From positions 5,580,001 through 5,644,000 of the forward strand of contig NZ_JADBEK010000001.1 in assembly GCF_014873145.1 (NCBI RefSeq): DNA of 64,000 bases. Reading direction: 5' to 3'. Both the position numbers and the translations under genes were made by a program. Of the stretch, positions 1 through 64,000 are shown piece after piece. The stretch is from Nonomuraea angiospora (GTDB taxonomy: Bacteria > Actinomycetota > Actinomycetes > Streptosporangiales > Streptosporangiaceae). Numbering within the stretch: the stretch's first letter is position 1; the number at the start of each line of letters is the position of its first letter. The notes beneath the pieces are model-generated. The model had not been told where the DNA came from and ran no database searches. It saw only the letters and a program-made list of their open reading frames with translations.

Positions 1-1126
1 CGCCCTGGCTCTTCTGCTGCGGGTTCCAGTAGAGGGCCGTCGTCACGCCGCTCTTGGCGAATTCCATCAGCGCCGTCGCCTGCACCGCCGTGCGCTTCTC
101 CTCCGACCAGCCGGAGTTCTCCGGCTCGACGTACCATTCGGCCCACCACACGGGCAGGTCGTCGCTCTTCTGCCGCAGCCACGTCGTGATGGCGGCGAAC
201 TTGCCCTGGGCGGCGAAGTCGTCGGGTACGTTGCCCCGGTCGTTCGTCATGGACGCGCCGTCCACCACGACGAAGTCGGCGCCCTTCTTGTGGTCCAGCC
301 AGTACGTGATCGCGTCCAGCGCCCGCTGGTCCACCGTGCCCCACGGGCCGCTCAGCTCCGAGGGTCCGCCCTTGGAGTTGGTCTCGATGGGGATGTACGG
401 GCCGCCGATCTGGATGTCCTTGTTCACCTTCTTCAGGGCCGTGTAGACCTTGTTGTACAGCTCGGTGTACCCCTCGGCGTCCCAGCGGTTGGTGGACGGG
501 TCCCAGAAGCCCTTGAACTCGTTCCACACCATGTAGTGCCTGACCGTCGGATACTGCTTGGCGACCTGGACGGCCAGTTTGGCGTAGTCGTCGAAATGCT
601 CGCGCTTGGGCGCGACCGTGTGGTTCTTGCTCCAGTCCGTACGCCCGGCCTGCCCGCCCTTCATCCAGTCCGGCGCGCAGCACAGCGTGATGACGGGCAC
701 CGCCCGCGACGACGCCATGAACTTCAGCCGCCGGTCCAGGTCGCGGAAGTTGAACTGCCCCGGGCTGGGCTCCGGGTTGCCGACACCCCAGCCCATGATG
801 TGCTGGTTCTGCAGCATCGGGACCCGGCCGAGCACGCCCCTGGCCTCCTCCACGACCTGCGGCGGCTCGTTGTCGGCGCTGTACTGGGTGTGGGTGACGC
901 CCCAGCGCGGCCAGTTGTCGAGCGCGGGCGGCTGCTCCAGCCGCGGCGCGGGCTCGCTGGGGAGGGTCGTGGCGACGTCGTCGCCCTTGAACACGCTGCG
1001 TGACTGGCTGCGCATCGACGCGTAGACCATGATGCCCGCCACCAGCACGACGGCGAGGACGCCTGCTCCCAGCGCGAGCGGCCACGGCGATCGTCGTCGT
1101 GCGTGCCGGCCGTCAGTCGGAATCAC
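1..1126 (-). CDS. Membrane-anchored glycoside hydrolase, clan GH-A fold (C-terminus cut by window edge)
   Basis: The GTG start at 1126 is chosen because AGGAG lies 6 bases upstream and an ATG 13 bases earlier runs straight into a stop. About 375 residues are visible. A basic N-terminus is followed by one transmembrane segment (about residues 15-35) and an extracytoplasmic TIM-barrel-like domain. WNEF at about residue 202 (Glu203) looks like the general acid/base, and Glu330 in WWAEWY, after a late strand, is the likely nucleophile. These are the usual clan GH-A positions, as in GH39-type enzymes. A role in trimming plant or cell-wall polysaccharide at the cell surface is inference; the substrate cannot be read. 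The 3' end runs off the left edge. Confidence 0.75.
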   Translation of the reverse strand, partial: MIPTDGRHARRRSPWPLALGAGVLAVVLVAGIMVYASMRSQSRSVFKGDDVATTLPSEPAPRLEQPPALDNWPRWGVTHTQYSADNEPPQVVEEARGVLGRVPMLQNQHIMGWGVGNPEPSPGQFNFRDLDRRLKFMASSRAVPVITLCCAPDWMKGGQAGRTDWSKNHTVAPKREHFDDYAKLAVQVAKQYPTVRHYMVWNEFKGFWDPSTNRWDAEGYTELYNKVYTALKKVNKDIQIGGPYIPIETNSKGGPSELSGPWGTVDQRALDAITYWLDHKKGADFVVVDGASMTNDRGNVPDDFAAQGKFAAITTWLRQKSDDLPVWWAEWYVEPENSGWSEEKRTAVQATALMEFAKSGVTTALYWNPQQKSQG

Positions 1127-1285
1127 CGAACGCTCCTCATGCTGCGGCAAAGGTACAAGGACTCACGAACCTACAAGGGCTCAGGATTCTGCGAGGGTTG
1201 CGAACGTTCCAGAGAGTGCAAACGTACAAGAGCCTGACCCTAAATAGGCTAATCGCCCCACTTGCAAGGAACTTGCCGGATCCGT

Positions 1286-2035
1286 TCAGGAAACAGGAGG
1301 ACGCCGGCCCCCAGCGGGGCCCGGGACCCCTGCGTAGCGGTACGGGACCGGCGGCCGGCCGGGCTGCACGACCAGGAGCGTGCCGGGGGTCTCGGCGTAG
1401 AAGGCGGACTCGACGGCGGCGGCCACGTCCTCGGCCGTGAGCAGCGGGAACCCGGCGTTGACGAACATCTCCCGCGACTCCGCCACCAGCGGCGTGTCCG
1501 TGAATCCAGGACAGACGGCGCCGATGCGGATGTTCTGGGCGGCCAGCGGCTCGGCGAGCGCCCTGACCAGGCCGACGACGGCGTGCTTGGTCATCGTGTA
1601 GATCGGGTCTCCGGCGAAGCCCACGAGCCCGGCCAGCGAGGAGGTGGCCACGATGGCGCCCCCGCCCGACCGCTTGAGCAGCGGGACCGCGGCCCGCACG
1701 CCGAAGACGACGCCGTCCACGTTCACCCCGACCACCTGGCGGTAACGCTCCGGGTCGAAGTCCGCCAGGTCCACCCGGCCCGGGATCCCCGCGTTCAGGT
1801 GGACCAGGTCGAGCCGTCCGTAGCGCTGCTCGGCCAGCGCCACCGCCTCCAGCGACGCCTCCTCGCGGCTGACGTCGGCGGCCAGCCACGCGCCCTCCAC
1901 CTCCTTGGCCAGCCTCTCGACGCCCTCACCGTCGAGGTCGACGAGGACGCACTTGACGCCGCCCGCCGACAGCCGCCGTGCCACCGCCGCCCCGATGCCG
2001 CTGGCCGCTCCGGTGATGAGTGCAACTGTGCTCAT
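1286..2035 (-). CDS. SDR-family NAD(P)-dependent oxidoreductase
   Basis: 249 residues, the classical short-chain dehydrogenase length. The N-terminus carries the Rossmann motif TGAASGIG, and a Ser...YTMTK segment gives the catalytic Ser-Tyr-x3-Lys. The ATG at 2035 is preceded by AAGGAG at suitable spacing. The last 25 residues are Pro/Arg rich and probably lie outside the fold. It sits 43 bases downstream of the phosphotransferase gene on the same strand, so the two are probably co-transcribed; pairing of such kinases with SDRs is common in lipid or acyl-CoA metabolism loci. The substrate is unknown. Confidence 0.85.
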   Translation of the reverse strand: MSTVALITGAASGIGAAVARRLSAGGVKCVLVDLDGEGVERLAKEVEGAWLAADVSREEASLEAVALAEQRYGRLDLVHLNAGIPGRVDLADFDPERYRQVVGVNVDGVVFGVRAAVPLLKRSGGGAIVATSSLAGLVGFAGDPIYTMTKHAVVGLVRALAEPLAAQNIRIGAVCPGFTDTPLVAESREMFVNAGFPLLTAEDVAAAVESAFYAETPGTLLVVQPGRPPVPYRYAGVPGPAGGRRPPVS

Positions 2036-2078
2036 GGCGTCGCTCCTTGCGTCGGGGGTCCTCGCGAAGGCCGGACCG

Positions 2079-3107
2079 TCAGGGCTGGTCGAGCATGCGG
2101 TGCGCACGGGAGATCAGCGCGGGCACCGCGGACCCGATGCGGTCGAATCCCTCCCCAACGGTCTTACCTTGCCGGAACCGGGCGTGGATACCCTCCACGA
2201 TGACCGCGAGCTTGAAGTTGCCGAAAGCCACGTAAAACCCAAGATCCGAAATATCCCGGCCGGAGACCTTGGCGTAGTGCGCGGCGAACTCCGCCGCGTT
2301 CATGAACCCCGGCGCCAGCGTCACGTCCCCCGCCACGGGAATCCGCGCCCGCTCCTCGTCCCCCTCATCGTGCCAGTACGTCAGCGTCAGCCCCAGGTCG
2401 GCCAGCGGATCCCCCAGCGTGGACATCTCCCAGTCCACCACGGCCATGATCTCGATCGGCTCCCCGAACCTGATCAACGTGTTGTCCAGCCGGTAGTCGC
2501 CGTGCACCAGCGTGCTGTCGGAGGTGGCGGGCAGCCGCCGCCTCAGCCGCTCCACCAGCCGGTCGTACTCGGGCAGGTCGGCCGTCTTCGACCGCTCCCA
2601 CTGCTGCCCCCACCGTTCGAGCTGCCTGGCCAGGTAGCCCTCGGGCCGCCCGAAGTCCCCGAGCCCCACCTCGCGGTAGTCGACGGCGTGGATGGCCGCC
2701 AGCACCTCGGCCAGCCGCTCCGACAGCCGCCGCGTGTGCGCCGGCGACGGCGAGCCGAGCTCCTCCCGGGTCCGTACGGCGGCCCCCTCCACGTACCCCA
2801 TGAGATAGAACGGCGCCCCGATGACGGACTCGTCACCGCAGAACGCGACCGGCGCGGGCACCGGCACGGGCGTGGCCGACAGGGCCGAGACGACCCGCCA
2901 CTCGCGCCGCATGTCGTGGGCGGTGGGCAGCACGTGGCCGAGCGGCGGCCGGCGCAGCACCAGGCGGCGGTCGCGGGCCTCGATCAGGTAGGTGAGGTTG
3001 GACCTGCCGCCCGAGATCAGCGAGACGGACAGGGGCTCGCCCGCGTCGGGCACGTTCCGGCCCATCCACGCGATCAGGGCGGGCCGGTCGATGCCAGGTA
3101 CGGTCAT
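2079..3107 (-). CDS. Phosphotransferase family protein (APH/ACAD10-11-like kinase)
   Basis: 342 residues, ATG start. It has an aminoglycoside-phosphotransferase-like fold: GGRSNLTY in the nucleotide loop, LVLRRPPLG with the ATP-site region, the Brenner motif LVHGDYRLDN, and VVDWEMSTLGDPLADLG with the metal-binding DxE/D element. The RRPPLGHVLPTAHDM segment is typical of the subgroup related to the kinase domain of acyl-CoA dehydrogenases ACAD10/11, which act on hydroxyacyl groups rather than antibiotics. It is the upstream gene of a probable two-gene unit with the SDR. The exact substrate is not known. Confidence 0.85.
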   Translation of the reverse strand: MTVPGIDRPALIAWMGRNVPDAGEPLSVSLISGGRSNLTYLIEARDRRLVLRRPPLGHVLPTAHDMRREWRVVSALSATPVPVPAPVAFCGDESVIGAPFYLMGYVEGAAVRTREELGSPSPAHTRRLSERLAEVLAAIHAVDYREVGLGDFGRPEGYLARQLERWGQQWERSKTADLPEYDRLVERLRRRLPATSDSTLVHGDYRLDNTLIRFGEPIEIMAVVDWEMSTLGDPLADLGLTLTYWHDEGDEERARIPVAGDVTLAPGFMNAAEFAAHYAKVSGRDISDLGFYVAFGNFKLAVIVEGIHARFRQGKTVGEGFDRIGSAVPALISRAHRMLDQP

Positions 3108-3265
3108 GAACCCAGATTAGAACGCGACTCGGTCCTGAATACCACCTGAGAGTTCGGTAACGTTCGGGACCTGCGGTTACGACTGCTCTGGTAATAACCT
3201 TTACCCTGGCTGTACAGGTCCCCCCTCAAGCTTGAAACACAGTGGCATGCCGACGGTAGGAGCCC

Positions 3266-4348
3266 ATGCGCGTCACCCTTGCCCTGCCCCGTGAGCTGGG
3301 ACAATCCGAAGTGAGCCGCTGGAGGGAGCTCCAGGAGGCGGACCCCGCACTCGACAGCCCCTTCTTGTCTCCGGAATTCACCATCACGGTAGGCGAACTC
3401 CGAGATGTCGTACGGGTCGCGGTCCTCTACGACGGCCCAGACATCGTCGGCTTCTTCCCCTTTGAACGACATCCCCTCGGCATCGGCAAACCGGTCGCCG
3501 CGGGGCTGACCGACGCGCAGGGGATGGTACGTGCCAAAGGGCTCCCCATCGATCCGCGCCGCCTCCTCAAGGAGTGCGGGCTCGCGGTGTACGAGTTCGA
3601 CCATCTGGTCTCCGGCCAGCCGCTGCTGGACGAGCGGCACGACCGGCACCCGTCGCCGATCATCGACCTGCGCGGAGGCTACGAGCACTACACCGACATC
3701 CTCCGGGAGCACTCCGGCAAGACGTACAAGTCCACCCTGGCCAAGTCGCGCAAGCTGCAGCGCGAGGCCGGGGAGTTGCACCACGACTACGCGACCACCG
3801 ACCTGGCGCCCCTGCACACGCTGCTCGGCTGGAAGACCGATCAATACCGCCGCACCGGGCGCACCGACAGGTTCGCGCACCGGTGGATCGTGGAGCTGGT
3901 CGAGCGGCTGCTGGCCACCCGGTCCGACAGCTTCGCCGGGGTGCTCGACATGGTCTACGTGGACGGGCGGCCGGTGGCCGGGCATTTCGGCCTCCGTACG
4001 CGTACGACGCTCGCCGGGTGGTTCCCCGCCTACGACACCCACTTCGCCAAGTACTCCCCCGGCCTCATCCACCACCTGGCGATGGCCGAGCAGGCCGCGG
4101 CCAACGGCATCGAGGTGATCGACATGGGCCGGGGCGAGAAGGAGTACAAGGAGAAGCTCAAGACGGGCCAGCTCGAAGTGGCCGAGGGCCGGGTGGCCAG
4201 GATCGGCGCGTCGGCCGGGATCCACTGGATGATGCGGGTGCCCGTGCGCAAGACGCGCGCCACGGTGATGGCCAACCCGTTCCTGCTCAAGACCGCCGAC
4301 AAGGCGTTGAAGACCTACGGACGGCTCCGCACCGTCCTGCAGGGGTGA
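3266..4348 (+). CDS. GNAT-fold acyltransferase, CelD/BcsL (FemAB-like) family
   Basis: 360 residues, ATG with GGAG just upstream. The protein matches the double-GNAT family seen with exopolysaccharide genes: a HSGKTYKSTLAKSRKLQRE segment, VYVDGRPVAGHFGLR, and WFPAYDTHFAKYSPGLIHHL followed by IDMGRGEKEYKEKLKTG. These enzymes transfer acyl groups in cell-envelope or polysaccharide assembly. Its stop overlaps the start of the downstream aminotransferase (GTGA), so the two are translationally coupled and likely act on one sugar or envelope precursor. No glycosyltransferase is beside it, so the product is unknown. Confidence 0.8.
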   Translation: MRVTLALPRELGQSEVSRWRELQEADPALDSPFLSPEFTITVGELRDVVRVAVLYDGPDIVGFFPFERHPLGIGKPVAAGLTDAQGMVRAKGLPIDPRRLLKECGLAVYEFDHLVSGQPLLDERHDRHPSPIIDLRGGYEHYTDILREHSGKTYKSTLAKSRKLQREAGELHHDYATTDLAPLHTLLGWKTDQYRRTGRTDRFAHRWIVELVERLLATRSDSFAGVLDMVYVDGRPVAGHFGLRTRTTLAGWFPAYDTHFAKYSPGLIHHLAMAEQAAANGIEVIDMGRGEKEYKEKLKTGQLEVAEGRVARIGASAGIHWMMRVPVRKTRATVMANPFLLKTADKALKTYGRLRTVLQG

Positions 4349-5466
4349 GGCCGATCGAGGAGCGCACAGGCCGTCGCTGCCTGGCGCTCCCCTCCAACCG
4401 TCTTGGCCTCTACCTGGCCTTACGCCACTGGTGCGAGCCGGGCCAGCGGCTGCTCATGTCGCCGATCTCGGCCGACGAGATCCTGTTCCTGGTGCTCGCG
4501 GCCGGCCTGCGCCCGGTGATCGCGCCGCTGTCCCCGCGCGACGGCAACATCGACGTCTCCCGCGTCGACCTCGCCGCGGTGGACGCCGTCCTGACGACCA
4601 ACCTGTACGGCCTGCCCGACGACGCCCCCTCCTTGTCCGGAAAAATCCTGATCGAGGATGTGGCGCACGCCATGGAGACGAGCGTCGGCGGCCGGCCGCT
4701 GGGGACCTTCGGCCAGGCCGGGGTGTTCAGCCTCTCCAAGCACCCGGGGGCGGGCTCGGGCGGCGTCCTGGCGGTCGAGCACGAGTCCGACCTGCGCGCG
4801 CTCCAGCGCGCCCGTGACGCCCTGCTGGCCCCCGGATCCCTGAGGGCCGACCTGACCGGCGTGGCCACCTCGATGGCCCGCCAGGTGGCGCTCAGGCTCG
4901 ACCTCGTACGCCCCGCGCTCAGGCTCATGCGGGCACTCGGCATGCAGGAAGACCGCGAGGGCTACCGCATCGCCCTGGAGCCCGAGGCCCTGAAGCAGGC
5001 ACTCGAGCGGATCCCCGAGCTGCCGCCCTTCGACCCCTGGGTACGCGCCGACCTGCACGACTACCGCGCCCGCCGCGGCCGCGTGGCCCGCTGGTACCAG
5101 TCCAGGCGCCTGGCCAAGGTCGCCGCCGACCGCGGCCGGCGGCTGGCGGGCGTCGCGGCCCTGGCCGAGCTGCCCACGGTCGCGCCCGCCGTGCGCGACG
5201 ACGTGCGCCGCCCGCTGTTCCGCGTGCCGCTCCTGGTGCGCGACAGGGACGCGGCCATCGCCGAGCTGGAGCGGCGCGGGGTGGCCACGGGCTACCTGTA
5301 CGACCCGCCGTACGACGACTACGCCCCCGCCTTCACCGAGCCCTCCCCCGATCCCGGGCCCGCGCGCTGGTGGGCGCGGCACGTGCTGCCCGTGGACCCG
5401 TTGTACGCCGCCCGCGCCCTGCCCGTCCTGCGCGACCTCGAGCCGCCTACGCAAGGTCCGCCCTGA
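4345..5466 (+). CDS. DegT/DnrJ/EryC1-type PLP-dependent aminotransferase
   Basis: 373 residues. The GTG start overlaps the preceding stop as GTGA. The fold follows sugar aminotransferases: IEDVAHAME holds the PLP-ring Asp, and FSLSKHPGAGSGG holds the Schiff-base lysine. These enzymes usually make amino sugars from keto-sugar nucleotides. Coupling to the CelD-like acyltransferase suggests amination followed by N-acylation of a sugar. The family's usual N-terminal segment looks short, so substrate recognition may differ. The 3' end overlaps the convergent membrane-protein gene by 20 bases. Confidence 0.82.
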   Translation: MRPIEERTGRRCLALPSNRLGLYLALRHWCEPGQRLLMSPISADEILFLVLAAGLRPVIAPLSPRDGNIDVSRVDLAAVDAVLTTNLYGLPDDAPSLSGKILIEDVAHAMETSVGGRPLGTFGQAGVFSLSKHPGAGSGGVLAVEHESDLRALQRARDALLAPGSLRADLTGVATSMARQVALRLDLVRPALRLMRALGMQEDREGYRIALEPEALKQALERIPELPPFDPWVRADLHDYRARRGRVARWYQSRRLAKVAADRGRRLAGVAALAELPTVAPAVRDDVRRPLFRVPLLVRDRDAAIAELERRGVATGYLYDPPYDDYAPAFTEPSPDPGPARWWARHVLPVDPLYAARALPVLRDLEPPTQGPP

Positions 5467-6166
5467 CCAGCCGCAGGAACGCCTTCAGCCCCGTGATCAC
5501 CTCCTGGTTGTCGTTCAGCCCGTCCACGGTCTCGTCGAACCGGCGGGCCATGAGCGTCATCCGGCGCCCCAGATCGTGGTCGGCCAGCTCCAGGCCCTGG
5601 CGGGCGGCGTTCAGGTCGTCGACGTCTCTTTTGATGCCCTTCACGACCGTCTCCAGCTCGGACACCCGGTCGAGCAGGGCGATCACGTCCGCGCGCGGGT
5701 AGCGCACCTCCTGCCCGAGCGTCCTGACCCGGTCGCGCAGGTGCTTCGTGTACGCCGCGACCGGCCGGAAAGCGGTGGCGAGCAGGTAGAACCCGGAGAA
5801 GTAGTAGCCGAGCTGGGCCCCCGCGAAGAACGTGACGACCGCGATCACGGCGGCGGAGACGACGTGGCCGGAGACCGCGAGCACGAGCATGCGCCGGGCG
5901 ATGCGCCGCGCCTCGTCCTCGCGGTGCCGGGCCACCTCGATGCCGGCCTCCCTGGACACCTGGATCTCGTGGAGGACGTGGCGGGCGGCCAGGAACAGGT
6001 TCCACGGGACGGTCAGGACGACGACCAGCCAGAGCAGGCTGATCGCGCCGGCGCCCAGGGAGAGGAGCGTGGACGGCGCCACGCCCGCGTAGAGGACCAG
6101 CCAGACGGTGAGCAGGGCGACGATCAGGGACGCGAGGAGCAGCCACCATTTCATGGGGTTCAGCAT
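5447..6166 (-). CDS. Membrane protein with C-terminal coiled coil, unknown function
   Basis: 239 residues. Two hydrophobic helices lie at the N-terminus (about 5-28 and 33-55), then an amphipathic charged stretch, then two more (about 95-135), and a C-terminal region rich in heptads (RVSELETVVKGIKRDVDDL) that should form a coiled coil. No catalytic motif is visible and the family was not recognised. A second in-frame ATG four codons downstream is equally possible as start. It overlaps the aminotransferase gene by 20 bases in convergent orientation, which argues for no functional link. Confidence 0.65.
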   Translation of the reverse strand: MLNPMKWWLLLASLIVALLTVWLVLYAGVAPSTLLSLGAGAISLLWLVVVLTVPWNLFLAARHVLHEIQVSREAGIEVARHREDEARRIARRMLVLAVSGHVVSAAVIAVVTFFAGAQLGYYFSGFYLLATAFRPVAAYTKHLRDRVRTLGQEVRYPRADVIALLDRVSELETVVKGIKRDVDDLNAARQGLELADHDLGRRMTLMARRFDETVDGLNDNQEVITGLKAFLRLVRADLA

Positions 6167-6199
6167 GCTTCGGGGGTGGGGTGGGGGGCGAGAGCTCGG

Positions 6200-7594
6200 C
6201 TACTCAGATCCGCCCTGAGCACCCGTGGAGCGGATGAGGTCGGCGAGGATGCGGCAGCCGCGGCGGACGTCGGCGAGTGAGGCGGAGCCGTAGCCGATCA
6301 CCACGCCGTGCAGCCGCGCCCGCCCGTGGTGGTGGCGGCCGATGGAGTCGAGCAGGACGCCGCGCTCCCTGGCCCGCTCCACCACGTACCGCTCGACCGG
6401 CGCAGGCAGCTCGGCCACCACGTGCAGCCCGGCCGTGTCGCCGCGCAGGCGGCAGACGGGCCCCAGGAGCTCGACGACCGCGGCGCGGCGGCGGGCGTAC
6501 TCCAGGCGCATCCTGCGCAGGTGCCGGTCGAGGTCGCCGCACTCCAGCAGGTTGATCACGGCCTGCTGGACGGGCCCGCTGGTGCGGTCACCGACGCTGC
6601 GCCGCAGGCGGGAGATGGTGGCGACCAGCTCGGGAGCTCCGACGAGCCAGCCGACGCCCACGTCGGGCGCGAGCGTCTTGGAGAGCGTGCCGAGGAGCAC
6701 GACCCGCGAGGGGTCCAGGCCGTAGAGGGCTGGCAGCGGGGCGACGTCGTAGCGGAACTCCGCGTCGTAGTCGTCCTCGACGATCGTCGCGCCCGTGCTC
6801 CTGGCCCAGGCCAGCAACCGCTCCCTGCGCGGGATCGGGAGCCGCCCGCCCAGGGGGTACTGGTGCGCGGGCGTGGTGTAGAGCACGCGGAGGTCGCCGG
6901 GCAGCCCGTCCACGACCACGCCGTCCTCGTCCACCGGGCACGGCACCACCTCGGCGCCCCTGGCCGCGAAGACCGTGCGCGCCACGTGGTAGCCCGGGTC
7001 CTCGACGCCGGCCCGCGTGCCGGTGCCGAGCAGGGCGAGCGCGCACAGGTCGAGCCCGTTGCCGGTGCCCCGGGTGACCAGGATGTTCTCGGGACCGACG
7101 GCCATGCCTCTGGCCCGTCTCAGGTGGTCGGCCAGCAGCTCCCTGAGGCGCGGCAGGCCGTACGGGCTGGGGTCGGCGCCCGGCGGCAGGTCGGCGGCCT
7201 TGCGCCAGGCCCGCTTCCACGCCGCCAGGTCGTAGTCGCGCACCCAGGGCTGGCCCGGTGTGAGGTCGATCCCGTCGGCCGGGGCGGGCGGCGGCGCGGG
7301 CACGTACGGCGTCTGCTCGCGCGGCGGCGGGGCCACCTCCATGTCGGCCACGAACGTCCCGGAGCCGTGCCGCCCGTCCAGCCACCCCTCCGCGTACAGC
7401 TGCTGGTACGCCTCCGTGATCACGGTCCTGCTCACCGCGAGCTGGGTCGCCAGGGAACGCGTGGACGGCAGCCGCTCGCCGGGCGCCAGCGTGCCGTCCA
7501 GCATGGCGCGCCGCAGCCAGTCGGCGAGCTGCGCGGTCAGCGGCGCGTCCGAGTCACGGAAAAGGGAAACGGGCAGGTCAACGTGGGTACGCAC
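6200..7594 (-). CDS. MocR/PdxR-family transcriptional regulator (GntR HTH + aminotransferase fold)
   Basis: 464 residues from the GTG at 7594. This start is preferred to a GTG at 7645 because the latter would bury the palindromic operator in coding sequence. The N-terminus is a GntR winged helix (LAVSRTVITEAYQQLYAEGWL), followed by a linker and a fold-type-I aminotransferase domain with the PLP lysine in VLLGTLSKTLAP. The family senses PLP or amino compounds and autoregulates. It is divergent from a PPOX-fold flavoprotein, the usual partner, and probably controls it through the palindrome at 7622-7646. Confidence 0.88.
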   Translation of the reverse strand: MRTHVDLPVSLFRDSDAPLTAQLADWLRRAMLDGTLAPGERLPSTRSLATQLAVSRTVITEAYQQLYAEGWLDGRHGSGTFVADMEVAPPPREQTPYVPAPPPAPADGIDLTPGQPWVRDYDLAAWKRAWRKAADLPPGADPSPYGLPRLRELLADHLRRARGMAVGPENILVTRGTGNGLDLCALALLGTGTRAGVEDPGYHVARTVFAARGAEVVPCPVDEDGVVVDGLPGDLRVLYTTPAHQYPLGGRLPIPRRERLLAWARSTGATIVEDDYDAEFRYDVAPLPALYGLDPSRVVLLGTLSKTLAPDVGVGWLVGAPELVATISRLRRSVGDRTSGPVQQAVINLLECGDLDRHLRRMRLEYARRRAAVVELLGPVCRLRGDTAGLHVVAELPAPVERYVVERARERGVLLDSIGRHHHGRARLHGVVIGYGSASLADVRRGCRILADLIRSTGAQGGSE

Positions 7595-7621
7595 GGAAGT
7601 GGTCTCTGCGAAGGGCTCGAT

Positions 7622-7646
7622 AGTGGCCCTACAGGATAGGTCCACT
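7622..7646. promoter_or_regulatory. MocR/PdxR-type operator
   Basis: Inverted repeat AGTGGCCCT - 7 bases - AGGTCCACT between the divergent MocR and PPOX genes, with one mismatch between arms. The AGTGGNCC half-site matches what is known of actinobacterial PdxR-type sites. It lies 20 bases before the PPOX start codon and 28 before the chosen regulator start, so one bound dimer could control both promoters. Confidence 0.65.
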
Positions 7647-7665
7647 TGGTGGTTACGGTCGAATC

Positions 7666-8304
7666 ATGCTCTCCACCACTTCCCGCACCACGCTCGGCCG
7701 CTCGAAGGAGCGGGGCAGCACCGACAGGAACGACCTCCACGAGGTCCTCGACACCGGCCTGGTCTGCCACCTGGGCGTGGTCGTGAACGGCCACCCCATG
7801 GTCGTGCCCACGGGCTACGGCCGCATCGGCGAGACCCTCTATCTGCACGGCTCCACGGGGGCCACGACGCTGCGCGCCGCCGACGGGGGCGAGGTGTGCG
7901 TCACGGTCACGCACGTGGACGGGATCGTGCTGGCCCGCTCCGTCTTCCACCACTCGGTCAACTACCGTTCGGCGGTCGTCTACGGCCGCGCCCGGCTCGT
8001 GACGGACCCGGAGGAGCGGATGGCGGGGCTGCGGGCCCTGTCGGAGCAGCTCGCGCCCGGGCAGTGGGACTACGTCAGGCAGCCCAACCGCAAGGAGCTC
8101 GCCGCCACCGCCGTGCTGGCCCTGTCGCTGGAGGAGGCGTCGGTCAAGATCAGGCGCGGGGCGCCCAAGGACGAGGAAGAGGACTACGACCTGCCGGTAT
8201 GGGCCGGGGTGCTGCCCCTGGTCACCACGTGGGGCGAACCCGAGCCGGATCCGATGCTCCCAGAAGGTATCGACGCGCCTGTTCACATCCTCCATCGGGA
8301 GTAG
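7666..8304 (+). CDS. Pyridoxamine 5'-phosphate oxidase-family (PPOX-fold) flavoprotein
   Basis: 212 residues, ATG without a clear Shine-Dalgarno, perhaps a near-leaderless message. Split-barrel features are visible: LHEVLDTGLVCHLGVVVNGHPMVVPT at the N-terminus, LYLHGSTGATTLRA, and SVFHHSVNYRSAVVYGRA, the FMN-binding core of the PPOX family. C-terminal helices follow. Genes of this type sit divergent from MocR regulators in many actinomycetes. The true substrate is unknown; it is not the classical PdxH, which is longer and carries a different C-terminal PLP site. Confidence 0.82.
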   Translation: MLSTTSRTTLGRSKERGSTDRNDLHEVLDTGLVCHLGVVVNGHPMVVPTGYGRIGETLYLHGSTGATTLRAADGGEVCVTVTHVDGIVLARSVFHHSVNYRSAVVYGRARLVTDPEERMAGLRALSEQLAPGQWDYVRQPNRKELAATAVLALSLEEASVKIRRGAPKDEEEDYDLPVWAGVLPLVTTWGEPEPDPMLPEGIDAPVHILHRE

Positions 8305-8352
8305 TTCCATGGAGCAGGCACCACCTGCTCCTGATGGTGATGGGAGACGTCG

Positions 8353-10686
8353 ATGGAGTGGAGCGCTCCCGGCTATACCGAGATCAAGCAACTCGGGACC
8401 GGCGCCAGCGGGCGGGTGACGCTGGCCGTACACGACGAGACCGGCGTCAAGGTCGCCATCAAGTACCTCTCCGAGGGGCTGCTGCGCGATCCCGCCGCGC
8501 TGGGCAGGTTCCAGGCCGAGGCGCGGCTGCTGACCACGCTGCGCGACCCGAACATCGCCACGATGTGGGAGTACGTCCAGGACGCCGGTGGCGCGGCCAT
8601 CGTGATGGAGCTGGTCAACGGCGTCTCCTTGCGGGCCCTGCTGCGCGAGAACGGCGCGACCGAGCCCGAGGCGGCGCTGGTGGTGCTGAAGGGGTCGCTG
8701 CTCGGGCTGGCCAGGGCGCACGACCTCGGGCTGGTGCACAGGGACTACAAGCCCGAGAACGTGATCGTCAGGGACGACGGGGTCAGCAAGCTCGTCGACT
8801 TCGGCATCGCGGTGCGGCAGGGCACGCCCACGCATCCGGAGGGCACGCCGCCGTACATGGCGCCCGAGCTGTGGGAGGGGCTGCCCGCCTCGCCCGCGAC
8901 CGACGTGTACGCGGCCACCGCCGTCTTCTTCGAGTGCCTGACGGGGCACCGCCCCTACCGCTCCACCGAGCCGAGCGTGCTCGGCTATCAGCACGTCCAC
9001 GCCCCTGTGCCGTTCCACGACGCGCCGCAGCCGGTGCGCGAGCTGGTCAGGCGCGGGCTGGCCAAGGACCCGGCGCGGCGGCCGGCGAGCGCGCACGCGT
9101 TCGTGGCGGAGCTGGAGGCCATGGCCAGGGCCGCGTACGGCGAGGACTGGGAGGAGCGCGGGAAGCGCCGCCTGGCCGCGCTCGTGGCCCTGCTTGCCCT
9201 GCTGCTGCCCACGGCGCCGACGCCCGTCCCGGAGGTGACGACCTCGCTGGCCCGGACGGTCTTCCGCGGCCTGCGCTCGAACGTGGCACGCATGGCCATG
9301 GCCGGCGCCGTGGCCGTGGCGACCGCCGTGGCGGTGGTGGTCGTGCTGGCCAACCGCCAGTCGCCGCCCACGGAGGAGCTCGGCGCGGCGGCGGCCGTCC
9401 CGCCCTCGCAGTTCACGACGGAACCGGCGGCCGATCCGCCGGCCACGCCGGAGCCGACCCCCGAAACCACACCCGAGGTCACCCCGAAGGCGACGCCCGC
9501 TAGCACGCCCAAGGCGGTCATCCCCATAAAGACCCCGGCGAAGACCCCCGTACAGACTCCGGCGAAGACCCCGGTCAGCACGCCGACCACCACGAAACCG
9601 GTCAAGACCCCCAAGCCCACCAAGAAGGCCACCCCGACGCCCACTCCCAAGCGGACGCCGACTCCCCGGCCGACCCCCACCCCGACCCCGACGCCCACCC
9701 CCACTCCCACTCCGGAGCCCGTGACCGAGGTGCTCGGGGTGAACGTGGGCGGCCTCACGGTCGACGAGGACGGCGACGCTGCCGCCACGGTCACCGTGCG
9801 CACCGACGGCACCGCCCCCGTCACCGCCACCGCGACCTGGTCGGCCCCCGGCGAAGGCGGCCGCACCCAGCGCCTGCGCCTGGCCGGCGCCAGGTCCTAC
9901 ACCCGAACGCTCTCCTGGTCCATCGGCGAGCGCCCGTGCGGCAGCACGGTGACGCTGACCGTGGTCACCTCCCCGGCGGCCCCAGGAGGCGCCAGGACGG
10001 CCTCGCTGGCCGTGCCGCCCTGCCCGACGAGGGTGACCGGCCTGCGCGTCTCCCTGGACCTGCCCGACGCGCCGGGCCGCACCGCGCAGGCGGCGGTGCG
10101 GGTGAGCGCGAGCGGTACCGGGGAGATCCCCGTCGAGGCCCAGTTCGCGGTGAACGGCGATCCGGTCGGCACCCGGTCGGCGACCCTGTCCGGCCGGACG
10201 TCCTACGCGCGCTCGTTCGCCCACACCTTCAGGTCCCGCCCGTGCGGCGCGACCCTGTCGGTGCGGGTGCGCGCCGGTGACCGGACCGCCACCGCACGGA
10301 CGTCGGTGCCCTGCCCGCCGCAGGTGGAGCGGGTCTCGATCGTCAGGGCCGGTCAGGGCGAGGGCGGGCTCGTCGCGACCGTCTCGGTGACCACGTCGAG
10401 CACCCAGCCGGTACGGCTCGTCGTGTCGTTCTCCGCCGACGAGGGCGGGGGCACGGAGTCGGTCACCCTGTCCGGCGCCACCTCGTACACCAGGACGTTG
10501 AGCCACGCCGTCAAGCTCCCCTGCGGCACGAGGTGGTCCGTGACGGCCTCCACCGATCCGGCGGCCGGCAACGGGAGCGACAGCGCGAGCGGAGCCACGC
10601 AGGAGTGCCCAAGGGAAGAGGAACCTCCCGAGGAGGAGGAGCCCAGCAAGACCCCTAGCCCAGGCACAGACGACAACGTTGGATGA
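8353..10686 (+). CDS. Receptor-like Ser/Thr protein kinase with three Ig-like extracellular repeats
   Basis: 777 residues. The kinase domain spans about 8-265: GTGASGRV loop, Lys37, HRDYKPEN with Asp131, DFG with Asp149, and APE. A juxtamembrane block DWEERGKRRLAAL follows, then a hydrophobic stretch and the transmembrane helix near 310-335. The outside part starts with a long Thr/Pro stalk (about 360-455), then three tandem modules of about 97 residues (457-558, 559-655, 656-752). Each has beta-rich Ig-like character and a PCG...CP cysteine pair. An acidic tail ends it. GGGAG precedes the ATG. It is the first gene of a locus with a second kinase and a pseudokinase. Confidence 0.9.
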   Translation: MEWSAPGYTEIKQLGTGASGRVTLAVHDETGVKVAIKYLSEGLLRDPAALGRFQAEARLLTTLRDPNIATMWEYVQDAGGAAIVMELVNGVSLRALLRENGATEPEAALVVLKGSLLGLARAHDLGLVHRDYKPENVIVRDDGVSKLVDFGIAVRQGTPTHPEGTPPYMAPELWEGLPASPATDVYAATAVFFECLTGHRPYRSTEPSVLGYQHVHAPVPFHDAPQPVRELVRRGLAKDPARRPASAHAFVAELEAMARAAYGEDWEERGKRRLAALVALLALLLPTAPTPVPEVTTSLARTVFRGLRSNVARMAMAGAVAVATAVAVVVVLANRQSPPTEELGAAAAVPPSQFTTEPAADPPATPEPTPETTPEVTPKATPASTPKAVIPIKTPAKTPVQTPAKTPVSTPTTTKPVKTPKPTKKATPTPTPKRTPTPRPTPTPTPTPTPTPTPEPVTEVLGVNVGGLTVDEDGDAAATVTVRTDGTAPVTATATWSAPGEGGRTQRLRLAGARSYTRTLSWSIGERPCGSTVTLTVVTSPAAPGGARTASLAVPPCPTRVTGLRVSLDLPDAPGRTAQAAVRVSASGTGEIPVEAQFAVNGDPVGTRSATLSGRTSYARSFAHTFRSRPCGATLSVRVRAGDRTATARTSVPCPPQVERVSIVRAGQGEGGLVATVSVTTSSTQPVRLVVSFSADEGGGTESVTLSGATSYTRTLSHAVKLPCGTRWSVTASTDPAAGNGSDSASGATQECPREEEPPEEEEPSKTPSPGTDDNVG

Positions 10687-10792
10687 CATTGCTGACTAAT
10701 AGGGATATCGGTAGCGGGAAAGCGGTTCCCTCTGGTTAAGCTACGGCCGGTTGATGAGGGTGGGGGCCCGGCAGACTCCAGAGGAGACCGTT

Positions 10793-12445
10793 ATGCACGG
10801 TGAAGGCCAGTGGGGGGTCCCCGGCTACACCGAGATCCGCGACCTGGGCTCGGGCGCGTCCGGGCGCGTGGTCCTGGCCAGGCGCGACCACGACGGCGTC
10901 GAGGTGGCCATCAAGTACCTCAGCGACGAGCTGAAGACCGACATGGGGTTCGTCGCGCGCTTCCGGCACGAGGCCCGGCTGCTCGGCACGCTCCAGAGCC
11001 AGTACCACGCCCGGTTGATCGACTACGTCGAGTCCGGCCAGGGCGCGGCGATCGTCATGGAGCTGATCAACGGGGTGTCGCTGCGCGAGATCCTCAGGTC
11101 CGAGGGTCCCACCGGCCCTGAGGCGGCGCTGACCGTCCTCAAGGGCTCGCTCCAGGGTCTGGCCTCGGCGCACGCGCTCGGCGTCGTCCACCGCGACTTC
11201 AAGCCCGAGAACGTCATGGTCCAGGGCGACGGCACCAGCAAGCTCGTGGACTTCGGCATCGCGGTCAAGGCGGGCGAGGGCGCGAGCGCCGCGGGCACGC
11301 CGCCGTACATGGCGCCCGAGCAGTGGTCGGGCGGTCCTCCCGCGCCCCCGACGGACGTGTACGCGGCGACCGTCGTGTTCTTCGAGTGCCTGACCGGCAC
11401 CCGGCCCTTCCGCGCCCCCAACATCGCCGCCCTGGCCCGCCAGCACCAGAGCTCCCCGCCGCCGGTGGACGAGGTGCCCGCGCCGCTGCGGAGCCTCGTC
11501 GAGCGCGGCCTGGCCAAGGAGCCGGGCCGGCGGCCGCCGTCCGCGGAGGCGTTCCTGACCGAGCTGGAGGCGGTCGCGGCCGAAGGGTACGGGTCCGACT
11601 GGGAGGAGCGCGGGCGCCGCCGCCTGGCCGCGCTCGCCGGCCTGCTGGTCCTGCTCTTCCCGACCGCCCTCGACGAGCCCGCCCAGACGCAGACCTCGCT
11701 GGCCGAGACCCGCTTCCGCGACCCGGCGCGCGTCCTCGGCAAGCTGCCCGCGAAGATCGCCATCGGCGCGACCGCCGTCGGCGTGCTGGTGGCGGTGGCC
11801 GTGGTCATCGCCAACGCCTCGTCGGACACGCCGGTGCTGCGGGCGCAGACCAGTACGGTCTCCCCCACCACGGCCGTGCCCGCGACGCCGGAGCCCGAGG
11901 AGAGCGACGAGACGGACGAGGAGCCGACGCCCACCCCCTCGGCCGAGGCGACCACCCCCAAGGCGACGCCGACGCAGAGCGCCGCGCCGCCGCCCGTGCA
12001 GCCGACCGCCACCACGCGGCCCACAAAGCGGCCGACGCGCAAGCCCACGCCCAAGGCCGTCGCCACCCCCGTCAAGACGCCTCCCAAGACCAAGAAGCCG
12101 ACCCCGACCCCGTCTCCCGAGCAGCCCCAGATCACCGGCACGCCCCACGACCCCGAGGGCAACACCCCGCCGACCACGGCCGCGCCCACCCCGACGCCCC
12201 CCGCCACCACGACCCCGCCGGCCCCGCCGACCCGGCCGGCCCCGACGCCCAGCTCGCCGCCCGCCGACGGCGGCGAGGGCGGGAGCGGAGGCGAAGGGGA
12301 GCCGTCGCCGGAGGAGCCCCGGATCGATCGCGGGAGCGACGCGCAGGCCGCGCTGCTCGCCTTCGGCCTGATGACGTCCGGCGCGGTTCCGGTCACACTT
12401 GCGGTGAGACGCCGTATGGCGGGACGCCACAGAAGGAAGCGCTGA
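10793..12445 (+). CDS. Transmembrane Ser/Thr protein kinase with Pro/Thr stalk and C-terminal second membrane helix
   Basis: 550 residues from the ATG at 10793, which has GAGGAG upstream; an ATG at 10751 has no such site. Kinase motifs: GSGASGRV, Lys41, HRDFKPEN with Asp135, DFG, and APEQW. The juxtamembrane motif DWEERGRRRLAAL is shared with the preceding kinase. A membrane helix (about 320-340) leads to a Thr/Pro stalk of about 170 residues. Unlike its neighbours there is no Cys-flanked module; instead a second hydrophobic helix (about 518-537) and a basic tail RRRMAGRHRRKR end the protein. The tail resembles a cell-wall sorting end but no LPxTG is seen. Confidence 0.88.
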   Translation: MHGEGQWGVPGYTEIRDLGSGASGRVVLARRDHDGVEVAIKYLSDELKTDMGFVARFRHEARLLGTLQSQYHARLIDYVESGQGAAIVMELINGVSLREILRSEGPTGPEAALTVLKGSLQGLASAHALGVVHRDFKPENVMVQGDGTSKLVDFGIAVKAGEGASAAGTPPYMAPEQWSGGPPAPPTDVYAATVVFFECLTGTRPFRAPNIAALARQHQSSPPPVDEVPAPLRSLVERGLAKEPGRRPPSAEAFLTELEAVAAEGYGSDWEERGRRRLAALAGLLVLLFPTALDEPAQTQTSLAETRFRDPARVLGKLPAKIAIGATAVGVLVAVAVVIANASSDTPVLRAQTSTVSPTTAVPATPEPEESDETDEEPTPTPSAEATTPKATPTQSAAPPPVQPTATTRPTKRPTRKPTPKAVATPVKTPPKTKKPTPTPSPEQPQITGTPHDPEGNTPPTTAAPTPTPPATTTPPAPPTRPAPTPSSPPADGGEGGSGGEGEPSPEEPRIDRGSDAQAALLAFGLMTSGAVPVTLAVRRRMAGRHRRKR

Positions 12446-12466
12446 GACGCGCCGGGGGGACGGCGG

Positions 12467-13804
12467 ATGAACAACCCTGGACACGGGATCGCCGGTTTCC
12501 GGCTCACCGAACACACCTGGATGACCGAGCTCGGCAACTGGATCGACGCGATCTCACCCGATGGCCGCAGGGCGGGGGCGCTGCTGTTCGATCCCAAGAT
12601 CATCGCTCTGCCCGGCGTGCGCGACCGGGTGGTGCACGCGGTCATGACCGACCAGCGGCTGGTGCTCGCCGGGCTGACCGGGCTGATCCCGGTGGCCGAC
12701 GTGGTGGCGGCGGGCGACCAGGTGTGGCTGCTCACCGCGCAGGCGGTCAGCCCCACCCTGTCCGATCTGCTCGCCACCGCGCCGATCGGCCCGGCGGGTG
12801 CGGCGTCCGTGCTCGTGGAGACCGCCCAGACGCTCATCGGGCTGCACGCGGCCGGGGTCACGCACGGGTCCGTGCACCCGGGCACCGTGGTGATCACGGC
12901 GGAGGGCGCAGCGCTGCTGTCCGAGCGCGGGCTGTCCGACGCCATCCGCGGCCGGGTCGCGCCCCGCGAGCGGGACGCGGCGGGGTGGGCGTCGCTGGCG
13001 CGCGGGCTGGCCGCCTCGTTCGGGCAGGGCCGGCAGGAGGCCGCCGAGCTGTTCGAACGCGCCGCGGCCACGGCCGGGACCCTGGGCCTGGCCGCCGCCC
13101 GCGACGTGCTGGCCGGCCAGGCCACCGGCCGGGAGGAGCTGGCGCAGGCCGCGCGCGGGAGGTCGGCGTTCGCCCAGGCGCGGGCGTACGCGCCGCCGCC
13201 CGTCCTGCCGCCCGGGGACGAGGGCGACATCGTCACCCTGCTGCACGTCCCGGGCCGGTCCTCGGGGCCGGTGCAGTTCGGGCCGGGGATCAGCACGCAG
13301 GAGCAGCGGCCGGAGACGACGGCCGAGCGGATCTGGCGGGCCGGGCGCGACCAGGCCGCCACCGAGCACCGTCCCGGCGCCAGGCTCGCCAGGGCCTCGC
13401 GGGCGCGGCGGCGGCGCACGATCACCTCCGCGGCCCTCTTCGCGGTCGTCATGGCGGGGGCGGTCCTGGCCTGGTTCTACGTGGGGAACACGCCGGCGCT
13501 GGCGGTCGAGTCGATCGACGTGGTGGCGCCGAAGAAGACCCAGGGCTGCGACAAGGCCGTCCTGATCACCGGAACGGTGGTCACCAACGGGGCGCCCGGC
13601 GAGATCACCTACGAATGGCGCAAGAACCTGGACAAGGAGGTCGTCAAGGGAACGCTGCGCACGAAGGCGGACCAGACGACGTACGAGGTGCCGCTCCGGT
13701 GGACGCTCCAGGGCAGGAGCAACGTCAAGGCCACCGCCACGCTGCGGATCCTGACGCCCGGCCCGGTCCGCAGCGACAAGGCCAGCTTCACGTACAAGTG
13801 CTGA
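12467..13804 (+). CDS. Membrane pseudokinase with extracellular Cys-flanked Ig-like domain
   Basis: 445 residues. The first 240 residues keep a kinase-like outline but lack the catalytic parts. The position of HRDLKPxN reads HGSVHPGT (His133, Ser135 where Asp is required), no DFG is present, and no Gly-rich loop or catalytic Lys is obvious. A basic patch (RASRARRRR) precedes one membrane helix (about 318-340). The outside domain (about 345-445) has TQGC near its start and ends in YKC, with a YEWRK strand, like the modules of the neighbouring kinases. It lies 21 bases after the second kinase gene and is probably its regulator or co-receptor. Confidence 0.8.
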   Translation: MNNPGHGIAGFRLTEHTWMTELGNWIDAISPDGRRAGALLFDPKIIALPGVRDRVVHAVMTDQRLVLAGLTGLIPVADVVAAGDQVWLLTAQAVSPTLSDLLATAPIGPAGAASVLVETAQTLIGLHAAGVTHGSVHPGTVVITAEGAALLSERGLSDAIRGRVAPRERDAAGWASLARGLAASFGQGRQEAAELFERAAATAGTLGLAAARDVLAGQATGREELAQAARGRSAFAQARAYAPPPVLPPGDEGDIVTLLHVPGRSSGPVQFGPGISTQEQRPETTAERIWRAGRDQAATEHRPGARLARASRARRRRTITSAALFAVVMAGAVLAWFYVGNTPALAVESIDVVAPKKTQGCDKAVLITGTVVTNGAPGEITYEWRKNLDKEVVKGTLRTKADQTTYEVPLRWTLQGRSNVKATATLRILTPGPVRSDKASFTYKC

Positions 13805-13853
13805 TGCCCTCGCGACAATGCATATCAATGAGGTTCTTACTAATCTGGCGAAC

Positions 13854-14996
13854 ATGACCACGCAGACCCCCGCGGGCTGGTACCCGGACCCGTACGGAGA
13901 GCCCCAGCTCCGCTGGTGGGACGGCACCCAGTGGACCGACGCCCTCCACGCGCAGCAGTCCGGGCCGGGCGCGCCCCCGCAGCAGCCCTCCGGGCCGCAG
14001 CCGCAGCCCCCGTCGCAGCCGCAGCCCCAGCCCCCCTCGCAGCCCCAGCCGCAGCCGCAGTCGCAGCCCCAGTCGAGCCCCGACTGGTCGGCGACGCCCG
14101 CGAACCCCACGCTGCAGTTCGGCCAGCCGGCGTACGGGCAGGGGCCCTACGGCCGGCCGGCGGGCCCCACCCAGCCGGGGCCCACCCAGTGGGGCGGCCC
14201 GCCCCTGCCCGGGGTGACCTACGGCCCGCCGCCCAAGCAGTCCAACCCGCTGCCCTGGGTGTTCGGGGGTCTGGCGGCCCTGGTGGTGGTCGCGCTGATC
14301 GTGGTGGCCGGCATCTTCTTCATCAACCGGAGCACCACGCCGACGGCGTCGCTGCCGACACCGGCCGACACGTTCGAGCAGGAGGACCCGCCGAGCCAGG
14401 ACCCCCCGTCCAGCGAGCCGCCCTCCCAGGGCGTCACCGAGCTGCCCCAGCCGGTCGGCGGCCGCATCACCGACCCGCAGTCCGGCCTGTCCTTCGAGGT
14501 GCCCGGCAACTGGACGGTGCCCCAGCCCGCCGAGGTCAACGGCCCCAACCCGGCCCCGACCCAGCAGCTGTGGTCGGGCGCGGTGCAGGCGGTCTCGCAG
14601 GCGAAGTACGACGGCGAGGGCGACTGGATCGGCAACATCTACACGGGCCTGCTCAACGAGCTCTATCCCTATTCCGGCGCCGCCGGCATGGGCGACACGG
14701 CCAAGGCGGTCTTCGTCGACTTCTCCACCAAGTTCTACCAGCTCGCCCACGAGACCAAGGTCGTGGAGGACAAGGCGATGAAGATCGGCGACAAGGACGC
14801 CTGGGTGCTGCAGTTCCAGCTCGACTTCTCCAAGGTCTCGGAGGAGAAGGGCTACAAGTGGAAGAAGGAGAACGGCGCGATCGTGCTCATGGACCGCGGC
14901 GACGGGCAGCGTCCGGCCATCATGTACGCCTCCGTTCCCGACAATCTGGGCACCGACGTGCTGGCCAAGGTTCTCGGCTCGCTCAAGCCCGCCTAA
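13854..14996 (+). CDS. DUF2510 membrane protein with extracellular domain
   Basis: 380 residues from the ATG at 13854, which opens directly with the DUF2510 motif AGWYPDPYGEPQLRWWDGTQWTD. A Gln/Pro-rich cytoplasmic linker follows (about 40-120), then one membrane helix (about 138-160), a short acidic/Pro segment, and a folded outside domain of about 180 residues beginning GLSFEVPGNW. DUF2510 modules occur at cytoplasmic ends of actinobacterial membrane proteins and may bind partners. Its position after two kinases and a pseudokinase makes it a candidate phosphorylation substrate. Function unknown. Confidence 0.8.
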   Translation: MTTQTPAGWYPDPYGEPQLRWWDGTQWTDALHAQQSGPGAPPQQPSGPQPQPPSQPQPQPPSQPQPQPQSQPQSSPDWSATPANPTLQFGQPAYGQGPYGRPAGPTQPGPTQWGGPPLPGVTYGPPPKQSNPLPWVFGGLAALVVVALIVVAGIFFINRSTTPTASLPTPADTFEQEDPPSQDPPSSEPPSQGVTELPQPVGGRITDPQSGLSFEVPGNWTVPQPAEVNGPNPAPTQQLWSGAVQAVSQAKYDGEGDWIGNIYTGLLNELYPYSGAAGMGDTAKAVFVDFSTKFYQLAHETKVVEDKAMKIGDKDAWVLQFQLDFSKVSEEKGYKWKKENGAIVLMDRGDGQRPAIMYASVPDNLGTDVLAKVLGSLKPA

Positions 14997-15064
14997 TCAG
15001 TGGCACTAGGCTGGTGGGGTAACAAGCGGGCGGATTGCTCCGAGCCGCTGGGCGAGGAGAGCGA

Positions 15065-15658
15065 ATGAGTGACTTGCTGGTCTGGATCGACTGCGAGATG
15101 ACCGGGCTCGACCTGGGTCGCGACGCGCTCGTCGAGGTGGCGTGCGTCATCACCGACAGCGAGCTCAATCAGCTGGACGAAGGCGTCGACGTGGTCATCA
15201 AGCCGCCGCCGGAGTCGCTGGAGCAGATGTCGCAGGTCGTGCGCGAGATGCACACCGCCTCGGGGCTGCTGCCCGAGCTGGCGGGCGGTGTGACGCTGGC
15301 GGAGGCCGAGTCGGTCGTGCTCGACTACATCCGGCGGCACGTCCCCGAGCCGAAGAAGGCGCCGCTGTGCGGCAACTCGATCGGCACCGACCGCACGTTC
15401 ATCTCGCGCGACATGCCCGGGGTCGACGGCTACTTGCACTACCGGATGATCGACGTCTCGTCGATCAAGGAGCTGGTGCGCCGCTGGTACCCCCGCGTCT
15501 ACTTCGCGGCGCCCGAGAAGCAGGGCGGACACCGGGCTCTGGCGGACATCATGGAGAGCATCAGGGAGCTGCGCTACTACCGCGCGGCGATCTTCGTCGC
15601 CCAGCCGGGGCCCGACTCGGCGACCGCGAGATCCCTGGCAGAGCGTGTCAGCGGCTAA
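15065..15658 (+). CDS. orn: Oligoribonuclease
   Basis: 197 residues, the usual length. It is a DEDDh 3'-5' exonuclease: [10 protein letters not shown] gives the first Asp/Glu pair, [11 protein letters not shown] the next Asp, and GGHRALADI the His and last Asp. It degrades 2-5 nt RNAs and, in actinomycetes, pGpG from c-di-GMP breakdown. GAGGAG precedes the ATG at 15065. The tRNA-His gene follows at once, an arrangement conserved in actinobacteria. Confidence 0.97.
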
Positions 15659-15725
15659 AGGAGTGGCGTAAAGACTCCCGAACCCCGCTACACTTTTCCT
15701 GTGCCACCACACAGGGGTGGCTCAT

Positions 15726-15802
15726 GGTGGGTGTAGCTCAGTTGGCAGAGCGCCAGGTTGTGGTCCTGGATGTCGAGGGTTCAAGTCCCTTCACTCACCC
15801 CA
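15726..15802 (+). tRNA. tRNA-His(GTG)
   Basis: A complete cloverleaf can be drawn. Acceptor GTGGGTG pairs with CACTCAC (one G-T), the D arm starts GCTCAGTTGG, anticodon stem CCAGG/CCTGG encloses TTGTGGT with anticodon GTG, and the T arm is GAGGG-TTCAAGT-CCCTT. An extra G at -1 (15726) and discriminator C73 are the identity marks of histidine tRNA. The CCA end is encoded. Confidence 0.97.
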
Positions 15803-15810
15803 ACGAGGCA

Positions 15811-15846
15811 CGGCCGGTCCTTCGGGACCGGCCGTTGCCGTTTTCT
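15811..15846 (+). terminator. Rho-independent terminator after tRNA-His
   Basis: A perfect 10-bp stem CGGCCGGTCC / GGACCGGCCG closes a TTCG tetraloop (15811-15834), followed by a T-rich stretch TTGCCGTTTTCT. It begins 9 bases after the tRNA. Confidence 0.85.
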
Positions 15847-15960
15847 CCCAACAACGTCCCCAAATCATGACATTGCGAGTTATGCTCGCTGTCTACCGCT
15901 AACGCCGGAAGCACGGGGGCCATCGGCGATCTGACCGTCTGCGCGCCACCCGGAGGCCGG

Positions 15961-16185
15961 ATGAGAGTCGACGACGCAGCGTTCGATAGCGTGTTCACGT
16001 CCCTGAGCAAGCGTGAAGCCGAGGTCATGGACCTGATCGCCACCGGTCAGTCCAACGGGCAGATCGCTCAACGGCTGTTCCTCAGCGAGAAGACGGTCAA
16101 GAACCACGTCAATCGCATCTACGCCAAGCTAGGGGTGGACTCACGGGTCACGGCCATCGGCCTGTGGCGCTCCCGCCAGGAGTAA
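15961..16185 (+). CDS. Single-domain LuxR/GerE-type HTH regulator
   Basis: 74 residues, a bare GerE-type helix-turn-helix: [48 protein letters not shown]. There is no receiver or ligand domain. GGAGG precedes the ATG at 15961. Short proteins of this kind occur alone in actinomycetes, where they may act as regulators without phosphorylation. It is followed by a GC-rich hairpin (stem GCCGGCCC / GGGCCGGC, 16198-16225) and the NDH-2 gene, so any regulatory link with its neighbours is open. Confidence 0.85.
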
Positions 16186-16286
16186 CGCTTTCCGCGAGCC
16201 GGCCCGAGAGAACCGGCGGGCCGGCCACCGGCCTGCCGTCGCGGGCCACCGGTTCCATGAGCACTTTCAGGGGCAGACCCCTTGGC

Positions 16287-17507
16287 ATGGTTCAGAGACC
16301 GCGAGTCGTGGTGGTGGGCGGTGGATTCGCCGGGCTGGCCGCCACCAAGGAGTTGGCCAAGGCCGGAGCGCTGGTGACGCTCATCGACCGCAACCCGTAC
16401 GCGACCTTCCAACCCCTCCTCTACCAGGTGGCCACCGCCAGCATGGGCAGTGCGGACGTGTCGTACCCGATCCGCACGTTCGCGGCCAGGTGGCCCAACG
16501 TGCGGGCGCGGCGGGCGGCGCTGAGCAAGATCCTGCCGGACGAGCGGCGGGTGGAGCTCGACGACGGCAGCGGGCTCGAGTACGACTACCTCGTGCTGGG
16601 CACCGGCGTCACCACCAACTGGCTCGGCATCGAGGGAGCGCAGGAGAACGCGCTGCCCATCTACTCGCTCAGCGACGCGGGGGTGCTGCGCCGCCGGTTC
16701 CAGCACTACCTGGAGGACACCGCGGCGGGCCGGCGCGAGAGCGTGCACGTCGTGGTGGTCGGCGCGGGCGCGACCGGGGTCGAGATGGCGGGCACGCTGG
16801 CCGAGCTGCGGCGGCGCACGCTGCCGCTGACGCATCCCGAGATCAAGCCGCAGCAGACCAGCGTGACGCTGGTGGAGCGGTTCGACTATGTGCTGGCGCC
16901 GTACAAGCCGCGGCTGCGCGACAGGGCGGCGGCCGCGCTGCGCAGGAGAGGGGTCAATCTGCGGCTGGGCGCCACGGTGGCCTCCGTCGAGCCGGACGCC
17001 GTGGTGCTGTCCGACGGCACGCGGCTGCCCTCCGACATCACCGTGTGGGCGCTCGGCGTCACCGCGCCCAAGCAGGCGGGCGACTGGGGCCTGCCGCAGG
17101 GCAAGGGCGGGCGGATCACGGTCACGCAGGCGCTGAACGTGCCGGACCATCCCGAGATCTTCGTGGCGGGTGACCTGGCGGGGCCGCCCAACCCGCTCCC
17201 CCAGCTCGCCCAGCCGGCGATCCAGATGGGCAAGCACGTGGGCAGGCAGATCGTCGCGGTGCACCAGGGGCGGTCGCCGGCGGCGTTCAAGTATCGCGAC
17301 CCGGGCATCATGGCCACCGTCGGCAAGGCGGAGGCCGTTTTGCAGCTGTCCAACGGGATGACCGCGTACGGGCTGCCCGCCTGGCTGGCGTGGATCTTCA
17401 TCCACGTGGCGTACCTGCTGGGCGGGCGCAACCGCATGACCGTGCTGCTGAACTTCTTCTGGCGCTACTTCGGGCCGCGCCGCGCGGCCACCAGCGTCAC
17501 GGAGTAA
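16287..17507 (+). CDS. ndh: Type II NADH dehydrogenase (NDH-2)
   Basis: About 406 residues. FAD-binding VVVVGGGFAGLAA opens the protein, NPYATFQPLLYQVA is the NDH-2 signature segment, and VVVVGAGATGVEMAG binds NADH. FVAGDLAG and the AIQMGKHV segment close the FAD site. A C-terminal hydrophobic helix (LAWIFIHVAYLLGG) attaches it to the inner face of the membrane, where it passes electrons from NADH to menaquinone without pumping protons. Start uncertain: ATG 16287 fits the family best; ATG 16257 adds 10 residues. The 3' end overlaps the convergent lat gene by 11 bases. Confidence 0.88.
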   Translation: MVQRPRVVVVGGGFAGLAATKELAKAGALVTLIDRNPYATFQPLLYQVATASMGSADVSYPIRTFAARWPNVRARRAALSKILPDERRVELDDGSGLEYDYLVLGTGVTTNWLGIEGAQENALPIYSLSDAGVLRRRFQHYLEDTAAGRRESVHVVVVGAGATGVEMAGTLAELRRRTLPLTHPEIKPQQTSVTLVERFDYVLAPYKPRLRDRAAAALRRRGVNLRLGATVASVEPDAVVLSDGTRLPSDITVWALGVTAPKQAGDWGLPQGKGGRITVTQALNVPDHPEIFVAGDLAGPPNPLPQLAQPAIQMGKHVGRQIVAVHQGRSPAAFKYRDPGIMATVGKAEAVLQLSNGMTAYGLPAWLAWIFIHVAYLLGGRNRMTVLLNFFWRYFGPRRAATSVTE

Positions 17508-18771
17508 GAGCCTCCGACAGGGCCCGGAGGCCGTGGTCGACGTCGGCCTCCGGGATGTTCAGCGCGGGCCGCAGGCGGACCGAGCGGGGCCCGCAGGGCA
17601 GCACCAGCACCCCGTGCTCCTCCCTGAGGCGGGTCACCAGCGCGTCGCGCTCGGCCTGGCCGGGCAGGTCGAAGGCACACATCAGGCCCCGGCCGCGGAC
17701 GTTCGAGATCGACTCGGGGCGCTCGGCCTCCAGCTTCGTGAGGCGTTCGAGCAGCACGTTGCCGAGGGCGCCGGCGCGGGTGATCAGGCCGTCGCGCTCG
17801 ACGATCTCCAGGATGCCCCGGCTGCGTACCATGTCCACCAGGCCGCCGCCCCAGGTCGAGTTGATCCGCCCGCTCTGCCGGAACACGTTGTCGGGCACCA
17901 GGTCGACGCGGCGGCCCGCCATGATCCCGCCCACCTGCACCTTCTTGGCGAAGGCCACCACGTCCGGAGCGAGGCCCAGCTGCTGGTACGCCCACGGCGT
18001 CCCGGTCGTCCCGCCGCCCGTCTGAACTTCGTCAAGGATGAACAGGGCGTCGTACTCGTGGCACAGGTGCTGCATGGCCTGCAGGAACTCGGGCCGCATG
18101 TGGTTGTCGCCGCCCTCGCCCTGGATGGGCTCGGCGATGAAGCAGGCGATGTCGTGCGGATGGCGCTCGAACGCCTCGCGGGCCTGGGCCAGCGCGCGCT
18201 CCTCGGCCGCCTCCACGTCCCCGAAGTGGATGGCGGGCACGTCGATCCGCGGCCAGCCGAACTTGGGGAAGCGGTCGGTCTTGCCGGGCTCGGTGTTGGT
18301 GAGGCTCAGGGTGTAGCCGCTGCGGCCGTGGAAGGCCTTGGTCAGGTGCAGGACCTGGGTGCCCAGGTCGCGCGAGCGTCCGGCGGCCTCGTTGCGGCGG
18401 CTCTTCCAGTCGAAGGCGGTCTTGAGCGCGTTCTCGACGGCCAGGGCGCCGCCCTCGACGAAGAACAGGTGCGGCAGGTCGGGGTCGCCCAGCACGCGGA
18501 CGAAGGTGTCGACGAAGTCCGCCAGGTGCTCGGTGTAGATGTCGGGGTTCGCCGGTTTGTTCCGGGCGACCTGGCCGAGCAGGAGGGCGAAGTCGGGGTC
18601 GAAGGGCGGGTTCACCCCGAGCGGGGCCGAGGCGAAGAACGTGTAGAAGTCGAGGTAGCGGCGGCCGTTTCGGGCGTCGACGAGCCAGGAGCCGCGACTG
18701 AGCTCAAGATCGAGCACGAGCCGGTATCCGTCGACGAGCAGGTGGCGGGCGAGGCGGGCGTGTACGTCCAT
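17497..18771 (-). CDS. lat: L-lysine 6-aminotransferase
   Basis: 424 residues. Class III PLP aminotransferase with the Lat signatures: FYTFFASAPLGVNPP near the N-terminus, FFVEGGALAVENALKTAFDWKSR, and VAFAKKVQVGGIMAG with the Schiff-base lysine. It moves the epsilon-amino group of lysine to 2-oxoglutarate, giving piperideine-6-carboxylate, a step in lysine catabolism and in beta-lactam or pipecolate precursors. The ATG at 18771 has GGAG upstream. No aminoadipate semialdehyde dehydrogenase, Lrp regulator or biosynthetic genes lie nearby, so a catabolic role is more likely. Confidence 0.9.
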   Translation of the reverse strand: MDVHARLARHLLVDGYRLVLDLELSRGSWLVDARNGRRYLDFYTFFASAPLGVNPPFDPDFALLLGQVARNKPANPDIYTEHLADFVDTFVRVLGDPDLPHLFFVEGGALAVENALKTAFDWKSRRNEAAGRSRDLGTQVLHLTKAFHGRSGYTLSLTNTEPGKTDRFPKFGWPRIDVPAIHFGDVEAAEERALAQAREAFERHPHDIACFIAEPIQGEGGDNHMRPEFLQAMQHLCHEYDALFILDEVQTGGGTTGTPWAYQQLGLAPDVVAFAKKVQVGGIMAGRRVDLVPDNVFRQSGRINSTWGGGLVDMVRSRGILEIVERDGLITRAGALGNVLLERLTKLEAERPESISNVRGRGLMCAFDLPGQAERDALVTRLREEHGVLVLPCGPRSVRLRPALNIPEADVDHGLRALSEALTP

Positions 18772-18837
18772 GGCGACTCCACGTGCGTCGGTCTGACCGG
18801 ATGTTCCTCTTGAGGAACACGGGCATCTACGCAAAAT

Positions 18838-19380
18838 TTACGGCATACCTACCCCGCGAGAGAAGTTCTTCACGCGGAACGACAGACCGATCATGGCGAT
18901 GCCGTGCAGGATCGCGAAGATTCCGACCAGCCAGACGAGGCTGAGCAGACCCGCGCCCGGCCAGATGAGCAGCAGGATGCCGAAGATCAGCGACAGGACG
19001 CCGCCGATGATGAGCAGCCATTCGTTGTCGATGGCCTTGCGGAGTTTGATGCCCGCGAGAATCTCCGCGACGCCGGCGAAGATGGCCCAGAAGGCCATGA
19101 CGAAGAGCAGGGCCAGCGCCGTGATGCCCGGCCAGATAAATGTCGCTATACCGGCCAATATCCCGATAATTCCCGAGAAGATCAGCCAAGCGCGCGACTC
19201 GGCCCCGTGCCGGAACCCGGCGAGCAGCTCAGCCACGCCTCCGACCAGCGCGTACGCACCGAAGAAGATCACGAGCACGAGCAGCGTGATCGCCGGCCAG
19301 ATGAGCGCCAGGATGCCGAAGATCAGCGAGGCGAGGCCGCGTATGAGTAGAAGCCACCACGACCGTGTGATATCTCCCAT
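18838..19380 (-). CDS. HdeD-family membrane protein
   Basis: 180 residues from the ATG at 19380. Six hydrophobic helices come as paired repeats (ILALIWPAITLLVLVIFFGAYALVGG; ITALALLFVMAFWAIFAGVAEILAG), typical of the HdeD/DUF308 family of acid- or stress-related membrane proteins. Molecular function is not established. It lies 66 bases upstream of lat on the same strand, but nothing ties the two functions together. Confidence 0.82.
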   Translation of the reverse strand: MGDITRSWWLLLIRGLASLIFGILALIWPAITLLVLVIFFGAYALVGGVAELLAGFRHGAESRAWLIFSGIIGILAGIATFIWPGITALALLFVMAFWAIFAGVAEILAGIKLRKAIDNEWLLIIGGVLSLIFGILLLIWPGAGLLSLVWLVGIFAILHGIAMIGLSFRVKNFSRGVGMP

Positions 19381-19426
19381 ATTGGTCTGATTTCCAGGTA
19401 ATGCCGGAAAACAGACCAGCGTGGGG

Positions 19427-19792
19427 TCAAATGTCGGTGATCCGCACTCCAACGGTGCCGGTACTCCCCCTGCGGAGCCTGCTGCCGAGCAGCGTGATCC
19501 GCCCCAGGAGGCCGTACTTGCGCCGCAGCAGCCCGCGCACCCGCTCGGTCTCCGCCGCGTCCAGCACCACGGCCCGGCCCTCGACCGGCTCGGTCCTCAG
19601 CCTGCCCCGCACGTCGCAGCCGGCCACGCTGACCCTGGGGTTGTTCGCGATCCGCTTGATCTTGCCGGAGTCGGCGACGGTCCAGAAGACCACCGCGTCA
19701 CCGTCCTGCGCGGCCCACACCGGAGTCGCGACAGGGGTGCCGTCCCTCCGGTACGTGGTCACCGAGATGTACTGCTCTGCCCCGAGGTTCAT
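19427..19792 (-). CDS. PPOX-class F420-dependent oxidoreductase (split-barrel)
   Basis: 121 residues, the usual length. RDGTPVATPVWAAQDGDAVVFWT, SGKIKRIANNPRVSVAGCD and GRAVVLD are the split-barrel strands of the F420-dependent PPOX class. The ATG overlaps the trhA-like stop as TGATG, so the two are translated in tandem. Substrate unknown. Confidence 0.85.
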   Translation of the reverse strand: MNLGAEQYISVTTYRRDGTPVATPVWAAQDGDAVVFWTVADSGKIKRIANNPRVSVAGCDVRGRLRTEPVEGRAVVLDAAETERVRGLLRRKYGLLGRITLLGSRLRRGSTGTVGVRITDI

Positions 19793-20439
19793 CACACGTG
19801 CGAGTAGACCACGATCGACACCGCGATGTACTGGACCAGGTACGCGGCGAGGGTGAAGGCGTGGAACACCTCGTGGAAGCCGAACCAGCGGGGCGACGGG
19901 TCCGGACGGCGCAGGCCGTACACGATCGCCCCGGCCGAGTAGAAGACGCCGCCGACCGCCACCAGCACGACGGCGGCCACGCCCGCGCCCTGCAGCAACT
20001 GCGGCATCACGAAGATCGCGGTCCAGCCCAGCGCCAGATAGAGGACGGTGTAGAGCCAGCGCGGGGCACCCATCCAGAACACGCGGAACAGCACCCCGGC
20101 CAGCGCGCCGCCCCAGATCACGGAGAGCACCGCGATCCTCGCCACCCCATCCAGCGCGAGCAGGGCGAAAGGCGTGTACGTGCCGGCGATGATCAGATAG
20201 ATGTTGGCATGGTCGAACCGGCGCAGGAACTCCGCCAGCCGCGGCCCCATCGTGCCCCGGTGATAGGTCGCCGAGATCCCGAACAACAGACCGGACGTGA
20301 TGGCGTAAACGGCGGAGGCCATCCGCGCCTGCAAGGTCGGGCCGAGCGCCACGAGCACGAACCCCGCGACCAGCGTCACGGGCAGCGCCCCGGTGTGCAA
20401 CCAGCCTCGCAGCCTGGGCTTGACGGTGATGGTCGTCAT
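19792..20439 (-). CDS. Hemolysin III / TrhA family seven-helix membrane protein (PAQR)
   Basis: 215 residues with seven hydrophobic helices. PAQR features: ATYHRG with the first conserved His, RFDHANIYLIIAGTYTPF after helix 2, and FHEVFHAFTLAAYLVQY with paired His near the end, which together form a metal site. Bacterial members affect membrane lipid or energy homeostasis. The ATG at 20439 has almost no leader. A perfect 20-bp palindrome (20442-20461) sits two bases upstream, so a repressor bound there would block the start directly. The downstream PPOX gene is coupled. Confidence 0.88.
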   Translation of the reverse strand: MTTITVKPRLRGWLHTGALPVTLVAGFVLVALGPTLQARMASAVYAITSGLLFGISATYHRGTMGPRLAEFLRRFDHANIYLIIAGTYTPFALLALDGVARIAVLSVIWGGALAGVLFRVFWMGAPRWLYTVLYLALGWTAIFVMPQLLQGAGVAAVVLVAVGGVFYSAGAIVYGLRRPDPSPRWFGFHEVFHAFTLAAYLVQYIAVSIVVYSHV

Positions 20440-20441
20440 GA

Positions 20442-20461
20442 AACCTACGGTACCGTAGGTT
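20442..20461. promoter_or_regulatory. Perfect 20-bp palindrome, operator of the TrhA-like gene
   Basis: AACCTACGGTACCGTAGGTT is perfectly self-complementary and ends two bases before the start codon. Its size and symmetry fit a TetR-type homodimer. No TetR gene is adjacent, so the regulator acts from elsewhere. Confidence 0.7.
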
Positions 20462-20507
20462 AGCGTCGCCTTACTTCGGAGGTCCGCCGTACGCGGACTT
20501 TCGCAGG

Positions 20508-22043
20508 TCAGAGACCGCTGAAGAAACGCGCGGCGATGGGGACGGCGGCCTGCCGGCCGGAGCCGCCGTGCCGTACGAAGACGCAGAAGGCCAGGTCGTC
20601 CCGGTAGCCGATGAACCACGCGTGCGACAGCTCCTCGTCCGGCACCTCGGCCGTCCCCGTCTTGCCCGCCACGCCCGCCGGCAGCCCCATGTCGCTCGCC
20701 GTCCCGTGATCGACCACGGCGGCCATCATGTCCCTGAGCGAGGCCACGATCCCCTCGTCCATGCGCACGTCCTTGTGCGGGACGCCGTCGATCCGGCGCA
20801 CCTCCGCGTCCGACAGCAGCCGGGGCGAGCGCCAGGTGCCGCTCTGCACGGCGGCGGCGAGCGCGGCCATGCACAGCGGCGTCGCGACCACCTGGCCCTG
20901 GCCGATGGCGTCGAGGCCGAACATGTCGGGATCGTCGGTCTCCTGCATGGTCCCGCAGGTGCCGCCGATGCCGGTCGCTATCTGGCGGCCGAACCCCCAC
21001 TCGTCCGCCGTCTCCCGCAGCTGGTCAGCGGTGAGCCTGGTGGTGGCCTGCTCGACGAACGTCGTGTTGCAGGAGTACGCGTAGGCGTCGGTGAAGCTGA
21101 TGAGCCCGCGGTCCACCTCGCCGTCGTTCTTGAAGGGCGCGTGGAACGGGATGGTGTACGTGCCGGGGCACCGGACCTCCGCCGCCGGGTCGAGCCCGCT
21201 CCCGAGCAGCGCCGCCGCCGTGATCGTCTTGAAGACGGACCCCGGCGGGAAGACGTCCCGGACCGCGCTGTAGTTGTTCTTGAGCCGGTCGGCCAGCGCC
21301 AGGATCTCGCCGGTGCTCGGCCGGATGACGACCATCGCGGAGTCGTCGACCCCGTCCAGCGCCCTGGCGGCCGCCGCCTGCACGGGCCGCGACAGCGTGG
21401 TGCGCTCGACGTCGGCCTTGGGCCGGCGGGCCAGCAGCTGCCTGGCCGGCTGCCCCGGCACCTTGGACACCAGCTCCCAGCCTCGGGACGACGACCCGAA
21501 CTCGGGCTTGAGCTGGTCGAGGTAGGCGTCCGCGTAACTGTCGTTCGGGATCCGCTCGCCCTCGCTGGTGACCAGCTCGGCCGCCGACGCGTCGACCTCG
21601 TCCAGCTCCAGCGTGCCGCCGCCCCCGAGCAGGGGGTGCAGCGTCTCGGGGGCCCACAGCACCTTCCAGGCCCGATCCCGCACGCCGAGCCGCAACGTGC
21701 TGTCGAACGGCCACGCCCCCAGGTCGGCGAGCTGCCGCACCCCGGTGAACGGCACCTCGGCGGCCCCCTCCCCCATGCTCTTCAAGCGCCCCGGGGTCAG
21801 CCGGATGGACTCGATGTGGAGCTCCTCCGTCAGCCGGTGATGCCGGATCGCGAAGTCGGGCGGCGGCTCGTACACCAGTCGCGCCATGCGCGACACGTCA
21901 CCCTTGCGCCAGGCGTCGAAGTAGTCCGCGGCGGTCTGGGAAGCGCTGCCCTTGACCCGGTTCGACGCCGCGATCGCGAACGCACCAGCCCCAACTACCG
22001 CGACAAGTGCGATAACGAGCACAATCAGCCTTCGTCGTCGCAT
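20508..22043 (-). CDS. Penicillin-binding protein (transpeptidase with NTF2-like MecA-N domain)
   Basis: 511 residues. An N-terminal membrane helix (about 5-27) leads to an NTF2-like region (about 38-145), a dimerisation-like region, and the transpeptidase domain. Its motifs are complete: SVFK with Ser269 acylated by substrate or beta-lactam, Ser324-Cys-Asn326 (SxN), and Lys461-TGT. It cross-links peptidoglycan outside the membrane; no transglycosylase domain is present, so it is a class B type enzyme. The start at 22043 has GGGAG upstream. The divergent neighbour's start is only 26 bases away. Confidence 0.92.
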   Translation of the reverse strand: MRRRRLIVLVIALVAVVGAGAFAIAASNRVKGSASQTAADYFDAWRKGDVSRMARLVYEPPPDFAIRHHRLTEELHIESIRLTPGRLKSMGEGAAEVPFTGVRQLADLGAWPFDSTLRLGVRDRAWKVLWAPETLHPLLGGGGTLELDEVDASAAELVTSEGERIPNDSYADAYLDQLKPEFGSSSRGWELVSKVPGQPARQLLARRPKADVERTTLSRPVQAAAARALDGVDDSAMVVIRPSTGEILALADRLKNNYSAVRDVFPPGSVFKTITAAALLGSGLDPAAEVRCPGTYTIPFHAPFKNDGEVDRGLISFTDAYAYSCNTTFVEQATTRLTADQLRETADEWGFGRQIATGIGGTCGTMQETDDPDMFGLDAIGQGQVVATPLCMAALAAAVQSGTWRSPRLLSDAEVRRIDGVPHKDVRMDEGIVASLRDMMAAVVDHGTASDMGLPAGVAGKTGTAEVPDEELSHAWFIGYRDDLAFCVFVRHGGSGRQAAVPIAARFFSGL

Positions 22044-22069
22044 ACGGTTTCTCCCAGGAGGGGATCAGC

Positions 22070-22915
22070 GTGGCACGAGGACAGCGGGAACCGATGCCCG
22101 GCGTGTATCCGGTGACGTTCGGCGAGGTCGAGCTTCTCCGTGACCTGGACAGGCAGGACGGCTGGGTGCTGTCCAAAGATGGCGTACCTCAGTCGTATGT
22201 TGATCTTCAAGATCCGACGTTTCTCGAATTTGAGTATGTACGACTCATGGCGGATGTGATCGACCTTTTGTCGGAAGGGCCGCTGAGCTGCGTACACGTG
22301 GGCGGCGGCGCCTGCACCATCCCCCGCTACATAGCCTCCACCAGGCCCGGCTCCCGCCACATCGTCATCGAGCCGGACGGCCTCCTCGTCAATCTGGTAC
22401 GCGAGCAGCTCGACCTGCGTTCGGTGCCCCGCCTGAAGGTCATCGTGGCCGGGGGGCGCGAGGGCACCGCCAAGGTCTGGGACGACTCGGCGGACCTGGT
22501 GGTGCTGGACGCCTTCACGGGAGCGACGATGCCCGTCGACCTGGCCACGGCGGAATACATGGGCGACCTCGCCAGGATCCTCCGCCCGGACGGGACCCTC
22601 CTGATCAACCTGGCCGACGGCAAGGGCCTGGCCTTCGCCAGGCGCCTGCTCGCCACGGTGACCGGCACGTTCGGCCACGTGGCCCTGCTGGCGGAGCCGG
22701 GCGTCATGCGGGGCCGCCGCTTCGGCAACCTGATCGTGGCCGCCTCCCGCACCGGCCTGCCGCTGGACCTCATGACGCGGCGCGCGGCGGGCGGGCTGAC
22801 GCAGGCGAGATGCGTGCACGGCGAGGCGCTGACCAACTTCATCGCCGGCGCCGCCCCCATCAAGGACGGCGACCCGATCCTCGCCCCCGTCCCCCCGCCC
22901 GCCGTCTTCGGCTGA
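22070..22915 (+). CDS. Spermidine synthase-like / class I methyltransferase-fold protein
   Basis: 281 residues from a GTG with AGGAGGGG upstream. VHVGGGACTIPRYIASTRPGSRHIVIEPDG is the nucleotide-binding loop and acidic strand of the spermidine synthase fold, and DLVVLDAFTGATMP holds the second acidic motif. Actinobacterial proteins like this usually lack proven polyamine activity. Its ribosome site is back to back with that of the penicillin-binding protein gene. Likely a soluble transferase of unknown substrate. Confidence 0.8.
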   Translation: MARGQREPMPGVYPVTFGEVELLRDLDRQDGWVLSKDGVPQSYVDLQDPTFLEFEYVRLMADVIDLLSEGPLSCVHVGGGACTIPRYIASTRPGSRHIVIEPDGLLVNLVREQLDLRSVPRLKVIVAGGREGTAKVWDDSADLVVLDAFTGATMPVDLATAEYMGDLARILRPDGTLLINLADGKGLAFARRLLATVTGTFGHVALLAEPGVMRGRRFGNLIVAASRTGLPLDLMTRRAAGGLTQARCVHGEALTNFIAGAAPIKDGDPILAPVPPPAVFG

Positions 22916-22961
22916 CCTGCCCGGTCCTCCCTGAGCCAGGACCTCTTCCCCGTGCGCCCAA

Positions 22962-22977
22962 AAAGTGATATCACTTT
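22962..22977. promoter_or_regulatory. Perfect 16-bp palindrome upstream of the SPFH gene
   Basis: AAAGTGATATCACTTT is fully self-complementary and lies 37 bases before the SPFH start codon, within a promoter-like AT-rich patch in otherwise GC-rich DNA. The ribbon-helix-helix protein two genes on is a candidate binder. Confidence 0.7.
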
Positions 22978-23014
22978 GATAGCAGACAGAGCCAGGTGGA
23001 AAAGGGGACGGGCG

Positions 23015-23953
23015 ATGACAGACACATCGTTCGAAGGGACCGTCGTGGACATGCCGGCGCCGCACACCAGCGAGCGCCCCGTCCGGGCGGCCAACGGATT
23101 CGTGCTGATGGGGGTGGCGGTGGTGCTGATCCTGGGTGGGGTGGCGTTACTCGCGCTGGGGATCGTCATGCTCGCCGACGGGGCCGGGCAGTCCGGCGCG
23201 TGGCTGGTGGTGGCGGCCCCCCTCATAGTCCTGGTGGGCGCGACGCTGTGCTGCGGGCTCACCGCCGTGGCGCCGGGCGAGGCCAGGGTGGTGCAGCTGC
23301 TCGGCCGGTACGTCGGCACCCTTCGGACGCCGGGCTTCCAGTGGGTCAACCCGTTCACGGCGCGGCGGCGGGTGTCCACCAGGATCCGCAACCACGAGAC
23401 CGAGGTGACGAAGGTCAACGACGCGGACGGCAACCCGATCCAGATCGCGACCGTGGTGGTCTGGCAGGTTCAGGACACGGCGCAGGCGGTGTTCGAGGTG
23501 GATGACTTCGTGGAGTTCGTCGCCATCCAGGCGGAGACGGCGGTGCGGCACATCGCGGGCGTCTACCCGTACGACTCGCACGGCGAGCCGCGGCTGTCGC
23601 TGCGGGACAACGCCGACGAGATCAACGAGCGGCTGTCCGCGGAGATCGGCGCCAGGGTGGCCTCGGCCGGGGTGAAGGTCATCGAGTCGCGCATCATCCA
23701 CCTGGCGTACGCGCCGGAGATCGCCCACGCGATGCTCCGCCGCCAGCAGGCCGGCGCGGTGGTGGCGGCCAGGCAGCGGATCGTCGAGGGGGCGGTCGGC
23801 ATGGTCGAGATGGCCCTGGCCAGGCTCGCCGAGCACGACGTGGTGGAGCTGGACGAGGAGCGCAAGGCGGCCATGGTCAGCAATCTCATGGTGGTGCTGG
23901 TCGGCGACCGCGACACCCAGCCGGTGGTCAACACCGGCACGCTCTACCAGTAA
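23015..23953 (+). CDS. SPFH / band 7 (slipin-like) membrane protein
   Basis: 312 residues from the ATG at 23015. Two hydrophobic helices (about 30-52, 60-80) precede the SPFH domain, which begins [27 protein letters not shown] and includes [23 protein letters not shown] and a C-terminal coiled-coil segment. Such proteins oligomerise at the cytoplasmic face of the membrane and organise lipid microdomains. It heads a three-gene unit: a ribbon-helix-helix protein starts 6 bases after its stop and a GPP34 protein overlaps that one. Probably repressed through the palindrome at 22962-22977. Confidence 0.9.
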
Positions 23954-23958
23954 TCGCC

Positions 23959-24219
23959 GTGGAGCGGAAGAAGATCCTGTTGCGGCTCGACCCGGTGGTC
24001 CACGACGCGCTGGCGAAGTGGGCCGCCGACGACCTGCGCAGCACGAACTCGCAGATCGAGTTCCTGTTGCGCAAGGCCCTTTCGGAGGCCGGTCGCCTGC
24101 CCGACAGCGTGGGGCGCATGCGCCCCCGCGGGCGCCCGCGCAAGGCCCCGGAGCCGGAAGATGCCCTGGAAGGAGGGGAGACGGCCGATGGAACCGCGGA
24201 CGACGACACAGCAGGGTGA
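23959..24219 (+). CDS. Arc-like ribbon-helix-helix protein
   Basis: 86 residues, GTG start. KKILLRLDPVVHDALAKWAADDLRSTNSQIEFLLRKAL is a ribbon-helix-helix: one strand, two helices, as in Arc/MetJ. A basic stretch (RMRPRGRPRK) and an acidic tail follow. It probably binds DNA as a dimer and may control its own operon. It sits between the SPFH and GPP34 genes and overlaps the latter by 32 bases. Confidence 0.82.
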   Translation: MERKKILLRLDPVVHDALAKWAADDLRSTNSQIEFLLRKALSEAGRLPDSVGRMRPRGRPRKAPEPEDALEGGETADGTADDDTAG

Positions 24220-24829
24220 GTCCTGGCCGAGGTCGGTTTTCCTGCTGGCCTTCGACCTCCGCAAGGAACGGCCGGCCAACCGCCGCCGGCTGGGCTGCCT
24301 CCTGCGCGCGGCGGCGCTCGCCGAGCTCATGACGAGCGGCAGCCTGGCGGACGAGTCGGGCAAGGCGCGGGCGGTCACCGCCCCCGCCGCCCCCGGCCGG
24401 CTGCAGGCGGCCGTCTGGGAGCAGATCGCCGGCTCTCCGCCCCGGTCGTGGGGGAGCTGGATGCGCAAGGACCACGCGCAGGCGTATCGGCTGGTCCGCG
24501 ACGAGCTGGAGGCCGCCCGGCTGGTCCGGGTGGAGCGCCACCGGGTTCTGCTCTTCCCGGTCGAGCGGGTCACGCCACGCAAGCCACACCTCTCGCGCAG
24601 ACTCGCCGAGCGCGTCGCCCGCGCGGTCCACGGCAGCCGGCCCATCAGCCGGGTGAGCCCGGACGTCCGCGTCCTGGCCGCGCTGGCGGCGGCGGCCCGG
24701 CTCAAGACGGTCCTGCCCGACCGGGAGTGGCCTCTCCACCAGCGCAGGGTGGAGCAGCTGTCGGCACCCATCGAGCCGATCACCACGGCGCTGCGGAAGA
24801 ACCTGCAGGCCGCCGAGAGCTCCGGCTGA
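24188..24829 (+). CDS. GPP34 (GOLPH3/Vps74-like) family protein
   Basis: 213 residues from the ATG at 24188, with GGAGGGGAG upstream. FLLAFDLRKERPANRRRLGCLLRAAALAELM, SWMRKDHAQAYRLVRDELEAARLV and HRVLLFPVERVTPRKP follow the GOLPH3/GPP34 pattern: helical bundle, amphipathic loop, LxxFP core. In eukaryotes the family binds phosphoinositide and glycosyltransferase tails; bacterial members are uncharacterised but membrane-associated. Linkage with an SPFH protein supports a membrane role. Confidence 0.8.
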   Translation: MEPRTTTQQGESWPRSVFLLAFDLRKERPANRRRLGCLLRAAALAELMTSGSLADESGKARAVTAPAAPGRLQAAVWEQIAGSPPRSWGSWMRKDHAQAYRLVRDELEAARLVRVERHRVLLFPVERVTPRKPHLSRRLAERVARAVHGSRPISRVSPDVRVLAALAAAARLKTVLPDREWPLHQRRVEQLSAPIEPITTALRKNLQAAESSG

Positions 24830-25107
24830 GTGGAGCCGTCCGCACCGCCTTCCAGTCCATCGAGCGCATGCGCGCCCACGGCAGCGAGGGCCGCGGGCTC
24901 AGCTCCGGGGCGATGGACCTGCTGTTGCGGCTGAGCGACGCGGACGACGGCGGCGTCAGCATCGGAGAGCCGGCCCAGTCGGCCGGCGTCAGTCCGAGGA
25001 ACGCCATGGCGGCGATCTTCCGGGGGTTCTCCCCCGAGGAGCTGACGTCGCTGCGTCACCTGTGCCTGCGGCTGGCCGAGCACCTGGCCGCCCAGGAGGC
25101 CCGATGA
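24826..25107 (+). pseudogene. MarR-family regulator remnant (N-terminus missing, internal deletion)
   Basis: The readable frame contains RMRAHGSEGRGLSSGAMDLL and SIGEPAQSAGVSPRN, which resemble the helices before the winged helix of a common actinobacterial MarR group. It then jumps at once to AMAAIFRGFSPEELTSLRHLCLRLAEHL, the C-terminal dimerisation helix. The recognition helix and wing, about 40 residues, are absent, and no proper start codon or N-terminal helix is found; ATG 24868 would give only 79 residues. It abuts the GPP34 stop. Judged a deletion remnant by family knowledge rather than alignment. Confidence 0.6.
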
Positions 25108-25212
25108 GCGCGCACGGCCGAGCGCTTCCGGCTCCGCGACGGGAAGATCGCCACGATCATGCTGATCTTCGACGCGGCGCCGTGGCAGCCGATGGCGGCC
25201 GCGATCAGGTGA
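25104..25212 (+). pseudogene. SnoaL/NTF2-like gene remnant
   Basis: An ATG overlaps the MarR remnant's stop (ATGA), but its frame is meaningless after a few codons. From 25117 a different frame reads AERFRLRDGKIATIMLIFD and AAPWQPMAAAIR then TGA at 25210-25212, which is the C-terminal strand and tail of a SnoaL-like protein. About 100 codons between start and tail have been lost with a frame change. This suggests the same decay event as in the MarR remnant. Confidence 0.55.
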
Positions 25213-25534
25213 GCGGCGCGGCGGCCGCCGTCTGGCGCCAGATCCTGCCGTCCCTGATGACCAGGGTGCCGTACGTGGTGACGCGGTTCCCGGCGATCGT
25301 CATCAGGGCGTTGTAGAAGATCACGTCGTCGGTCGTCCGCACCGAGACGATCTCGTCCACCTTGGGCTCCGCCGAGAGGTACGCGGCGAACAGGTCCCTG
25401 ATCTCGGCGGGGCCCCGGGCGACGCGGTCGAAGCGGACGACCGTGGCGTCGTCGTGATACTGGCCCAGCAGCGCCTCCAGGTCACGGTCGGCGATGGCGG
25501 CCAGCTGGCGGTCGAACAGGTCCTCGGCGGTCAT
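25205..25534 (-). CDS. NTF2-like / SnoaL-like protein
   Basis: 109 residues. DLFDRQLAAIADRDLEALLGQYHDDATVVRFD is the cone-fold helix and first strand of SnoaL-like proteins, and VVRFDRVARGPAEIRDLFAAYL and GTLVIRDGRIWRQ complete it. Possible cyclase or binding protein; the active site is not evident. Its start codon lies inside a 44-bp tandem duplication that also carries the end of the upstream LtrA gene. It overlaps the SnoaL remnant by 8 bases in convergent orientation. Confidence 0.75.
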   Translation of the reverse strand: MTAEDLFDRQLAAIADRDLEALLGQYHDDATVVRFDRVARGPAEIRDLFAAYLSAEPKVDEIVSVRTTDDVIFYNALMTIAGNRVTTYGTLVIRDGRIWRQTAAAAPLT

Positions 25535-25610
25535 GCGGCACCTTCCGGCTGCGGGCGGAACAGGTCCTCGGCGGTCATGCGGCGCGCTCCGGCTGCGGGC
25601 GGAACAGGTC
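25514..25610. repeat. 44-bp tandem duplication at a gene junction
   Basis: Two copies (25514-25557, 25558-25601) with three mismatches, plus a 9-base restart (GAACAGGTC, 25602-25610). Each unit holds, on the minus strand, the last codons of LtrA and the ATGA that starts the NTF2-like gene. The 9-base GACCTGTTC shared by the two genes (encoding DLF in both) marks the likely slip points. Confidence 0.85.
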
Positions 25611-26663
25611 GTAGGCGACCTGCGCCGCCGCGTACAGGATGATCAGGGGCAGCGCGGCGGCGACGGGAAGCGCCGAGGTGGCGAGCGTGAGCGCCGCCAC
25701 GCCGAGGCGGATGGCGCCCGCCCGCCGGTCGGACGAGCACAGGTGTTGCAGGCCGAGCACGGCGAGCACCACGGCTGCCGGCAGCCCGACGGACCAGCTC
25801 GACGAGGACGGGTGCATGATCGCGTGTTCTATCCCGATCCCGAACGCCACCAGTCCCAGCGAGAGCGGCAGGTGCGAGTAGACCCACACCTGTCCGGCCA
25901 GCCGGGTGCGCAGCACGACGGACTCGTCGGTGTGGCCGAAGTACAGCCACCAGAAGCCCATCGCGATCGCCACCCCGGCCAGGGCGATCAGCAGCGTGCC
26001 CGGCGTCACGTCGTGCCCCTTGAGCCCGAGGACGACCGCCGCCACGACCTCGCCCAGGACGATCACCACGAACAGGCCGAAGCGCTCCGGCAGGTGCTCG
26101 CTCTGCGGCGGCAGCTTGCCCTGGGCCCGCCTGGTCAGCAGCGGCGTGACGAGGTCGATCGCGAGGGCGACGGCCCAGAACGCGTAGCGCTGGGGCGGGT
26201 CGACGGCGAGCGAGGCCAGCCAGATGAGCACCGCGACCGCGAACCCGACGGCGTAGCGGGTCGTCAGGGGCCGGGCGTCGGGCACGTGGCGGCCGGCGCG
26301 GACATAGGCCACGATGAGCAGCACTCTGACCACCACATACGCGATGGCGAAAAGTCCGGAACGCTGGTCGATGTCGCTCACGCTCGCCGCCATGGCCGCC
26401 ACGGCCAGGATCTGCGGCAGCGCGAGCAACCGGTGGCTGACGTCGTCGGTGTCGAACCTGTTGGCGTAGAAGACGTAGCCCAGCCAGGCCCACCAGATCG
26501 GTACGAACAGGCCCACGAACGCCGGCAGGCTCCTGGGGAGCACGTCGGCGAGCTCGGCCACGGCCACGACGAAGACGAGGTCGTACAGGAGCTCCAGCCA
26601 GGTCGCCCTGCGGTGCGCGTCTTCGAACAGCCGTAATCGAGGTGGCTGCCACTGGGTCACCAC
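25575..26663 (-). CDS. Low temperature requirement A (LtrA) family membrane protein
   Basis: 362 residues from GTG at 26663, with GGGAGG five bases upstream. It has about nine to ten hydrophobic helices. Family marks are RATWLELLYDLVFVVAVAELADVL at the N-terminus, ERFGLFVVIVLGEVV in the middle, and FWWLYFGHTDE. Named after a Listeria cold-growth mutant; the transport or other function is not known. The upstream region is AT-rich (CTTATGTAATTGTGTAATTATG). Its last codons are duplicated downstream. Confidence 0.88.
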   Translation of the reverse strand: MVTQWQPPRLRLFEDAHRRATWLELLYDLVFVVAVAELADVLPRSLPAFVGLFVPIWWAWLGYVFYANRFDTDDVSHRLLALPQILAVAAMAASVSDIDQRSGLFAIAYVVVRVLLIVAYVRAGRHVPDARPLTTRYAVGFAVAVLIWLASLAVDPPQRYAFWAVALAIDLVTPLLTRRAQGKLPPQSEHLPERFGLFVVIVLGEVVAAVVLGLKGHDVTPGTLLIALAGVAIAMGFWWLYFGHTDESVVLRTRLAGQVWVYSHLPLSLGLVAFGIGIEHAIMHPSSSSWSVGLPAAVVLAVLGLQHLCSSDRRAGAIRLGVAALTLATSALPVAAALPLIILYAAAQVAYDLFRPQPERAA

Positions 26664-26712
26664 TACACCCTCCCTTATGTAATTGTGTAATTATGCCCGT
26701 GGCCGGGGGCGG

Positions 26713-27285
26713 TTACGACACCTTTTTCAGGGTCAGGCAGGCCACCCGGTCCCCCGCCGTGCCCACCTCAGGACCCGAGGTCTTGGTGGCCTTGGCGTGG
26801 ATGACGAGCGAGCCGGGCAGCTTGGCCGGGTCGAGGACCCAGTCGTTGCGGGCGGACGAGCGGCCCGCGCCCTCCGCGTTGGTGGTGAAGTCGAGCCAGA
26901 CCTCGCTGGCCGGGCTGATCTCGCCGGCCTTGTGCTGGAAGTGTGGCCCCGTCTCGTCGGGCTTCTTCCCGCAGGGCTTGACGTGCAGGTGGGCGCCGTA
27001 GTGGTGGTTGGGAAGCAGGCCCTCGACGACGAGCGTGGTGCGCGTCTGACCGTCGGCCGACTCGACGTGGGCGCTGCCCTGGGCGCCCTGCGGGACGAGC
27101 TTGCGGTCGTAGACGATGGCGGCGGTGTCGGAGGTGGTGAACTGCCCCTCACCGGCCAGCCTGATCGCCGCGCTCGTGGCTCCCTCGCTGGGCCCCTCGC
27201 TGGGGCCCATGGCCTGCTGGAGCGGGGCGGGCGGGCCCGCGCAGGCGGCGGTGAGCATGATGGACAGGAGTGCGGGCACGCGCAT
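26713..27285 (-). CDS. Cu-Zn superoxide dismutase-like lipoprotein
   Basis: 190 residues from the ATG at 27285, chosen for GGAGG five bases upstream and because it places a clean signal peptide ending in lipobox LTAAC first. HYGAHLHVKPCG and GPHFQHK carry Cu/Zn ligand histidines, and SLVIHAK the last one; Cys in KPCG and VACLTL could form the conserved disulfide. The usual Zn-loop Asp and arginine are not clear, so full dismutase activity is uncertain. It would act outside the membrane against host or environmental superoxide, or as a copper-binding lipoprotein. Confidence 0.75.
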   Translation of the reverse strand: MRVPALLSIMLTAACAGPPAPLQQAMGPSEGPSEGATSAAIRLAGEGQFTTSDTAAIVYDRKLVPQGAQGSAHVESADGQTRTTLVVEGLLPNHHYGAHLHVKPCGKKPDETGPHFQHKAGEISPASEVWLDFTTNAEGAGRSSARNDWVLDPAKLPGSLVIHAKATKTSGPEVGTAGDRVACLTLKKVS

Positions 27286-27380
27286 GAGAGCCTCCATGGT
27301 CCGAGCCCCTTCGGCAGGAGGGCTCCGGGAGGGCACCCACTCTAACGAGTAATCAAGCCACTACATTGAGTATTCGGCGG

Positions 27381-27641
27381 TCAGGCGCCGTGTTTCGCCG
27401 CGATGTCGTCGATGATGGCCGCCAGCGTGAAGTCGAGGTCGGTCAGCCCGCCCGCGTCGTGGGTGGTGAGGACCAAGTGGAGAGTACGCCAGCGGATGTC
27501 GATGTCGGGGTGGTGGTTGAGCTCCTCGGCCTTGACCGCGATCGCGTCGACGATGCGGATGGCCGTGGGGAAGTCGGGCGCCTCGATCGTGCGCCGGATC
27601 TCGTCGCCCTCGCGCCGCCATGCGGGCAGGTTCTCGCTCAT
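27381..27641 (-). CDS. 4a-hydroxytetrahydrobiopterin dehydratase (pterin-4a-carbinolamine dehydratase)
   Basis: 86 residues. EELNHHPDIDIRWRTLHLVLTTHDAGGLTDLD contains the HHP...W...H active-site pattern of the family, and FPTAIRIVDAIAVKAEEL is the preceding helix. It regenerates quinonoid pterin after aromatic amino-acid hydroxylation; bacterial members also moonlight. It follows the ABC permease gene by 9 bases but is unlikely to be part of that transport system. Confidence 0.88.
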   Translation of the reverse strand: MSENLPAWRREGDEIRRTIEAPDFPTAIRIVDAIAVKAEELNHHPDIDIRWRTLHLVLTTHDAGGLTDLDFTLAAIIDDIAAKHGA

Positions 27642-27650
27642 GGCGCCACG

Positions 27651-28496
27651 TTACTTCAGCGCCCCCGAGCCGAGCCCGGACTGGATCTGGCGTTGGAAGA
27701 TGATGTAGACGACCATGACCGGCAGGATCGTCATGCTCAGCGCGGCGAACAGGCCCGGCCAGTCCGCCTCGTACCCGGCCAGGGTGGAGATCTTGGCGAT
27801 GCCCTGGGTGAGGACCCATTTGTCCGGGTCGCCGGCCAGGAGCACGAGGGGCAGCAGATACTGGTTCCACTGGCCGAGGACGTTGAAGATGGTGATGCTG
27901 ATCAGGCCGGGCCGGGCCATGGGCACCATGATCTGGAAGAACGTCCGGGTGTGCGAGGCGCCGTCGATCATGGCCGCCTCGGCGACGGTCTGCGGCAGCG
28001 TCCGGAAGAACGCCGCCAGGAAGAAGACGGTGAAGGGCAGCGAATAGGCGATGTAGACGAGAACGAGCCCGACGTGGGAGTTCAGCAGGCCGAACTGCTT
28101 GACGACGAAGAAGAGCGGCCCCAGGGCCAGGAACACGGGAAACGCCAGCCCGGCCACGAAGTAGTAGTAGATGAGTTTGTTGCCGACGAACGTGTAGCGG
28201 GCCAGCACGTACGCCGCCATCGACCCGAACAACATCGTGCCCGCCGTGCCGAAGAAGACGACGACCACGGTGTTGAGCATGTACTGCCCGATGTGCGCCT
28301 TGTCCCAGGCCCGGCCCCACGAGTCCAGCCGCAGCGCCCCCGGGAGTTGCAGCGGGTCGCCGAAGATCTCGGTGTTGTTCTTGAACGACGCCAGGAACGT
28401 CCACAGCAGCGGCAGGATGATCAGCAACGCCCAGACGGCCAGCGCCACGTGCGAGAGCCCGTTGAGCACGCCGGGCCGCGGCCTGTTTCTGGCCAT
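27651..28496 (-). CDS. Carbohydrate ABC transporter permease (MalG type)
   Basis: 281 residues, six membrane helices. EAAMIDGASHTRTFFQIMVPMARPGLISI is the EAA loop that docks the ATPase. It starts directly after the stop of the MalF-type gene and forms an importer with it and the binding protein. No ATPase gene is present here; a shared MsiK-type ATPase from elsewhere probably energises it, as is usual in actinomycetes. Confidence 0.92.
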   Translation of the reverse strand: MARNRPRPGVLNGLSHVALAVWALLIILPLLWTFLASFKNNTEIFGDPLQLPGALRLDSWGRAWDKAHIGQYMLNTVVVVFFGTAGTMLFGSMAAYVLARYTFVGNKLIYYYFVAGLAFPVFLALGPLFFVVKQFGLLNSHVGLVLVYIAYSLPFTVFFLAAFFRTLPQTVAEAAMIDGASHTRTFFQIMVPMARPGLISITIFNVLGQWNQYLLPLVLLAGDPDKWVLTQGIAKISTLAGYEADWPGLFAALSMTILPVMVVYIIFQRQIQSGLGSGALK

Positions 28497-29411
28497 CTAG
28501 AGCTCAACCCTTTCACGCCTGGTCGTCCGCAGTGTAAGCACGGCGAAGGTCACGGTGAGGAAGAACAGCGCCACGCCCATCGCGGAGGCGTATCCGACCT
28601 TGTTGTAGGCGAAAGCCGTTTTGTAGATGGTGACCGGGAGAATGGTCGTGGCGCCGTCCGGCTCGCCTTTGTCGCCGGCCAGCACCTGCACCAACGCGAA
28701 TCCGTCGAAGGCCGCGATCCCCAAATAGATCCAGCCGACCTGGATGGTGTCGCGCAGCAGCGGCAGCGTTATCGAGAAGAACAGCCGGACACGGCCGGCG
28801 CCGTCCAGCGCGGCGGCCTCGAAATAGTCCTTGGGAATGGCCGCCATGCCCGCCGAGAACAGCACCACGTAAAAGCCGACGCCCTGCCAGATCATCACCG
28901 CGATGATCGACCAGAGGGCCAGGCCCGGCTCGGTGAGCCAGCCGACGGGCTCGGCGCCGAACCTGGCGAGCACGCCGTTGATGACGCCGTCCGCGTCGGG
29001 GCGGTAGACCGCCTGGAAGAGCACGCCCACCACGGCCACGGCCAGGACCTGGGGGAAGAAGAACACCACCCGGTAGAACTTCGACCCCCAGACGCCGCTC
29101 ATGCCCGCGCCGCGCGTGCCGCCGCCCAGGTTCAGCAGGAACGACAGGAACAGCGCGATGACGATCGTCGCGATCGGCAGCACGAGCAGCATGATCCCGT
29201 GGTTGCGCAGGGCCTGCCAGAACACCTCGTCGTCGAACAGCCGGCCGAAGTTGTCCAGCCCCACGTACCGCACGATCGAGCTGTATCCGTTCCAGCTCGT
29301 CAGGGAGAGCTGGAACGCCTGGACATAGGGGCTGATGACGAAAACCGAATAGAGCGCCAGGGGGACGACGAGGAATCCGGCGACGAACCCGTACTTGCGC
29401 AGCCGCTCCAT
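28497..29411 (-). CDS. Carbohydrate ABC transporter permease (MalF type)
   Basis: 304 residues with six to seven membrane helices. EAAALDGAGRVRLFFSITLPLLRDTIQV is the ATPase-contact loop. It starts four bases after the binding-protein stop. The binding protein and both permeases resemble the NgcEFG set for N-acetylglucosamine/chitobiose; the assignment of sugar is inference. Confidence 0.92.
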   Translation of the reverse strand: MERLRKYGFVAGFLVVPLALYSVFVISPYVQAFQLSLTSWNGYSSIVRYVGLDNFGRLFDDEVFWQALRNHGIMLLVLPIATIVIALFLSFLLNLGGGTRGAGMSGVWGSKFYRVVFFFPQVLAVAVVGVLFQAVYRPDADGVINGVLARFGAEPVGWLTEPGLALWSIIAVMIWQGVGFYVVLFSAGMAAIPKDYFEAAALDGAGRVRLFFSITLPLLRDTIQVGWIYLGIAAFDGFALVQVLAGDKGEPDGATTILPVTIYKTAFAYNKVGYASAMGVALFFLTVTFAVLTLRTTRRERVEL

Positions 29412-29415
29412 CTGC

Positions 29416-30855
29416 TCACTGGCTCCGCGTCTGCTTGGCGACCGCGTCGTCCTTCTTGATCTCGTCGGCCTTCTTCTGCATGTTCGCGCAGAACTTGTCC
29501 GGGGTGATGCGCCCGGCCATGACCACGTTGATCTGCTGGGTGCCGTAGTCGAACAGCTCCTTGTACCAGCCCTCGAAACGCGCGTCGGTGATGATGTTCT
29601 GGCCGGCCGCGTCCTGGGCCTTGGCGGCGCTCATCAGCCCGGCGGGCAGGTCGAGCCCGGCGGCGGCGCCGTTCACCACGGTGAGGTTCTCGGTCTTCTC
29701 CGTGAATCCGCGCGCGCCTTCCTTGGACAGCATGATGCGCAGGTATTCGAGGCCGCCCTGCGGGTTCTTGCCCTTGGCCGCGACGACGAAGTTCTCGCCG
29801 ACGCCGACCTGGATGGCGCCGTACGGCATCTTGTCGGCGGCGGTGACGTCGGGGATGGGGGCGATCGCGTATTCGAAGTCGTCGGGCTTGTCCTTGGCCA
29901 TCTCGTTCTCGACCCAGGAGCCCACGGGGTAGAAGAGCAGCTTGTTCTGGAGCTGCTTGACCTGGGTCTGGGTGTGGTCGAGCCCGAAGTACGCTTTGTC
30001 GCCATATTTCGCCTGAATGTCCACCCAGGCCGTGACCGCCTGCTTCATCGGCTCGGCGTTCCAGGCGTTGTCGACCAGGTTGTCGATGTCGATGATGACC
30101 TGGTTCCCGCCGATCTTGGCGGCCGTGTAGAGGACGTTCCAGAGCTGGTAGTACGGGCCCTTCTGCCCCGGGTACGCGAAGAGCAGGATGCCTTCCTGCT
30201 TGGCCGTGTCCCCCAGCGCCGTGAACTCGGCCCACGTCCTCGGCAGCGACCATCCCTTGGCCGCGAACAGCTTGGCGTTGTACCAGAGCGCGCGGTGGGA
30301 GACGGTGTAGTTCAGGACGAGGTCCTTGCCGTTGATCTTGGCGTTGTCGATCACGGCGGGGGTGACGGTGTCGCGGATCTTCTTGGCAGGGTCGTCGATC
30401 GACGGGGCGTCGAAGAGCACGGTGAGGTCGGCGAGGTGGTTCTCGGCGGCCAGCGCGGCCAGGTCCATCGAGTCGGGGCCGGAGTTGTTGAGCACGTCGG
30501 GCACGTCGCCGCCGGCGAAGCGCGGGCGTAACTGGGTGCCGATCTGCTGGGTGGCGTTGTGCTTGACCGACACGCCGGGGAACTCCTTCTTGTAGAGCTC
30601 CTCGTGCAGGTCCTTGGCGTACGCGTCGCCGTACCCGCCGCTGAAGATGACCACCTCCAGCGGCTTCTTGGGGTCGACGCCGAACGGGTTCCTGGTGTCG
30701 GCGGAGGCGGTGATGCTGGGGGCGGCCGAAGGCTCGCCCCCGGCACCGGCCGTGGCGCAGGCGCTCAGGAGGCCCGCACCGGGGCCGGCGACGAACGCGG
30801 TCATACCGAGGCGGCGCAGCAGCTGACGCCGAGTGATCTCGCCCGGAGGGGTCAT
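29416..30855 (-). CDS. Sugar ABC transporter substrate-binding lipoprotein, NgcE-like
   Basis: 479 residues from the ATG at 30855, with CAGGAG upstream. The signal region has a twin-arginine look (TRRQLLRRLG) and a lipobox LLSAC, so it is a lipid-anchored, perhaps Tat-exported, binding protein. NPFGVDPKKPLEVVIFSGGYG, FPGVSVKH and GPYYQLWNVLYTAAKIGG resemble the N-acetylglucosamine/diacetylchitobiose binding protein group. First gene of the importer operon; a 17-bp ROK-type palindrome lies 14 bases upstream of the start. Confidence 0.88.
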   Translation of the reverse strand: MTPPGEITRRQLLRRLGMTAFVAGPGAGLLSACATAGAGGEPSAAPSITASADTRNPFGVDPKKPLEVVIFSGGYGDAYAKDLHEELYKKEFPGVSVKHNATQQIGTQLRPRFAGGDVPDVLNNSGPDSMDLAALAAENHLADLTVLFDAPSIDDPAKKIRDTVTPAVIDNAKINGKDLVLNYTVSHRALWYNAKLFAAKGWSLPRTWAEFTALGDTAKQEGILLFAYPGQKGPYYQLWNVLYTAAKIGGNQVIIDIDNLVDNAWNAEPMKQAVTAWVDIQAKYGDKAYFGLDHTQTQVKQLQNKLLFYPVGSWVENEMAKDKPDDFEYAIAPIPDVTAADKMPYGAIQVGVGENFVVAAKGKNPQGGLEYLRIMLSKEGARGFTEKTENLTVVNGAAAGLDLPAGLMSAAKAQDAAGQNIITDARFEGWYKELFDYGTQQINVVMAGRITPDKFCANMQKKADEIKKDDAVAKQTRSQ

Positions 30856-30868
30856 GAGGGCTCCTGAA

Positions 30869-30885
30869 TTAGGAAAGTTTCCTAA
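30869..30885. promoter_or_regulatory. ROK-family type operator before the sugar importer
   Basis: TTAGGAAAGTTTCCTAA is a perfect palindrome around a central G, 14 bases upstream of the binding-protein start. The pattern TTAGGAAAnTTTCCTAA is typical of ROK (NagC/XylR-type) repressors in actinomycetes. No ROK gene lies in the window. Confidence 0.75.
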
Positions 30886-31020
30886 ACGTTTGCCCGAACG
30901 TACGAACGGCCCCCGACACGCGTCAAGGGGGTGCAATCGAGACGTGACCTTGCCGTGATCGCCTTGCCTGACCAGATGACAGCATCGTGGACGGGAACGA
31001 GGGCGGCAAGTGCCGGTTCG

Positions 31021-31932
31021 CTACTTCCACCACTCGGGCCTCTCAAAGGAGCCGGCTTTGGGCAGCGAGTTGGGCGGCACGCCGGGACCGGCATCGACGT
31101 ACACCCGGACCGCGTCGGACGCCGTCTTGTAAGCGCTCTCGACAGTCCAGTCGTCCTTGATGTGCGCGCCGTCCACGGGGTACCCGCTGCCGCTGCCGTC
31201 GGGGCCGGTGGTCCACATCACCACATACTCGATCTTCAGCCCGAGCCGCTCCATGTTGACCCTGACGTCGCCGACCCGCTTGCCGCGAGCCCTGTAGCCG
31301 TCGACGGGCGCGTCGGCGTACCGGCCGTCAGTGCTCGGTGTGGCGTAGGGCTCCCCCGGCGCGGCCGGCCGGCCGATCCCGAAGATGACCTTCCCCTTGA
31401 AGTGGACGGGGATGGAGATCGTGCCGCACCAGGCCGACGGGCAGTCCGTCCTGCGACTGCCCGTCACGCCCGTGCCGGGCGGGAACTCTCCGTCCATGAT
31501 CGGGCCGACCAGCTTGCCCACGTCCTCCGGCGCCACCGGCGCCTTCTTCACCTCGGCGTCCAGCCCCACCGCCCGGAACGCTTCCGCGAACTCCGCCGCC
31601 TCGGCCTCCGGGTCGTTGATCGCCACTTCCAGGTAGTCGTCGCCGGCCTTGATCGACACGGCGGCGTTGGCGTACTCGGTGACGGGGCCGCCGAACGGCA
31701 CCCCGACGACGAGCGCGACGGACGCCGCGACCGCCACCGCGGCCAGCCCGAGCCACCGCCCTCTGCGCGGGGAACGCCTTCGCACCGGCACCCGCTCCTC
31801 AGCCATGATCGACTCCATCAGCGCCCGCGCCCCCGCGCCGGACGCCTGCCCCACCGCGTCCCCGGCCAGCTCCTCGTCCCGTACGCGGGCGAGCTCGGCG
31901 ATGTTCACGGGCTGCTCCCTCCGGATGCTCAC
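31021..31932 (-). CDS. Putative anti-sigma-like membrane protein
   Basis: 303 residues from the GTG at 31932, which overlaps the ECF sigma stop as GTGA. The N-terminal about 60 residues would be cytoplasmic, one helix (WLGLAAVAVAASVALVVGVPF) crosses the membrane, and an outside domain of about 215 residues has a cysteine pair (TDCPSAWCG). No zinc-binding HxxxCxxC motif is seen, so it is not a standard ZAS anti-sigma; the assignment rests on coupling to the sigma gene and topology. A second in-frame GTG (31908) has its own ribosome site because of a 24-bp tandem duplication. Confidence 0.68.
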   Translation of the reverse strand: MSIRREQPVNIAELARVRDEELAGDAVGQASGAGARALMESIMAEERVPVRRRSPRRGRWLGLAAVAVAASVALVVGVPFGGPVTEYANAAVSIKAGDDYLEVAINDPEAEAAEFAEAFRAVGLDAEVKKAPVAPEDVGKLVGPIMDGEFPPGTGVTGSRRTDCPSAWCGTISIPVHFKGKVIFGIGRPAAPGEPYATPSTDGRYADAPVDGYRARGKRVGDVRVNMERLGLKIEYVVMWTTGPDGSGSGYPVDGAHIKDDWTVESAYKTASDAVRVYVDAGPGVPPNSLPKAGSFERPEWWK

Positions 31933-31947
31933 AGGCTGCTCCCTTCG
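31900..31947. repeat. 24-bp tandem duplication of ribosome site and start codon
   Basis: Two copies (31900-31923, 31924-31947) of a unit that on the minus strand reads AGGGAGCAGCC(T/C)GTGA(G/A)CATC. Each copy carries a GGGAG and a GTG in the same frame. Confidence 0.8.
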
Positions 31948-32471
31948 ATCGCGACGGCATTCGAGTACTCGACCCCGGCCGCGGCCAGGCCACGGGCGAA
32001 GCGTTTGCGGGCCCGGAAGAGCCTGACCCGTACGGCGTTGCGCGAGATACCGAGGATCTTGGCGATCTGGCCCGGATCCAGCCGCTCCCACGCGACGAGG
32101 GCGAGCAGCTCCCTGTCGTCCTCGGACAGGGCCCGGAACACCTTGCCCAGCTGCGAGAGGTCGTCGCCGGGCAACTCGGCGACGAGCGGCGAGGCGGCCA
32201 GCTGCTCGCGCAGGGCGGCGGTGCGCTGCTCATGCCGCCGCTCACCGCGCCGCTGGTTGGCCAGCACCTTCCTGGCCACCCCGAAGAGCCACAACCTCGC
32301 CTCGTCGCCTCCGGGCACCTCCTCTATCCGGCGCCACGCGACCATGAACGTCTCGGCGACGACGTCGGCCGCGTCGTCCGGGTCGGGGCATCGGCGTAAC
32401 GCGTATCCGAGCAGCTGGGGGTAGGCCGCTTGGTATATCGCCTCGAACCGGCTTTGGGGATCGGCTCCCAT
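31929..32471 (-). CDS. ECF RNA polymerase sigma factor
   Basis: 180 residues. Region 2: YPQLLGYALRRCPDPDDAADVVAETFMVAWRRIEEVP with DAADVVAETF. Region 4: LSEDDRELLALVAWERLDPGQIAKILGISRNAVRVRLFRARKRF. This length and layout are classical for ECF sigma factors. It is the upstream gene of a coupled pair with the putative anti-sigma protein. The target promoter is not known; no typical ECF promoter was recognised upstream. Confidence 0.92.
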   Translation of the reverse strand: MGADPQSRFEAIYQAAYPQLLGYALRRCPDPDDAADVVAETFMVAWRRIEEVPGGDEARLWLFGVARKVLANQRRGERRHEQRTAALREQLAASPLVAELPGDDLSQLGKVFRALSEDDRELLALVAWERLDPGQIAKILGISRNAVRVRLFRARKRFARGLAAAGVEYSNAVAIEGSSL

Positions 32472-33061
32472 CCGTTCTCCTCACTGTGGTTCACCACCAC
32501 TCACCCCATGTCCGGATTTCCGCCTCCATTACCGACCACCCCAACTCCGGGAGCGCCCCGCAACGCGGGGGTGATGGAGGCTAGGCGGTGCGGTGATGAG
32601 GAGCGGAGGTGCGGGAGGAGAGGAGGGCGGCGGTCGGTACGGCGATGAGGCACGGGGCCGGGCGGCGGGCGAGGCGGTGGTGAGAGGCGAGTACGGCCGA
32701 CGACAGCGCACCCCCGGCCCCGGCGGCGGCGAGCGGCGGCGCACCCGCCCGGAGTCCCTCCGGCGCCGGTACGGCGGGAAGGCGCACGGCGGCACCCGGC
32801 GCAACGCGTGCGGCGCATAGACGGCGAGCGCCCCGACGAGGCGAGAGCGGCGGCGGCGAGCGGCGCACCCGCCCCAAGTCCCTCCAGCGCCGGTACGGCG
32901 GGAAGGCGCACGGCGGCACCCGGCGCAACGCGTGCGGCGCGTGGACGGCGGGCGCTCCGACGACGTGAGCGTGGCGCTGGCGAGCGGCGATGGCGGGGCG
33001 TTGAGGGGCGGGGCGCGTTGGCGAGGGGGGCGGGGCGCTGGCGAGGGGGCGGGATGGCAGG
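32472..33061. other. Non-coding stretch of about 590 bp, very GC-rich, with repeats
   Basis: Between the divergent-facing ends of the sigma gene and the HxlR gene. All frames give low-complexity Arg/Gly/Pro/Ala strings with no start/SD and no recognisable motif. It contains two 124-bp direct repeats and stretches of GGCGGGGCGCTGGCGAGG-like simple repeat near 33000-33055. No RNA gene was recognised. Confidence 0.6.
32724..32968. repeat. Two direct repeats with 124-bp period in non-coding DNA
   Basis: Copy 1 about 32724-32845 and copy 2 about 32848-32968. The shared core is CCGGTACGGCGGGAAGGCGC followed by ACGGCGGCACCCGGCGCAAC and GCGTGCGGCGC, with scattered mismatches at the edges. It looks like an intergenic repeat unit rather than coding DNA. 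Confidence 0.75.
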
Positions 33062-33412
33062 TTAGGCGGATTGGGCGCGGCTGGTGAGGATTTCGGTTAT
33101 GTGGTTCTCGGCCCACGCCGCCACCGCCGAGACCGGCTCGTGCAGCGACCGCCCCAGCGACGTCAGCTCGTACTCCACCCGCGGCGGCACCTCCGCGAAC
33201 ACCTCCCGCGTCACCAGCCCGTCCGCCTCCATGGCCCGCAACGTCTGCGTCAGCACCTTGGGGGTCACCCCGCCGATCCGCCCCCGAAGAGCGGTGAAGC
33301 GCATGGGGCCGTGGGCGAGGCTGAGGAGCACCAGCACCGACCATTTATCGCCGATCCGATCCAAAACCACCCGGGTCGGGCAGTTAGGGTCGAAGACATC
33401 GCCAGTATCCAT
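33062..33412 (-). CDS. HxlR-family transcriptional regulator
   Basis: 116 residues from the ATG at 33412. VVLDRIGDKWSVLVLLSLAHGPMRFTALRGRIGGVTPKVLTQTLRAMEADGLVTREVFAEVPPRVEYELTSLG is the complete HxlR winged helix. The N-terminal FDPNCPT keeps the single Cys used by redox-sensing members. It is divergent from an NmrA-like gene; two GTATCC-type inverted repeats lie in the shared control region. Confidence 0.92.
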   Translation of the reverse strand: MDTGDVFDPNCPTRVVLDRIGDKWSVLVLLSLAHGPMRFTALRGRIGGVTPKVLTQTLRAMEADGLVTREVFAEVPPRVEYELTSLGRSLHEPVSAVAAWAENHITEILTSRAQSA

Positions 33413-33457
33413 AAGGTACTTATAGCACGATGAAGTAACCAGTATCCGATGGATACT
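33404..33457. promoter_or_regulatory. Two HxlR-type operators between divergent genes
   Basis: Site 1 AGTATCC-ATAA-GGTACT (33404-33420) overlaps the regulator's start codon; site 2 AGTATCC-GAT-GGATACT (33441-33457) lies 9 bases before the partner's start. Same half-site in both, the second a perfect 7-3-7 inverted repeat. Confidence 0.7.
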
Positions 33458-33466
33458 CTGGCGCAC

Positions 33467-34069
33467 ATGAAGATCCTGCTTTTTGGCGCGACCGGCATGA
33501 TCGGCCAGCGCATAGCCGCCGAGCTCACGAATCGCGGCCACCAGGTGACCGCCGTCAGCCGCAAGGGCCCCGTCAAGGGTGATGTCCACGACGCCGCCAC
33601 CCTGGCCAAGGGCTACGACGCCGTCGTCTCCGCCATCGCCCCGCCCCGCGACGGCACCGAGCCCGAGCCGCCGTTCCTGGACGCCAACCGCGCGCTCATC
33701 GCGGGCGTGCGCGCCGCCGGCGTACGCAGGCTGATCGTCGTGGGCGGCGCCGGCAGTCTCCAGGTCGCGCCGGGTCAGGACCTGGTCGACACGCCCGACT
33801 TCCCGGAGCTGTACAAAAAGGAGTCCAAGGCCCAGAGGTCGGCCCTCGCCCTCTACCGGGAGGTCGAGGACCTCGACTGGACGTACATCTCACCGGCCGC
33901 GGAGATCGCGCCGGGCGAGCGCACCGGCGTCTACCGCATCGGCGGCGACACGCTGCTCGCCGACGCCGAGGGCCGCAGCTTCATCTCGGCCGAGGACTAC
34001 GCGGTCGCCGTCGCGGACGAGCTGGAGAACGGCGCCCACCCGCGCAGGCGCACCACCGTGGCCTACTGA
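33467..34069 (+). CDS. NAD(P)H-binding atypical SDR (NmrA/YwnB-like)
   Basis: 200 residues from ATG 33467. MKILLFGATGMIGQRIAAELTNRGHQVTAVSRK is a Rossmann start, with VVSAIAPP and RRLIVVGGAGSLQVAPGQ as the following strands; the usual Tyr-x3-Lys is not evident, as in NmrA-like proteins. It is the divergent target of the HxlR regulator and may reduce quinones or act as a redox sensor. The end overlaps the convergent DUF4032 gene by 7 bases. Confidence 0.87.
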   Translation: MKILLFGATGMIGQRIAAELTNRGHQVTAVSRKGPVKGDVHDAATLAKGYDAVVSAIAPPRDGTEPEPPFLDANRALIAGVRAAGVRRLIVVGGAGSLQVAPGQDLVDTPDFPELYKKESKAQRSALALYREVEDLDWTYISPAAEIAPGERTGVYRIGGDTLLADAEGRSFISAEDYAVAVADELENGAHPRRRTTVAY

Positions 34070-35271
34070 GCCGCGTCCTCCGGGAGCAGCGCCTTCTCGT
34101 CGGGCTTGTGGACGAGCACGTTGTCCACGTACGACTTCACGGCCGCGGCCAGCCCCACGTCCGCGCCCGACTCCTCGGACAGGTACCAGCGGTGGTCGAG
34201 GATCTCGTGGAAGAGCTGCGCCGGCTCCAGCTTGCCGCGCAGCTCCGCGGGGATGGCCTCGACCGTCGGCTGGAACACCTCCGCCAGCCACCGGTGCGCC
34301 ACGATGGCCTCGTCCTCGTGCCGCAGCCCCTTGGCCACCCTGAACCCGTCGAGGTCGTTGAGCAGCCGCCGCGCCTGGTTCTCCTCCACGTCGAGCCCGG
34401 TCAGCCGGAGCAGCCGCCGCTGGTGGTGGCCGGAGTCCACGACCTTGGGCCGTACGATGAGCCGCCCGGTGCCGACCTTGCGCCGCACCATCATCTCGGC
34501 CACGTCGAAGCCGAGCAGGTTCAGGCGGCGGATCCGCTGCTCCACGCGGTGCCAGTCGACCTCCTCGATGATCTCGCTCTGGGTGATCTCGTCCCACAGG
34601 CGGTGGTAGCGGGTGACGATGTCCTCGGCGGTCTCCATGGGGTCGATGGACGGATGCAGCAGCCCGCCGGCCTCCAGGTCGAGCATCTCGCCGAAGATGT
34701 TCGTGTGCGCGGTGTCGATGTCGGCCAGCCGCTGCCCCTCGCTGATCATCGGGTGCATCTCGCCGGTCTCGGCGTCCACCAGGTACGCGGCGAAGGCCCC
34801 GGCGTCCCTGCGGAACAGCGTGTTGGACAGCGAGCAGTCGCCCCAGTAGAACCCGTTCAGGTGCAGCCGCACTAACAGCACGGCCAGCGCGTCCAGCAGG
34901 CGGGTGAGCGTGTCGGGCCGCAGCGTGCCCGACATGACGGCCCGGTACGGCAGCGAGAACTGCAGGTGCCGGGTGATCAGCGCCGCGTCCAGCCCTTCCT
35001 CGCGGCCGGTGACGTAGGCGACGGGCTCCACGGCGGGCGCGTCGAGGCGGGCCAGGTCCCACAGCAGCTGGTATTCACGCTTGGCGTACCGCTCGCTGAT
35101 CTCCTTGATCGCGTACACCTTGCCGGACAGCCGGGCGAACCGCACCACGTGCCGCGATATGCCGCGCGGAAGATCGACGAGATGGTACTGCGGCCAGTCT
35201 TGGAGGGGGACCTCCCAAGGGAGGCGGATCAGGTCAGGGTCGCCTAGCGCGCCAGTGATCTGCAGGGGCAT
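34063..35271 (-). CDS. DUF4032 protein with kinase-like N-terminus
   Basis: 402 residues from the ATG at 35271. The first part has kinase-like elements: YAIKEISERYAKREYQLLWDL (Lys and Glu), LHLNGFYWGDCSLSNTLFRRD in place of the HxD catalytic loop, and LVDAETGEM in the metal-binding position. The DUF4032 region follows (about 220-390). Lipopolysaccharide-kinase-like proteins of this type are widespread in actinomycetes without known function. Its start lies only 22 bases from the divergent DUF885 gene. Confidence 0.82.
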   Translation of the reverse strand: MPLQITGALGDPDLIRLPWEVPLQDWPQYHLVDLPRGISRHVVRFARLSGKVYAIKEISERYAKREYQLLWDLARLDAPAVEPVAYVTGREEGLDAALITRHLQFSLPYRAVMSGTLRPDTLTRLLDALAVLLVRLHLNGFYWGDCSLSNTLFRRDAGAFAAYLVDAETGEMHPMISEGQRLADIDTAHTNIFGEMLDLEAGGLLHPSIDPMETAEDIVTRYHRLWDEITQSEIIEEVDWHRVEQRIRRLNLLGFDVAEMMVRRKVGTGRLIVRPKVVDSGHHQRRLLRLTGLDVEENQARRLLNDLDGFRVAKGLRHEDEAIVAHRWLAEVFQPTVEAIPAELRGKLEPAQLFHEILDHRWYLSEESGADVGLAAAVKSYVDNVLVHKPDEKALLPEDAAQ

Positions 35272-35293
35272 TTCCACAGGATATGGTGCATCG

Positions 35294-36862
35294 GTGGACG
35301 AGTTTCTCAAGTGGTACTTTTCCGACCGTCCCGTCATGGCCAGCTCGTTGGGGGCCGACGGTTACGATCACACCCTCGGCGACTTCACCGCCTCCGCCTG
35401 GACCGCCCGCGAGCGGGAAGAGGCCCGCTGGCTCGACCGCCTCTCCTCCCTCCAGACCGCCACCCTCGACGACGCCATCGACAGAGATCTGGTCCTGTCC
35501 TGGTTGAGAGGCTCGACCGCGCTCGCCTCCTGGCCCGAGTGGCGGCGCGACCCGGCCGTCTACCTGTCCGCGATCTTCGCCTCCATGTACACGCCGTTCC
35601 AGCGGCGCCTCAAGCCGGAGCCCGAGCTGGTGTCCTCGGCCGTCTCCCGGCTGGCCGAGGTGCCCGGCGTGCTGGCCGCCTGCCGCGCCAACCTCGACCC
35701 CGAACTGGCCGCCCCGCTGCTGATCAAGCGCGGGCTCGGCCAGGCCCGCACCGGCCGCAACTTCCTCACCCGTACGATCCCGTCCATGGTCGAGGACCCC
35801 GACCTGGCCGCCAGGCTGGCCGAGGCCGCCGAACCGGCCGCGCGGGCGTTCGACGAGCTGGTCGCCTTCCTCGAGGGCTTCGAGTGCGGCGGCACCTGGC
35901 GGATGGGTGAGAAGCTCTACTCCACACTGCTGCGCGAACGCGAGATGCTCGGCTACGGCGCCGCCGAGCTGCACGAGAAGGGCAAGGCCGCCTGGGCCGA
36001 GCTGGACGCGCGGATGCGCCAGGTGGCGCTGCGGGTCAACGGCGGCGAGGACTGGCGGGCGGCGATGGAGTTCCTCATGGACGACCATCCGCCGACCCTG
36101 GCCGACATGCGGGCCGAGTACGAGGCCGAGACCCAGCGGGCCAGGGAGTTCGTGCGGGAGCGGGACCTGGTCACCTTCGCCGACGGCGAGGAGTGCGACG
36201 TGCTCCCCTCCGCCGAGTACACCCGTCCGGTGCTGTCCGTCGCCCACTACCTGGCGCCGCCTCCGCTGAGCGCCTCGCGCAAGGGCGTCTTCTTCGTCCC
36301 CTACACGCCGGACGACTTCACCCCCGAGCAGGTACGCCAGCGCCTGCGGACGAACTCGCGGGCCCAGATGCCCTCGATCTCCGTACACGAGGCCTACCCG
36401 GGGCATCACTGGCACCTGTCGTACATGGCGGGCAACCCCCGTACCGTCAGGAAGGTCTTCCGCACCCCGTACTTCACCGAGGGCTGGGCCCTGTACGTGG
36501 AGAAGCTCCTGCACGAGCAGGGCTACTTCGACACCCCCGCCACCGAGCTGGCCCACCTGGACTGCCGGATCTTCCGCGCCGCCAGGATCGTCGTGGACAC
36601 CGCGCTGCACTGCGAGGACATGTCGATCGAGGAGGCGGAGACGTTCATGGCGACCAAGGCGTCACTGTCGCCGGGCACCGCTCAGGGCGAGGTCAACCGC
36701 TACTGCGCGTGGCCCACGCAGGCGCCCTCCTACCTCACGGGCGCGATCGAGATCGACCGCATCCGGCAGTCGTTCCAGGGGTCGCTGAAGGAGTTCCACG
36801 ACCGGATCGCCGGGTCGGGCGGGCTGCCGCTGGGCCTGGCGGAGCAGGCCGCGCTGTCATAG
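35294..36862 (+). CDS. DUF885 family metallopeptidase
   Basis: 522 residues from the GTG at 35294, with no clear Shine-Dalgarno, possibly leaderless. The zinc motif HEAYPGHH at 365-372 and FTEGWALYVEKLL with the downstream Glu are the DUF885 peptidase signature. No signal peptide is seen, so it should act inside the cell on peptides. Overlaps the convergent aldolase gene by 6 bases. Confidence 0.88.
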   Translation: MDEFLKWYFSDRPVMASSLGADGYDHTLGDFTASAWTAREREEARWLDRLSSLQTATLDDAIDRDLVLSWLRGSTALASWPEWRRDPAVYLSAIFASMYTPFQRRLKPEPELVSSAVSRLAEVPGVLAACRANLDPELAAPLLIKRGLGQARTGRNFLTRTIPSMVEDPDLAARLAEAAEPAARAFDELVAFLEGFECGGTWRMGEKLYSTLLREREMLGYGAAELHEKGKAAWAELDARMRQVALRVNGGEDWRAAMEFLMDDHPPTLADMRAEYEAETQRAREFVRERDLVTFADGEECDVLPSAEYTRPVLSVAHYLAPPPLSASRKGVFFVPYTPDDFTPEQVRQRLRTNSRAQMPSISVHEAYPGHHWHLSYMAGNPRTVRKVFRTPYFTEGWALYVEKLLHEQGYFDTPATELAHLDCRIFRAARIVVDTALHCEDMSIEEAETFMATKASLSPGTAQGEVNRYCAWPTQAPSYLTGAIEIDRIRQSFQGSLKEFHDRIAGSGGLPLGLAEQAALS

Positions 36863-37495
36863 GCGGCGAGGGAACGCCGGGGGGTTCAGCGCGCGCTCGA
36901 CCACCGCGTTGAGCTGCTCGTCGGTGAGGACGGCCGGCTTGCCCACGCTGAGCCCCCGGACGTACACCTCGCACAGCCACTCCAGCAGCCGGGTGGCCTC
37001 GAACGCCTCCTCCAGCGTCGCCCCGACGGTCACCCCGCCGTGGTTGGCCATCAGGGCGGCCTTCTTGCCCTCCATCGCCGCCCGGACGTTGGCGGCCAGC
37101 TCGGGCGTGCCGTACGTGGCGTACTCGGCCACCTTGACCACGCCGCCGAGCAGCAGCGCGTTGTAATGGACGGGTGGCAGCTCGGTCATGGTGGTGGCCA
37201 CGATCGTGCCGAACACGGAGTGCGTGTGCACGATGGCCCGGGCGTCCGTGGTCGTGTAGACGGCCAAGTGCATGGGGGTCTCGCTGGACGGCTGCAGGTC
37301 GCCCTCGACGAGGTAGCCCTCGACGTCCACGACCGGGCACATCTCCGGGGTCAGCCGGTCGAGCGCCGCCCCCGAGGGGGTGACCGCGACCAGGTCGCCC
37401 TCGCGCACGCTCAGGTTGCCGGACGTGCCGATGACCAGGCCGAGCTCGACCGCGCGCCGGCCGTACTCGCACAACTGCTCGCGCAGGCTACTCAT
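36857..37495 (-). CDS. Class II aldolase/adducin-family protein (fuculose-phosphate aldolase type)
   Basis: 212 residues. SGNLSVREGDLVAVTPSG binds the phosphate; PSSETPMH holds the catalytic Glu; AIVHTHS and NHGGVTVG hold the zinc histidines. Such enzymes split sugar phosphates such as L-fuculose-1-P or ribulose-P. It lies 31 bases after the tetR gene on the same strand, and opposite a PfkB kinase and an aminotransferase, so the three enzymes may act in one catabolic pathway. Confidence 0.9.
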   Translation of the reverse strand: MSSLREQLCEYGRRAVELGLVIGTSGNLSVREGDLVAVTPSGAALDRLTPEMCPVVDVEGYLVEGDLQPSSETPMHLAVYTTTDARAIVHTHSVFGTIVATTMTELPPVHYNALLLGGVVKVAEYATYGTPELAANVRAAMEGKKAALMANHGGVTVGATLEEAFEATRLLEWLCEVYVRGLSVGKPAVLTDEQLNAVVERALNPPAFPRRL

Positions 37496-37526
37496 GCGTT
37501 CGCAATGTAATCGGTCGTCCGAATTA

Positions 37527-38111
37527 CTACAACCGATCGAGCGCCTGGAGCATGAGGCGCTCGACGTCGACGCGTCTGAGCCGGCCCGGGTAGAGGAGCA
37601 GGTGCAGGCTGAGGCCGTCGACCAGGGCGAGCAGGTGCTCGGTCAGGTCGTCCAGGTTGTCGTCGGTGCGCAGCTCGCCCGCCGCGCGGGCCTGCGCCAG
37701 CAGGTCGCGTACGACGGCGCGCAGCTCGTCCGCCTCCGTGCGCTGGACCTCGGCCAGGCGCTCCGAGGCCAGGCTGCGGCTCCAGAAGCTGACCTCCAGG
37801 CGCGACTCCTGGGTGCGCTCGGCGTCCAGCGGCAGGTTGTCCAGCAGCAGCTCGCGCAGCGCGGCCAGCCCGCTCGCGCCCTCGACCTTGCGGGTCAGCC
37901 GCTCGCGGATGCGCTGGTGCGACTGGCGCAGCGCCGAGAGCAGGATCTCGTCCTTGTCGGCGAAATAGTGGGCGAGCACGCCGTTGGAGTATCCGGCCTC
38001 CTTGGCGATGGCCCGGGTGGTGGCGGCGTCGATGCCGTCCCTGACGATCACCCGGCGGGCGGCTGACAGGACCTCGCGCCGGCGCTCGTCGTGATCGACG
38101 ATCTTGGGCAT
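37527..38111 (-). CDS. TetR-family transcriptional regulator
   Basis: 194 residues from the ATG at 38111, with GGAGGAG upstream. HTH: AARRVIVRDGIDAATTRAIAKEAGYSNGVLAHYFADKDEIL. The C-terminal ligand domain resembles the BetI-like group. It is divergent from the PfkB gene and shares a unit with the aldolase gene. The 9-mer ATTCGGACG occurs both in the PfkB promoter (38133-38141) and, inverted, before the aldolase gene (37516-37524), a possible half-site. Confidence 0.9.
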   Translation of the reverse strand: MPKIVDHDERRREVLSAARRVIVRDGIDAATTRAIAKEAGYSNGVLAHYFADKDEILLSALRQSHQRIRERLTRKVEGASGLAALRELLLDNLPLDAERTQESRLEVSFWSRSLASERLAEVQRTEADELRAVVRDLLAQARAAGELRTDDNLDDLTEHLLALVDGLSLHLLLYPGRLRRVDVERLMLQALDRL

Positions 38112-38122
38112 CGGCTCCTCCA

Positions 38123-38157
38123 TTGACTTTTTATTCGGACGTCTGTCTATTTAGACT
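38123..38157 (+). promoter_or_regulatory. Promoter of the PfkB-aminotransferase operon, likely leaderless
   Basis: TTGACT at 38123-38128, 17 bases, then TCTATT at 38146-38151; the expected start of transcription falls on or next to the ATG at 38158, and there is no Shine-Dalgarno. The ATTCGGACG candidate operator sits between the two boxes. Confidence 0.55.
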
Positions 38158-39075
38158 ATGACCGTCGCCACCGTCGGCGTCCACATCGTCGACATTCTCG
38201 CCAGGCCCATCGATCACATCCCCGAGGGCCAGGACACCGTACTGGTGGAGCAGATCCGCCTCACCGCCGCCGGCGCAGCCGCCGGGACCGCCGTCGACCT
38301 GGTCAAGCTGGGCAACTCCGTGATCACCATGGGGGCCGCAGGCGACGACGAGCTGGGCGACTTCCTGGTGGCGGTGCTCGCCAAGCGCGGCGTCGACGTC
38401 TCGCGCCTGGTGCGCAGGGCGGGCGAGCAGACGGCCGCGTCGATCCTGCCCATCAGGCCCGACGGCGGGCGGCCCAGCTTCCACGTGCCCGGGGCGAACC
38501 TCGGTGTGACGTACGCGGACCTCGACCCCGACGTGCTGCGTGGCGTGCGGGCGATCCACCTCGGCGGGATGGACGTCACCTTCGGCCTCGGCGACCCGGC
38601 GTTCTTCGCCCTCCTGGACGAGGTACGCGCGTCCGGCACCGTCATCACCATGGACCTCCTTTCGGAGATGCCCGACTTATTGGGAATGGCCCGCGCTTTC
38701 CTGCCGCACGTGGACTATGTGCTGCCGAACGAGTTGCAGGCCCTCCTCATGACCGGCGCCTCCGACGTCGGCGAGGCCGCCCGGGCCCTGCTGGCCGACG
38801 GGCCGCGCGGCGTGCTGGTCACGCTGGGCGCGGCGGGCAGCCTGGTGGTCACGCCGGAGGGCGCGGAGGCGGTGCCCGCGCTCAAGGTGGACGTCGCGGA
38901 CACGACCGGCTGCGGGGACGCGTACTGCGCGGGGTTCCTGACGGGCCTCCTGCACGGGCAGGACGTGCTGACCGCGGCCCGCTGGGGCACGGCCGCCGCC
39001 GCCCGCGTCGCCACGGGGCTCGGCTCGGACGCCGGCCTCATCGATCTCGACTCGACCCTAAGGACTCTCGGATGA
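38158..39075 (+). CDS. PfkB-family carbohydrate kinase
   Basis: 305 residues. AAGAAAGTAVDLVKLG near the N-terminus and DTTGCGDAYCAGFLTGLLHG near the C-terminus are the two PfkB signatures; the latter holds the anion hole and catalytic Asp. Substrate is probably a sugar or a deoxy-sugar acid. Stop overlaps the aminotransferase start as ATGA. Confidence 0.92.
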   Translation: MTVATVGVHIVDILARPIDHIPEGQDTVLVEQIRLTAAGAAAGTAVDLVKLGNSVITMGAAGDDELGDFLVAVLAKRGVDVSRLVRRAGEQTAASILPIRPDGGRPSFHVPGANLGVTYADLDPDVLRGVRAIHLGGMDVTFGLGDPAFFALLDEVRASGTVITMDLLSEMPDLLGMARAFLPHVDYVLPNELQALLMTGASDVGEAARALLADGPRGVLVTLGAAGSLVVTPEGAEAVPALKVDVADTTGCGDAYCAGFLTGLLHGQDVLTAARWGTAAAARVATGLGSDAGLIDLDSTLRTLG

Positions 39076-40286
39076 CCGACGCAGAACTCCGTCAGCGCGC
39101 ACTGAAGGTCGTCCCAGGCGGCATGTACGGCCACCTCAACGCCGCCCTCTTCGCCCCCGGCTTCCCGCAGTTCTTCGAACGCGGCGAGGGCTGCCGCCAG
39201 TGGGACGTGGACGGGCGCGAGTACATCGACTTCATGTGCAGCTGGGGCCCGGTCGTGCTCGGCCACCGCCACCCGCGCGTGGAGGAGGCCGCCGCCCGGC
39301 AGGCCGCGCTCGGCGACTGCCTCAACGGCCCCGGCCCGATCATGGTGGAGCTGGCCGAGCTGCTGGTGGACACCGTGCCCAGCGCCGACTGGGCGATGTT
39401 CTCCAAGAACGGCACCGACGCCACCACGCAGGCGCTCATGGTCGCCCGCGCCGCCACCGGGCGGACCAAGGTCCTGATGGCGCACGGCGCCTACCACGGG
39501 GCGGACCCCTGGTGCACGCCCTCCCCGGCGGGCACCACGCCCAACGAGCGGGCCGACCTGGTGGAGTTCACGTACAACTCACTGGAGTCGCTGGAGGCCG
39601 CGGCGGCGACCGTGGAGGGCGACGTGGCGGCGATCATCGTGACGCCGTTCAAGCACGACTCGTTCGAGGACCAGGAGCTGGTGGAGCCCGCCTTCGCGCG
39701 GGGCGCCCGCGCCCTGGCCGACCGGCTCGGGGCCGCGCTGGTGATCGACGACGTGCGGGCCGGGTTCCGGGTCGACCTGCGGGGGTCCTGGGAGCCGTAC
39801 GGGGTGCGGCCCGACCTGACCGCCTGGTCGAAGGCCATGGCGAACGGCTACCCGATCGCCGCCGTCACCGGCACGGACGCGCTGCGCGGACCGGCGCAGA
39901 CGCTGTACTCGACGGGGTCGTTCTGGTTCTCGGCGGTCGCCATGGCGGCGGCCAAGGCGACCATCGAGACGCTGCGCGACACGGACGGCATCGGCGCCAT
40001 GGAGCGCGCGGGCACGCAGCTGCGCGAGGGGCTTTACGCGCAGGCCAAGTCCCACGGGTTCGTGGTGAACCAGACGGGGCCGGTCACGATCCCGTGGCTC
40101 AGCTTCGACGGTGACGCCGACCTGTCCATCGCGATGTGGTGGAGCGACGCCTGCCTGCGGCACGGGGTCTACCTGCACCCGTGGCACAACTGGTTCATGT
40201 CGGCCGCGCACACGGAGGCCGACGTGGCCAGGGCGCTGGAGGGCACGGACCAGGCGTTCGCGGAGACCCGTGCCCACTTCGGCTAG
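39072..40286 (+). CDS. Class III aminotransferase (glutamate-1-semialdehyde aminomutase-like)
   Basis: 404 residues. SWGPVVLGHRHPRVEEAA, MFSKNGTDATTQALMVARAATGR, VIDDVRAGFR with the PLP Asp, and AWSKAMANGYP with the Schiff-base Lys. Related to GSA aminotransferases but too divergent for heme synthesis. It is coupled to the sugar kinase. With the aldolase, the set suggests breakdown or making of an amino sugar. The stop TAG lies within the first of three 38-bp tandem repeats. Confidence 0.88.
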   Translation: MTDAELRQRALKVVPGGMYGHLNAALFAPGFPQFFERGEGCRQWDVDGREYIDFMCSWGPVVLGHRHPRVEEAAARQAALGDCLNGPGPIMVELAELLVDTVPSADWAMFSKNGTDATTQALMVARAATGRTKVLMAHGAYHGADPWCTPSPAGTTPNERADLVEFTYNSLESLEAAAATVEGDVAAIIVTPFKHDSFEDQELVEPAFARGARALADRLGAALVIDDVRAGFRVDLRGSWEPYGVRPDLTAWSKAMANGYPIAAVTGTDALRGPAQTLYSTGSFWFSAVAMAAAKATIETLRDTDGIGAMERAGTQLREGLYAQAKSHGFVVNQTGPVTIPWLSFDGDADLSIAMWWSDACLRHGVYLHPWHNWFMSAAHTEADVARALEGTDQAFAETRAHFG

Positions 40287-40391
40287 GCGGCGGTGAGCTT
40301 GCTGATCTCGGCCACTTCGGCTAGGCGGCGGTGAGCTTGCTAATCTCGGCCACTTCGGCTAGGCGGCGGTGAGCTTGCTGATCTCGGCCAC
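40275..40391. repeat. 38-bp tandem triplication at a convergent gene junction
   Basis: Three copies at 40275, 40313 and 40351, nearly identical (one G/A change). Each carries the aminotransferase end CACTTCGGCTAG and, on the minus strand, the hydrolase end encoding EISKLTAA and stop. CTAG holds both stop codons. Only the outer copies now serve as the true ends of each gene. Confidence 0.9.
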
Positions 40392-41204
40392 GACGGCCGG
40401 CCAGAGCGGGCGCGGCAGGTCGTGGCCCATGCCCGGGTAGGTCACCAGGCGGGCGCCAGGGACGGCCGCGGCCGTCGCCTGGCCGCCCGCGACCGGGACG
40501 AGCTGGTCCGCCTCCCCGTGCAGCACCAGCGTGGGCACCCGCACCCCGGCGAGCCCCTCCGTGCGGTCGCCCGAGGCCATGATGGCGGCGAGCTGCCGGG
40601 CCGTCCCGCCGGGGTCGAAGCAGCGGTCGAACGCGAGCCCGGCCAGCAGGGTGATCCGCTCGCGGTCCAGCTCGTATCCGGGCGAGCCGATGACCGACCA
40701 GGTGCGCACCGCCTGGGCCATGACCGCTTCGCGCTCGGCGGGGGGCGCGGCCATGAGGATGGCGAGCGCGGCCTCGGTGGGCGGGGCCGCCGAGGGACTG
40801 GGAGTGGACATGATCGAGGTCAGGGTCAGCACCCGGTCCGGGTGGCGGATGGCCAGCGCCTGGGCGATCATGCCGCCCATCGACGCCCCGACCACGTGGG
40901 CGGCCGGCCAGCCCAGCGCGTCCATGAGTCCCGCCGAGTCGTCGGCCAGATCGTCCAGCAGATACGGCGAGGGCGCCCCCATCGCGGGAACGCCCTGGTC
41001 GTGGAAGTGGGTGGACAGGCCGGCGTCGCGGTTGTCGAACCGTACGACGTGGTGTCCCTGGTCCGCCAGCAGCTCGCAGAGCCCTTCATCCCAGTGGATG
41101 AGCTGCGCGCCGAGCCCCATGATGAGGAGCAGGGGGCGCCCCTCGTGCGAGCCGAAGCTCTCGTAGGCGATTTCGATGCCGTTCGCGGCTACGCGGGTGG
41201 TCAC
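40359..41204 (-). CDS. Alpha/beta hydrolase
   Basis: 281 residues from the GTG at 41204. RFDNRDAGLSTHF is the oxyanion region, VVGASMGGMIAQALA the nucleophile elbow with Ser, and LVLHGEADQLVP and GMGHDLP hold the Asp and His. It belongs to the large esterase/epoxide-hydrolase-like group. The start codon lies in a 31-bp palindrome that probably regulates it. The 3' end lies in the third copy of a 38-bp tandem repeat. Confidence 0.9.
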   Translation of the reverse strand: MTTRVAANGIEIAYESFGSHEGRPLLLIMGLGAQLIHWDEGLCELLADQGHHVVRFDNRDAGLSTHFHDQGVPAMGAPSPYLLDDLADDSAGLMDALGWPAAHVVGASMGGMIAQALAIRHPDRVLTLTSIMSTPSPSAAPPTEAALAILMAAPPAEREAVMAQAVRTWSVIGSPGYELDRERITLLAGLAFDRCFDPGGTARQLAAIMASGDRTEGLAGVRVPTLVLHGEADQLVPVAGGQATAAAVPGARLVTYPGMGHDLPRPLWPAVVAEISKLTAA

Positions 41205-41233
41205 GTGGACCAGAATGACATTCTGGTCCACGT
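41203..41233. promoter_or_regulatory. 31-bp perfect palindrome over the hydrolase start
   Basis: Arms ACGTGGACCAGAATG and CATTCTGGTCCACGT around a single A. The left end covers the hydrolase GTG start. Length and symmetry suit a TetR-type dimer of dimers, and the single-base loop argues against a simple terminator for the upstream secreted-protein gene. Confidence 0.75.
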
Positions 41234-41242
41234 CCGTAAAGT

Positions 41243-41935
41243 TCAGACCTTGAGGAGATTGCGGACGCGGTCGCCGGCAAGCGCCACGCCGCCGCCCACC
41301 GCGGCCACGGCGCTGGCCACGACGGCGCCCGTGCCGGAGCTCCACTCCCCGGTCTCGCGCGCCGGAGGCAGCGCGAGACCGGCGGCCGCCGGGGGCTCGG
41401 CCGGGTTGTCGTCGTGCTCGGCGTAGGCGCCGGTCGAGAACGGGACGGGGTAGTTCTTCTTGCCGGGACCGTCGCCCCACTTGGTGATGACGTAGTCGAC
41501 CTTGATGTGCCCCTGGCCGCCGACGCCGTCGACGCCGAGCGTGTCCATGTTGAACGTGCCGCCGGTCAGCTCCGCGAACGTCTTGCCGTCCAGGTCGAGC
41601 ATGACGCCGTTGTTGGAGGGCACGCCCGGGCCGCGGTCGCCGACGAAGAAGGGCAGCTTCTTGCCGTCGTGGATCACGTAGCCCTCGGTCATGAGCGGCC
41701 AGCTCGGGCTGGCGGCCAGACCTTTCTGCATGGGCTTGCCGCTGGCGGGCAGACCGGTGTCCCCGGCGCGGCCGGAGGCGTCGTCCCAGAAGTACGAAGC
41801 GGTGGTCGAGCCCTTGAGCAGGACCTTCTCGTCCGTGTTGGAGTCGGCGTGGGCCGCGGTGCCGGCGATGGTGAGGGCGCCGACGGTGGAGGCGGTGAGC
41901 AGAGCCAGGGTACGCAAACCAGAACGTGCAGACAT
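41243..41935 (-). CDS. Secreted protein with 3D/DPBB-like domain, C-terminal membrane helix
   Basis: 230 residues from the ATG at 41935. The signal peptide ends near TAAHADS. LPASGKPMQKGLAASPSWPL, FFVGDRGPG and GVMLDLDGKTFAELTGG resemble the 3D domain (ASGKP...G.vA.dp..iPlG; Asp triad) of double-psi-beta-barrel cell-wall lytic proteins; this is my reading by eye. A Pro/Ala stretch and a C-terminal hydrophobic segment (VVASAVAAVGGGVALAG) end it. A c-di-AMP riboswitch 200 bases upstream fits a cell-wall remodelling role. Confidence 0.72.
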   Translation of the reverse strand: MSARSGLRTLALLTASTVGALTIAGTAAHADSNTDEKVLLKGSTTASYFWDDASGRAGDTGLPASGKPMQKGLAASPSWPLMTEGYVIHDGKKLPFFVGDRGPGVPSNNGVMLDLDGKTFAELTGGTFNMDTLGVDGVGGQGHIKVDYVITKWGDGPGKKNYPVPFSTGAYAEHDDNPAEPPAAAGLALPPARETGEWSSGTGAVVASAVAAVGGGVALAGDRVRNLLKV

Positions 41936-42129
41936 GAAAAGTACAGTCCTTCGCGAGGGGGCAGGGAGATTGCGCTCGCTGAAAAAGGGCGTAGCAGGGG
42001 AAAGCACCTGACAGGGGGAGAGCTACGCGGAGCGCGAAACGAGCCTGGAGAAGGGACCGCTCAGAGGGCGGCCGTCATCACGCTGTATGGGTGTTCTACG
42101 TGATCATTCAAGTTCTGCATGTGTCCTCT

Positions 42130-42250
42130 CCATCTCGCCTACCGGGTTAGCTGACGGGTTCGGGCGGTGGAGTTGCCCTACCGACACAAGGTCGGATTCA
42201 CCCCAGGGAGGTGGGTCCCCGGCTCCCGAGTGATCGGGATTAGGCGCCAG
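42130..42250 (-). promoter_or_regulatory. Cyclic di-AMP riboswitch (ydaO/yuaA class)
   Basis: On the minus strand the conserved blocks come in order: CGCCTAATCCC, GGGAGCCGGGGACCCACC, GGGGTGAATCC, GTAGGGCAACTCC, and CCGTCAGCTAACCCGGTAGGCG. The closing helix P1 pairs CGCCTA (42241-42246) with TAGGCG (42137-42142). This is the ydaO aptamer, which binds c-di-AMP and usually turns genes off when bound. It precedes the secreted 3D-like protein gene by about 195 bases. The expression platform was not resolved. Confidence 0.92.
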
Positions 42251-42370
42251 CCGGCTGGTCCCCTTGTGTGGTCCACGCCACCGGCTGGTAAGTGGGCATC
42301 ACTCTAACCACGTATTCCGGACAAACACAAACAGTTCGTCATGAATCGGTGTAAAGATCTACCTGCCCCC

Positions 42371-42408
42371 GGCATAGAGAAAGGGGGCACGGCATTGCCG
42401 TACCCCCT
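42371..42408 (-). terminator. Rho-independent terminator of the DUF5302 gene
   Basis: On the minus strand AGGGGGTACGGC - AAT - GCCGTGCCCCCT (one mismatch) is followed by TTTCTCT, starting 15 bases after the stop. Confidence 0.8.
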
Positions 42409-42422
42409 GGAAATTACCGGCC

Positions 42423-42623
42423 TCAGCCGCCGCTCTTGCGCCTGAACGATCTTTTACTCGCAGCCGGACCGTGCGTCCCGTGGATCTTCGATGGGTCGCC
42501 GCCCTTGCCACCCGCGCCCGAGCCCGCGTGCTGGCCGCGCTTGCGTTCCAGCGCCTCGCGGAACTTGCGCTTCATCTCGTCCTCGGGAGTCTCGCTGACT
42601 TCCGGCTCCGGTGTTTCCGCCAT
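42423..42623 (-). CDS. DUF5302 small protein
   Basis: 66 residues from ATG 42623, with GGAGG upstream. [20 protein letters not shown] is a charged helix and [20 protein letters not shown] the conserved basic tail of DUF5302. Function unknown; followed by its own terminator. Confidence 0.85.
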
Positions 42624-42850
42624 GAGGACCTCCATGGTGTTGGGGACTATCACAGCTTCGCATGGCGCCGCTTATGACGCGAAACTGGCCTCGACCCTGC
42701 GCTGCGGCGTGGCGAAGGCGTCACCCTCAGGAGCCACCGAGCCCGCCCGCCCAGGTAAAGGGGAACCACTCCGATCCTGGTGTTGTGTTGGAGCGGCCCA
42801 GGAAATAGACCCGGCATGTCCGCCACGACCGCCACGTCCGCAGCCGCGTC

Positions 42851-43819
42851 ATGAGCCTCCTCGGCCGCGACCTGGCGGTGGACCTCGGAGGGTCCCGCAC
42901 GCGGATCTACGTCAGGGGCAAGGGCATCGTGCTCGACGAACCCTCCGCGGTGACGATCGACGGCCGTACCGGCAAGATCATCGCGTACGGCGCGGACGCG
43001 ACCGGCGAGGAGACGTGCTGGCCCGTCAGCGGCGGCCTGCCGGCCGACGGCGACCTCACCCGGCGGATGGTCAAGCACTTCCTGAGCAAGGTGCACCGGC
43101 GCCCGCTCGCCAGGCCGCGCCTGGTCATGGCGCTGCCCGACGGCTCCACGCCGATCGAGCGGGCCACGCTGCGCGACGTGGCGTACGAGGCGGAGGCCAG
43201 GCAGATCCGCCTGATCCCGCACTCGCTCGCGGCGGCGCTCGGCGCGGGCCTGCCGGTCCGCGAGTACGTGGGCGGCATGGTGATCGACATCGGGCGCGAC
43301 TCCGCCAGGATCGCCGTGCTCTCCGGTGGGGAGGCCGTGGCCACGACGGCGGTCCCGAGCGGCGGCCGGGCCGTGGACCGGGCCATCGCCCGCCTGGTCG
43401 AACACGAGCACGGCCACACCCTCGACGAACGCGAGGCGGAGGCCGCCAAGCACCACGCCGGCGCCGACGGGGGCCCCGTCACCGTACGCGTCAGAGATTC
43501 CGAGACCGGCCGCGAGCACGACGTGCGGCTGCCCGTGGAGCGGATCCGGGAGGCGGCCGGTCCGGCGATCGAGTCCATCGTGTGGGCGGCGAGGGAGACC
43601 GTCGAGCGCTGCCCCGCCGAGCTGATCGGCGACCTCGGAGATCGTGGCGCGGTGCTGGTGGGGGGCGGCGCGCTGCTCGCGGGACTCCCGCGGCGGCTGC
43701 GGGAGTCCCTGGGTATGCCGGTACGGCGGGCGGAACGGCCGCTGGAGTGCGTGGCGCTCGGCCTCGGCACCTGCGTGGACGACCTCGGACTGCGTGCCCG
43801 GCTCCGCCGGCGCCGTTGA
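42851..43819 (+). CDS. MreB-like actin-family protein, orphan
   Basis: 322 residues. AVDLGGSRTRIYVRGKGIVLDEPSAV is phosphate-1 of MreB, MVIDIGRDSARIAVLSGG phosphate-2, and AVLVGGGALLAGLPRRL the adenosine motif. It lacks about 20 residues of canonical MreB and has no mreC, mreD or RodA beside it; many filamentous actinomycetes carry such short second copies linked to spore-wall synthesis. A 12-codon open frame (42816-42854) ends in an ATGA overlap with this start and may couple translation. Confidence 0.88.
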   Translation: MSLLGRDLAVDLGGSRTRIYVRGKGIVLDEPSAVTIDGRTGKIIAYGADATGEETCWPVSGGLPADGDLTRRMVKHFLSKVHRRPLARPRLVMALPDGSTPIERATLRDVAYEAEARQIRLIPHSLAAALGAGLPVREYVGGMVIDIGRDSARIAVLSGGEAVATTAVPSGGRAVDRAIARLVEHEHGHTLDEREAEAAKHHAGADGGPVTVRVRDSETGREHDVRLPVERIREAAGPAIESIVWAARETVERCPAELIGDLGDRGAVLVGGGALLAGLPRRLRESLGMPVRRAERPLECVALGLGTCVDDLGLRARLRRRR

Positions 43820-43877
43820 TCATTCTGTTTTCGTTTTTCGGTGGGTGCTCCCGGACGATCTCGGATATGGTCCGAAC

Positions 43878-44315
43878 GTGCGCGCCTGCCGTCACGGCTT
43901 ATCCGCGGCGCTCCTCTGCGTCGCGGCGATGACGGCCTGCACGGCGGCGGCCGAGCTGCCCACTCTCGAAGACGCCGCCCGGCAACTCGACTCCGACGGC
44001 GGCGCCCTGCTCGGCTCCGCCGGTCTCCGGCTGTCGACCGAGTCGCCGGCGGACGACGACTCGTGCGTGCCGGGGCAGGTGCGACGATACTTCCGCGCCG
44101 AGAGCGACCTCGCCTCCGCCTCCGCCCTGCTGGATCGCCTCCAGGCGATGGGGTACGACAAGGTGGTCGACGACCTGGACCTGCGGGACGGGGATCAGGA
44201 CGTTTCCGTGCTGCGCAATCCTGAGACCCGGCTGACGTTCGAGCTGACCGTGCTCTCCGGCGACGAGCCCGGCGTCCGGGTCATCGGCAAGACCACCTGC
44301 TACACCGCCGACTGA
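43878..44315 (+). CDS. Small lipoprotein, unknown function
   Basis: 145 residues from the GTG at 43878. Signal peptide RHGLSAALLCVAAMTACTA with the lipobox AMTAC. The mature part is acidic with two Cys (DDSCVPGQVRR and GKTTCYTAD) likely forming a disulfide. Family not recognised. Follows the MreB-like gene by 58 bases on the same strand. Confidence 0.7.
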   Translation: MRACRHGLSAALLCVAAMTACTAAAELPTLEDAARQLDSDGGALLGSAGLRLSTESPADDDSCVPGQVRRYFRAESDLASASALLDRLQAMGYDKVVDDLDLRDGDQDVSVLRNPETRLTFELTVLSGDEPGVRVIGKTTCYTAD

Positions 44316-44337
44316 CGCCGCATCCCCGCCGAGGGCG

Positions 44338-45558
44338 TCAGGGGGTGGACAGGGCCTCGGTCGGGGAGAGGCGGGAGGCGCGGATGGCGGGATAGAGGCC
44401 GGCCGCGGCGCCGATGGCCAGGGTGGCGGCGAGGCCGCCGGCGGTGGCCCAGGCCGGGACCACGGAGGGCCAGCCGCTGTACAGCGCGTACCCCATCGTG
44501 ACGCCCGTCCCCAGGAGGATCCCTCCTCCCCCGCCCAGCGCCGACAGCAGCAGCGACTCCGCCAGGAACTGGGTGCGGACCTGCCCCCGGGTCGCCCCGA
44601 GCGAGCGCCGCAGGCCGATCTCGGCGCGGCGTTCCAGCACCGAGATGACCATCGTGTTGGCCACCCCCACCCCGCCCACGAGCAGGGCCACCGCGCCCAC
44701 CCCCAGCAGGAGGTTGGCGAACGCCTGGCTGGTCGCCTGCTTGGCGGCCAGGGCGTCGGACGGGCGGGAGACGTCCACCTCGTTGGGCGCCTCCGGGTTG
44801 GCGGTGCCGGCCAGCACCTCGCGGACGGCCTCCAGCTCGGACTCCGCCGAACGGGTGTAGAGCGTGGTCGGGTGCCCGTCGAAGCCCAGCCTGGACTCCG
44901 CCACCGGCCAGCCCACCAGGACGGCGCTGTCCAGCTCGGTGGCCAGCGCCACCGGGTTCATGACCCCGACGACCGCGAAGCGGACGCCGCCGATCACCAC
45001 CTGCGTGTCGGCCCCGATCGAGCCCACGCCGAGCCGCTGGGCCGCGGCGGAGCCGAGCACGGCGGCCGGGTAGCGTTCGGTGGCGGCGTTGAGCCAGGTC
45101 CCGCTCCGCAGAGTCGCGCCGACGGTGGCGGGCAGGTCGAGGCGGGCCGCGTACGTGGTCATGCCGCCGGTCTGGGCCTCGGGGATCTCCTCCGACCGGT
45201 AGACCTTGGCCTCGGAGATCTTCCCGATCGACGAGACCTTTTCCACGGGTCCGATGCGCTCGATCATCGCCTCCGCGTCCTTCGGCATCTGCGCGGCCTC
45301 GCCCATGAGCGTGGTGCCGGACGAGACCGTGAGCAGGTTGGTGCCGAGCGCGGAGAGCGTACGGTCGAGCTCGGCGCCCGACGAGGACGACAGCCCGACC
45401 ACGCTGACCATGGCCGCGATGCCGATGGCGATGCCGAGCGCCGACAGGAAGGCCCGCAGCGGTCGCGTGCGCAGGCCGACCGCCCCGACGCGCATCACGT
45501 CGCGGGGCCGCATCCTGGCCGGCGACAACTTCGGCCGGGCCACCTCCAAGACGGCCAT
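44338..45558 (-). CDS. ABC transporter permease, MacB/FtsX type
   Basis: 406 residues. An N-terminal helix (FLSALGIAIGIAAMVSVVGLS) precedes a periplasmic MacB_PCD-type domain (about 60-265) and three C-terminal helices. LERRAEIGLRRSLGATRGQVRTQFLAESLLLS is the FtsX signature. Start ATG overlaps the ATPase stop as TGATG. Last gene of a four-gene exporter unit (lipoprotein, adaptor, ATPase, permease). Confidence 0.92.
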   Translation of the reverse strand: MAVLEVARPKLSPARMRPRDVMRVGAVGLRTRPLRAFLSALGIAIGIAAMVSVVGLSSSSGAELDRTLSALGTNLLTVSSGTTLMGEAAQMPKDAEAMIERIGPVEKVSSIGKISEAKVYRSEEIPEAQTGGMTTYAARLDLPATVGATLRSGTWLNAATERYPAAVLGSAAAQRLGVGSIGADTQVVIGGVRFAVVGVMNPVALATELDSAVLVGWPVAESRLGFDGHPTTLYTRSAESELEAVREVLAGTANPEAPNEVDVSRPSDALAAKQATSQAFANLLLGVGAVALLVGGVGVANTMVISVLERRAEIGLRRSLGATRGQVRTQFLAESLLLSALGGGGGILLGTGVTMGYALYSGWPSVVPAWATAGGLAATLAIGAAAGLYPAIRASRLSPTEALSTP

Positions 45559-46253
45559 CACACCGCCTCCTGCGGGACCCGCGCGGTGTCGGAGATCAGG
45601 CTGCCGTCCCGCATCCGCACCTGCCGGGGCAGGCTGGCGGCGATCTCCCGGTCGTGCGTGATGATCACGATGGTGGTGCCGCCCGCGTTCAGCTCGTGCA
45701 GCAACTCCATCACCCCCGTACCCGACACCGAGTCCAGGGCCCCGGTGGGTTCGTCGGCCAGGAGCAGCGGCGGGTCGCCCGCCACCGCCCTGGCGATGGC
45801 CACGCGCTGCCGCTCGCCGCCGGACAGCTCGTGCGGCTCGTGGTCCATCCGGTGCCCGAGCCCCACCCGTTCGAGCGCCCTGGCCGCGCGGCGGCGCCGC
45901 TCCGACCTGCTCAGGCCGGTGTAGACGAGGCCGTCGGCCACGTTGTCCAGCGCCGGGACCTTCGCGGCGAGGTGGAACGACTGGAACACGAACCCGATCG
46001 TGGTGGCCCGCAGCGCCGACAGCTGGTTGTCGGAGAGCTTGGAGACGTCGTACCCGTCGATGTGGATGGTCCCGGACGTGGGCCGGTCGAGGGTGCCGAC
46101 GACGTTGAGCATCGTCGACTTGCCCGAGCCGGACGGCCCGACGATGGCGACCAGCTCACCGTGCTCGATGCGCAGCGAGACCGACCGCAGCGCCGCCACC
46201 CCGCCGGGGTAGGTCCTGGAGACGTCCGTCAGCGCGATCATGGGGTACGTCAT
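45558..46253 (-). CDS. ABC transporter ATP-binding protein, MacB/LolD type
   Basis: 231 residues from the ATG at 46253. Walker [11 protein letters not shown]-loop FVFQSFHL, signature [14 protein letters not shown], Walker [13 protein letters not shown], and H-loop THD are all intact. The start overlaps the adaptor's stop as ATGA. Powers the MacAB-like exporter. Confidence 0.95.
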
Positions 46254-47383
46254 TTCGGCATCCCCACGGTCATGCCCTCGGTGAGCCCGTCCCCGCTGAC
46301 CTCGACCCGGCCCCCGGCGAACAGCCCCGTCTCGACCTTGATGTAGCGGGAGCGGCCCCCTTCGACGACCTCCAGGCCGTAGCCGCCCTCCCGCAGCGCC
46401 ACCAGCGCCGCGACCGGCACGGTCAGCACGTTCTTGCGCTGGGAGGCCGTGAACGTCACGTCCACCGCCGCCTTGTCCAGCCCCTTGGCGGACTTGGAGT
46501 CGCCGATCGAGACGAGCGCCTCGACCCGGGTCTGCGGCTCGGCGTTCTGGCCCTCGCCCGGCTTGACGACCGTGGCCACCTCGGTGACCTTGCCCCGTAC
46601 GTCCTTGCCGTCCGGCAGCGTGACCTGGACCTTGGCGCCCTTCTTGGCCATCCGCTGGTCCTCGGCCTCCAGCTCGACCGTGACCACCTTGGACGTGCCC
46701 GTATAAGTCAGGACCTTCTGCCCGGGGGCGGCCGGCTGGCCCTCCTCGGACTCCAGGCTCTCCACCCGTACCTTGCCGGGGGCGAAGACGACCCGGCCCA
46801 GCTCGACCACGCCCGTCTCGTCCAGGCCGCGGTCCTCCTGCCACTCCTTGACGGCCTCGGCGGTGTCGTAGGTGTACTCGTCGTCGACCGTGAAACCGTC
46901 GTAGCCGAGCTTCTTGAGGTTGCGCTCCAGGTTCTCGACGTCCTTGCCCTCCACGCCGGGCTTGAGGTCGCGGTAGGCGGGCGTGTCGCCGTACATGAGC
47001 ATGACCGGCTGGTTGTCCACCCGGTACAGCGACCGCCCACGGGTGATCTGGGCGCCGCTGTCGGGCAGCCAGGTGATCGTGCCGGGTTTCCTGCTCATGG
47101 CCGTGGTCACGGGGCCGTAGCCGAGTTCGCCGTCGGCGTCCCTGGTGTCGTTCAGGGTCTGCCTGGTCACCGGGGTGGTGGCCGGGGGCAGGGCGCCGGC
47201 CGACCGAGTGGGGCCGGCGTCGCCCTTCAGCAGGCCCGCGCTGTTGATCGCCACGAACCCGCCGCCCGCGGCGACCAGCACGATCAGGAGCCCGGCGACC
47301 ACCTTGCCCCGGCCGCGCCGGCGGCGCGGCCGGGAAGGCGGAGAGCCGGGCTCCGCCTTCCCGTCGATGGTGGCCATCCCCAT
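46250..47383 (-). CDS. Membrane-fusion adaptor protein with peptidoglycan-binding-like insert
   Basis: 377 residues from ATG 47383 (another ATG two codons on). One N-terminal helix ([19 protein letters not shown]) anchors it. A region about 130-180 ([21 protein letters not shown]...[11 protein letters not shown]) is a PG_binding_1-like fold, common in actinobacterial adaptors of this type, followed by barrel domains. It connects to the MacB permease outside the membrane. Overlaps the lipoprotein gene's stop as TGATG. Confidence 0.87.
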
Positions 47384-47910
47384 CACATGCCTCCCATGCC
47401 CGCCTCAGAGAGCTCCTTCTCGCACTTCTGCTGGGCGGACTTGAAATCGGGGTCCTTGCCGACCTCGGCGTTGATGCGCACCATGCCGCCCTCGGGGTCG
47501 GGGTAGGACTCGACGCCGTTGTCGCGCATGCACTGGGCGACCTTGCGCAGCGCCTCGGCCCTCTGGGGGTCGATCTTGCCGCCCTCCCCGCCCATCTTCG
47601 GCGCGTACTGCTTGCACGCCTGCTGGGCCGCCTCGACCTTCTCCTGCGGGACGCTGCCGTCGAACTTCATCATCATGCCCTTGCCGGGCTCGGGGTCGGG
47701 GACGTCGACGCCGTTCTCGCGCATGCACTGGGCGAACTTGAGCCCGCGCTCGTGCGGGTCCTCGCTGGGCTTCGCGCCGGCCGCGGTCTGGCTGCCGTTG
47801 CCGGACACCGACGCCACGCCGGAGCCGCCGCCGTCGCCGCCGCCTGAACCGCAGGCGGCCAGGGCGAGAGTGAGCGCCAGGGCCATCGCGCTGAGGGCTG
47901 GTCCTCGCAT
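47383..47910 (-). CDS. Lipoprotein with duplicated Cys-Met motif
   Basis: 175 residues. Signal peptide with lipobox ALAAC. Two related segments, [20 protein letters not shown] and [19 protein letters not shown], lie about 65 residues apart, each with a single Cys. Heads the MacAB-type unit. It may bind ligand or sense it for the adjacent two-component system; unproven. Confidence 0.78.
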
Positions 47911-48066
47911 GGGTGTTCTCCTCCGTCGAATGAACGTGGTTCGAGGAGAGATGCAATAGGGGCCGCTGTTTCCTCAGCGTTTCCGCCAGCTGTTTGTTCT
48001 GGGGCTTATTTTGAGCAAATGCCGTCTACGCCACACTCGGCTCCGTAAGCAGAAGAAAGGTGCACG

Positions 48067-48723
48067 ATGCGGGTGCTGGTGGTTGAGGACGAGCCGCTGC
48101 TCGCCGACGCGATCGCCGAGTGGCTGCGCGAGGAGACCCACGCGGTCGACCTGGCGCACGACGGCGAGGCCGCGCTGGAACGGATCGCGGTCAACGACTA
48201 CGACGTGGTCGTGCTGGACCGCGACCTGCCGCGCGTGCACGGCGACGACGTGTGCCGGGAGCTCGTCGCGTCCGAGCGCGACGCGCGGGTGCTGATGCTG
48301 ACCGCCGCCGTCCAGCTCGACGACCGGGTGACGGGGCTGTCCCTGGGGGCCGACGACTATCTGTCGAAGCCGTTCGCGTTCCCCGAGCTGGCCGCGCGGG
48401 TCCTCGCGCTGGGACGGCGCTCGCGCCCGGCCGCGCCGCCGGTGCTACGCAGGGCCGGGATCACGCTGGACCCGGCACGCAGGGAGGTCTTCAGGAACGG
48501 GCGGTTCGTCCCGTTGTCGAAGAAGGAGTTCGCCGTCCTGGCGGAGCTGATGCGGGCGAACGGCACCGTGGTCTCGGCCGAGCGGCTGCTGGAGAAGGCG
48601 TGGGACGAGCACGCCGACCCGTTCACGGGCGCGGTCCGGCTCACCATTCTCAAGCTGCGCCGCAAGCTCGCCGACCCGCCGGTGGTGGAGACCGTGCCGG
48701 GTGTCGGGTACCGGATCGCATGA
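48067..48723 (+). CDS. Response regulator, OmpR/PhoB family
   Basis: 218 residues. Receiver domain with EDE, phospho-acceptor Asp in VVVLDRDLPR, and Lys in DDYLSKPF. Winged-helix output: LSKKEFAVLAELMRANGTVVSAERLLEKAWDEHADPFTGAVRLTILKLRRKL. Divergent from the MacAB unit, which it probably controls. Coupled to the kinase gene by an ATGA overlap. Confidence 0.95.
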   Translation: MRVLVVEDEPLLADAIAEWLREETHAVDLAHDGEAALERIAVNDYDVVVLDRDLPRVHGDDVCRELVASERDARVLMLTAAVQLDDRVTGLSLGADDYLSKPFAFPELAARVLALGRRSRPAAPPVLRRAGITLDPARREVFRNGRFVPLSKKEFAVLAELMRANGTVVSAERLLEKAWDEHADPFTGAVRLTILKLRRKLADPPVVETVPGVGYRIA

Positions 48724-50057
48724 GCTTCCTGAGGCGGCTCGTACGGCCGCGGCCCACGCTGCGGCTGCGGCTCACCCTGTTGTACGGCGCCCTGTTCATG
48801 CTCGCCGGGCTGACCCTGCTCGGCGTCACCTATCTGCTGTTCAACCAGCAGCTGACGCAGTCGTTCGAGAGCCGGTTCATCGCCCCGCCGGGCAAGTCCA
48901 AACAGCTGTTCTTCGTCCAGGACGGCGTCGAGCTCTCCGGCGAGGCGGCGTACGAGTGGATGCGGCAGCAGGAGCTGGAGCTGCGCGGCGCGGCCATCAC
49001 GTCACTGCTCACGCAGGGCGTGATCGCGCTGGTCGTGGTCGGCGGCGTGGCCGTCTGGCTCGGCTGGGTGGTCGCCGGGCGGGTGCTGGCCCGGCTGCAC
49101 CGGGTCACCGAGACGGCGCGCAGGATCGCCGCCGCGCCCATGGCCGAGCGCGGGCTGCACGAGCGGATCGCGCTGGAGGGGCCGGACGACGACGTCAAGA
49201 CGCTCGCCGACACGTTCGACACCATGGTGGAGCGGCTGGACCAGTCCTTCGACGGGCAACGCAGGTTCGTGGCGAACGCCTCCCACGAGCTGCGCACGCC
49301 GCTGACGCTGAACCGGGCGCTGGTCGAGCTGGCCATGCACCGCCGTACGGCCTCGGCGGAGATCAAGGAGCTGGGCGAGAGCCTGCTGGAGATCAACGCC
49401 CGCCACGAGCGGCTCATCTCCGGGCTGCTGCTGCTGGCCAGGTCGGAGCAGGAGATCACGGACCGCTCCCCGGTGGACCTGGCCGACGTGGTGACGCACG
49501 TGGTCAGGCAGACCGCCGCGGACGCCCACGACTCCAAGGTCACCGTGTACGAGGTCGCCGCGCAGGCGCCCACCGTCGGGGACGCCCTGCTGCTGGAACG
49601 GCTGGTGCACAACCTGGTCGAGAACGGCATCCGGCACAACCTGGACGACGGGACCGGGTGGGTGCGGGTGGTGAGCCGGATCGTGTCCGGCGACTCGGGC
49701 AGCTCGGGCAGCTCGGGCAGCTCCGGCGGTTCGGGCGGCTCCGGCGGCTCGGGCGGCTCCGGCGGCTCGGGCGGCTCCGGCGGTTCGGGCGGCTCCGGCG
49801 GTTCGGGCGGCTCGGGCGGGAGAGCCGAGGTCGAGGTCAGCAACACCGGGCCCGGCGTGCCGCCGTACGAGATCCCTCAGCTCTTCAAGCCGTTCCACCG
49901 GCACGGGGCCGAGCGCGTGATCACGGCCAGGAGCGCGGGGCTGGGATTGTCGATCGTACGGTCGGTGGCGTTGGCGCACGGCGGTGACGTCCGGGCGCAG
50001 CCCCGGGAGGGCGGCGGCCTGGTCGTGACCGCGTCCCTGCCGCTCATCCCCCACTGA
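48720..50057 (+). CDS. Sensor histidine kinase with Gly/Ser repeat in the ATPase domain
   Basis: 445 residues. Two membrane helices (about 20-40 and 95-118) bracket a short outside loop. HAMP, then ASHELRTPL with His189, N box VHNLVENGIRHN, G1-like SNTGPGVP, and GLGLSIVRS. Between N box and G1 (about residues 324-367) is a run of Gly-Ser-Gly-Gly repeats, far longer than the loop expected there. It should lie on the surface of the ATPase domain. Confidence 0.93.
   Translation: MSFLRRLVRPRPTLRLRLTLLYGALFMLAGLTLLGVTYLLFNQQLTQSFESRFIAPPGKSKQLFFVQDGVELSGEAAYEWMRQQELELRGAAITSLLTQGVIALVVVGGVAVWLGWVVAGRVLARLHRVTETARRIAAAPMAERGLHERIALEGPDDDVKTLADTFDTMVERLDQSFDGQRRFVANASHELRTPLTLNRALVELAMHRRTASAEIKELGESLLEINARHERLISGLLLLARSEQEITDRSPVDLADVVTHVVRQTAADAHDSKVTVYEVAAQAPTVGDALLLERLVHNLVENGIRHNLDDGTGWVRVVSRIVSGDSGSSGSSGSSGGSGGSGGSGGSGGSGGSGGSGGSGGSGGSGGRAEVEVSNTGPGVPPYEIPQLFKPFHRHGAERVITARSAGLGLSIVRSVALAHGGDVRAQPREGGGLVVTASLPLIPH
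49693..49820 (+). repeat. Simple repeat of about 128 bp coding for Gly/Ser
   Basis: 9-bp units such as GGCGGCTCC and GGCGGTTCG with GGC/GGT and TCC/TCG alternation, all in frame within the histidine kinase gene. First units are GGCAGCTCG. Base change at third positions suggests a longer-lived repeat that has expanded in frame. Confidence 0.9.
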
Positions 50058-50076
50058 CTCGATACTGTCGGGTGTC

Positions 50077-50433
50077 ATGGAGATCTGGATCAATCCGGCG
50101 TGCTCGAAGTGCCGCTCCGCACTGTCCATCCTGGACGCGGAGGCCGCCGAGTACACCGTGCGCCGCTACCTGGAGGACCCGCCCGACGAGGCCGAGATCC
50201 GCGCGGTCCTGGCCCGGCTGGGGCTCGAACCATGGGACATCACCAGGACCGGCGAGGCGCGGGCGACCGAGCTCGACATGGCCACCTGGCCGCGCGACGC
50301 GGAGGCCCGTGACCGGTGGGTCCGGGCGCTGGCGGAGAACCCGATCCTGATCCAGCGACCGATCATCACGGCCGACGACGGGACGACGATGATCGCCCGC
50401 TCCGAGGAAACCGTCCGCTCCGTGCTCCCCTGA
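50077..50433 (+). CDS. ArsC/Spx-family (arsenate reductase-like) protein
   Basis: 118 residues. WINPACSKCRSALSIL holds the CxxC of the thioredoxin-fold ArsC family, and RRYLEDPPDEAEI, ENPILIQRPII complete it. No ars genes nearby. Possibly a thiol reductase rather than a true arsenate reductase. Confidence 0.88.
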   Translation: MEIWINPACSKCRSALSILDAEAAEYTVRRYLEDPPDEAEIRAVLARLGLEPWDITRTGEARATELDMATWPRDAEARDRWVRALAENPILIQRPIITADDGTTMIARSEETVRSVLP

Positions 50434-50549
50434 CCGTTTCCCCGCAGACCACCGCCGACCCCGGTCAGCACCGCCAGGGGAAGCGCACCACCGCCACCCC
50501 TGGTCAGCGTCGTAGACCACCGCCAACCCCCGTATGGATCGCCCGGTCG

Positions 50550-51053
50550 TCAGTTGACGCAGTCCTGCGTATTGAGGCCGAGCGCCAGCTCGTAGACCTT
50601 GCCCTTGGAGAGCAGGAACGAGTAATAGGCCTTGGAGTTGCCGGGAACGCCCACGTACGGGTAACCGCTCGCCGCCGTCTTGACCCCGGGGTACGCCTTC
50701 TTGATCTGCGTCATCGTGGAGCCGAGGCCGATGCCCTCGGGCGTCTTGACACCCTTCGCGGCGAAGATCAGGGCCACGCCGCGCTTCTTGGAGATGTACA
50801 GGCCCACGTTGTCCTTGCCGCTGGGCAGGGCCTTCAGGTCCCAGCCCGCGCACGAGCCCGCCTCGCCGGCCTTCTTGAGCACGACCGCGCCGGTCGCCTT
50901 GGCCTGCTTCTCGCTCATGCCGAGCCGGACCTTGCCGTAGCCGTACGGCCCCAGCGTGGTCTTGGCGGACTGAGCGGACGCGGACTGGGCGAACGCGGGC
51001 GCGCCGGCGGTGAGCAGTGCCCCGCCTGCCAGGACCGCCACAAGCACCTTCAT
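50550..51053 (-). CDS. Secreted protein, unknown function
   Basis: 167 residues from ATG 51053. Signal peptide MKVLVAVLAGGALLTAGAPAFA. Mature part LGPYGYGKVRLGMSEKQAKATG resembles the SmpA/BamE-like N-terminus seen in many actinobacterial secreted proteins, with two Cys (GSCAGW, TQDCVN). Function not established. Confidence 0.75.
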   Translation of the reverse strand: MKVLVAVLAGGALLTAGAPAFAQSASAQSAKTTLGPYGYGKVRLGMSEKQAKATGAVVLKKAGEAGSCAGWDLKALPSGKDNVGLYISKKRGVALIFAAKGVKTPEGIGLGSTMTQIKKAYPGVKTAASGYPYVGVPGNSKAYYSFLLSKGKVYELALGLNTQDCVN

Positions 51054-51115
51054 CACGATGATCTCCCCTGTGTCGAACGGTACGCATGCTTCGAGTGGCG
51101 GACCCGGCAGAAAGT

Positions 51116-52483
51116 TCATCCGGTTTCCTCACGGATGCGCCACACCGGCGGCCCGAGCAGGCTCCCGGCGGTGACGACCACGGCCACCACGGCGCCCGCG
51201 CTCAGGACGGGCCCGCTGCCCAGCAGCGCCGCCGCGGGACCCGCCAGGCCCATGCCGACGGGCGCCGCCACGAGGGCGCCGAGCATGGTGACGGAGGTCG
51301 CGCGGGCGACGAATTCCTCGGGGAGGTGGCGCTGGATCGAGGTGGTCTGGAGGACGTTGTAGACCACCACCTCCATGCCGGCGGCCGCCGCCGCGAGCGC
51401 CAGTAACCAGAGCGGGGCGGGGATCGCCAGCAGCGCCGGGAGCGGGGCCATCAGGAGGAAGAAGAGGAGCGCCGCGACCACGGGCCGCCCCGGCCGCCAG
51501 CGGGCGCCTGCGAAGCCTCCGGCCAACCCGCCGACGGCGTACGCGATGCCGATGGCCGACCAGGCGGGCGCGCCGCCGAGGTGCTGGTCGGCGACGTACG
51601 GACCGAGGACCAGGATCGGGGAGACCACGAGCATGTTCGTGAGCGCGCTGTGGATCGTCCACATCCACAGCCACCGGTGCCGCGAGAACTCCGCGAAGCC
51701 GCCGCCGATGCCGGCCAGCACACCGCCGCTCGGACGCGGTCGTCCCGCCTCGATGGGCAGGCGGTACAGGAAGGCCGCGCTCACCAGGAACGTCAGCGCG
51801 TCGACCAGGATGGCCCAGCCCGGCCCGACCAGCGCCACCAGGGCTCCGGCGGCCCCCAGCGCCAGGATCGACGCCGCGCTCCTGGAGATCGAGATCAGGG
51901 AGTTGGCCGCCTGCACGTGCTCCCTGCCGGCCAGCCCGGTGACGAGGCCCGCCGCGGCCGGGGTGAAGAACGCCGCTCCCACGCCGGCGATCAGCTGCAG
52001 GACGATCAGCATCCAGAGGTGCGCGGCACCGGTGAGCAGCAGGACCGCCGTGATGCCGTGTGCGGCGAAGCGCGTCAGGTCAGCGAGCAGCATCACGGTC
52101 CTGCGGGAGAACCGGTCGCCGACCGCGCCACCCAGCAGGGTCAGGAGGATGACGGGCAGCCGGGTGCTCAGGACCACGATCCCCAGGTCCACTGGTGATC
52201 CGGTGAGGTGCAGGACGGCGAACGCGACCGCCAGCGGGGTCAGCGAGTCGCCGAACGCGGAGGCGGTCTGACCCAGGTAGTAGCGCCGGAACCCCCTCGC
52301 CGCCAGCGGCGCGAACATCGAACGCGACCGCGCCGAGGCCGGGCCGGTGTCAGGCGCCGCGAGGTGGCGAGCGGCGTCTGCGGCGGGATGGTGGGTCTCG
52401 CATGCGGCGGGATGGTGGGTCTCGCATGCGGTGGGGTCGAGCGGCTGGGGCTCGGTTGTGCTCCGGTGGCTGCGATCGGACAC
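51116..52483 (-). CDS. MFS transporter
   Basis: 455 residues from GTG 52483, with AAAGGGGG upstream. Twelve helices; RFSRRTVMLLADLTRF is the MFS loop 2-3 motif. Resembles the multidrug/macrolide efflux group. The N-terminal 55 residues before the first helix are unusual and include a doubled ACETHHPA from a 24-bp duplication. Confidence 0.88.
   Translation of the reverse strand: MSDRSHRSTTEPQPLDPTACETHHPAACETHHPAADAARHLAAPDTGPASARSRSMFAPLAARGFRRYYLGQTASAFGDSLTPLAVAFAVLHLTGSPVDLGIVVLSTRLPVILLTLLGGAVGDRFSRRTVMLLADLTRFAAHGITAVLLLTGAAHLWMLIVLQLIAGVGAAFFTPAAAGLVTGLAGREHVQAANSLISISRSAASILALGAAGALVALVGPGWAILVDALTFLVSAAFLYRLPIEAGRPRPSGGVLAGIGGGFAEFSRHRWLWMWTIHSALTNMLVVSPILVLGPYVADQHLGGAPAWSAIGIAYAVGGLAGGFAGARWRPGRPVVAALLFFLLMAPLPALLAIPAPLWLLALAAAAAGMEVVVYNVLQTTSIQRHLPEEFVARATSVTMLGALVAAPVGMGLAGPAAALLGSGPVLSAGAVVAVVVTAGSLLGPPVWRIREETG
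52381..52428. repeat. 24-bp perfect tandem repeat
   Basis: Two perfect copies of CGGCGGGATGGTGGGTCTCG plus CATG, in frame in the N-terminus of the MFS gene, giving a duplicated His-rich octapeptide. Confidence 0.9.
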
Positions 52484-52593
52484 CGTGCCCCCTTTCGACG
52501 CGCGCGCGTGGCATCGGCACCGCCCCTGGTCGCCGGTGCCGGTCCGAAGATCCGGGGACACTCTGCCAGGCCGTACCGACAGTTTCGGGGTGG

Positions 52594-53250
52594 TCAGGCC
52601 GGGGCGTAGTGCGCGTTGACGGCGGGCTGGCCGGTGTAGTTGGGGCCGGCCTGGTCGTCCGCGCCCAGGTAGCGGTACGGGAGGTCGAGGCGGATGCGGC
52701 CCCGGCAGCTGATCCTCCTGGTACGCCCGTCGTACGTCATCCCTTGCGAGCGCAGGGCGTTGGTCAGGCGGCGGCCGGCGGGGGCGCCGTCCGGGAGGCG
52801 GATGCTGCGGATGTCGAAGTTGGCGACGAAGAGGCCGTCTTCGGTGAGCCAGTCGGCGGCCTTCGCCAGGAGCGCAAGCTTGTCGCCGATGTAGTGCAGG
52901 CCGTGCACGCAGGTGATGAGGTCGAACGGGGCATCGGGGCGCCAGGTGGCGGCGGAGGCGGCGATCAGTCGCAGTCGTGGCGGTCTCGGCGGGCAGGCGA
53001 AGAAGTCGACCAGGTCCACGCCCACGATCTCGGCGTCCTGTCCGAGCTGTGCGGCGGCCTCGTTGAGGGCGTTCGCCGTGCCGCAGCACAGGTCCAGCCA
53101 GCGCGCCGGGCGGGCTTTCGTGGCGCGGAGCACGTCGATGACGTCGATGCCGAGCTCGCGGTTGTAGGAGGGGAGGCGGCGTTCGCGGTTCATCAGGCTG
53201 TTGGCCACGACGGGCGAGTCCTCCAGCTCGTCGTCCATGGTCAGCGGCAT
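52594..53250 (-). CDS. Class I SAM-dependent methyltransferase
   Basis: 218 residues from the ATG at 53250 (a second ATG four codons on). LDLCCGTANALNEAA is motif I; VGVDLVDFF motif II; FDLITCVHGLHYIGDK the acceptor loop. Substrate unknown. It precedes, in divergent orientation, two receptor kinase genes. Confidence 0.87.
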   Translation of the reverse strand: MPLTMDDELEDSPVVANSLMNRERRLPSYNRELGIDVIDVLRATKARPARWLDLCCGTANALNEAAAQLGQDAEIVGVDLVDFFACPPRPPRLRLIAASAATWRPDAPFDLITCVHGLHYIGDKLALLAKAADWLTEDGLFVANFDIRSIRLPDGAPAGRRLTNALRSQGMTYDGRTRRISCRGRIRLDLPYRYLGADDQAGPNYTGQPAVNAHYAPA

Positions 53251-53382
53251 GATCGCACCCTTCTGGCCGCGCCCCGGGCTACCGGAAGGTTTCCGACAGA
53301 TCCGGAACTTCGCCACAAATCCGCATGCAGTCGCTATCGTACGTAACGATCACCCGCCCCCGCCTCAGGAGTCACTTCTCTC

Positions 53383-55211
<1,829 letters not shown>

Positions 55212-55215
<4 letters not shown>

Positions 55216-57089
55216 TGACGCCGGAGGCCATCGGCCCGTATCGGGTGGTCAAGCAGCTCGGCGAGGGCGGCCAGGGCGTGGTCTACCTGGCCACCGCACC
55301 CGACGGCACCCCGGTGGCCGTCAAGGCGCTGCACGAGGGGCTGCCGGGTGACGGCCGGTTCGCGAAGGAGATCGCGGCCGCGCGGCGGGTGGAGCCGTTC
55401 TGCATCGCGCAGGTGCTGGACGCCTCGCTGGGCGGCCCACGGCCGTACATCGTGACCGAGTACGTGGAAGGCCCCTCCCTCCACCAGGCCGGCCGCCACA
55501 GCGGGGCCGACCTGCAACGGCTCGCCGTCGCCACGGCCACCGCGCTGGCCGCCATCCACCGGGCCGGCGTCGTCCACCGGGACTTCAAGCCCGCGAACGT
55601 GCTGCTCGGACGCGACGGGCCGCGCGTCATCGACTTCGGCATCGCCCGGGCCATGGACGCGGCGCTGACCCGTACCAGCAGCGTCGTGGGGACGCCCGCC
55701 TACATGGCGCCCGAGCAGTTCATGGGCGCCGCCGCGGGTCCGGCGGTGGACGTGTTCGCGTGGGGGGCCGTCATGGTGTACGCGGCCACGGGCGCCCCGC
55801 CGTTCGGCAACGACTCCGTGCCCGCGGTGCTCAGGCGGATCCAGTACGAGGAGCCGCAGCTCGGCGGGGTGCCGGAGCCGCTGCGCTCGATCGTGTACGC
55901 CTGCCTGGCCAAGGATCCGGCGGCCCGGCCCGCCATGCACGACGTCCTCTTCCAGCTGATCGGCGGTCAGGCGCCTCCTCCGTCTCCAGGCGGTCCGGCA
56001 GGTCCGCCGGCCTCGGGCTCAGCACCCCTGGGCTCAGGGCACGCGGGCCCGGCGGCGTTTCCCGGTCCGGCGGCGTCTCCAGGAGCGGCGGCGTTCCCAG
56101 GCGGCCCGGCGCACGTGGCCGCCCCAAGCCCGGCGTACCCAGGAGCGGCGGCGTTTCCGGGGCCGGTCGGGTTTCCGGGAGGGTCCGCGCATGGGGCCGG
56201 CCCTGGTCAGGTGCCTTTCCCTGCCGGACCAGGGCCAGCGCATAGGGCCGGCCCTGGTCAGGTGCCTTTCCCTCCCGGACCCCATGGGCCGGGCCCGAGC
56301 CGGAGGGGGCCCGGGCAGTATCCCGGCGGGCCGTTTCCGCACCAGCCGCCGATCGCCCACCTCCAGACCAACCCCGGACGGGCGGCCTCCGGCAACGGGC
56401 GCGTCCTCGCGTTCCTGGCCGGCGGGACCGCGGTCGTCGTGACCGGTGCCGTGGTGGCCGCCTGGGCCTGGGCGCCGTGGTGGCCCGGCCGGGCCACCAC
56501 CGCCAACATCGTCACGGCCTCCACCCCGACCGTCTCCGACCCGGGCACGGGGGCGAAGGGGTCCGCCAAGACCCCGCACCCCTCCAAGACCGCCAAGACC
56601 CCGAAGACCCCGAAAACTCCCAAGACCTCCACGACCCCCAAGGCCACCGCCCCGACCCGTCCCACCGCCGAGCCCACGGTCAGCCGAACGACCGAGCCCA
56701 CCACGAGGCCCAGCACCTCCAAACCGACCGAGCCCACCACGAGGCCCAGCACCTCCAAACCGACCGCGACCAGCGGCGGCGGGGTGAAGTCGGTGACCTT
56801 CCGGTTCGAGGGCTACAAGCTGAGCGACTGCTGGCGTAACGACACGAACATCTGGGCCACGGTCTCGGCCACGGGCACCTACAGCTACCGATGGCTCGTC
56901 AACGGCCAGAACCAGGGCAGGCAGGAGGGCACGGCGTCGTCGAAACCCCTGCTGCCGTCCATCACGTGGAAGGGCGCCGGCACGTACAACGTCGTCTTCG
57001 AGGTGGTCACCCCCACGAGCTTCAGGAAGAGCGCCACGGTGAAGATCTGCAGCAACAGCGAGAGCTGGGGCGAGGAGTGGCCGGACTAG
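55212..57089 (+). CDS. Receptor-like Ser/Thr protein kinase, paralogue of the preceding gene
   Basis: 625 residues from ATG 55212. Kinase domain about 8-260 with GEGGQGVVYLA, VAVKALH, HRDFKPAN, DFG, APE. A Pro/Gly/Ala-rich region (about 262-400) precedes a helix (VLAFLAGGTAVVVTGAVVAAWAWAP), then a Lys/Thr/Pro stalk with PTTRPSTSKPTE repeats and a Cys-flanked module (SDCWRND ... VKICSNS) with YRWLVNG. About 180 bp of the kinase domain are identical in DNA to the upstream gene. The stop shares CTAG with the convergent pseudogene. Confidence 0.9.
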
Positions 57090-57928
57090 CCTCGGCCCTT
57101 GGCCAGCAGCTCCTCGAACGTGGTCGCGGGGTGGCCGGTGAGCGTGGGGATCCCGTCGTCGACCCCCTCCAGCTCACCGGCGGCGATGGCCTCGTACGTC
57201 GACACCCACGCCGCCACCTGCCACCCGGGCGCGTTGTAGCCGCGCCGGGACTCGTACGCCTCTTCGACCGTCTCCGGGTGGTACGTGATCGTCCGCCCGG
57301 TCGCCCTGGTCAGCGCGGCGGCCACCTCGTCCAGCGTCAGGGCCTGCGGCCCAGTGAGGTCGTAGGTCGCGCCCTCGTGCGCGCCCGGGTCCAGCAGGAC
57401 GGCGGCCGCCGCCTCCGCGATGTCGTCCTGGGCCACCGCCGCGACCCGCCCCTGCCCGGCCGGGCCGCGGATCACGCCGTCCTCCCCCGCCATGCCCGGC
57501 AGGAAGTCGGCGTACAGGTTGTCACGCAGGAAGGTGAAGGGCAGGCCGCTGTCTCAGATGTGCTGCTCGGTGGCCCAATGGTCGCGCGCCAGTGTGAACG
57601 TAGCGTCCGGGGCGGCACCGTAGAACGAGATGTACACCAGGTGGTCGACCCCGGCGTCGCGCGCGGCGTCCACGAAAGTGCGATGCCGGTCGAGGCGGTC
57701 GGCGCTCTCCGACGCGGACACGAACAGCACGGTCGAGGCCCCTTCGAGGGCCCGCCGCACCGCGCCGGCGTCGCCGTACTCGGCGCTGACCGCCCTCGCG
57801 CCCGCGAGCGGGGCGACGCGGCCGGCCTGCCGTGAGACGAGCCGCTGCTCGGCCCCGGCGGCGGCGAGCAGCGCGGCCACCCGCCCGCCGAGGCGGCCGG
57901 TGGCACCGGTGGTGACGATGAGGCCCAT
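57086..57928 (-). pseudogene. NmrA/azoreductase-like NAD(P)-binding gene broken by an in-frame TGA
   Basis: The frame opens with VTTGATGRLGGRVAALLAAAGAE (Rossmann) and runs through DHLVYISFYGAAPDATFTLARDHWATEQHI. It then meets TGA at 57556-57554 (codon 125) and continues in the same frame with DSGLPFTFLRDNLYADFLPG to residue 280. The expected residue at the stop is Arg in ATEQHIRDSG, so CGA to TGA is the likely lesion. Without it this would be a normal 280-residue SDR of the NAD(P)H:quinone reductase type. A restart at ATG 57493 could give the C-terminal half only. Confidence 0.8.
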
Positions 57929-58015
57929 GCCGTCACCCTATTGCGTCCGGAGCTGTCAACCAGGCGTCCCCGTGCCCCGTCTCCTCATGGTCCCCATCCG
58001 TCGCAAGGAGTCGCC

Positions 58016-58756
58016 GTGCGTGTTCTGCTGCTCGTCCCAGCCGCCACCCTGTTGCTCTCGTCCGCCCCCGCCCAGCCCGACGTCGTGGAGTACGCGTGCA
58101 AGGTCCGCGCCACGGGCCAGACGCAGGACGTGAAGGTCGAGGTCGAGCTGACGGTGCCCACGGACGCGCAGGTGGGCGAGGAGATGGCCATCGGCTGGCA
58201 GGGCTCGTACGTGGAGGGCTCCGAGTTACGCGCACCCACCACGGGCCTGGGGGACGACCTCAACCTGTACGCGTACGCGGGCATCAGCGGCATCGACAAG
58301 CTGACGTCGGCCACCGGCGTCGCCGCGATCGGGCCGATCATCCCCGGGGCACCCGTCCCACTCCCCGCGACGACGGTCAACCTGAAGACGAGATCCAAGA
58401 ACCCGGGCACCGGCACCGTGCACGCGGCCTCCATCAACTTCGGCACCAGCTCCAGCGACCGCGCGATCGAGTGCGAGGTCAAGGACAAGGACGCCCTGAC
58501 GAAGCACCCCCTCACCATCCCGGGAACCGGCGACACCACGAGCCCCAGTGACAGCGCCAGCGAGAGCCCCAGTGACAGCCCCAGCCCCGGCGAGACGGAG
58601 ACGAAGACCAGGACCCCGGCGGGCGCGGCCGACACGGGTGGCGGTGGTGAGGCGGGGCCCGATGGGCGGGTGCTGGTGGGAGTGGGGTCGCTGCTCGTCC
58701 TCGCCTCCGTAACCGGCCTGGTCCTGCGGCGACGCAGGCTTGTAGCGGGCTTGTAG
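58016..58756 (+). CDS. Cell-surface protein with C-terminal membrane anchor (DUF6801-like)
   Basis: 246 residues from GTG 58016, with AAGGAG at five bases. Signal peptide VRVLLLVPAATLLLSSAPAQ. The mature domain VEYACKVRATGQTQDVKVEVELTVP resembles DUF6801 beta-sandwich surface proteins, with a Cys pair. A Ser/Pro/Asp-rich stretch leads to a C-terminal helix and RRRRL tail, as for surface anchoring, but without LPxTG. Its last codons overlap the heptamer repeats that precede the peptide gene. Confidence 0.72.
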   Translation: MRVLLLVPAATLLLSSAPAQPDVVEYACKVRATGQTQDVKVEVELTVPTDAQVGEEMAIGWQGSYVEGSELRAPTTGLGDDLNLYAYAGISGIDKLTSATGVAAIGPIIPGAPVPLPATTVNLKTRSKNPGTGTVHAASINFGTSSSDRAIECEVKDKDALTKHPLTIPGTGDTTSPSDSASESPSDSPSPGETETKTRTPAGAADTGGGGEAGPDGRVLVGVGSLLVLASVTGLVLRRRRLVAGL

Positions 58757-58768
58757 CGGCCCTGTAGG
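58740..58768 (+). promoter_or_regulatory. Candidate SARP box: three heptamers at 11-bp period
   Basis: TTGTAGC (58740-58746), TTGTAGC (58751-58757) and CTGTAGG (58762-58768), each spaced by 4 bases. This is the known layout of SARP/AfsR-type sites, which sit over the -35 region. A TGATCG hexamer begins 8 bases after the third repeat, the usual distance to the -10. An AfsR/SARP-type regulator lies at 61332-64000. Confidence 0.6.
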
Positions 58769-58841
58769 ACCTGGGCTGATCGTTTACGGCAGAGGGGCGC
58801 AAGGACAAGGCCCCCGGTCCCGAACAACGAGGGAGAGTCCC

Positions 58842-58919
58842 ATGGTCAAGACCGTTCGCCGGTACGCCAAGTACGCCATCAGCACGCTGTCGACCGCGGT
58901 TTTCGTCCTCAACGGCTGA
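58842..58919 (+). CDS. 25-residue peptide, putative precursor or signal peptide
   Basis: ATG 58842 with GAGGGAGAG eight bases upstream. The product starts MVKTVRRYAK, basic, and ends STAVFVLNG, hydrophobic; a charged head and a hydrophobic tail of about 14 residues ending Asn-Gly. No homologue recognised. It lies right behind the heptamer repeats, and is followed by a strong hairpin and the adenylate-forming enzyme gene. The ribosome site, codon use and position support it being translated, though a 25-codon gene cannot be proved by eye. Confidence 0.6.
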   Translation: MVKTVRRYAKYAISTLSTAVFVLNG

Positions 58920-58926
58920 CACCCAG

Positions 58927-58959
58927 GTGTCCCCCGGGCGCTCCGGGCCTGGGGGACAC
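58927..58959 (+). terminator. Strong hairpin between peptide gene and ligase gene
   Basis: GTGTCCCCCGGGC pairs with GCCTGGGGGACAC (13 bp with one G-T) around a 7-base loop, 7 bases after the peptide stop. No T-run follows, so it is more likely a stabiliser or partial terminator that raises peptide mRNA over downstream mRNA. Confidence 0.65.
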
Positions 58960-58988
58960 ACTGCACCATCGCGACAGGAGGGCGAGGC

Positions 58989-60371
58989 GTGTTCGGCACA
59001 GCGGTGCGGCAACTGGGCTACGCGTGGACGATGATGTCCGGCCGCAGGTTCCGGATCAAGGACGTGCGGGCGCTGGTGGAGGACACGCGGGCGACCATGG
59101 AGGCGTTCGGGTCGCCCGGCGAGGGCTCCGACGACATGCTCGCCGCCGCCGACCCGGAGATTCAGGAGGACCTCACGAAGCGGCGCCTGCGCCGGACGAT
59201 CCGGCACGCCCGCGCGGAGGTCCCGTACTACCGCGGCCTGGAGTCGGACGACCTGGCCGGCATCGCGCCCACCCCCAAGCAGGCGCTGCGCGGCATGTCC
59301 GCCGCGTTCGTCTCCGAGCTGGCCCGTCCCGCCGTGCTCGCGCACACGACCGGCACGACCGGCAGCCCCACGCTCGTGTGGTTCTCCGCGTACGAGATCG
59401 AGCTGATGTCGTCGATGGCGGCGCTCGCCGCGATGCTGAACGGCGGCCTGCGCTCCGAGCACCTGTGGGCCAATGCCATCAGCTCCCGTTCCATCGCCCA
59501 GATCGTGGCCGAGCGGGCGGTGCCGATGACGGGCGCGGGCTTCGTACACCTCGGCATGATCGACCCGCGCGCCACCCTCGACCGGCTGGCCACCCCGATG
59601 CACGTCCCCGGCAAGCAGCCCCTCATCACGCACCTGAACGTGACCGCCTCCTATCTGGCCGCGCTGGTGCAGGAGGCCGAGCGCGGCGGCTGGAGCCCGC
59701 GCGACTTCGGGCTCGTCGAGGTGACGTCCGGCGGCGAGGTGCTCACCGACGCGCTGCGCCTGCGGGCGGAGGAGGCCCTGGGGGCCAGGGTCTACGACGG
59801 CTACTCCATGACCGAGGTCGCGCCCGTCACCGGGCGGGTCTGCGACGACGGTCACCTGCATCTCCCCGCCGACCAGGGTCTGATCGAGGTGCTCGACCCG
59901 GTCACCATGGAGCCCGCCGGGCCGGACGCGCTCGGCGTCCTGGTCATCACCCCCTTCTCCACCTTCCGCGACACCACGCTGCTGCTGCGCTACGTCACCG
60001 GCGACCTGGTCAGAACCCTGCCCGAGCCGCCCACGTGCGCGCTGGCGGCGATCCCGGCGACCTCCCGCATCCTGGGACGCGCGGTGGACGGCGACGTGAC
60101 CACCCGTGACGTGCTGGACCTGCTGCAGGCCGAGCACGCGCTGCCGCTGCCGACCAGGTTCGCGGTCGAGGACGGGATCCTGCACGTCGTGTCGGGCAAG
60201 GACGACCCGGCGCTGCTCGGCCGGCTGGAGGAGCGGGCCGCCGCGACGAAGCTCGAGGGCATCGTGCTGGTCGAGAGCCCCGACGACCTGCCGCGCCCCT
60301 GCCACGTCCGGGCGGACCTGATCGAGCAGAGCTTCGAGCACGCCGCGCACCTCCCGATCGGAGTCCGATGA
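58989..60371 (+). CDS. PaaK-like adenylate-forming enzyme (phenylacetate-CoA ligase / F390 synthetase group)
   Basis: 460 residues from GTG 58989, with GGAGG seven bases upstream. AHTTGTTGSPTLVWFS is the ATP-binding loop, VEVTSGGEVL and YDGYSMTEVAPVTG the A4/A5 core, LLRYVTGDLV the A7 motif with its Asp, and VDGDVTTRDVLDLL near A8. It should activate a carboxylate as an acyl-AMP; the acceptor is unknown. No phenylacetate genes nearby. The stop overlaps the membrane-protein start as ATGA. With the peptide gene it may act on the peptide's carboxylate or acylate it. Confidence 0.82.
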   Translation: MFGTAVRQLGYAWTMMSGRRFRIKDVRALVEDTRATMEAFGSPGEGSDDMLAAADPEIQEDLTKRRLRRTIRHARAEVPYYRGLESDDLAGIAPTPKQALRGMSAAFVSELARPAVLAHTTGTTGSPTLVWFSAYEIELMSSMAALAAMLNGGLRSEHLWANAISSRSIAQIVAERAVPMTGAGFVHLGMIDPRATLDRLATPMHVPGKQPLITHLNVTASYLAALVQEAERGGWSPRDFGLVEVTSGGEVLTDALRLRAEEALGARVYDGYSMTEVAPVTGRVCDDGHLHLPADQGLIEVLDPVTMEPAGPDALGVLVITPFSTFRDTTLLLRYVTGDLVRTLPEPPTCALAAIPATSRILGRAVDGDVTTRDVLDLLQAEHALPLPTRFAVEDGILHVVSGKDDPALLGRLEERAAATKLEGIVLVESPDDLPRPCHVRADLIEQSFEHAAHLPIGVR

Positions 60372-61327
60372 CCGCGCACGTCCTGGGCCTGCACACGCTC
60401 ATCGCGCTGACCGTCGCGCTGGCGGCCCTGTTCCTGTCCCGGTACGAGATCCCGCGCCCGCCGGTCGGCAAGTTCGTCGGGTCCGACATCGCCGTCATGA
60501 TCGTGGCGCTGGTGGCGATGCCGTTCGCGTACCTGCACATCCCCGTCGGCGTCGTCGTGACGGTCTTCGGCGTCGTGGTGTTCACGCTCACGCAGCTCAC
60601 GCTGGCGCCGGTGCTCGGCGGGCGGACGGCGGCGATCGCGGCGGCGGTGCTGGTCGGCGGCGACGTGGCCGCGTACTTCGCCGGCTGGGAGCCCGCCGTC
60701 CTCGTGCTGAACGACGTGGCGGTGATCCTGCTCGTCGTGGGGGTGGTCAACCTCTGGGTCCAGACGGCCGTCACCCCGGCCCAGGTGGCCGCCCTGGCCG
60801 CCGCGCTGACCTGCTACGACACGCTCGCCACCGGGCTCAGCTCGCTCACGCTCGACTTCGTGGCGCGGCTGGACGGGCTGCCGTTCGCGCCGGTGCTGGC
60901 CACCCGCTACGGCGCCGACGCCTCGCTCGTCGGGCTGGGCGACTGCCTCATGCTCACGTTGTGGCCGCTGGTGGCGTACAAGAGGTACGGCAGGCGCGCC
61001 GGCTGGCTGGCCGCCGGGATCGACGCCGCGCTGCTGGCCGTCGCGGCCACGGCCTTCCTGGCCGGGAGCGGCGCGATCCCGCTGCTGACCCCGCTCGGCC
61101 CGCTCATCGTCGCGCAGTGGCTCTTCTGGCGCACCCGCCCCGTCCCGGCGCCGTCGCGGCCGGTGGTGGAGCGGGCGCTGGGCGAGGCGATCCCCGCGGG
61201 CGTGTGGGTGGCGCTGGCGGACGGCGAGATCGTGGGCGAGGGCCCCACGCCGGGAAGCGCCCGGCGGGCGGCCCGGCAGTCGGGCCTCGAGACCGTCCCC
61301 GTGGTGCGGCACCGCCCCGCCGAATGA
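60368..61327 (+). CDS. Putative GxGD-type intramembrane aspartyl protease
   Basis: 319 residues with about eight to nine hydrophobic helices. LTCYDTLATGLSSLTLDF (Asp151) and VGLGDCLMLTLWPLVAYK (Asp192) match the YD and GxGD motifs of presenilin/signal-peptide peptidase, 41 residues apart on successive helices. LLTPLGPLIVA further on recalls the PAL motif. A short soluble tail ends it. It is coupled to the ligase gene and follows the peptide gene, so it may cut that peptide in the membrane. The family assignment is by motif only. Confidence 0.6.
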   Translation: MTAHVLGLHTLIALTVALAALFLSRYEIPRPPVGKFVGSDIAVMIVALVAMPFAYLHIPVGVVVTVFGVVVFTLTQLTLAPVLGGRTAAIAAAVLVGGDVAAYFAGWEPAVLVLNDVAVILLVVGVVNLWVQTAVTPAQVAALAAALTCYDTLATGLSSLTLDFVARLDGLPFAPVLATRYGADASLVGLGDCLMLTLWPLVAYKRYGRRAGWLAAGIDAALLAVAATAFLAGSGAIPLLTPLGPLIVAQWLFWRTRPVPAPSRPVVERALGEAIPAGVWVALADGEIVGEGPTPGSARRAARQSGLETVPVVRHRPAE

Positions 61328-61331
61328 CAGG

Positions 61332-64000
61332 TCAGTCCTGGTCCGCGCTCAGGAAGTCCTCGACCTGGGCCCGTTCCGGCCCGCTCTCGAACAGCTCGGC
61401 CGACTGGCGCCACACCGCCGCCGCGCACGGGTGCTCCCCCAGCTCGGCGTACGCGCGGCCGAGCTCCCTGAGCACGCGGGCCCGCCAGGTCGGCGGCCCG
61501 CCGGGGCCGAGCCCGTCGCGGGCGGTGACCAGCAGGCCGAGCGCCTCCGCGGCGCGCCCCTGCCGCAGCCGCACCTCGCCCAGCGCGTACGTGGCCAGCG
61601 CCTCCCCCAGCCCGTCCCCGCACTCGCGGAAGAGCGACCTGGCCCGGTCGAGCGCCTCCACGGCCTCGTCGAAGCGCCCGAGCGCCCCCAGCGCCTCACC
61701 GAGCCTGCGCAGCCCCCTGCTGGCCGCGACGCGGTCCCCGATCAGCTCGCTGATCACCAGGCTCTCCTGGTAGCACCACACGGCCTCGGCCACCTCGCCG
61801 TGCCGGTAGCGGGCGATGCCCAGGGCCCGCAGCAGGTCGCCGCGGGCCCGCCGGTCCTCCCCCGTCCTGGCCAGCCGCTCCTGGCAGAGCCGCACCGCCT
61901 CGCCGTACCGGCCCAGCTCCATGTGCATGTAGACGGGCCACGTCCAGGCGTAGTCGAGCCCGCCCTCGTCGCCCAGCTCCTCCAGCAGGGCGATGGCCCG
62001 GTGCGCCTCCTCCAGCCCCTCCTCGAACAGCCCGGCCCCGTGGAGGCAGGCCGCCCGGTTGATCAGCGCGTACGCGGCCCCGTGCGAGTCCCCGATCCGC
62101 AAGCAGTCCTGATATATCCGGCCGAAGTGCTCTCCCGACGGCCCGTAAGCCCCGCGCGACAGCGGCACCCCGGCCAGCAGCAGCTCGGCCCGCAGCGCGA
62201 TCCGCTCGCTCGGCGCCGCCGCGATCACGATCCGCTGCAGCCGCTCCACGTCGTCGAAGAACCCCTCCAGGTTCAGGTACGCCGACAGGTGGTGCGCCAG
62301 CTCGGCCGCCTCCTCCGCCATCCCCAGCTCGACGGCCGCCGACACGCTGTGGACGAGCGTCCTGCGCTCCGCGGCCAGCCACGCGATCCCCACGCCGTCC
62401 ATCCCCTCCGCCTGCGGGAAGGGCGGCGCCGTCGGGATGGGCAGGTCGCTGGTGGCCGCCCTGAGCCGGCGCAGGCACTCCCGCACGTGCCGAGTCAGCG
62501 CCGCCCGCTGCTCCTGCGGGTCGTCCTCGACCCGGGCCCGCTCTTCGGCGTACACGCGTAACAGGTCGTGCAGGCGGTAACGCGGCTGCCCCGCCCCGTC
62601 GACCTCGCCCGAGTCGAGCATCCCCCTGGCGACCAGCGTCTCCAGCGCCGCGTCCGTCTCCAGCCCGGACGAGCCGAGCAGGGCCGCCGCCGACCACTCG
62701 GCGATGCTCCCCAGGTCGGCCAGCCCGAGCAGCCTGAACGCCCGCCGCGCCGGCTCCGGCAGGGCCGCGTAGCTCTCCCCGAACGTGCTCCGCACGTCCA
62801 GCCCGCCCACGATCAGCTCGTCGAGCCGCCGGTCCTCCAGCCTGCTGGCGAACACGCCGACCGGCCAGGCCGGGCGGATCGCCAGCCGCGCGCCCGCGAC
62901 CCTGATCGCCAGCGGCAGCAGCCCGCAGGCCTTCAGGATCGCCCGCGCGGCCTCCGGCGCGGCGCGGAAGCGCGCCCCGCCCGCCACCCGCTCAAGCAGC
63001 AGCCGGGCGTCGTGCTCGCCGGGCAGGTCGAGCTGCAGCCGGGTGGCCCCCTCCAGGGCGGGCAGCCGCGACCTGGACGTCACCAGCACGCAGCTGCGCG
63101 CGGTGCCGGGCAGCAGGTGGCGCACCTGCGTCTCGTCCTGGGCGTCGTCGAGCACGATGAGCACGCCCATGTCGGCCAGGCGCTGCCTGAGCAGGCTCGC
63201 CCGCTCCTCCAGCGGCCCCGGGACCAGCGTGCCGTCCACGCCCAGCGAGCGCAGCAGCTCGCCGAGCAGGTCCTCCGGCCGCCGCGGGCCGGCCGCGTCC
63301 CGGCCCAGCCGCAGGAAGACCTGCCCGTCGGGGTAGTCGGCGCGTAACAGGTGCGCCGCGTGCACGGTGAGCGTGGTCTTCCCCACTCCGGGCAGCCCCG
63401 ACACGACCACGATGGGCGGCGACATCCGCTCCGGCCGGGCCCGCGCGGCGGGGAGCAGCACGTCCAGCTCGGCCTTGCGGCCCACGAAGTCGGAGGTGTC
63501 GGCGGGCAGCTGGCACAGCGGCACGCGCTGGGAGACCGTGGCGCTCGGCGCGGGGTCGCCGGCCAGCAGGGCGGCGTGCAGGTCGGCCAGCTCGCGGCCC
63601 GGCTCGATGCCCAGCTCGCTGCTGAGCACCGCGCGGGCCTGGCGGAAGGCGTCGAGCGCCTCGCTGCGCCGCCCGCTCCTGTGCAGGGCCAGCATGAGCT
63701 GTGCCCACAGCCGCTCGCGCAGCGGGTGGCCGGCGACCAGCGTGCGCAGCTCGACCACCAGGTCTTCGCCGCCGAGCTCCAGCCGGACGTCGATCCACTC
63801 GGACCTGGCCAGGAGGAGCTGCTCCTCCAGCTCGGCGATCCTGGGCTCCATCGCGCTGCCGAGCCGGCTGTCCTCGGCCGGCCTGCCCCGCCACAGGGAC
63901 ACCGCCGTCTTGTAGGCCTGCTCCGCGGCCTGGTGCTCGCCCGCCTGCCGCGCGCGCCGCGCCCGGCGTACGACGTCCTCGAACGCGAGCAGGTCGAGCC
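61332..64000 (-). CDS. AfsR/SARP-like transcriptional regulator (BTAD + NB-ARC + TPR), N-terminus cut by window edge
   Basis: About 889 residues are visible. The bacterial transcriptional activation domain (BTAD) runs to LLAGDP: SLWRGRPAEDSRLGS, LELGGEDLVVELRTLVAGHPLRERLWAQLMLALHRSGRRSEALDAFRQAR. NB-ARC: VVSGLPGVGKTTLTVHAA (Walker A), VLIVLDDAQDE (Walker B), and LVTSRSRLPAL. Several TPR-like repeats fill the C-terminal half (LGEALGALGRFDEAVEALDRAR). The OmpR-like DNA-binding domain lies beyond the right edge. It ends 4 bases from the GxGD gene in convergent orientation. Confidence 0.92.
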   Translation of the reverse strand, partial: LDLLAFEDVVRRARRARQAGEHQAAEQAYKTAVSLWRGRPAEDSRLGSAMEPRIAELEEQLLLARSEWIDVRLELGGEDLVVELRTLVAGHPLRERLWAQLMLALHRSGRRSEALDAFRQARAVLSSELGIEPGRELADLHAALLAGDPAPSATVSQRVPLCQLPADTSDFVGRKAELDVLLPAARARPERMSPPIVVVSGLPGVGKTTLTVHAAHLLRADYPDGQVFLRLGRDAAGPRRPEDLLGELLRSLGVDGTLVPGPLEERASLLRQRLADMGVLIVLDDAQDETQVRHLLPGTARSCVLVTSRSRLPALEGATRLQLDLPGEHDARLLLERVAGGARFRAAPEAARAILKACGLLPLAIRVAGARLAIRPAWPVGVFASRLEDRRLDELIVGGLDVRSTFGESYAALPEPARRAFRLLGLADLGSIAEWSAAALLGSSGLETDAALETLVARGMLDSGEVDGAGQPRYRLHDLLRVYAEERARVEDDPQEQRAALTRHVRECLRRLRAATSDLPIPTAPPFPQAEGMDGVGIAWLAAERRTLVHSVSAAVELGMAEEAAELAHHLSAYLNLEGFFDDVERLQRIVIAAAPSERIALRAELLLAGVPLSRGAYGPSGEHFGRIYQDCLRIGDSHGAAYALINRAACLHGAGLFEEGLEEAHRAIALLEELGDEGGLDYAWTWPVYMHMELGRYGEAVRLCQERLARTGEDRRARGDLLRALGIARYRHGEVAEAVWCYQESLVISELIGDRVAASRGLRRLGEALGALGRFDEAVEALDRARSLFRECGDGLGEALATYALGEVRLRQGRAAEALGLLVTARDGLGPGGPPTWRARVLRELGRAYAELGEHPCAAAVWRQSAELFESGPERAQVEDFLSADQD

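Follow-up and report, generated by a model that had tools for sequence, protein, structure and literature searches.

What does a 25-codon gene do in front of genes for an adenylate-forming enzyme and a membrane protein? The question is raised by a 64,000-nt window, the whole stretch of DNA analysed here, from Nonomuraea angiospora (GCF_014873145.1, NZ_JADBEK010000001.1, positions 5,580,001-5,644,000 of the forward strand). A sequence-only reading of this stretch had listed a peptide, a hairpin, a ligase, a membrane protein, heptamers and a SARP regulator, each of which was found where it had been placed. Its interpretation as a whole is partly supported, and the repeated occurrence of the peptide, ligase and membrane-protein set in this soil bacterium and its relatives suggests an undescribed route to a peptide signal or antibiotic. 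With confidence a little above even, we read the locus as a compact mobile peptide-maturation operon consisting of a peptide precursor, a dedicated presenilin/SPP-type protease, a PaaK-like ligase and a SARP switch. This reading draws on conservation, gene order, predicted folds, catalytic motifs and DNA repeats; translation, topology, cleavage, ligation, the product, SARP binding and the role of the hairpin are what we infer.

The proposal had been tied to the presence of the peptide beside ligase and protease, its absence there being named as grounds for refutation. When checked, this condition did not refute the proposal: in 32 of the 33 loci whose ligase frame is open, a homologous peptide precedes the ligase at a distance of 56-367 bp, and chance is excluded. 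One locus, L091, encodes ligase and protease with no recognisable peptide and counts against the maturation reading, and a search of the degenerate copy L049/L133 found no peptide, which counts for it. Clustering of neighbouring genes in 33 loci (a different set, with L049 and L092 included and plasmid loci left out) returned only the ligase, protease and SARP as families common to at least 18 loci, which ruled out further conserved genes in the block at that threshold. The next most frequent family occurred in 7 loci, and the flanking genes differ from clade to clade. The simple gene caller used for this clustering overlooked some genes, among them the L063 ligase and the SARPs of L056 and L101, which were revealed by BLAST. 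With the own genome counted each time, the protease was present in 17 of the 54 genomes from the genus. The wider samples gave 11 of 200 (family), 21 of 297 (order), 5 of 394 (class) and 2 of 396 (phylum); matches beyond the own genome in the last two had E values of 3e-4 to 9e-4. The ligase query matched something in 47 of the 54 genus genomes because distant PaaK-like paralogues were also picked up.

The peptide gene (58842..58919, forward strand, from the ATG at 58842 to the stop at 58919) encodes 25 residues and is preceded by AGGGAGAG at 58830-58837. Used alone as a query against the 54 same-genus genomes, the peptide gave matches at E <= 0.011 in 15 genomes, at 16 places that each lie immediately upstream of a block ligase, and one extra match at E 3.3. 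A body motif built from the block peptides gave 34 matches in 1.11 Mb strand-bases, all 34 being block peptides (29 distinct loci, 5 of them counted twice; L058 was missed). The peptides are 22-31 residues long and end in a variable tail of 3-8 residues; in the window, the body is MVKTVRRYAKYAISTLSTAVF and the tail VLNG. Differences per codon position, compared in 12 loci, were 0.18/0.13/0.34 in the body and 0.28/0.50/0.33 in the tail, and 23 distinct tails were counted among 30 loci, with length and composition varying by clade. The earlier claim of a conserved peptide-ligase-protease block thus holds across loci, the peptide body being kept and its end variable. A precursor gene beside enzymes, with a conserved leader and a variable core, is the arrangement expected of a RiPP and the one seen here, the body being the putative leader and the tail the putative core. 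No residue is common to all tails, and the tail could be unconstrained instead of diversified; both points count against the maturation reading. The segment past the last Lys/Arg comprises 14-19 residues with a best KD mean of 0.8-1.9, and the hydrophobic moment of the peptide is 0.29-0.61.

The membrane protein (60368..61327, forward strand, ATG start, 319 aa), whose gene is coupled to that of the ligase via ATGA, is predicted to be a GxGD protease with a fold like that of the human Alzheimer protease presenilin. The earlier GxGD assignment is supported by the presenilin/SPP fold of the predicted model, which has the nine helices of presenilin. The YD (150-151) and GLGD (189-192) motifs are placed on adjacent transmembrane helices, Y150 and D151 within helix 137-157 and G189, G191 and D192 at helix 190-207, and YD and GxGD are invariant in 96 aligned sequences; Pro245 is invariant at the last long helix, though not as part of a PAL motif. 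No A22-type family matched the protein in Pfam or NCBIfam at E <= 1, in listings limited by HMMER filters that discard most matches above 0.1, and a profile of the protein retrieved no presenilin from PDB sequences at E <= 10. DUF5678 (E 0.039) and thymidine phosphorylase (E 0.035) were set aside as weak and unrelated Pfam/NCBIfam identities, as was SecD, a single chance-level row in the PDB profile search. The ligase (58989..60371, forward strand, GTG start) is a PaaK-like adenylate-forming enzyme of 460 aa, 355-399 of which are covered by the PaaK fold. The P-loop, TE and RYxTxD adenylation motifs of PaaK-like ANL enzymes are all present, with T121, G122, T123, G125, T275, E276, R334, Y335, T337 and D339 invariant in two alignments of 17 and 70 sequences.

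Convergent to the operon lies a SARP regulator with ODB, BTAD, NB-ARC and TPR domains (61332..64000, reverse strand, N-terminus outside the window). Completed from the flanking genome it has 996 aa, and the full-length protein carries the ODB (Trans_reg_C) and BTAD domains that define a SARP. Three SARP-type heptamers, TTGTAGC, TTGTAGC and CTGTAGG (58740..58768, forward strand), start at 58740, 58751 and 58762 and form an exact triple repeat with an 11-bp period. With as many as 3 mismatches allowed, such a repeat is expected 0.16 times in the window; the exact copy found here is the only one in the 13-Mb genome. A candidate -10 region, TGATCGTT (58777..58784, forward strand), follows 8 bp past the third heptamer; block and spacing are the same in L003 and L004, and the block is looser in others. 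Of the 15 loci whose SARP is convergent, 13 retain the heptamers ahead of the peptide; the TGTAG triple is absent from the other two (L052, L053) and from all four with a divergent SARP, which counts against the maturation reading. Being tied in this way to the convergent SARP, the repeats support the proposed link of regulator and peptide operon at the level of sequence. Compared with a reversed control pattern, the triple repeat gave 6 versus 3 exact copies in the 54 genomes and, with up to 2 mismatches allowed, 5 versus 7 copies in the own genome, so that no regulon is claimed from these counts. Membership of the SARP in the system stood in part: 19 of 33 loci have a SARP next to them (15 convergent, 4 divergent), and the regulator is not obligatory, as 12 loci have none, which counts against the maturation reading. 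The L056 SARP is small, consisting of DNA-binding and BTAD parts without sensor domains, so a SARP need not be a receptor; that of L006 (808-aa frame) matches only residues 1-521 of the window SARP in the listed stretch, and the two together weaken the idea of obligatory TPR sensing.

The gap between peptide and ligase holds a GC-rich hairpin (about 58924..58963, forward strand), whose stem is interrupted in the window. For the 75 bases past the peptide stop the folding energy is -41.4 kcal/mol (z -2.2 relative to 60 base-composition shuffles), and a foldable GC-rich stretch follows the stop directly in 30 of 30 loci (-33 to -50 kcal/mol). The z score is -2 or lower in 22 of these and above -2 in 8, where shuffles were not clearly beaten, which counts against the maturation reading. 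A longest-perfect-stem test found stems of at least 10 bp in 18 of 32 loci and none in 14, the window included. The hairpin may be an attenuator or an RNA-stability element. Its position directly past the stop and its folding energies would also suit a leader or arrest peptide that has no product of its own and controls ligase expression through the hairpin. We consider this very improbable: TTTT occurs within 75 bases past the stop in 1 of 32 loci only (L088), and the C-terminus is variable while the preceding 20 residues are kept, opposite to arrest and attenuation peptides, which keep their C-terminal codons conserved.

Two further explanations were considered. As a pheromone, the released and perhaps capped tail would return and raise peptide expression, with the NB-ARC/TPR part of the SARP as its sensor, a positive feedback as in SHP/Rgg-Eep. 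Rgg is a TPR-type regulator and in this resembles the window SARP with its TPR domain; SARP and operon occur together in two orientations, and the genome's only exact triple sits at the peptide gene. In AfsR, the NOD and TPR domains restrain the SARP domain (PMC10936776). The L056 and L006 SARPs, the 12 loci lacking a SARP neighbour and the absence of an importer from the block make this explanation unlikely. Still less probable is a role of the peptide as a small membrane subunit of ligase or protease, or as their regulator, with the enzymes making a non-peptide product or performing membrane quality control. A conserved body with a loosely constrained tail would also suit a helix that docks and leaves its end free, as would the hydrophobic moment. 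Binding to the enzymes in a role other than substrate may indeed occur, which counts against the maturation reading; the order of peptide, hairpin and enzymes, the clade-specific tails and the activity of the protease superfamily on hydrophobic helices speak against the subunit or regulator role.

According to the maturation reading, the peptide would be a precursor with a basic N-part, a short hydrophobic Ser/Thr/Gly-rich part resembling a type II signal-peptide remnant, and a variable tail. The dedicated presenilin/SPP-type protease would cut within or beside the hydrophobic stretch and free the tail of 3-8 residues on the outer face, making a transporter unnecessary. The PaaK-like enzyme would adenylate a carboxylate, most likely that of a small acid subsequently joined to the peptide; the new C-terminus of the peptide itself is the less likely target. 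SARP binding to the three heptamers would switch the operon on in Nonomuraea, and the hairpin would keep peptide mRNA above enzyme mRNA. Precedents for this reading are EpeP with EpeX, Eep with short hydrophobic pheromones, and the cleavage habit of SPP, all described below. That this amounts to a novel ribosomal peptide class, with a one-precursor bacterial presenilin-type protease cutting in the membrane, transporter-free tail release, ANL capping or C-terminus activation and a SARP loop in Nonomuraea, we propose tentatively, at somewhat less than an even chance.

If true, the block would place a branch of the presenilin/SPP fold in bacteria and tie it genetically to a natural substrate, would add an aspartyl intramembrane protease to the RiPP leader-removal enzymes, and would direct genome miners to unannotated peptides. 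Since each protease shares an operon with its likely substrate in many natural variants, the loci offer a comparative set for helix choice and cutting. Biochemical demonstrations of presenilin-like proteases come from eukaryotes and from archaea; in 2010 the authors of PMC2947513 did not know what the archaeal enzyme cleaves in nature, and the bacterial GxGD enzymes that they name are prepilin peptidases (PMC2947513). A bacteria-focused review tabulates presenilin (A22) with a eukaryotic enzyme as example (PMC7593790), and the words aspartic, aspartyl and presenilin are absent from the main text of the review PMC10885120. Searches of open-licence PMC papers yielded no bacterial presenilin-fold protease with a linked substrate.

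Among PaaK-like AMP ligases (PaaK, NatL2, AjiA1, ClxA, BagE/FevW), the solved ones are 16-24% identical to the block ligase, which differs from the group in having a putative ribosomal peptide as its partner. We know of no ANL enzyme that activates a peptide carboxylate, which counts against the maturation reading. EpeXEP, whose enzyme partner is a radical SAM epimerase, combines a short precursor with an intramembrane protease, as is predicted for the block. According to PMC10885120, that protease is thought to cleave and export the precursor, and EpeP is an M50 metalloprotease whose deletion left some EpeX. In the block these places are taken by a ligase with the PaaK fold and a protein predicted to have the presenilin fold. 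The peptide of the block is unlike AfsS. The pairing of a large SARP with a small gene under 11-bp repeats is shared with AfsR-AfsS (PMC10936776; activation here is putative), and the likely target of the window SARP differs in being the peptide operon. A short peptide and a membrane-embedded protease, here predicted, are also combined in SHP/Rgg-Eep, where the short hydrophobic pheromone is active through its C-terminal end and Eep is membrane-embedded (PMC3150281); the block departs from this RRNPP arrangement in its presenilin-fold, aspartyl-type rather than Eep-type metalloprotease, its SARP instead of Rgg and its additional ligase. Type 4 prepilin peptidases are, as the block protein is predicted to be, bacterial GxGD diaspartyl membrane proteins, but their aspartates lie in soluble regions several transmembrane segments apart and cleavage occurs outside the membrane (PMC2947513), unlike the YD and GxGD predicted here, which sit on neighbouring helices within a presenilin fold. 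The block protein also resembles presenilin, SPP (which cleaves mainly at one site after a helix-breaking residue, PMC2947513) and archaeal PSH: it has a nine-helix fold with a beta-hairpin ahead of the GxGD helix in the predicted model, YD and GxGD on neighbouring helices, and an invariant Pro starting the last long helix. The PAL tripeptide is lacking in the block protein, as an obvious one is in archaeal MCMJR1 (PMC2947513). This putative protease differs from that group in being bacterial, in having no Pfam/NCBIfam match and in having a dedicated peptide and ligase as partners.

Re-inspection of the window bore out every element coordinate given in the sequence-only reading. At its right end, the forward strand carries three heptamers, a 25-codon gene with a good ribosome-binding site, then a GC-rich hairpin, a PaaK-like ligase gene and the gene for a GxGD membrane protein of predicted presenilin/SPP fold, with the ligase stop overlapping the membrane-protein start (ATGA). 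The peptide, ligase and protease genes (58842-61327, +) form a block convergent with an AfsR-like regulator gene (SARP; 61332 past the window end, -). The membrane protein (60368-61327, +) ends in a small beta domain (residues 265-319; weak DUF5678 match, E 0.039), which most members of the window's clade share, locus L051 being an exception, and which L054 and L059-L063 lack. The host genome is a single contig of 13.09 Mb, and Nonomuraea jabiensis carries a block with 98% identity to this one.

Directly 5' of the block lies a gene for a secreted Ser-rich protein (58016-58756, +) with a sorting-like C-terminal end (NCBIfam GVDTG_CTERM, E 2e-4, below the cut-off). Farther upstream, inspection by eye indicated an NAD(P)-binding reductase-like gene with an in-frame stop (57086-57928, -), whose family is represented by an uninterrupted 281-codon frame at the related locus L093, and two tandem Ser/Thr-kinase-like genes (53383-57089, +) whose kinase stretches are nearly identical and whose linkers are long and Pro/Thr-rich.

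Ligase/protease loci were collected from genomes and plasmid records, and the counts cover the 33 whose ligase frame is open over 460-505 codons; contig ends cut two, L005 and L057, beyond the ligase. A homologous peptide lies 56-367 bp 5' of the ligase in 32/33, the sole exception being L091, which has ligase and protease relatives but no recognisable peptide, and where the peptide may have been lost or diverged too far to recognise. No peptide was found in the degenerate copy L049 (genome G017), whose ligase match is confined to residues 251-450 and whose protease match is spread over two frames; L133 of N. gerenzanensis gave identical match values. The peptide query alone, run against 54 same-genus genomes, gave 16 hits with E <= 0.011, spread over 15 genomes and all directly 5' of a block ligase, and one further hit at E 3.3. 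Sixteen of these genomes hold 17 full-length block ligases between them, of which the one in G038 goes with a diverged peptide visible only with a looser motif; two more (G017, G049) hold block remnants, and the remaining 36 gave no peptide-query match below E 3. A body motif derived from these peptides matched 34 times in 1.11 Mb of strand-bases, and 34/34 were block peptides (29 distinct loci and five seen twice, with L058 missed).

The conserved body of the peptide starts rich in Lys/Arg and continues approximately as [RK]Y..[SG].[LM][ST]..[VILMF]F, whereas the C-terminal tail (3-8 residues) takes 23 distinct forms among 30 loci, for example VLNG (window), VHIG, VHAA, VLQV, TTG, QLPCS, TSSAA, THAI, VFST, TISNEISV, SSVSSVTF, GSCSTS and SLCHAS. 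Two genomes, G043 (L046, L051) and G165 (L056, L063), each carry two diverged block copies with different tails. In the 12 loci without indels, the differences at the three codon positions were 0.18/0.13/0.34 in codons 2-21 and 0.28/0.50/0.33 in codons 22-25: the body, unlike the tail, is conserved at the amino-acid level. The segment past the last Lys/Arg (14-19 residues) is of moderate hydrophobicity and appears to resemble a signal-peptide h-region; Ser, Thr and Gly are abundant in the hydrophobic part.

Folding energies of the 75 bases 3' of the peptide stop lay between -33 and -50 kcal/mol in each of 30 loci; in 22 of these, z was <= -2 relative to base-composition shuffles. A perfect stem of at least 10 bp follows the stop in 18/32. 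Hairpins that separate a precursor gene from its enzyme genes commonly serve to keep precursor mRNA in excess, and the one here may do so relative to the enzyme mRNA.

The window SARP is of the full type (ODB, BTAD, NB-ARC, TPR). A SARP adjoins 19/33 loci, convergent in 15 (window included) and divergent in four (L088, L089, L090 and L101, the last with its SARP ~0.8 kb from the peptide, space enough for a small gene); it is small in L056. None lies within the examined stretch, short on one side in some (e.g. L102, 2.4 kb upstream), in 12 loci, and two are cut by contig ends. The window heptamers (58740-58768) overlap the 3' end of the Ser-rich protein gene. Triples were scored against NTGTAGN at an 11-bp period (maximum 15; 500 shuffles per locus). 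Scores reached at least 12 in 13 of the 15 convergent-SARP loci, a value attained by 0/500 shuffles in each; L052 scored 11 (reached by 5/500) and L053 8. Scores were <= 8 in the four divergent-SARP loci and nine SARP-less loci (L091, L131 and L132 left out), and 15 and 7 in the contig-cut L005 and L057. Exact triples numbered six in the 54 genomes, four of them upstream of a block peptide, including the only one in N. angiospora; a reversed control pattern gave three. PMC10936776 describes SARP targets as direct repeats with a spacing of 11 or 22 bp, the last 8 bp from the -10 element; in the window, TGATCGTT stands 8 bp past the last heptamer.

Elsewhere in the genome, a triple-like site with two mismatches (L130:6604-6899; C1:6418603 on) has TGATCGTT at the same spacing, followed by a gene for a 71-residue secreted Cys-containing protein, and is possibly a second SARP target. 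A SARP-like gene recognised by eye (L129:7984-10851) is accompanied, next to its start, by a TGTGG/TGTAG triple on the other strand.

Probably, the SARP would turn the operon on, the peptide would insert in the membrane N-in, the presenilin-type protease would cleave it, freeing the tail outward, and the ligase would couple an acid to the peptide or activate its carboxyl. SPP substrates are, according to PMC2947513, type II proteins cut mainly after a helix-breaking residue, with no partner proteins needed. The end product may be an antibiotic-like RiPP or a pheromone. That the SARP serves as universal receptor of such a product is argued against by loci that lack a SARP or whose SARP lacks sensor domains. 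Flanking genes vary by clade while peptide, ligase and protease remain together, and two copies lie on Streptomyces plasmids; the block thus shows the portability of product or signalling operons.

Every part of the block comes from a known superfamily. To our knowledge, no known system matches the peptide-ligase-protease(-SARP) set, and no match was found in searches of open-licence PMC papers. The nearest in logic are SHP/Rgg-Eep (PMC3150281) and EpeXEP, a peptide with an intramembrane protease which, according to PMC10885120, suffices for the product and whose deletion does not wholly abolish it. Protease and partner both set the block apart from either system. On these grounds the block is best placed as a variant of peptide-plus-intramembrane-protease systems, and there is a fair chance that it forms a new RiPP class.
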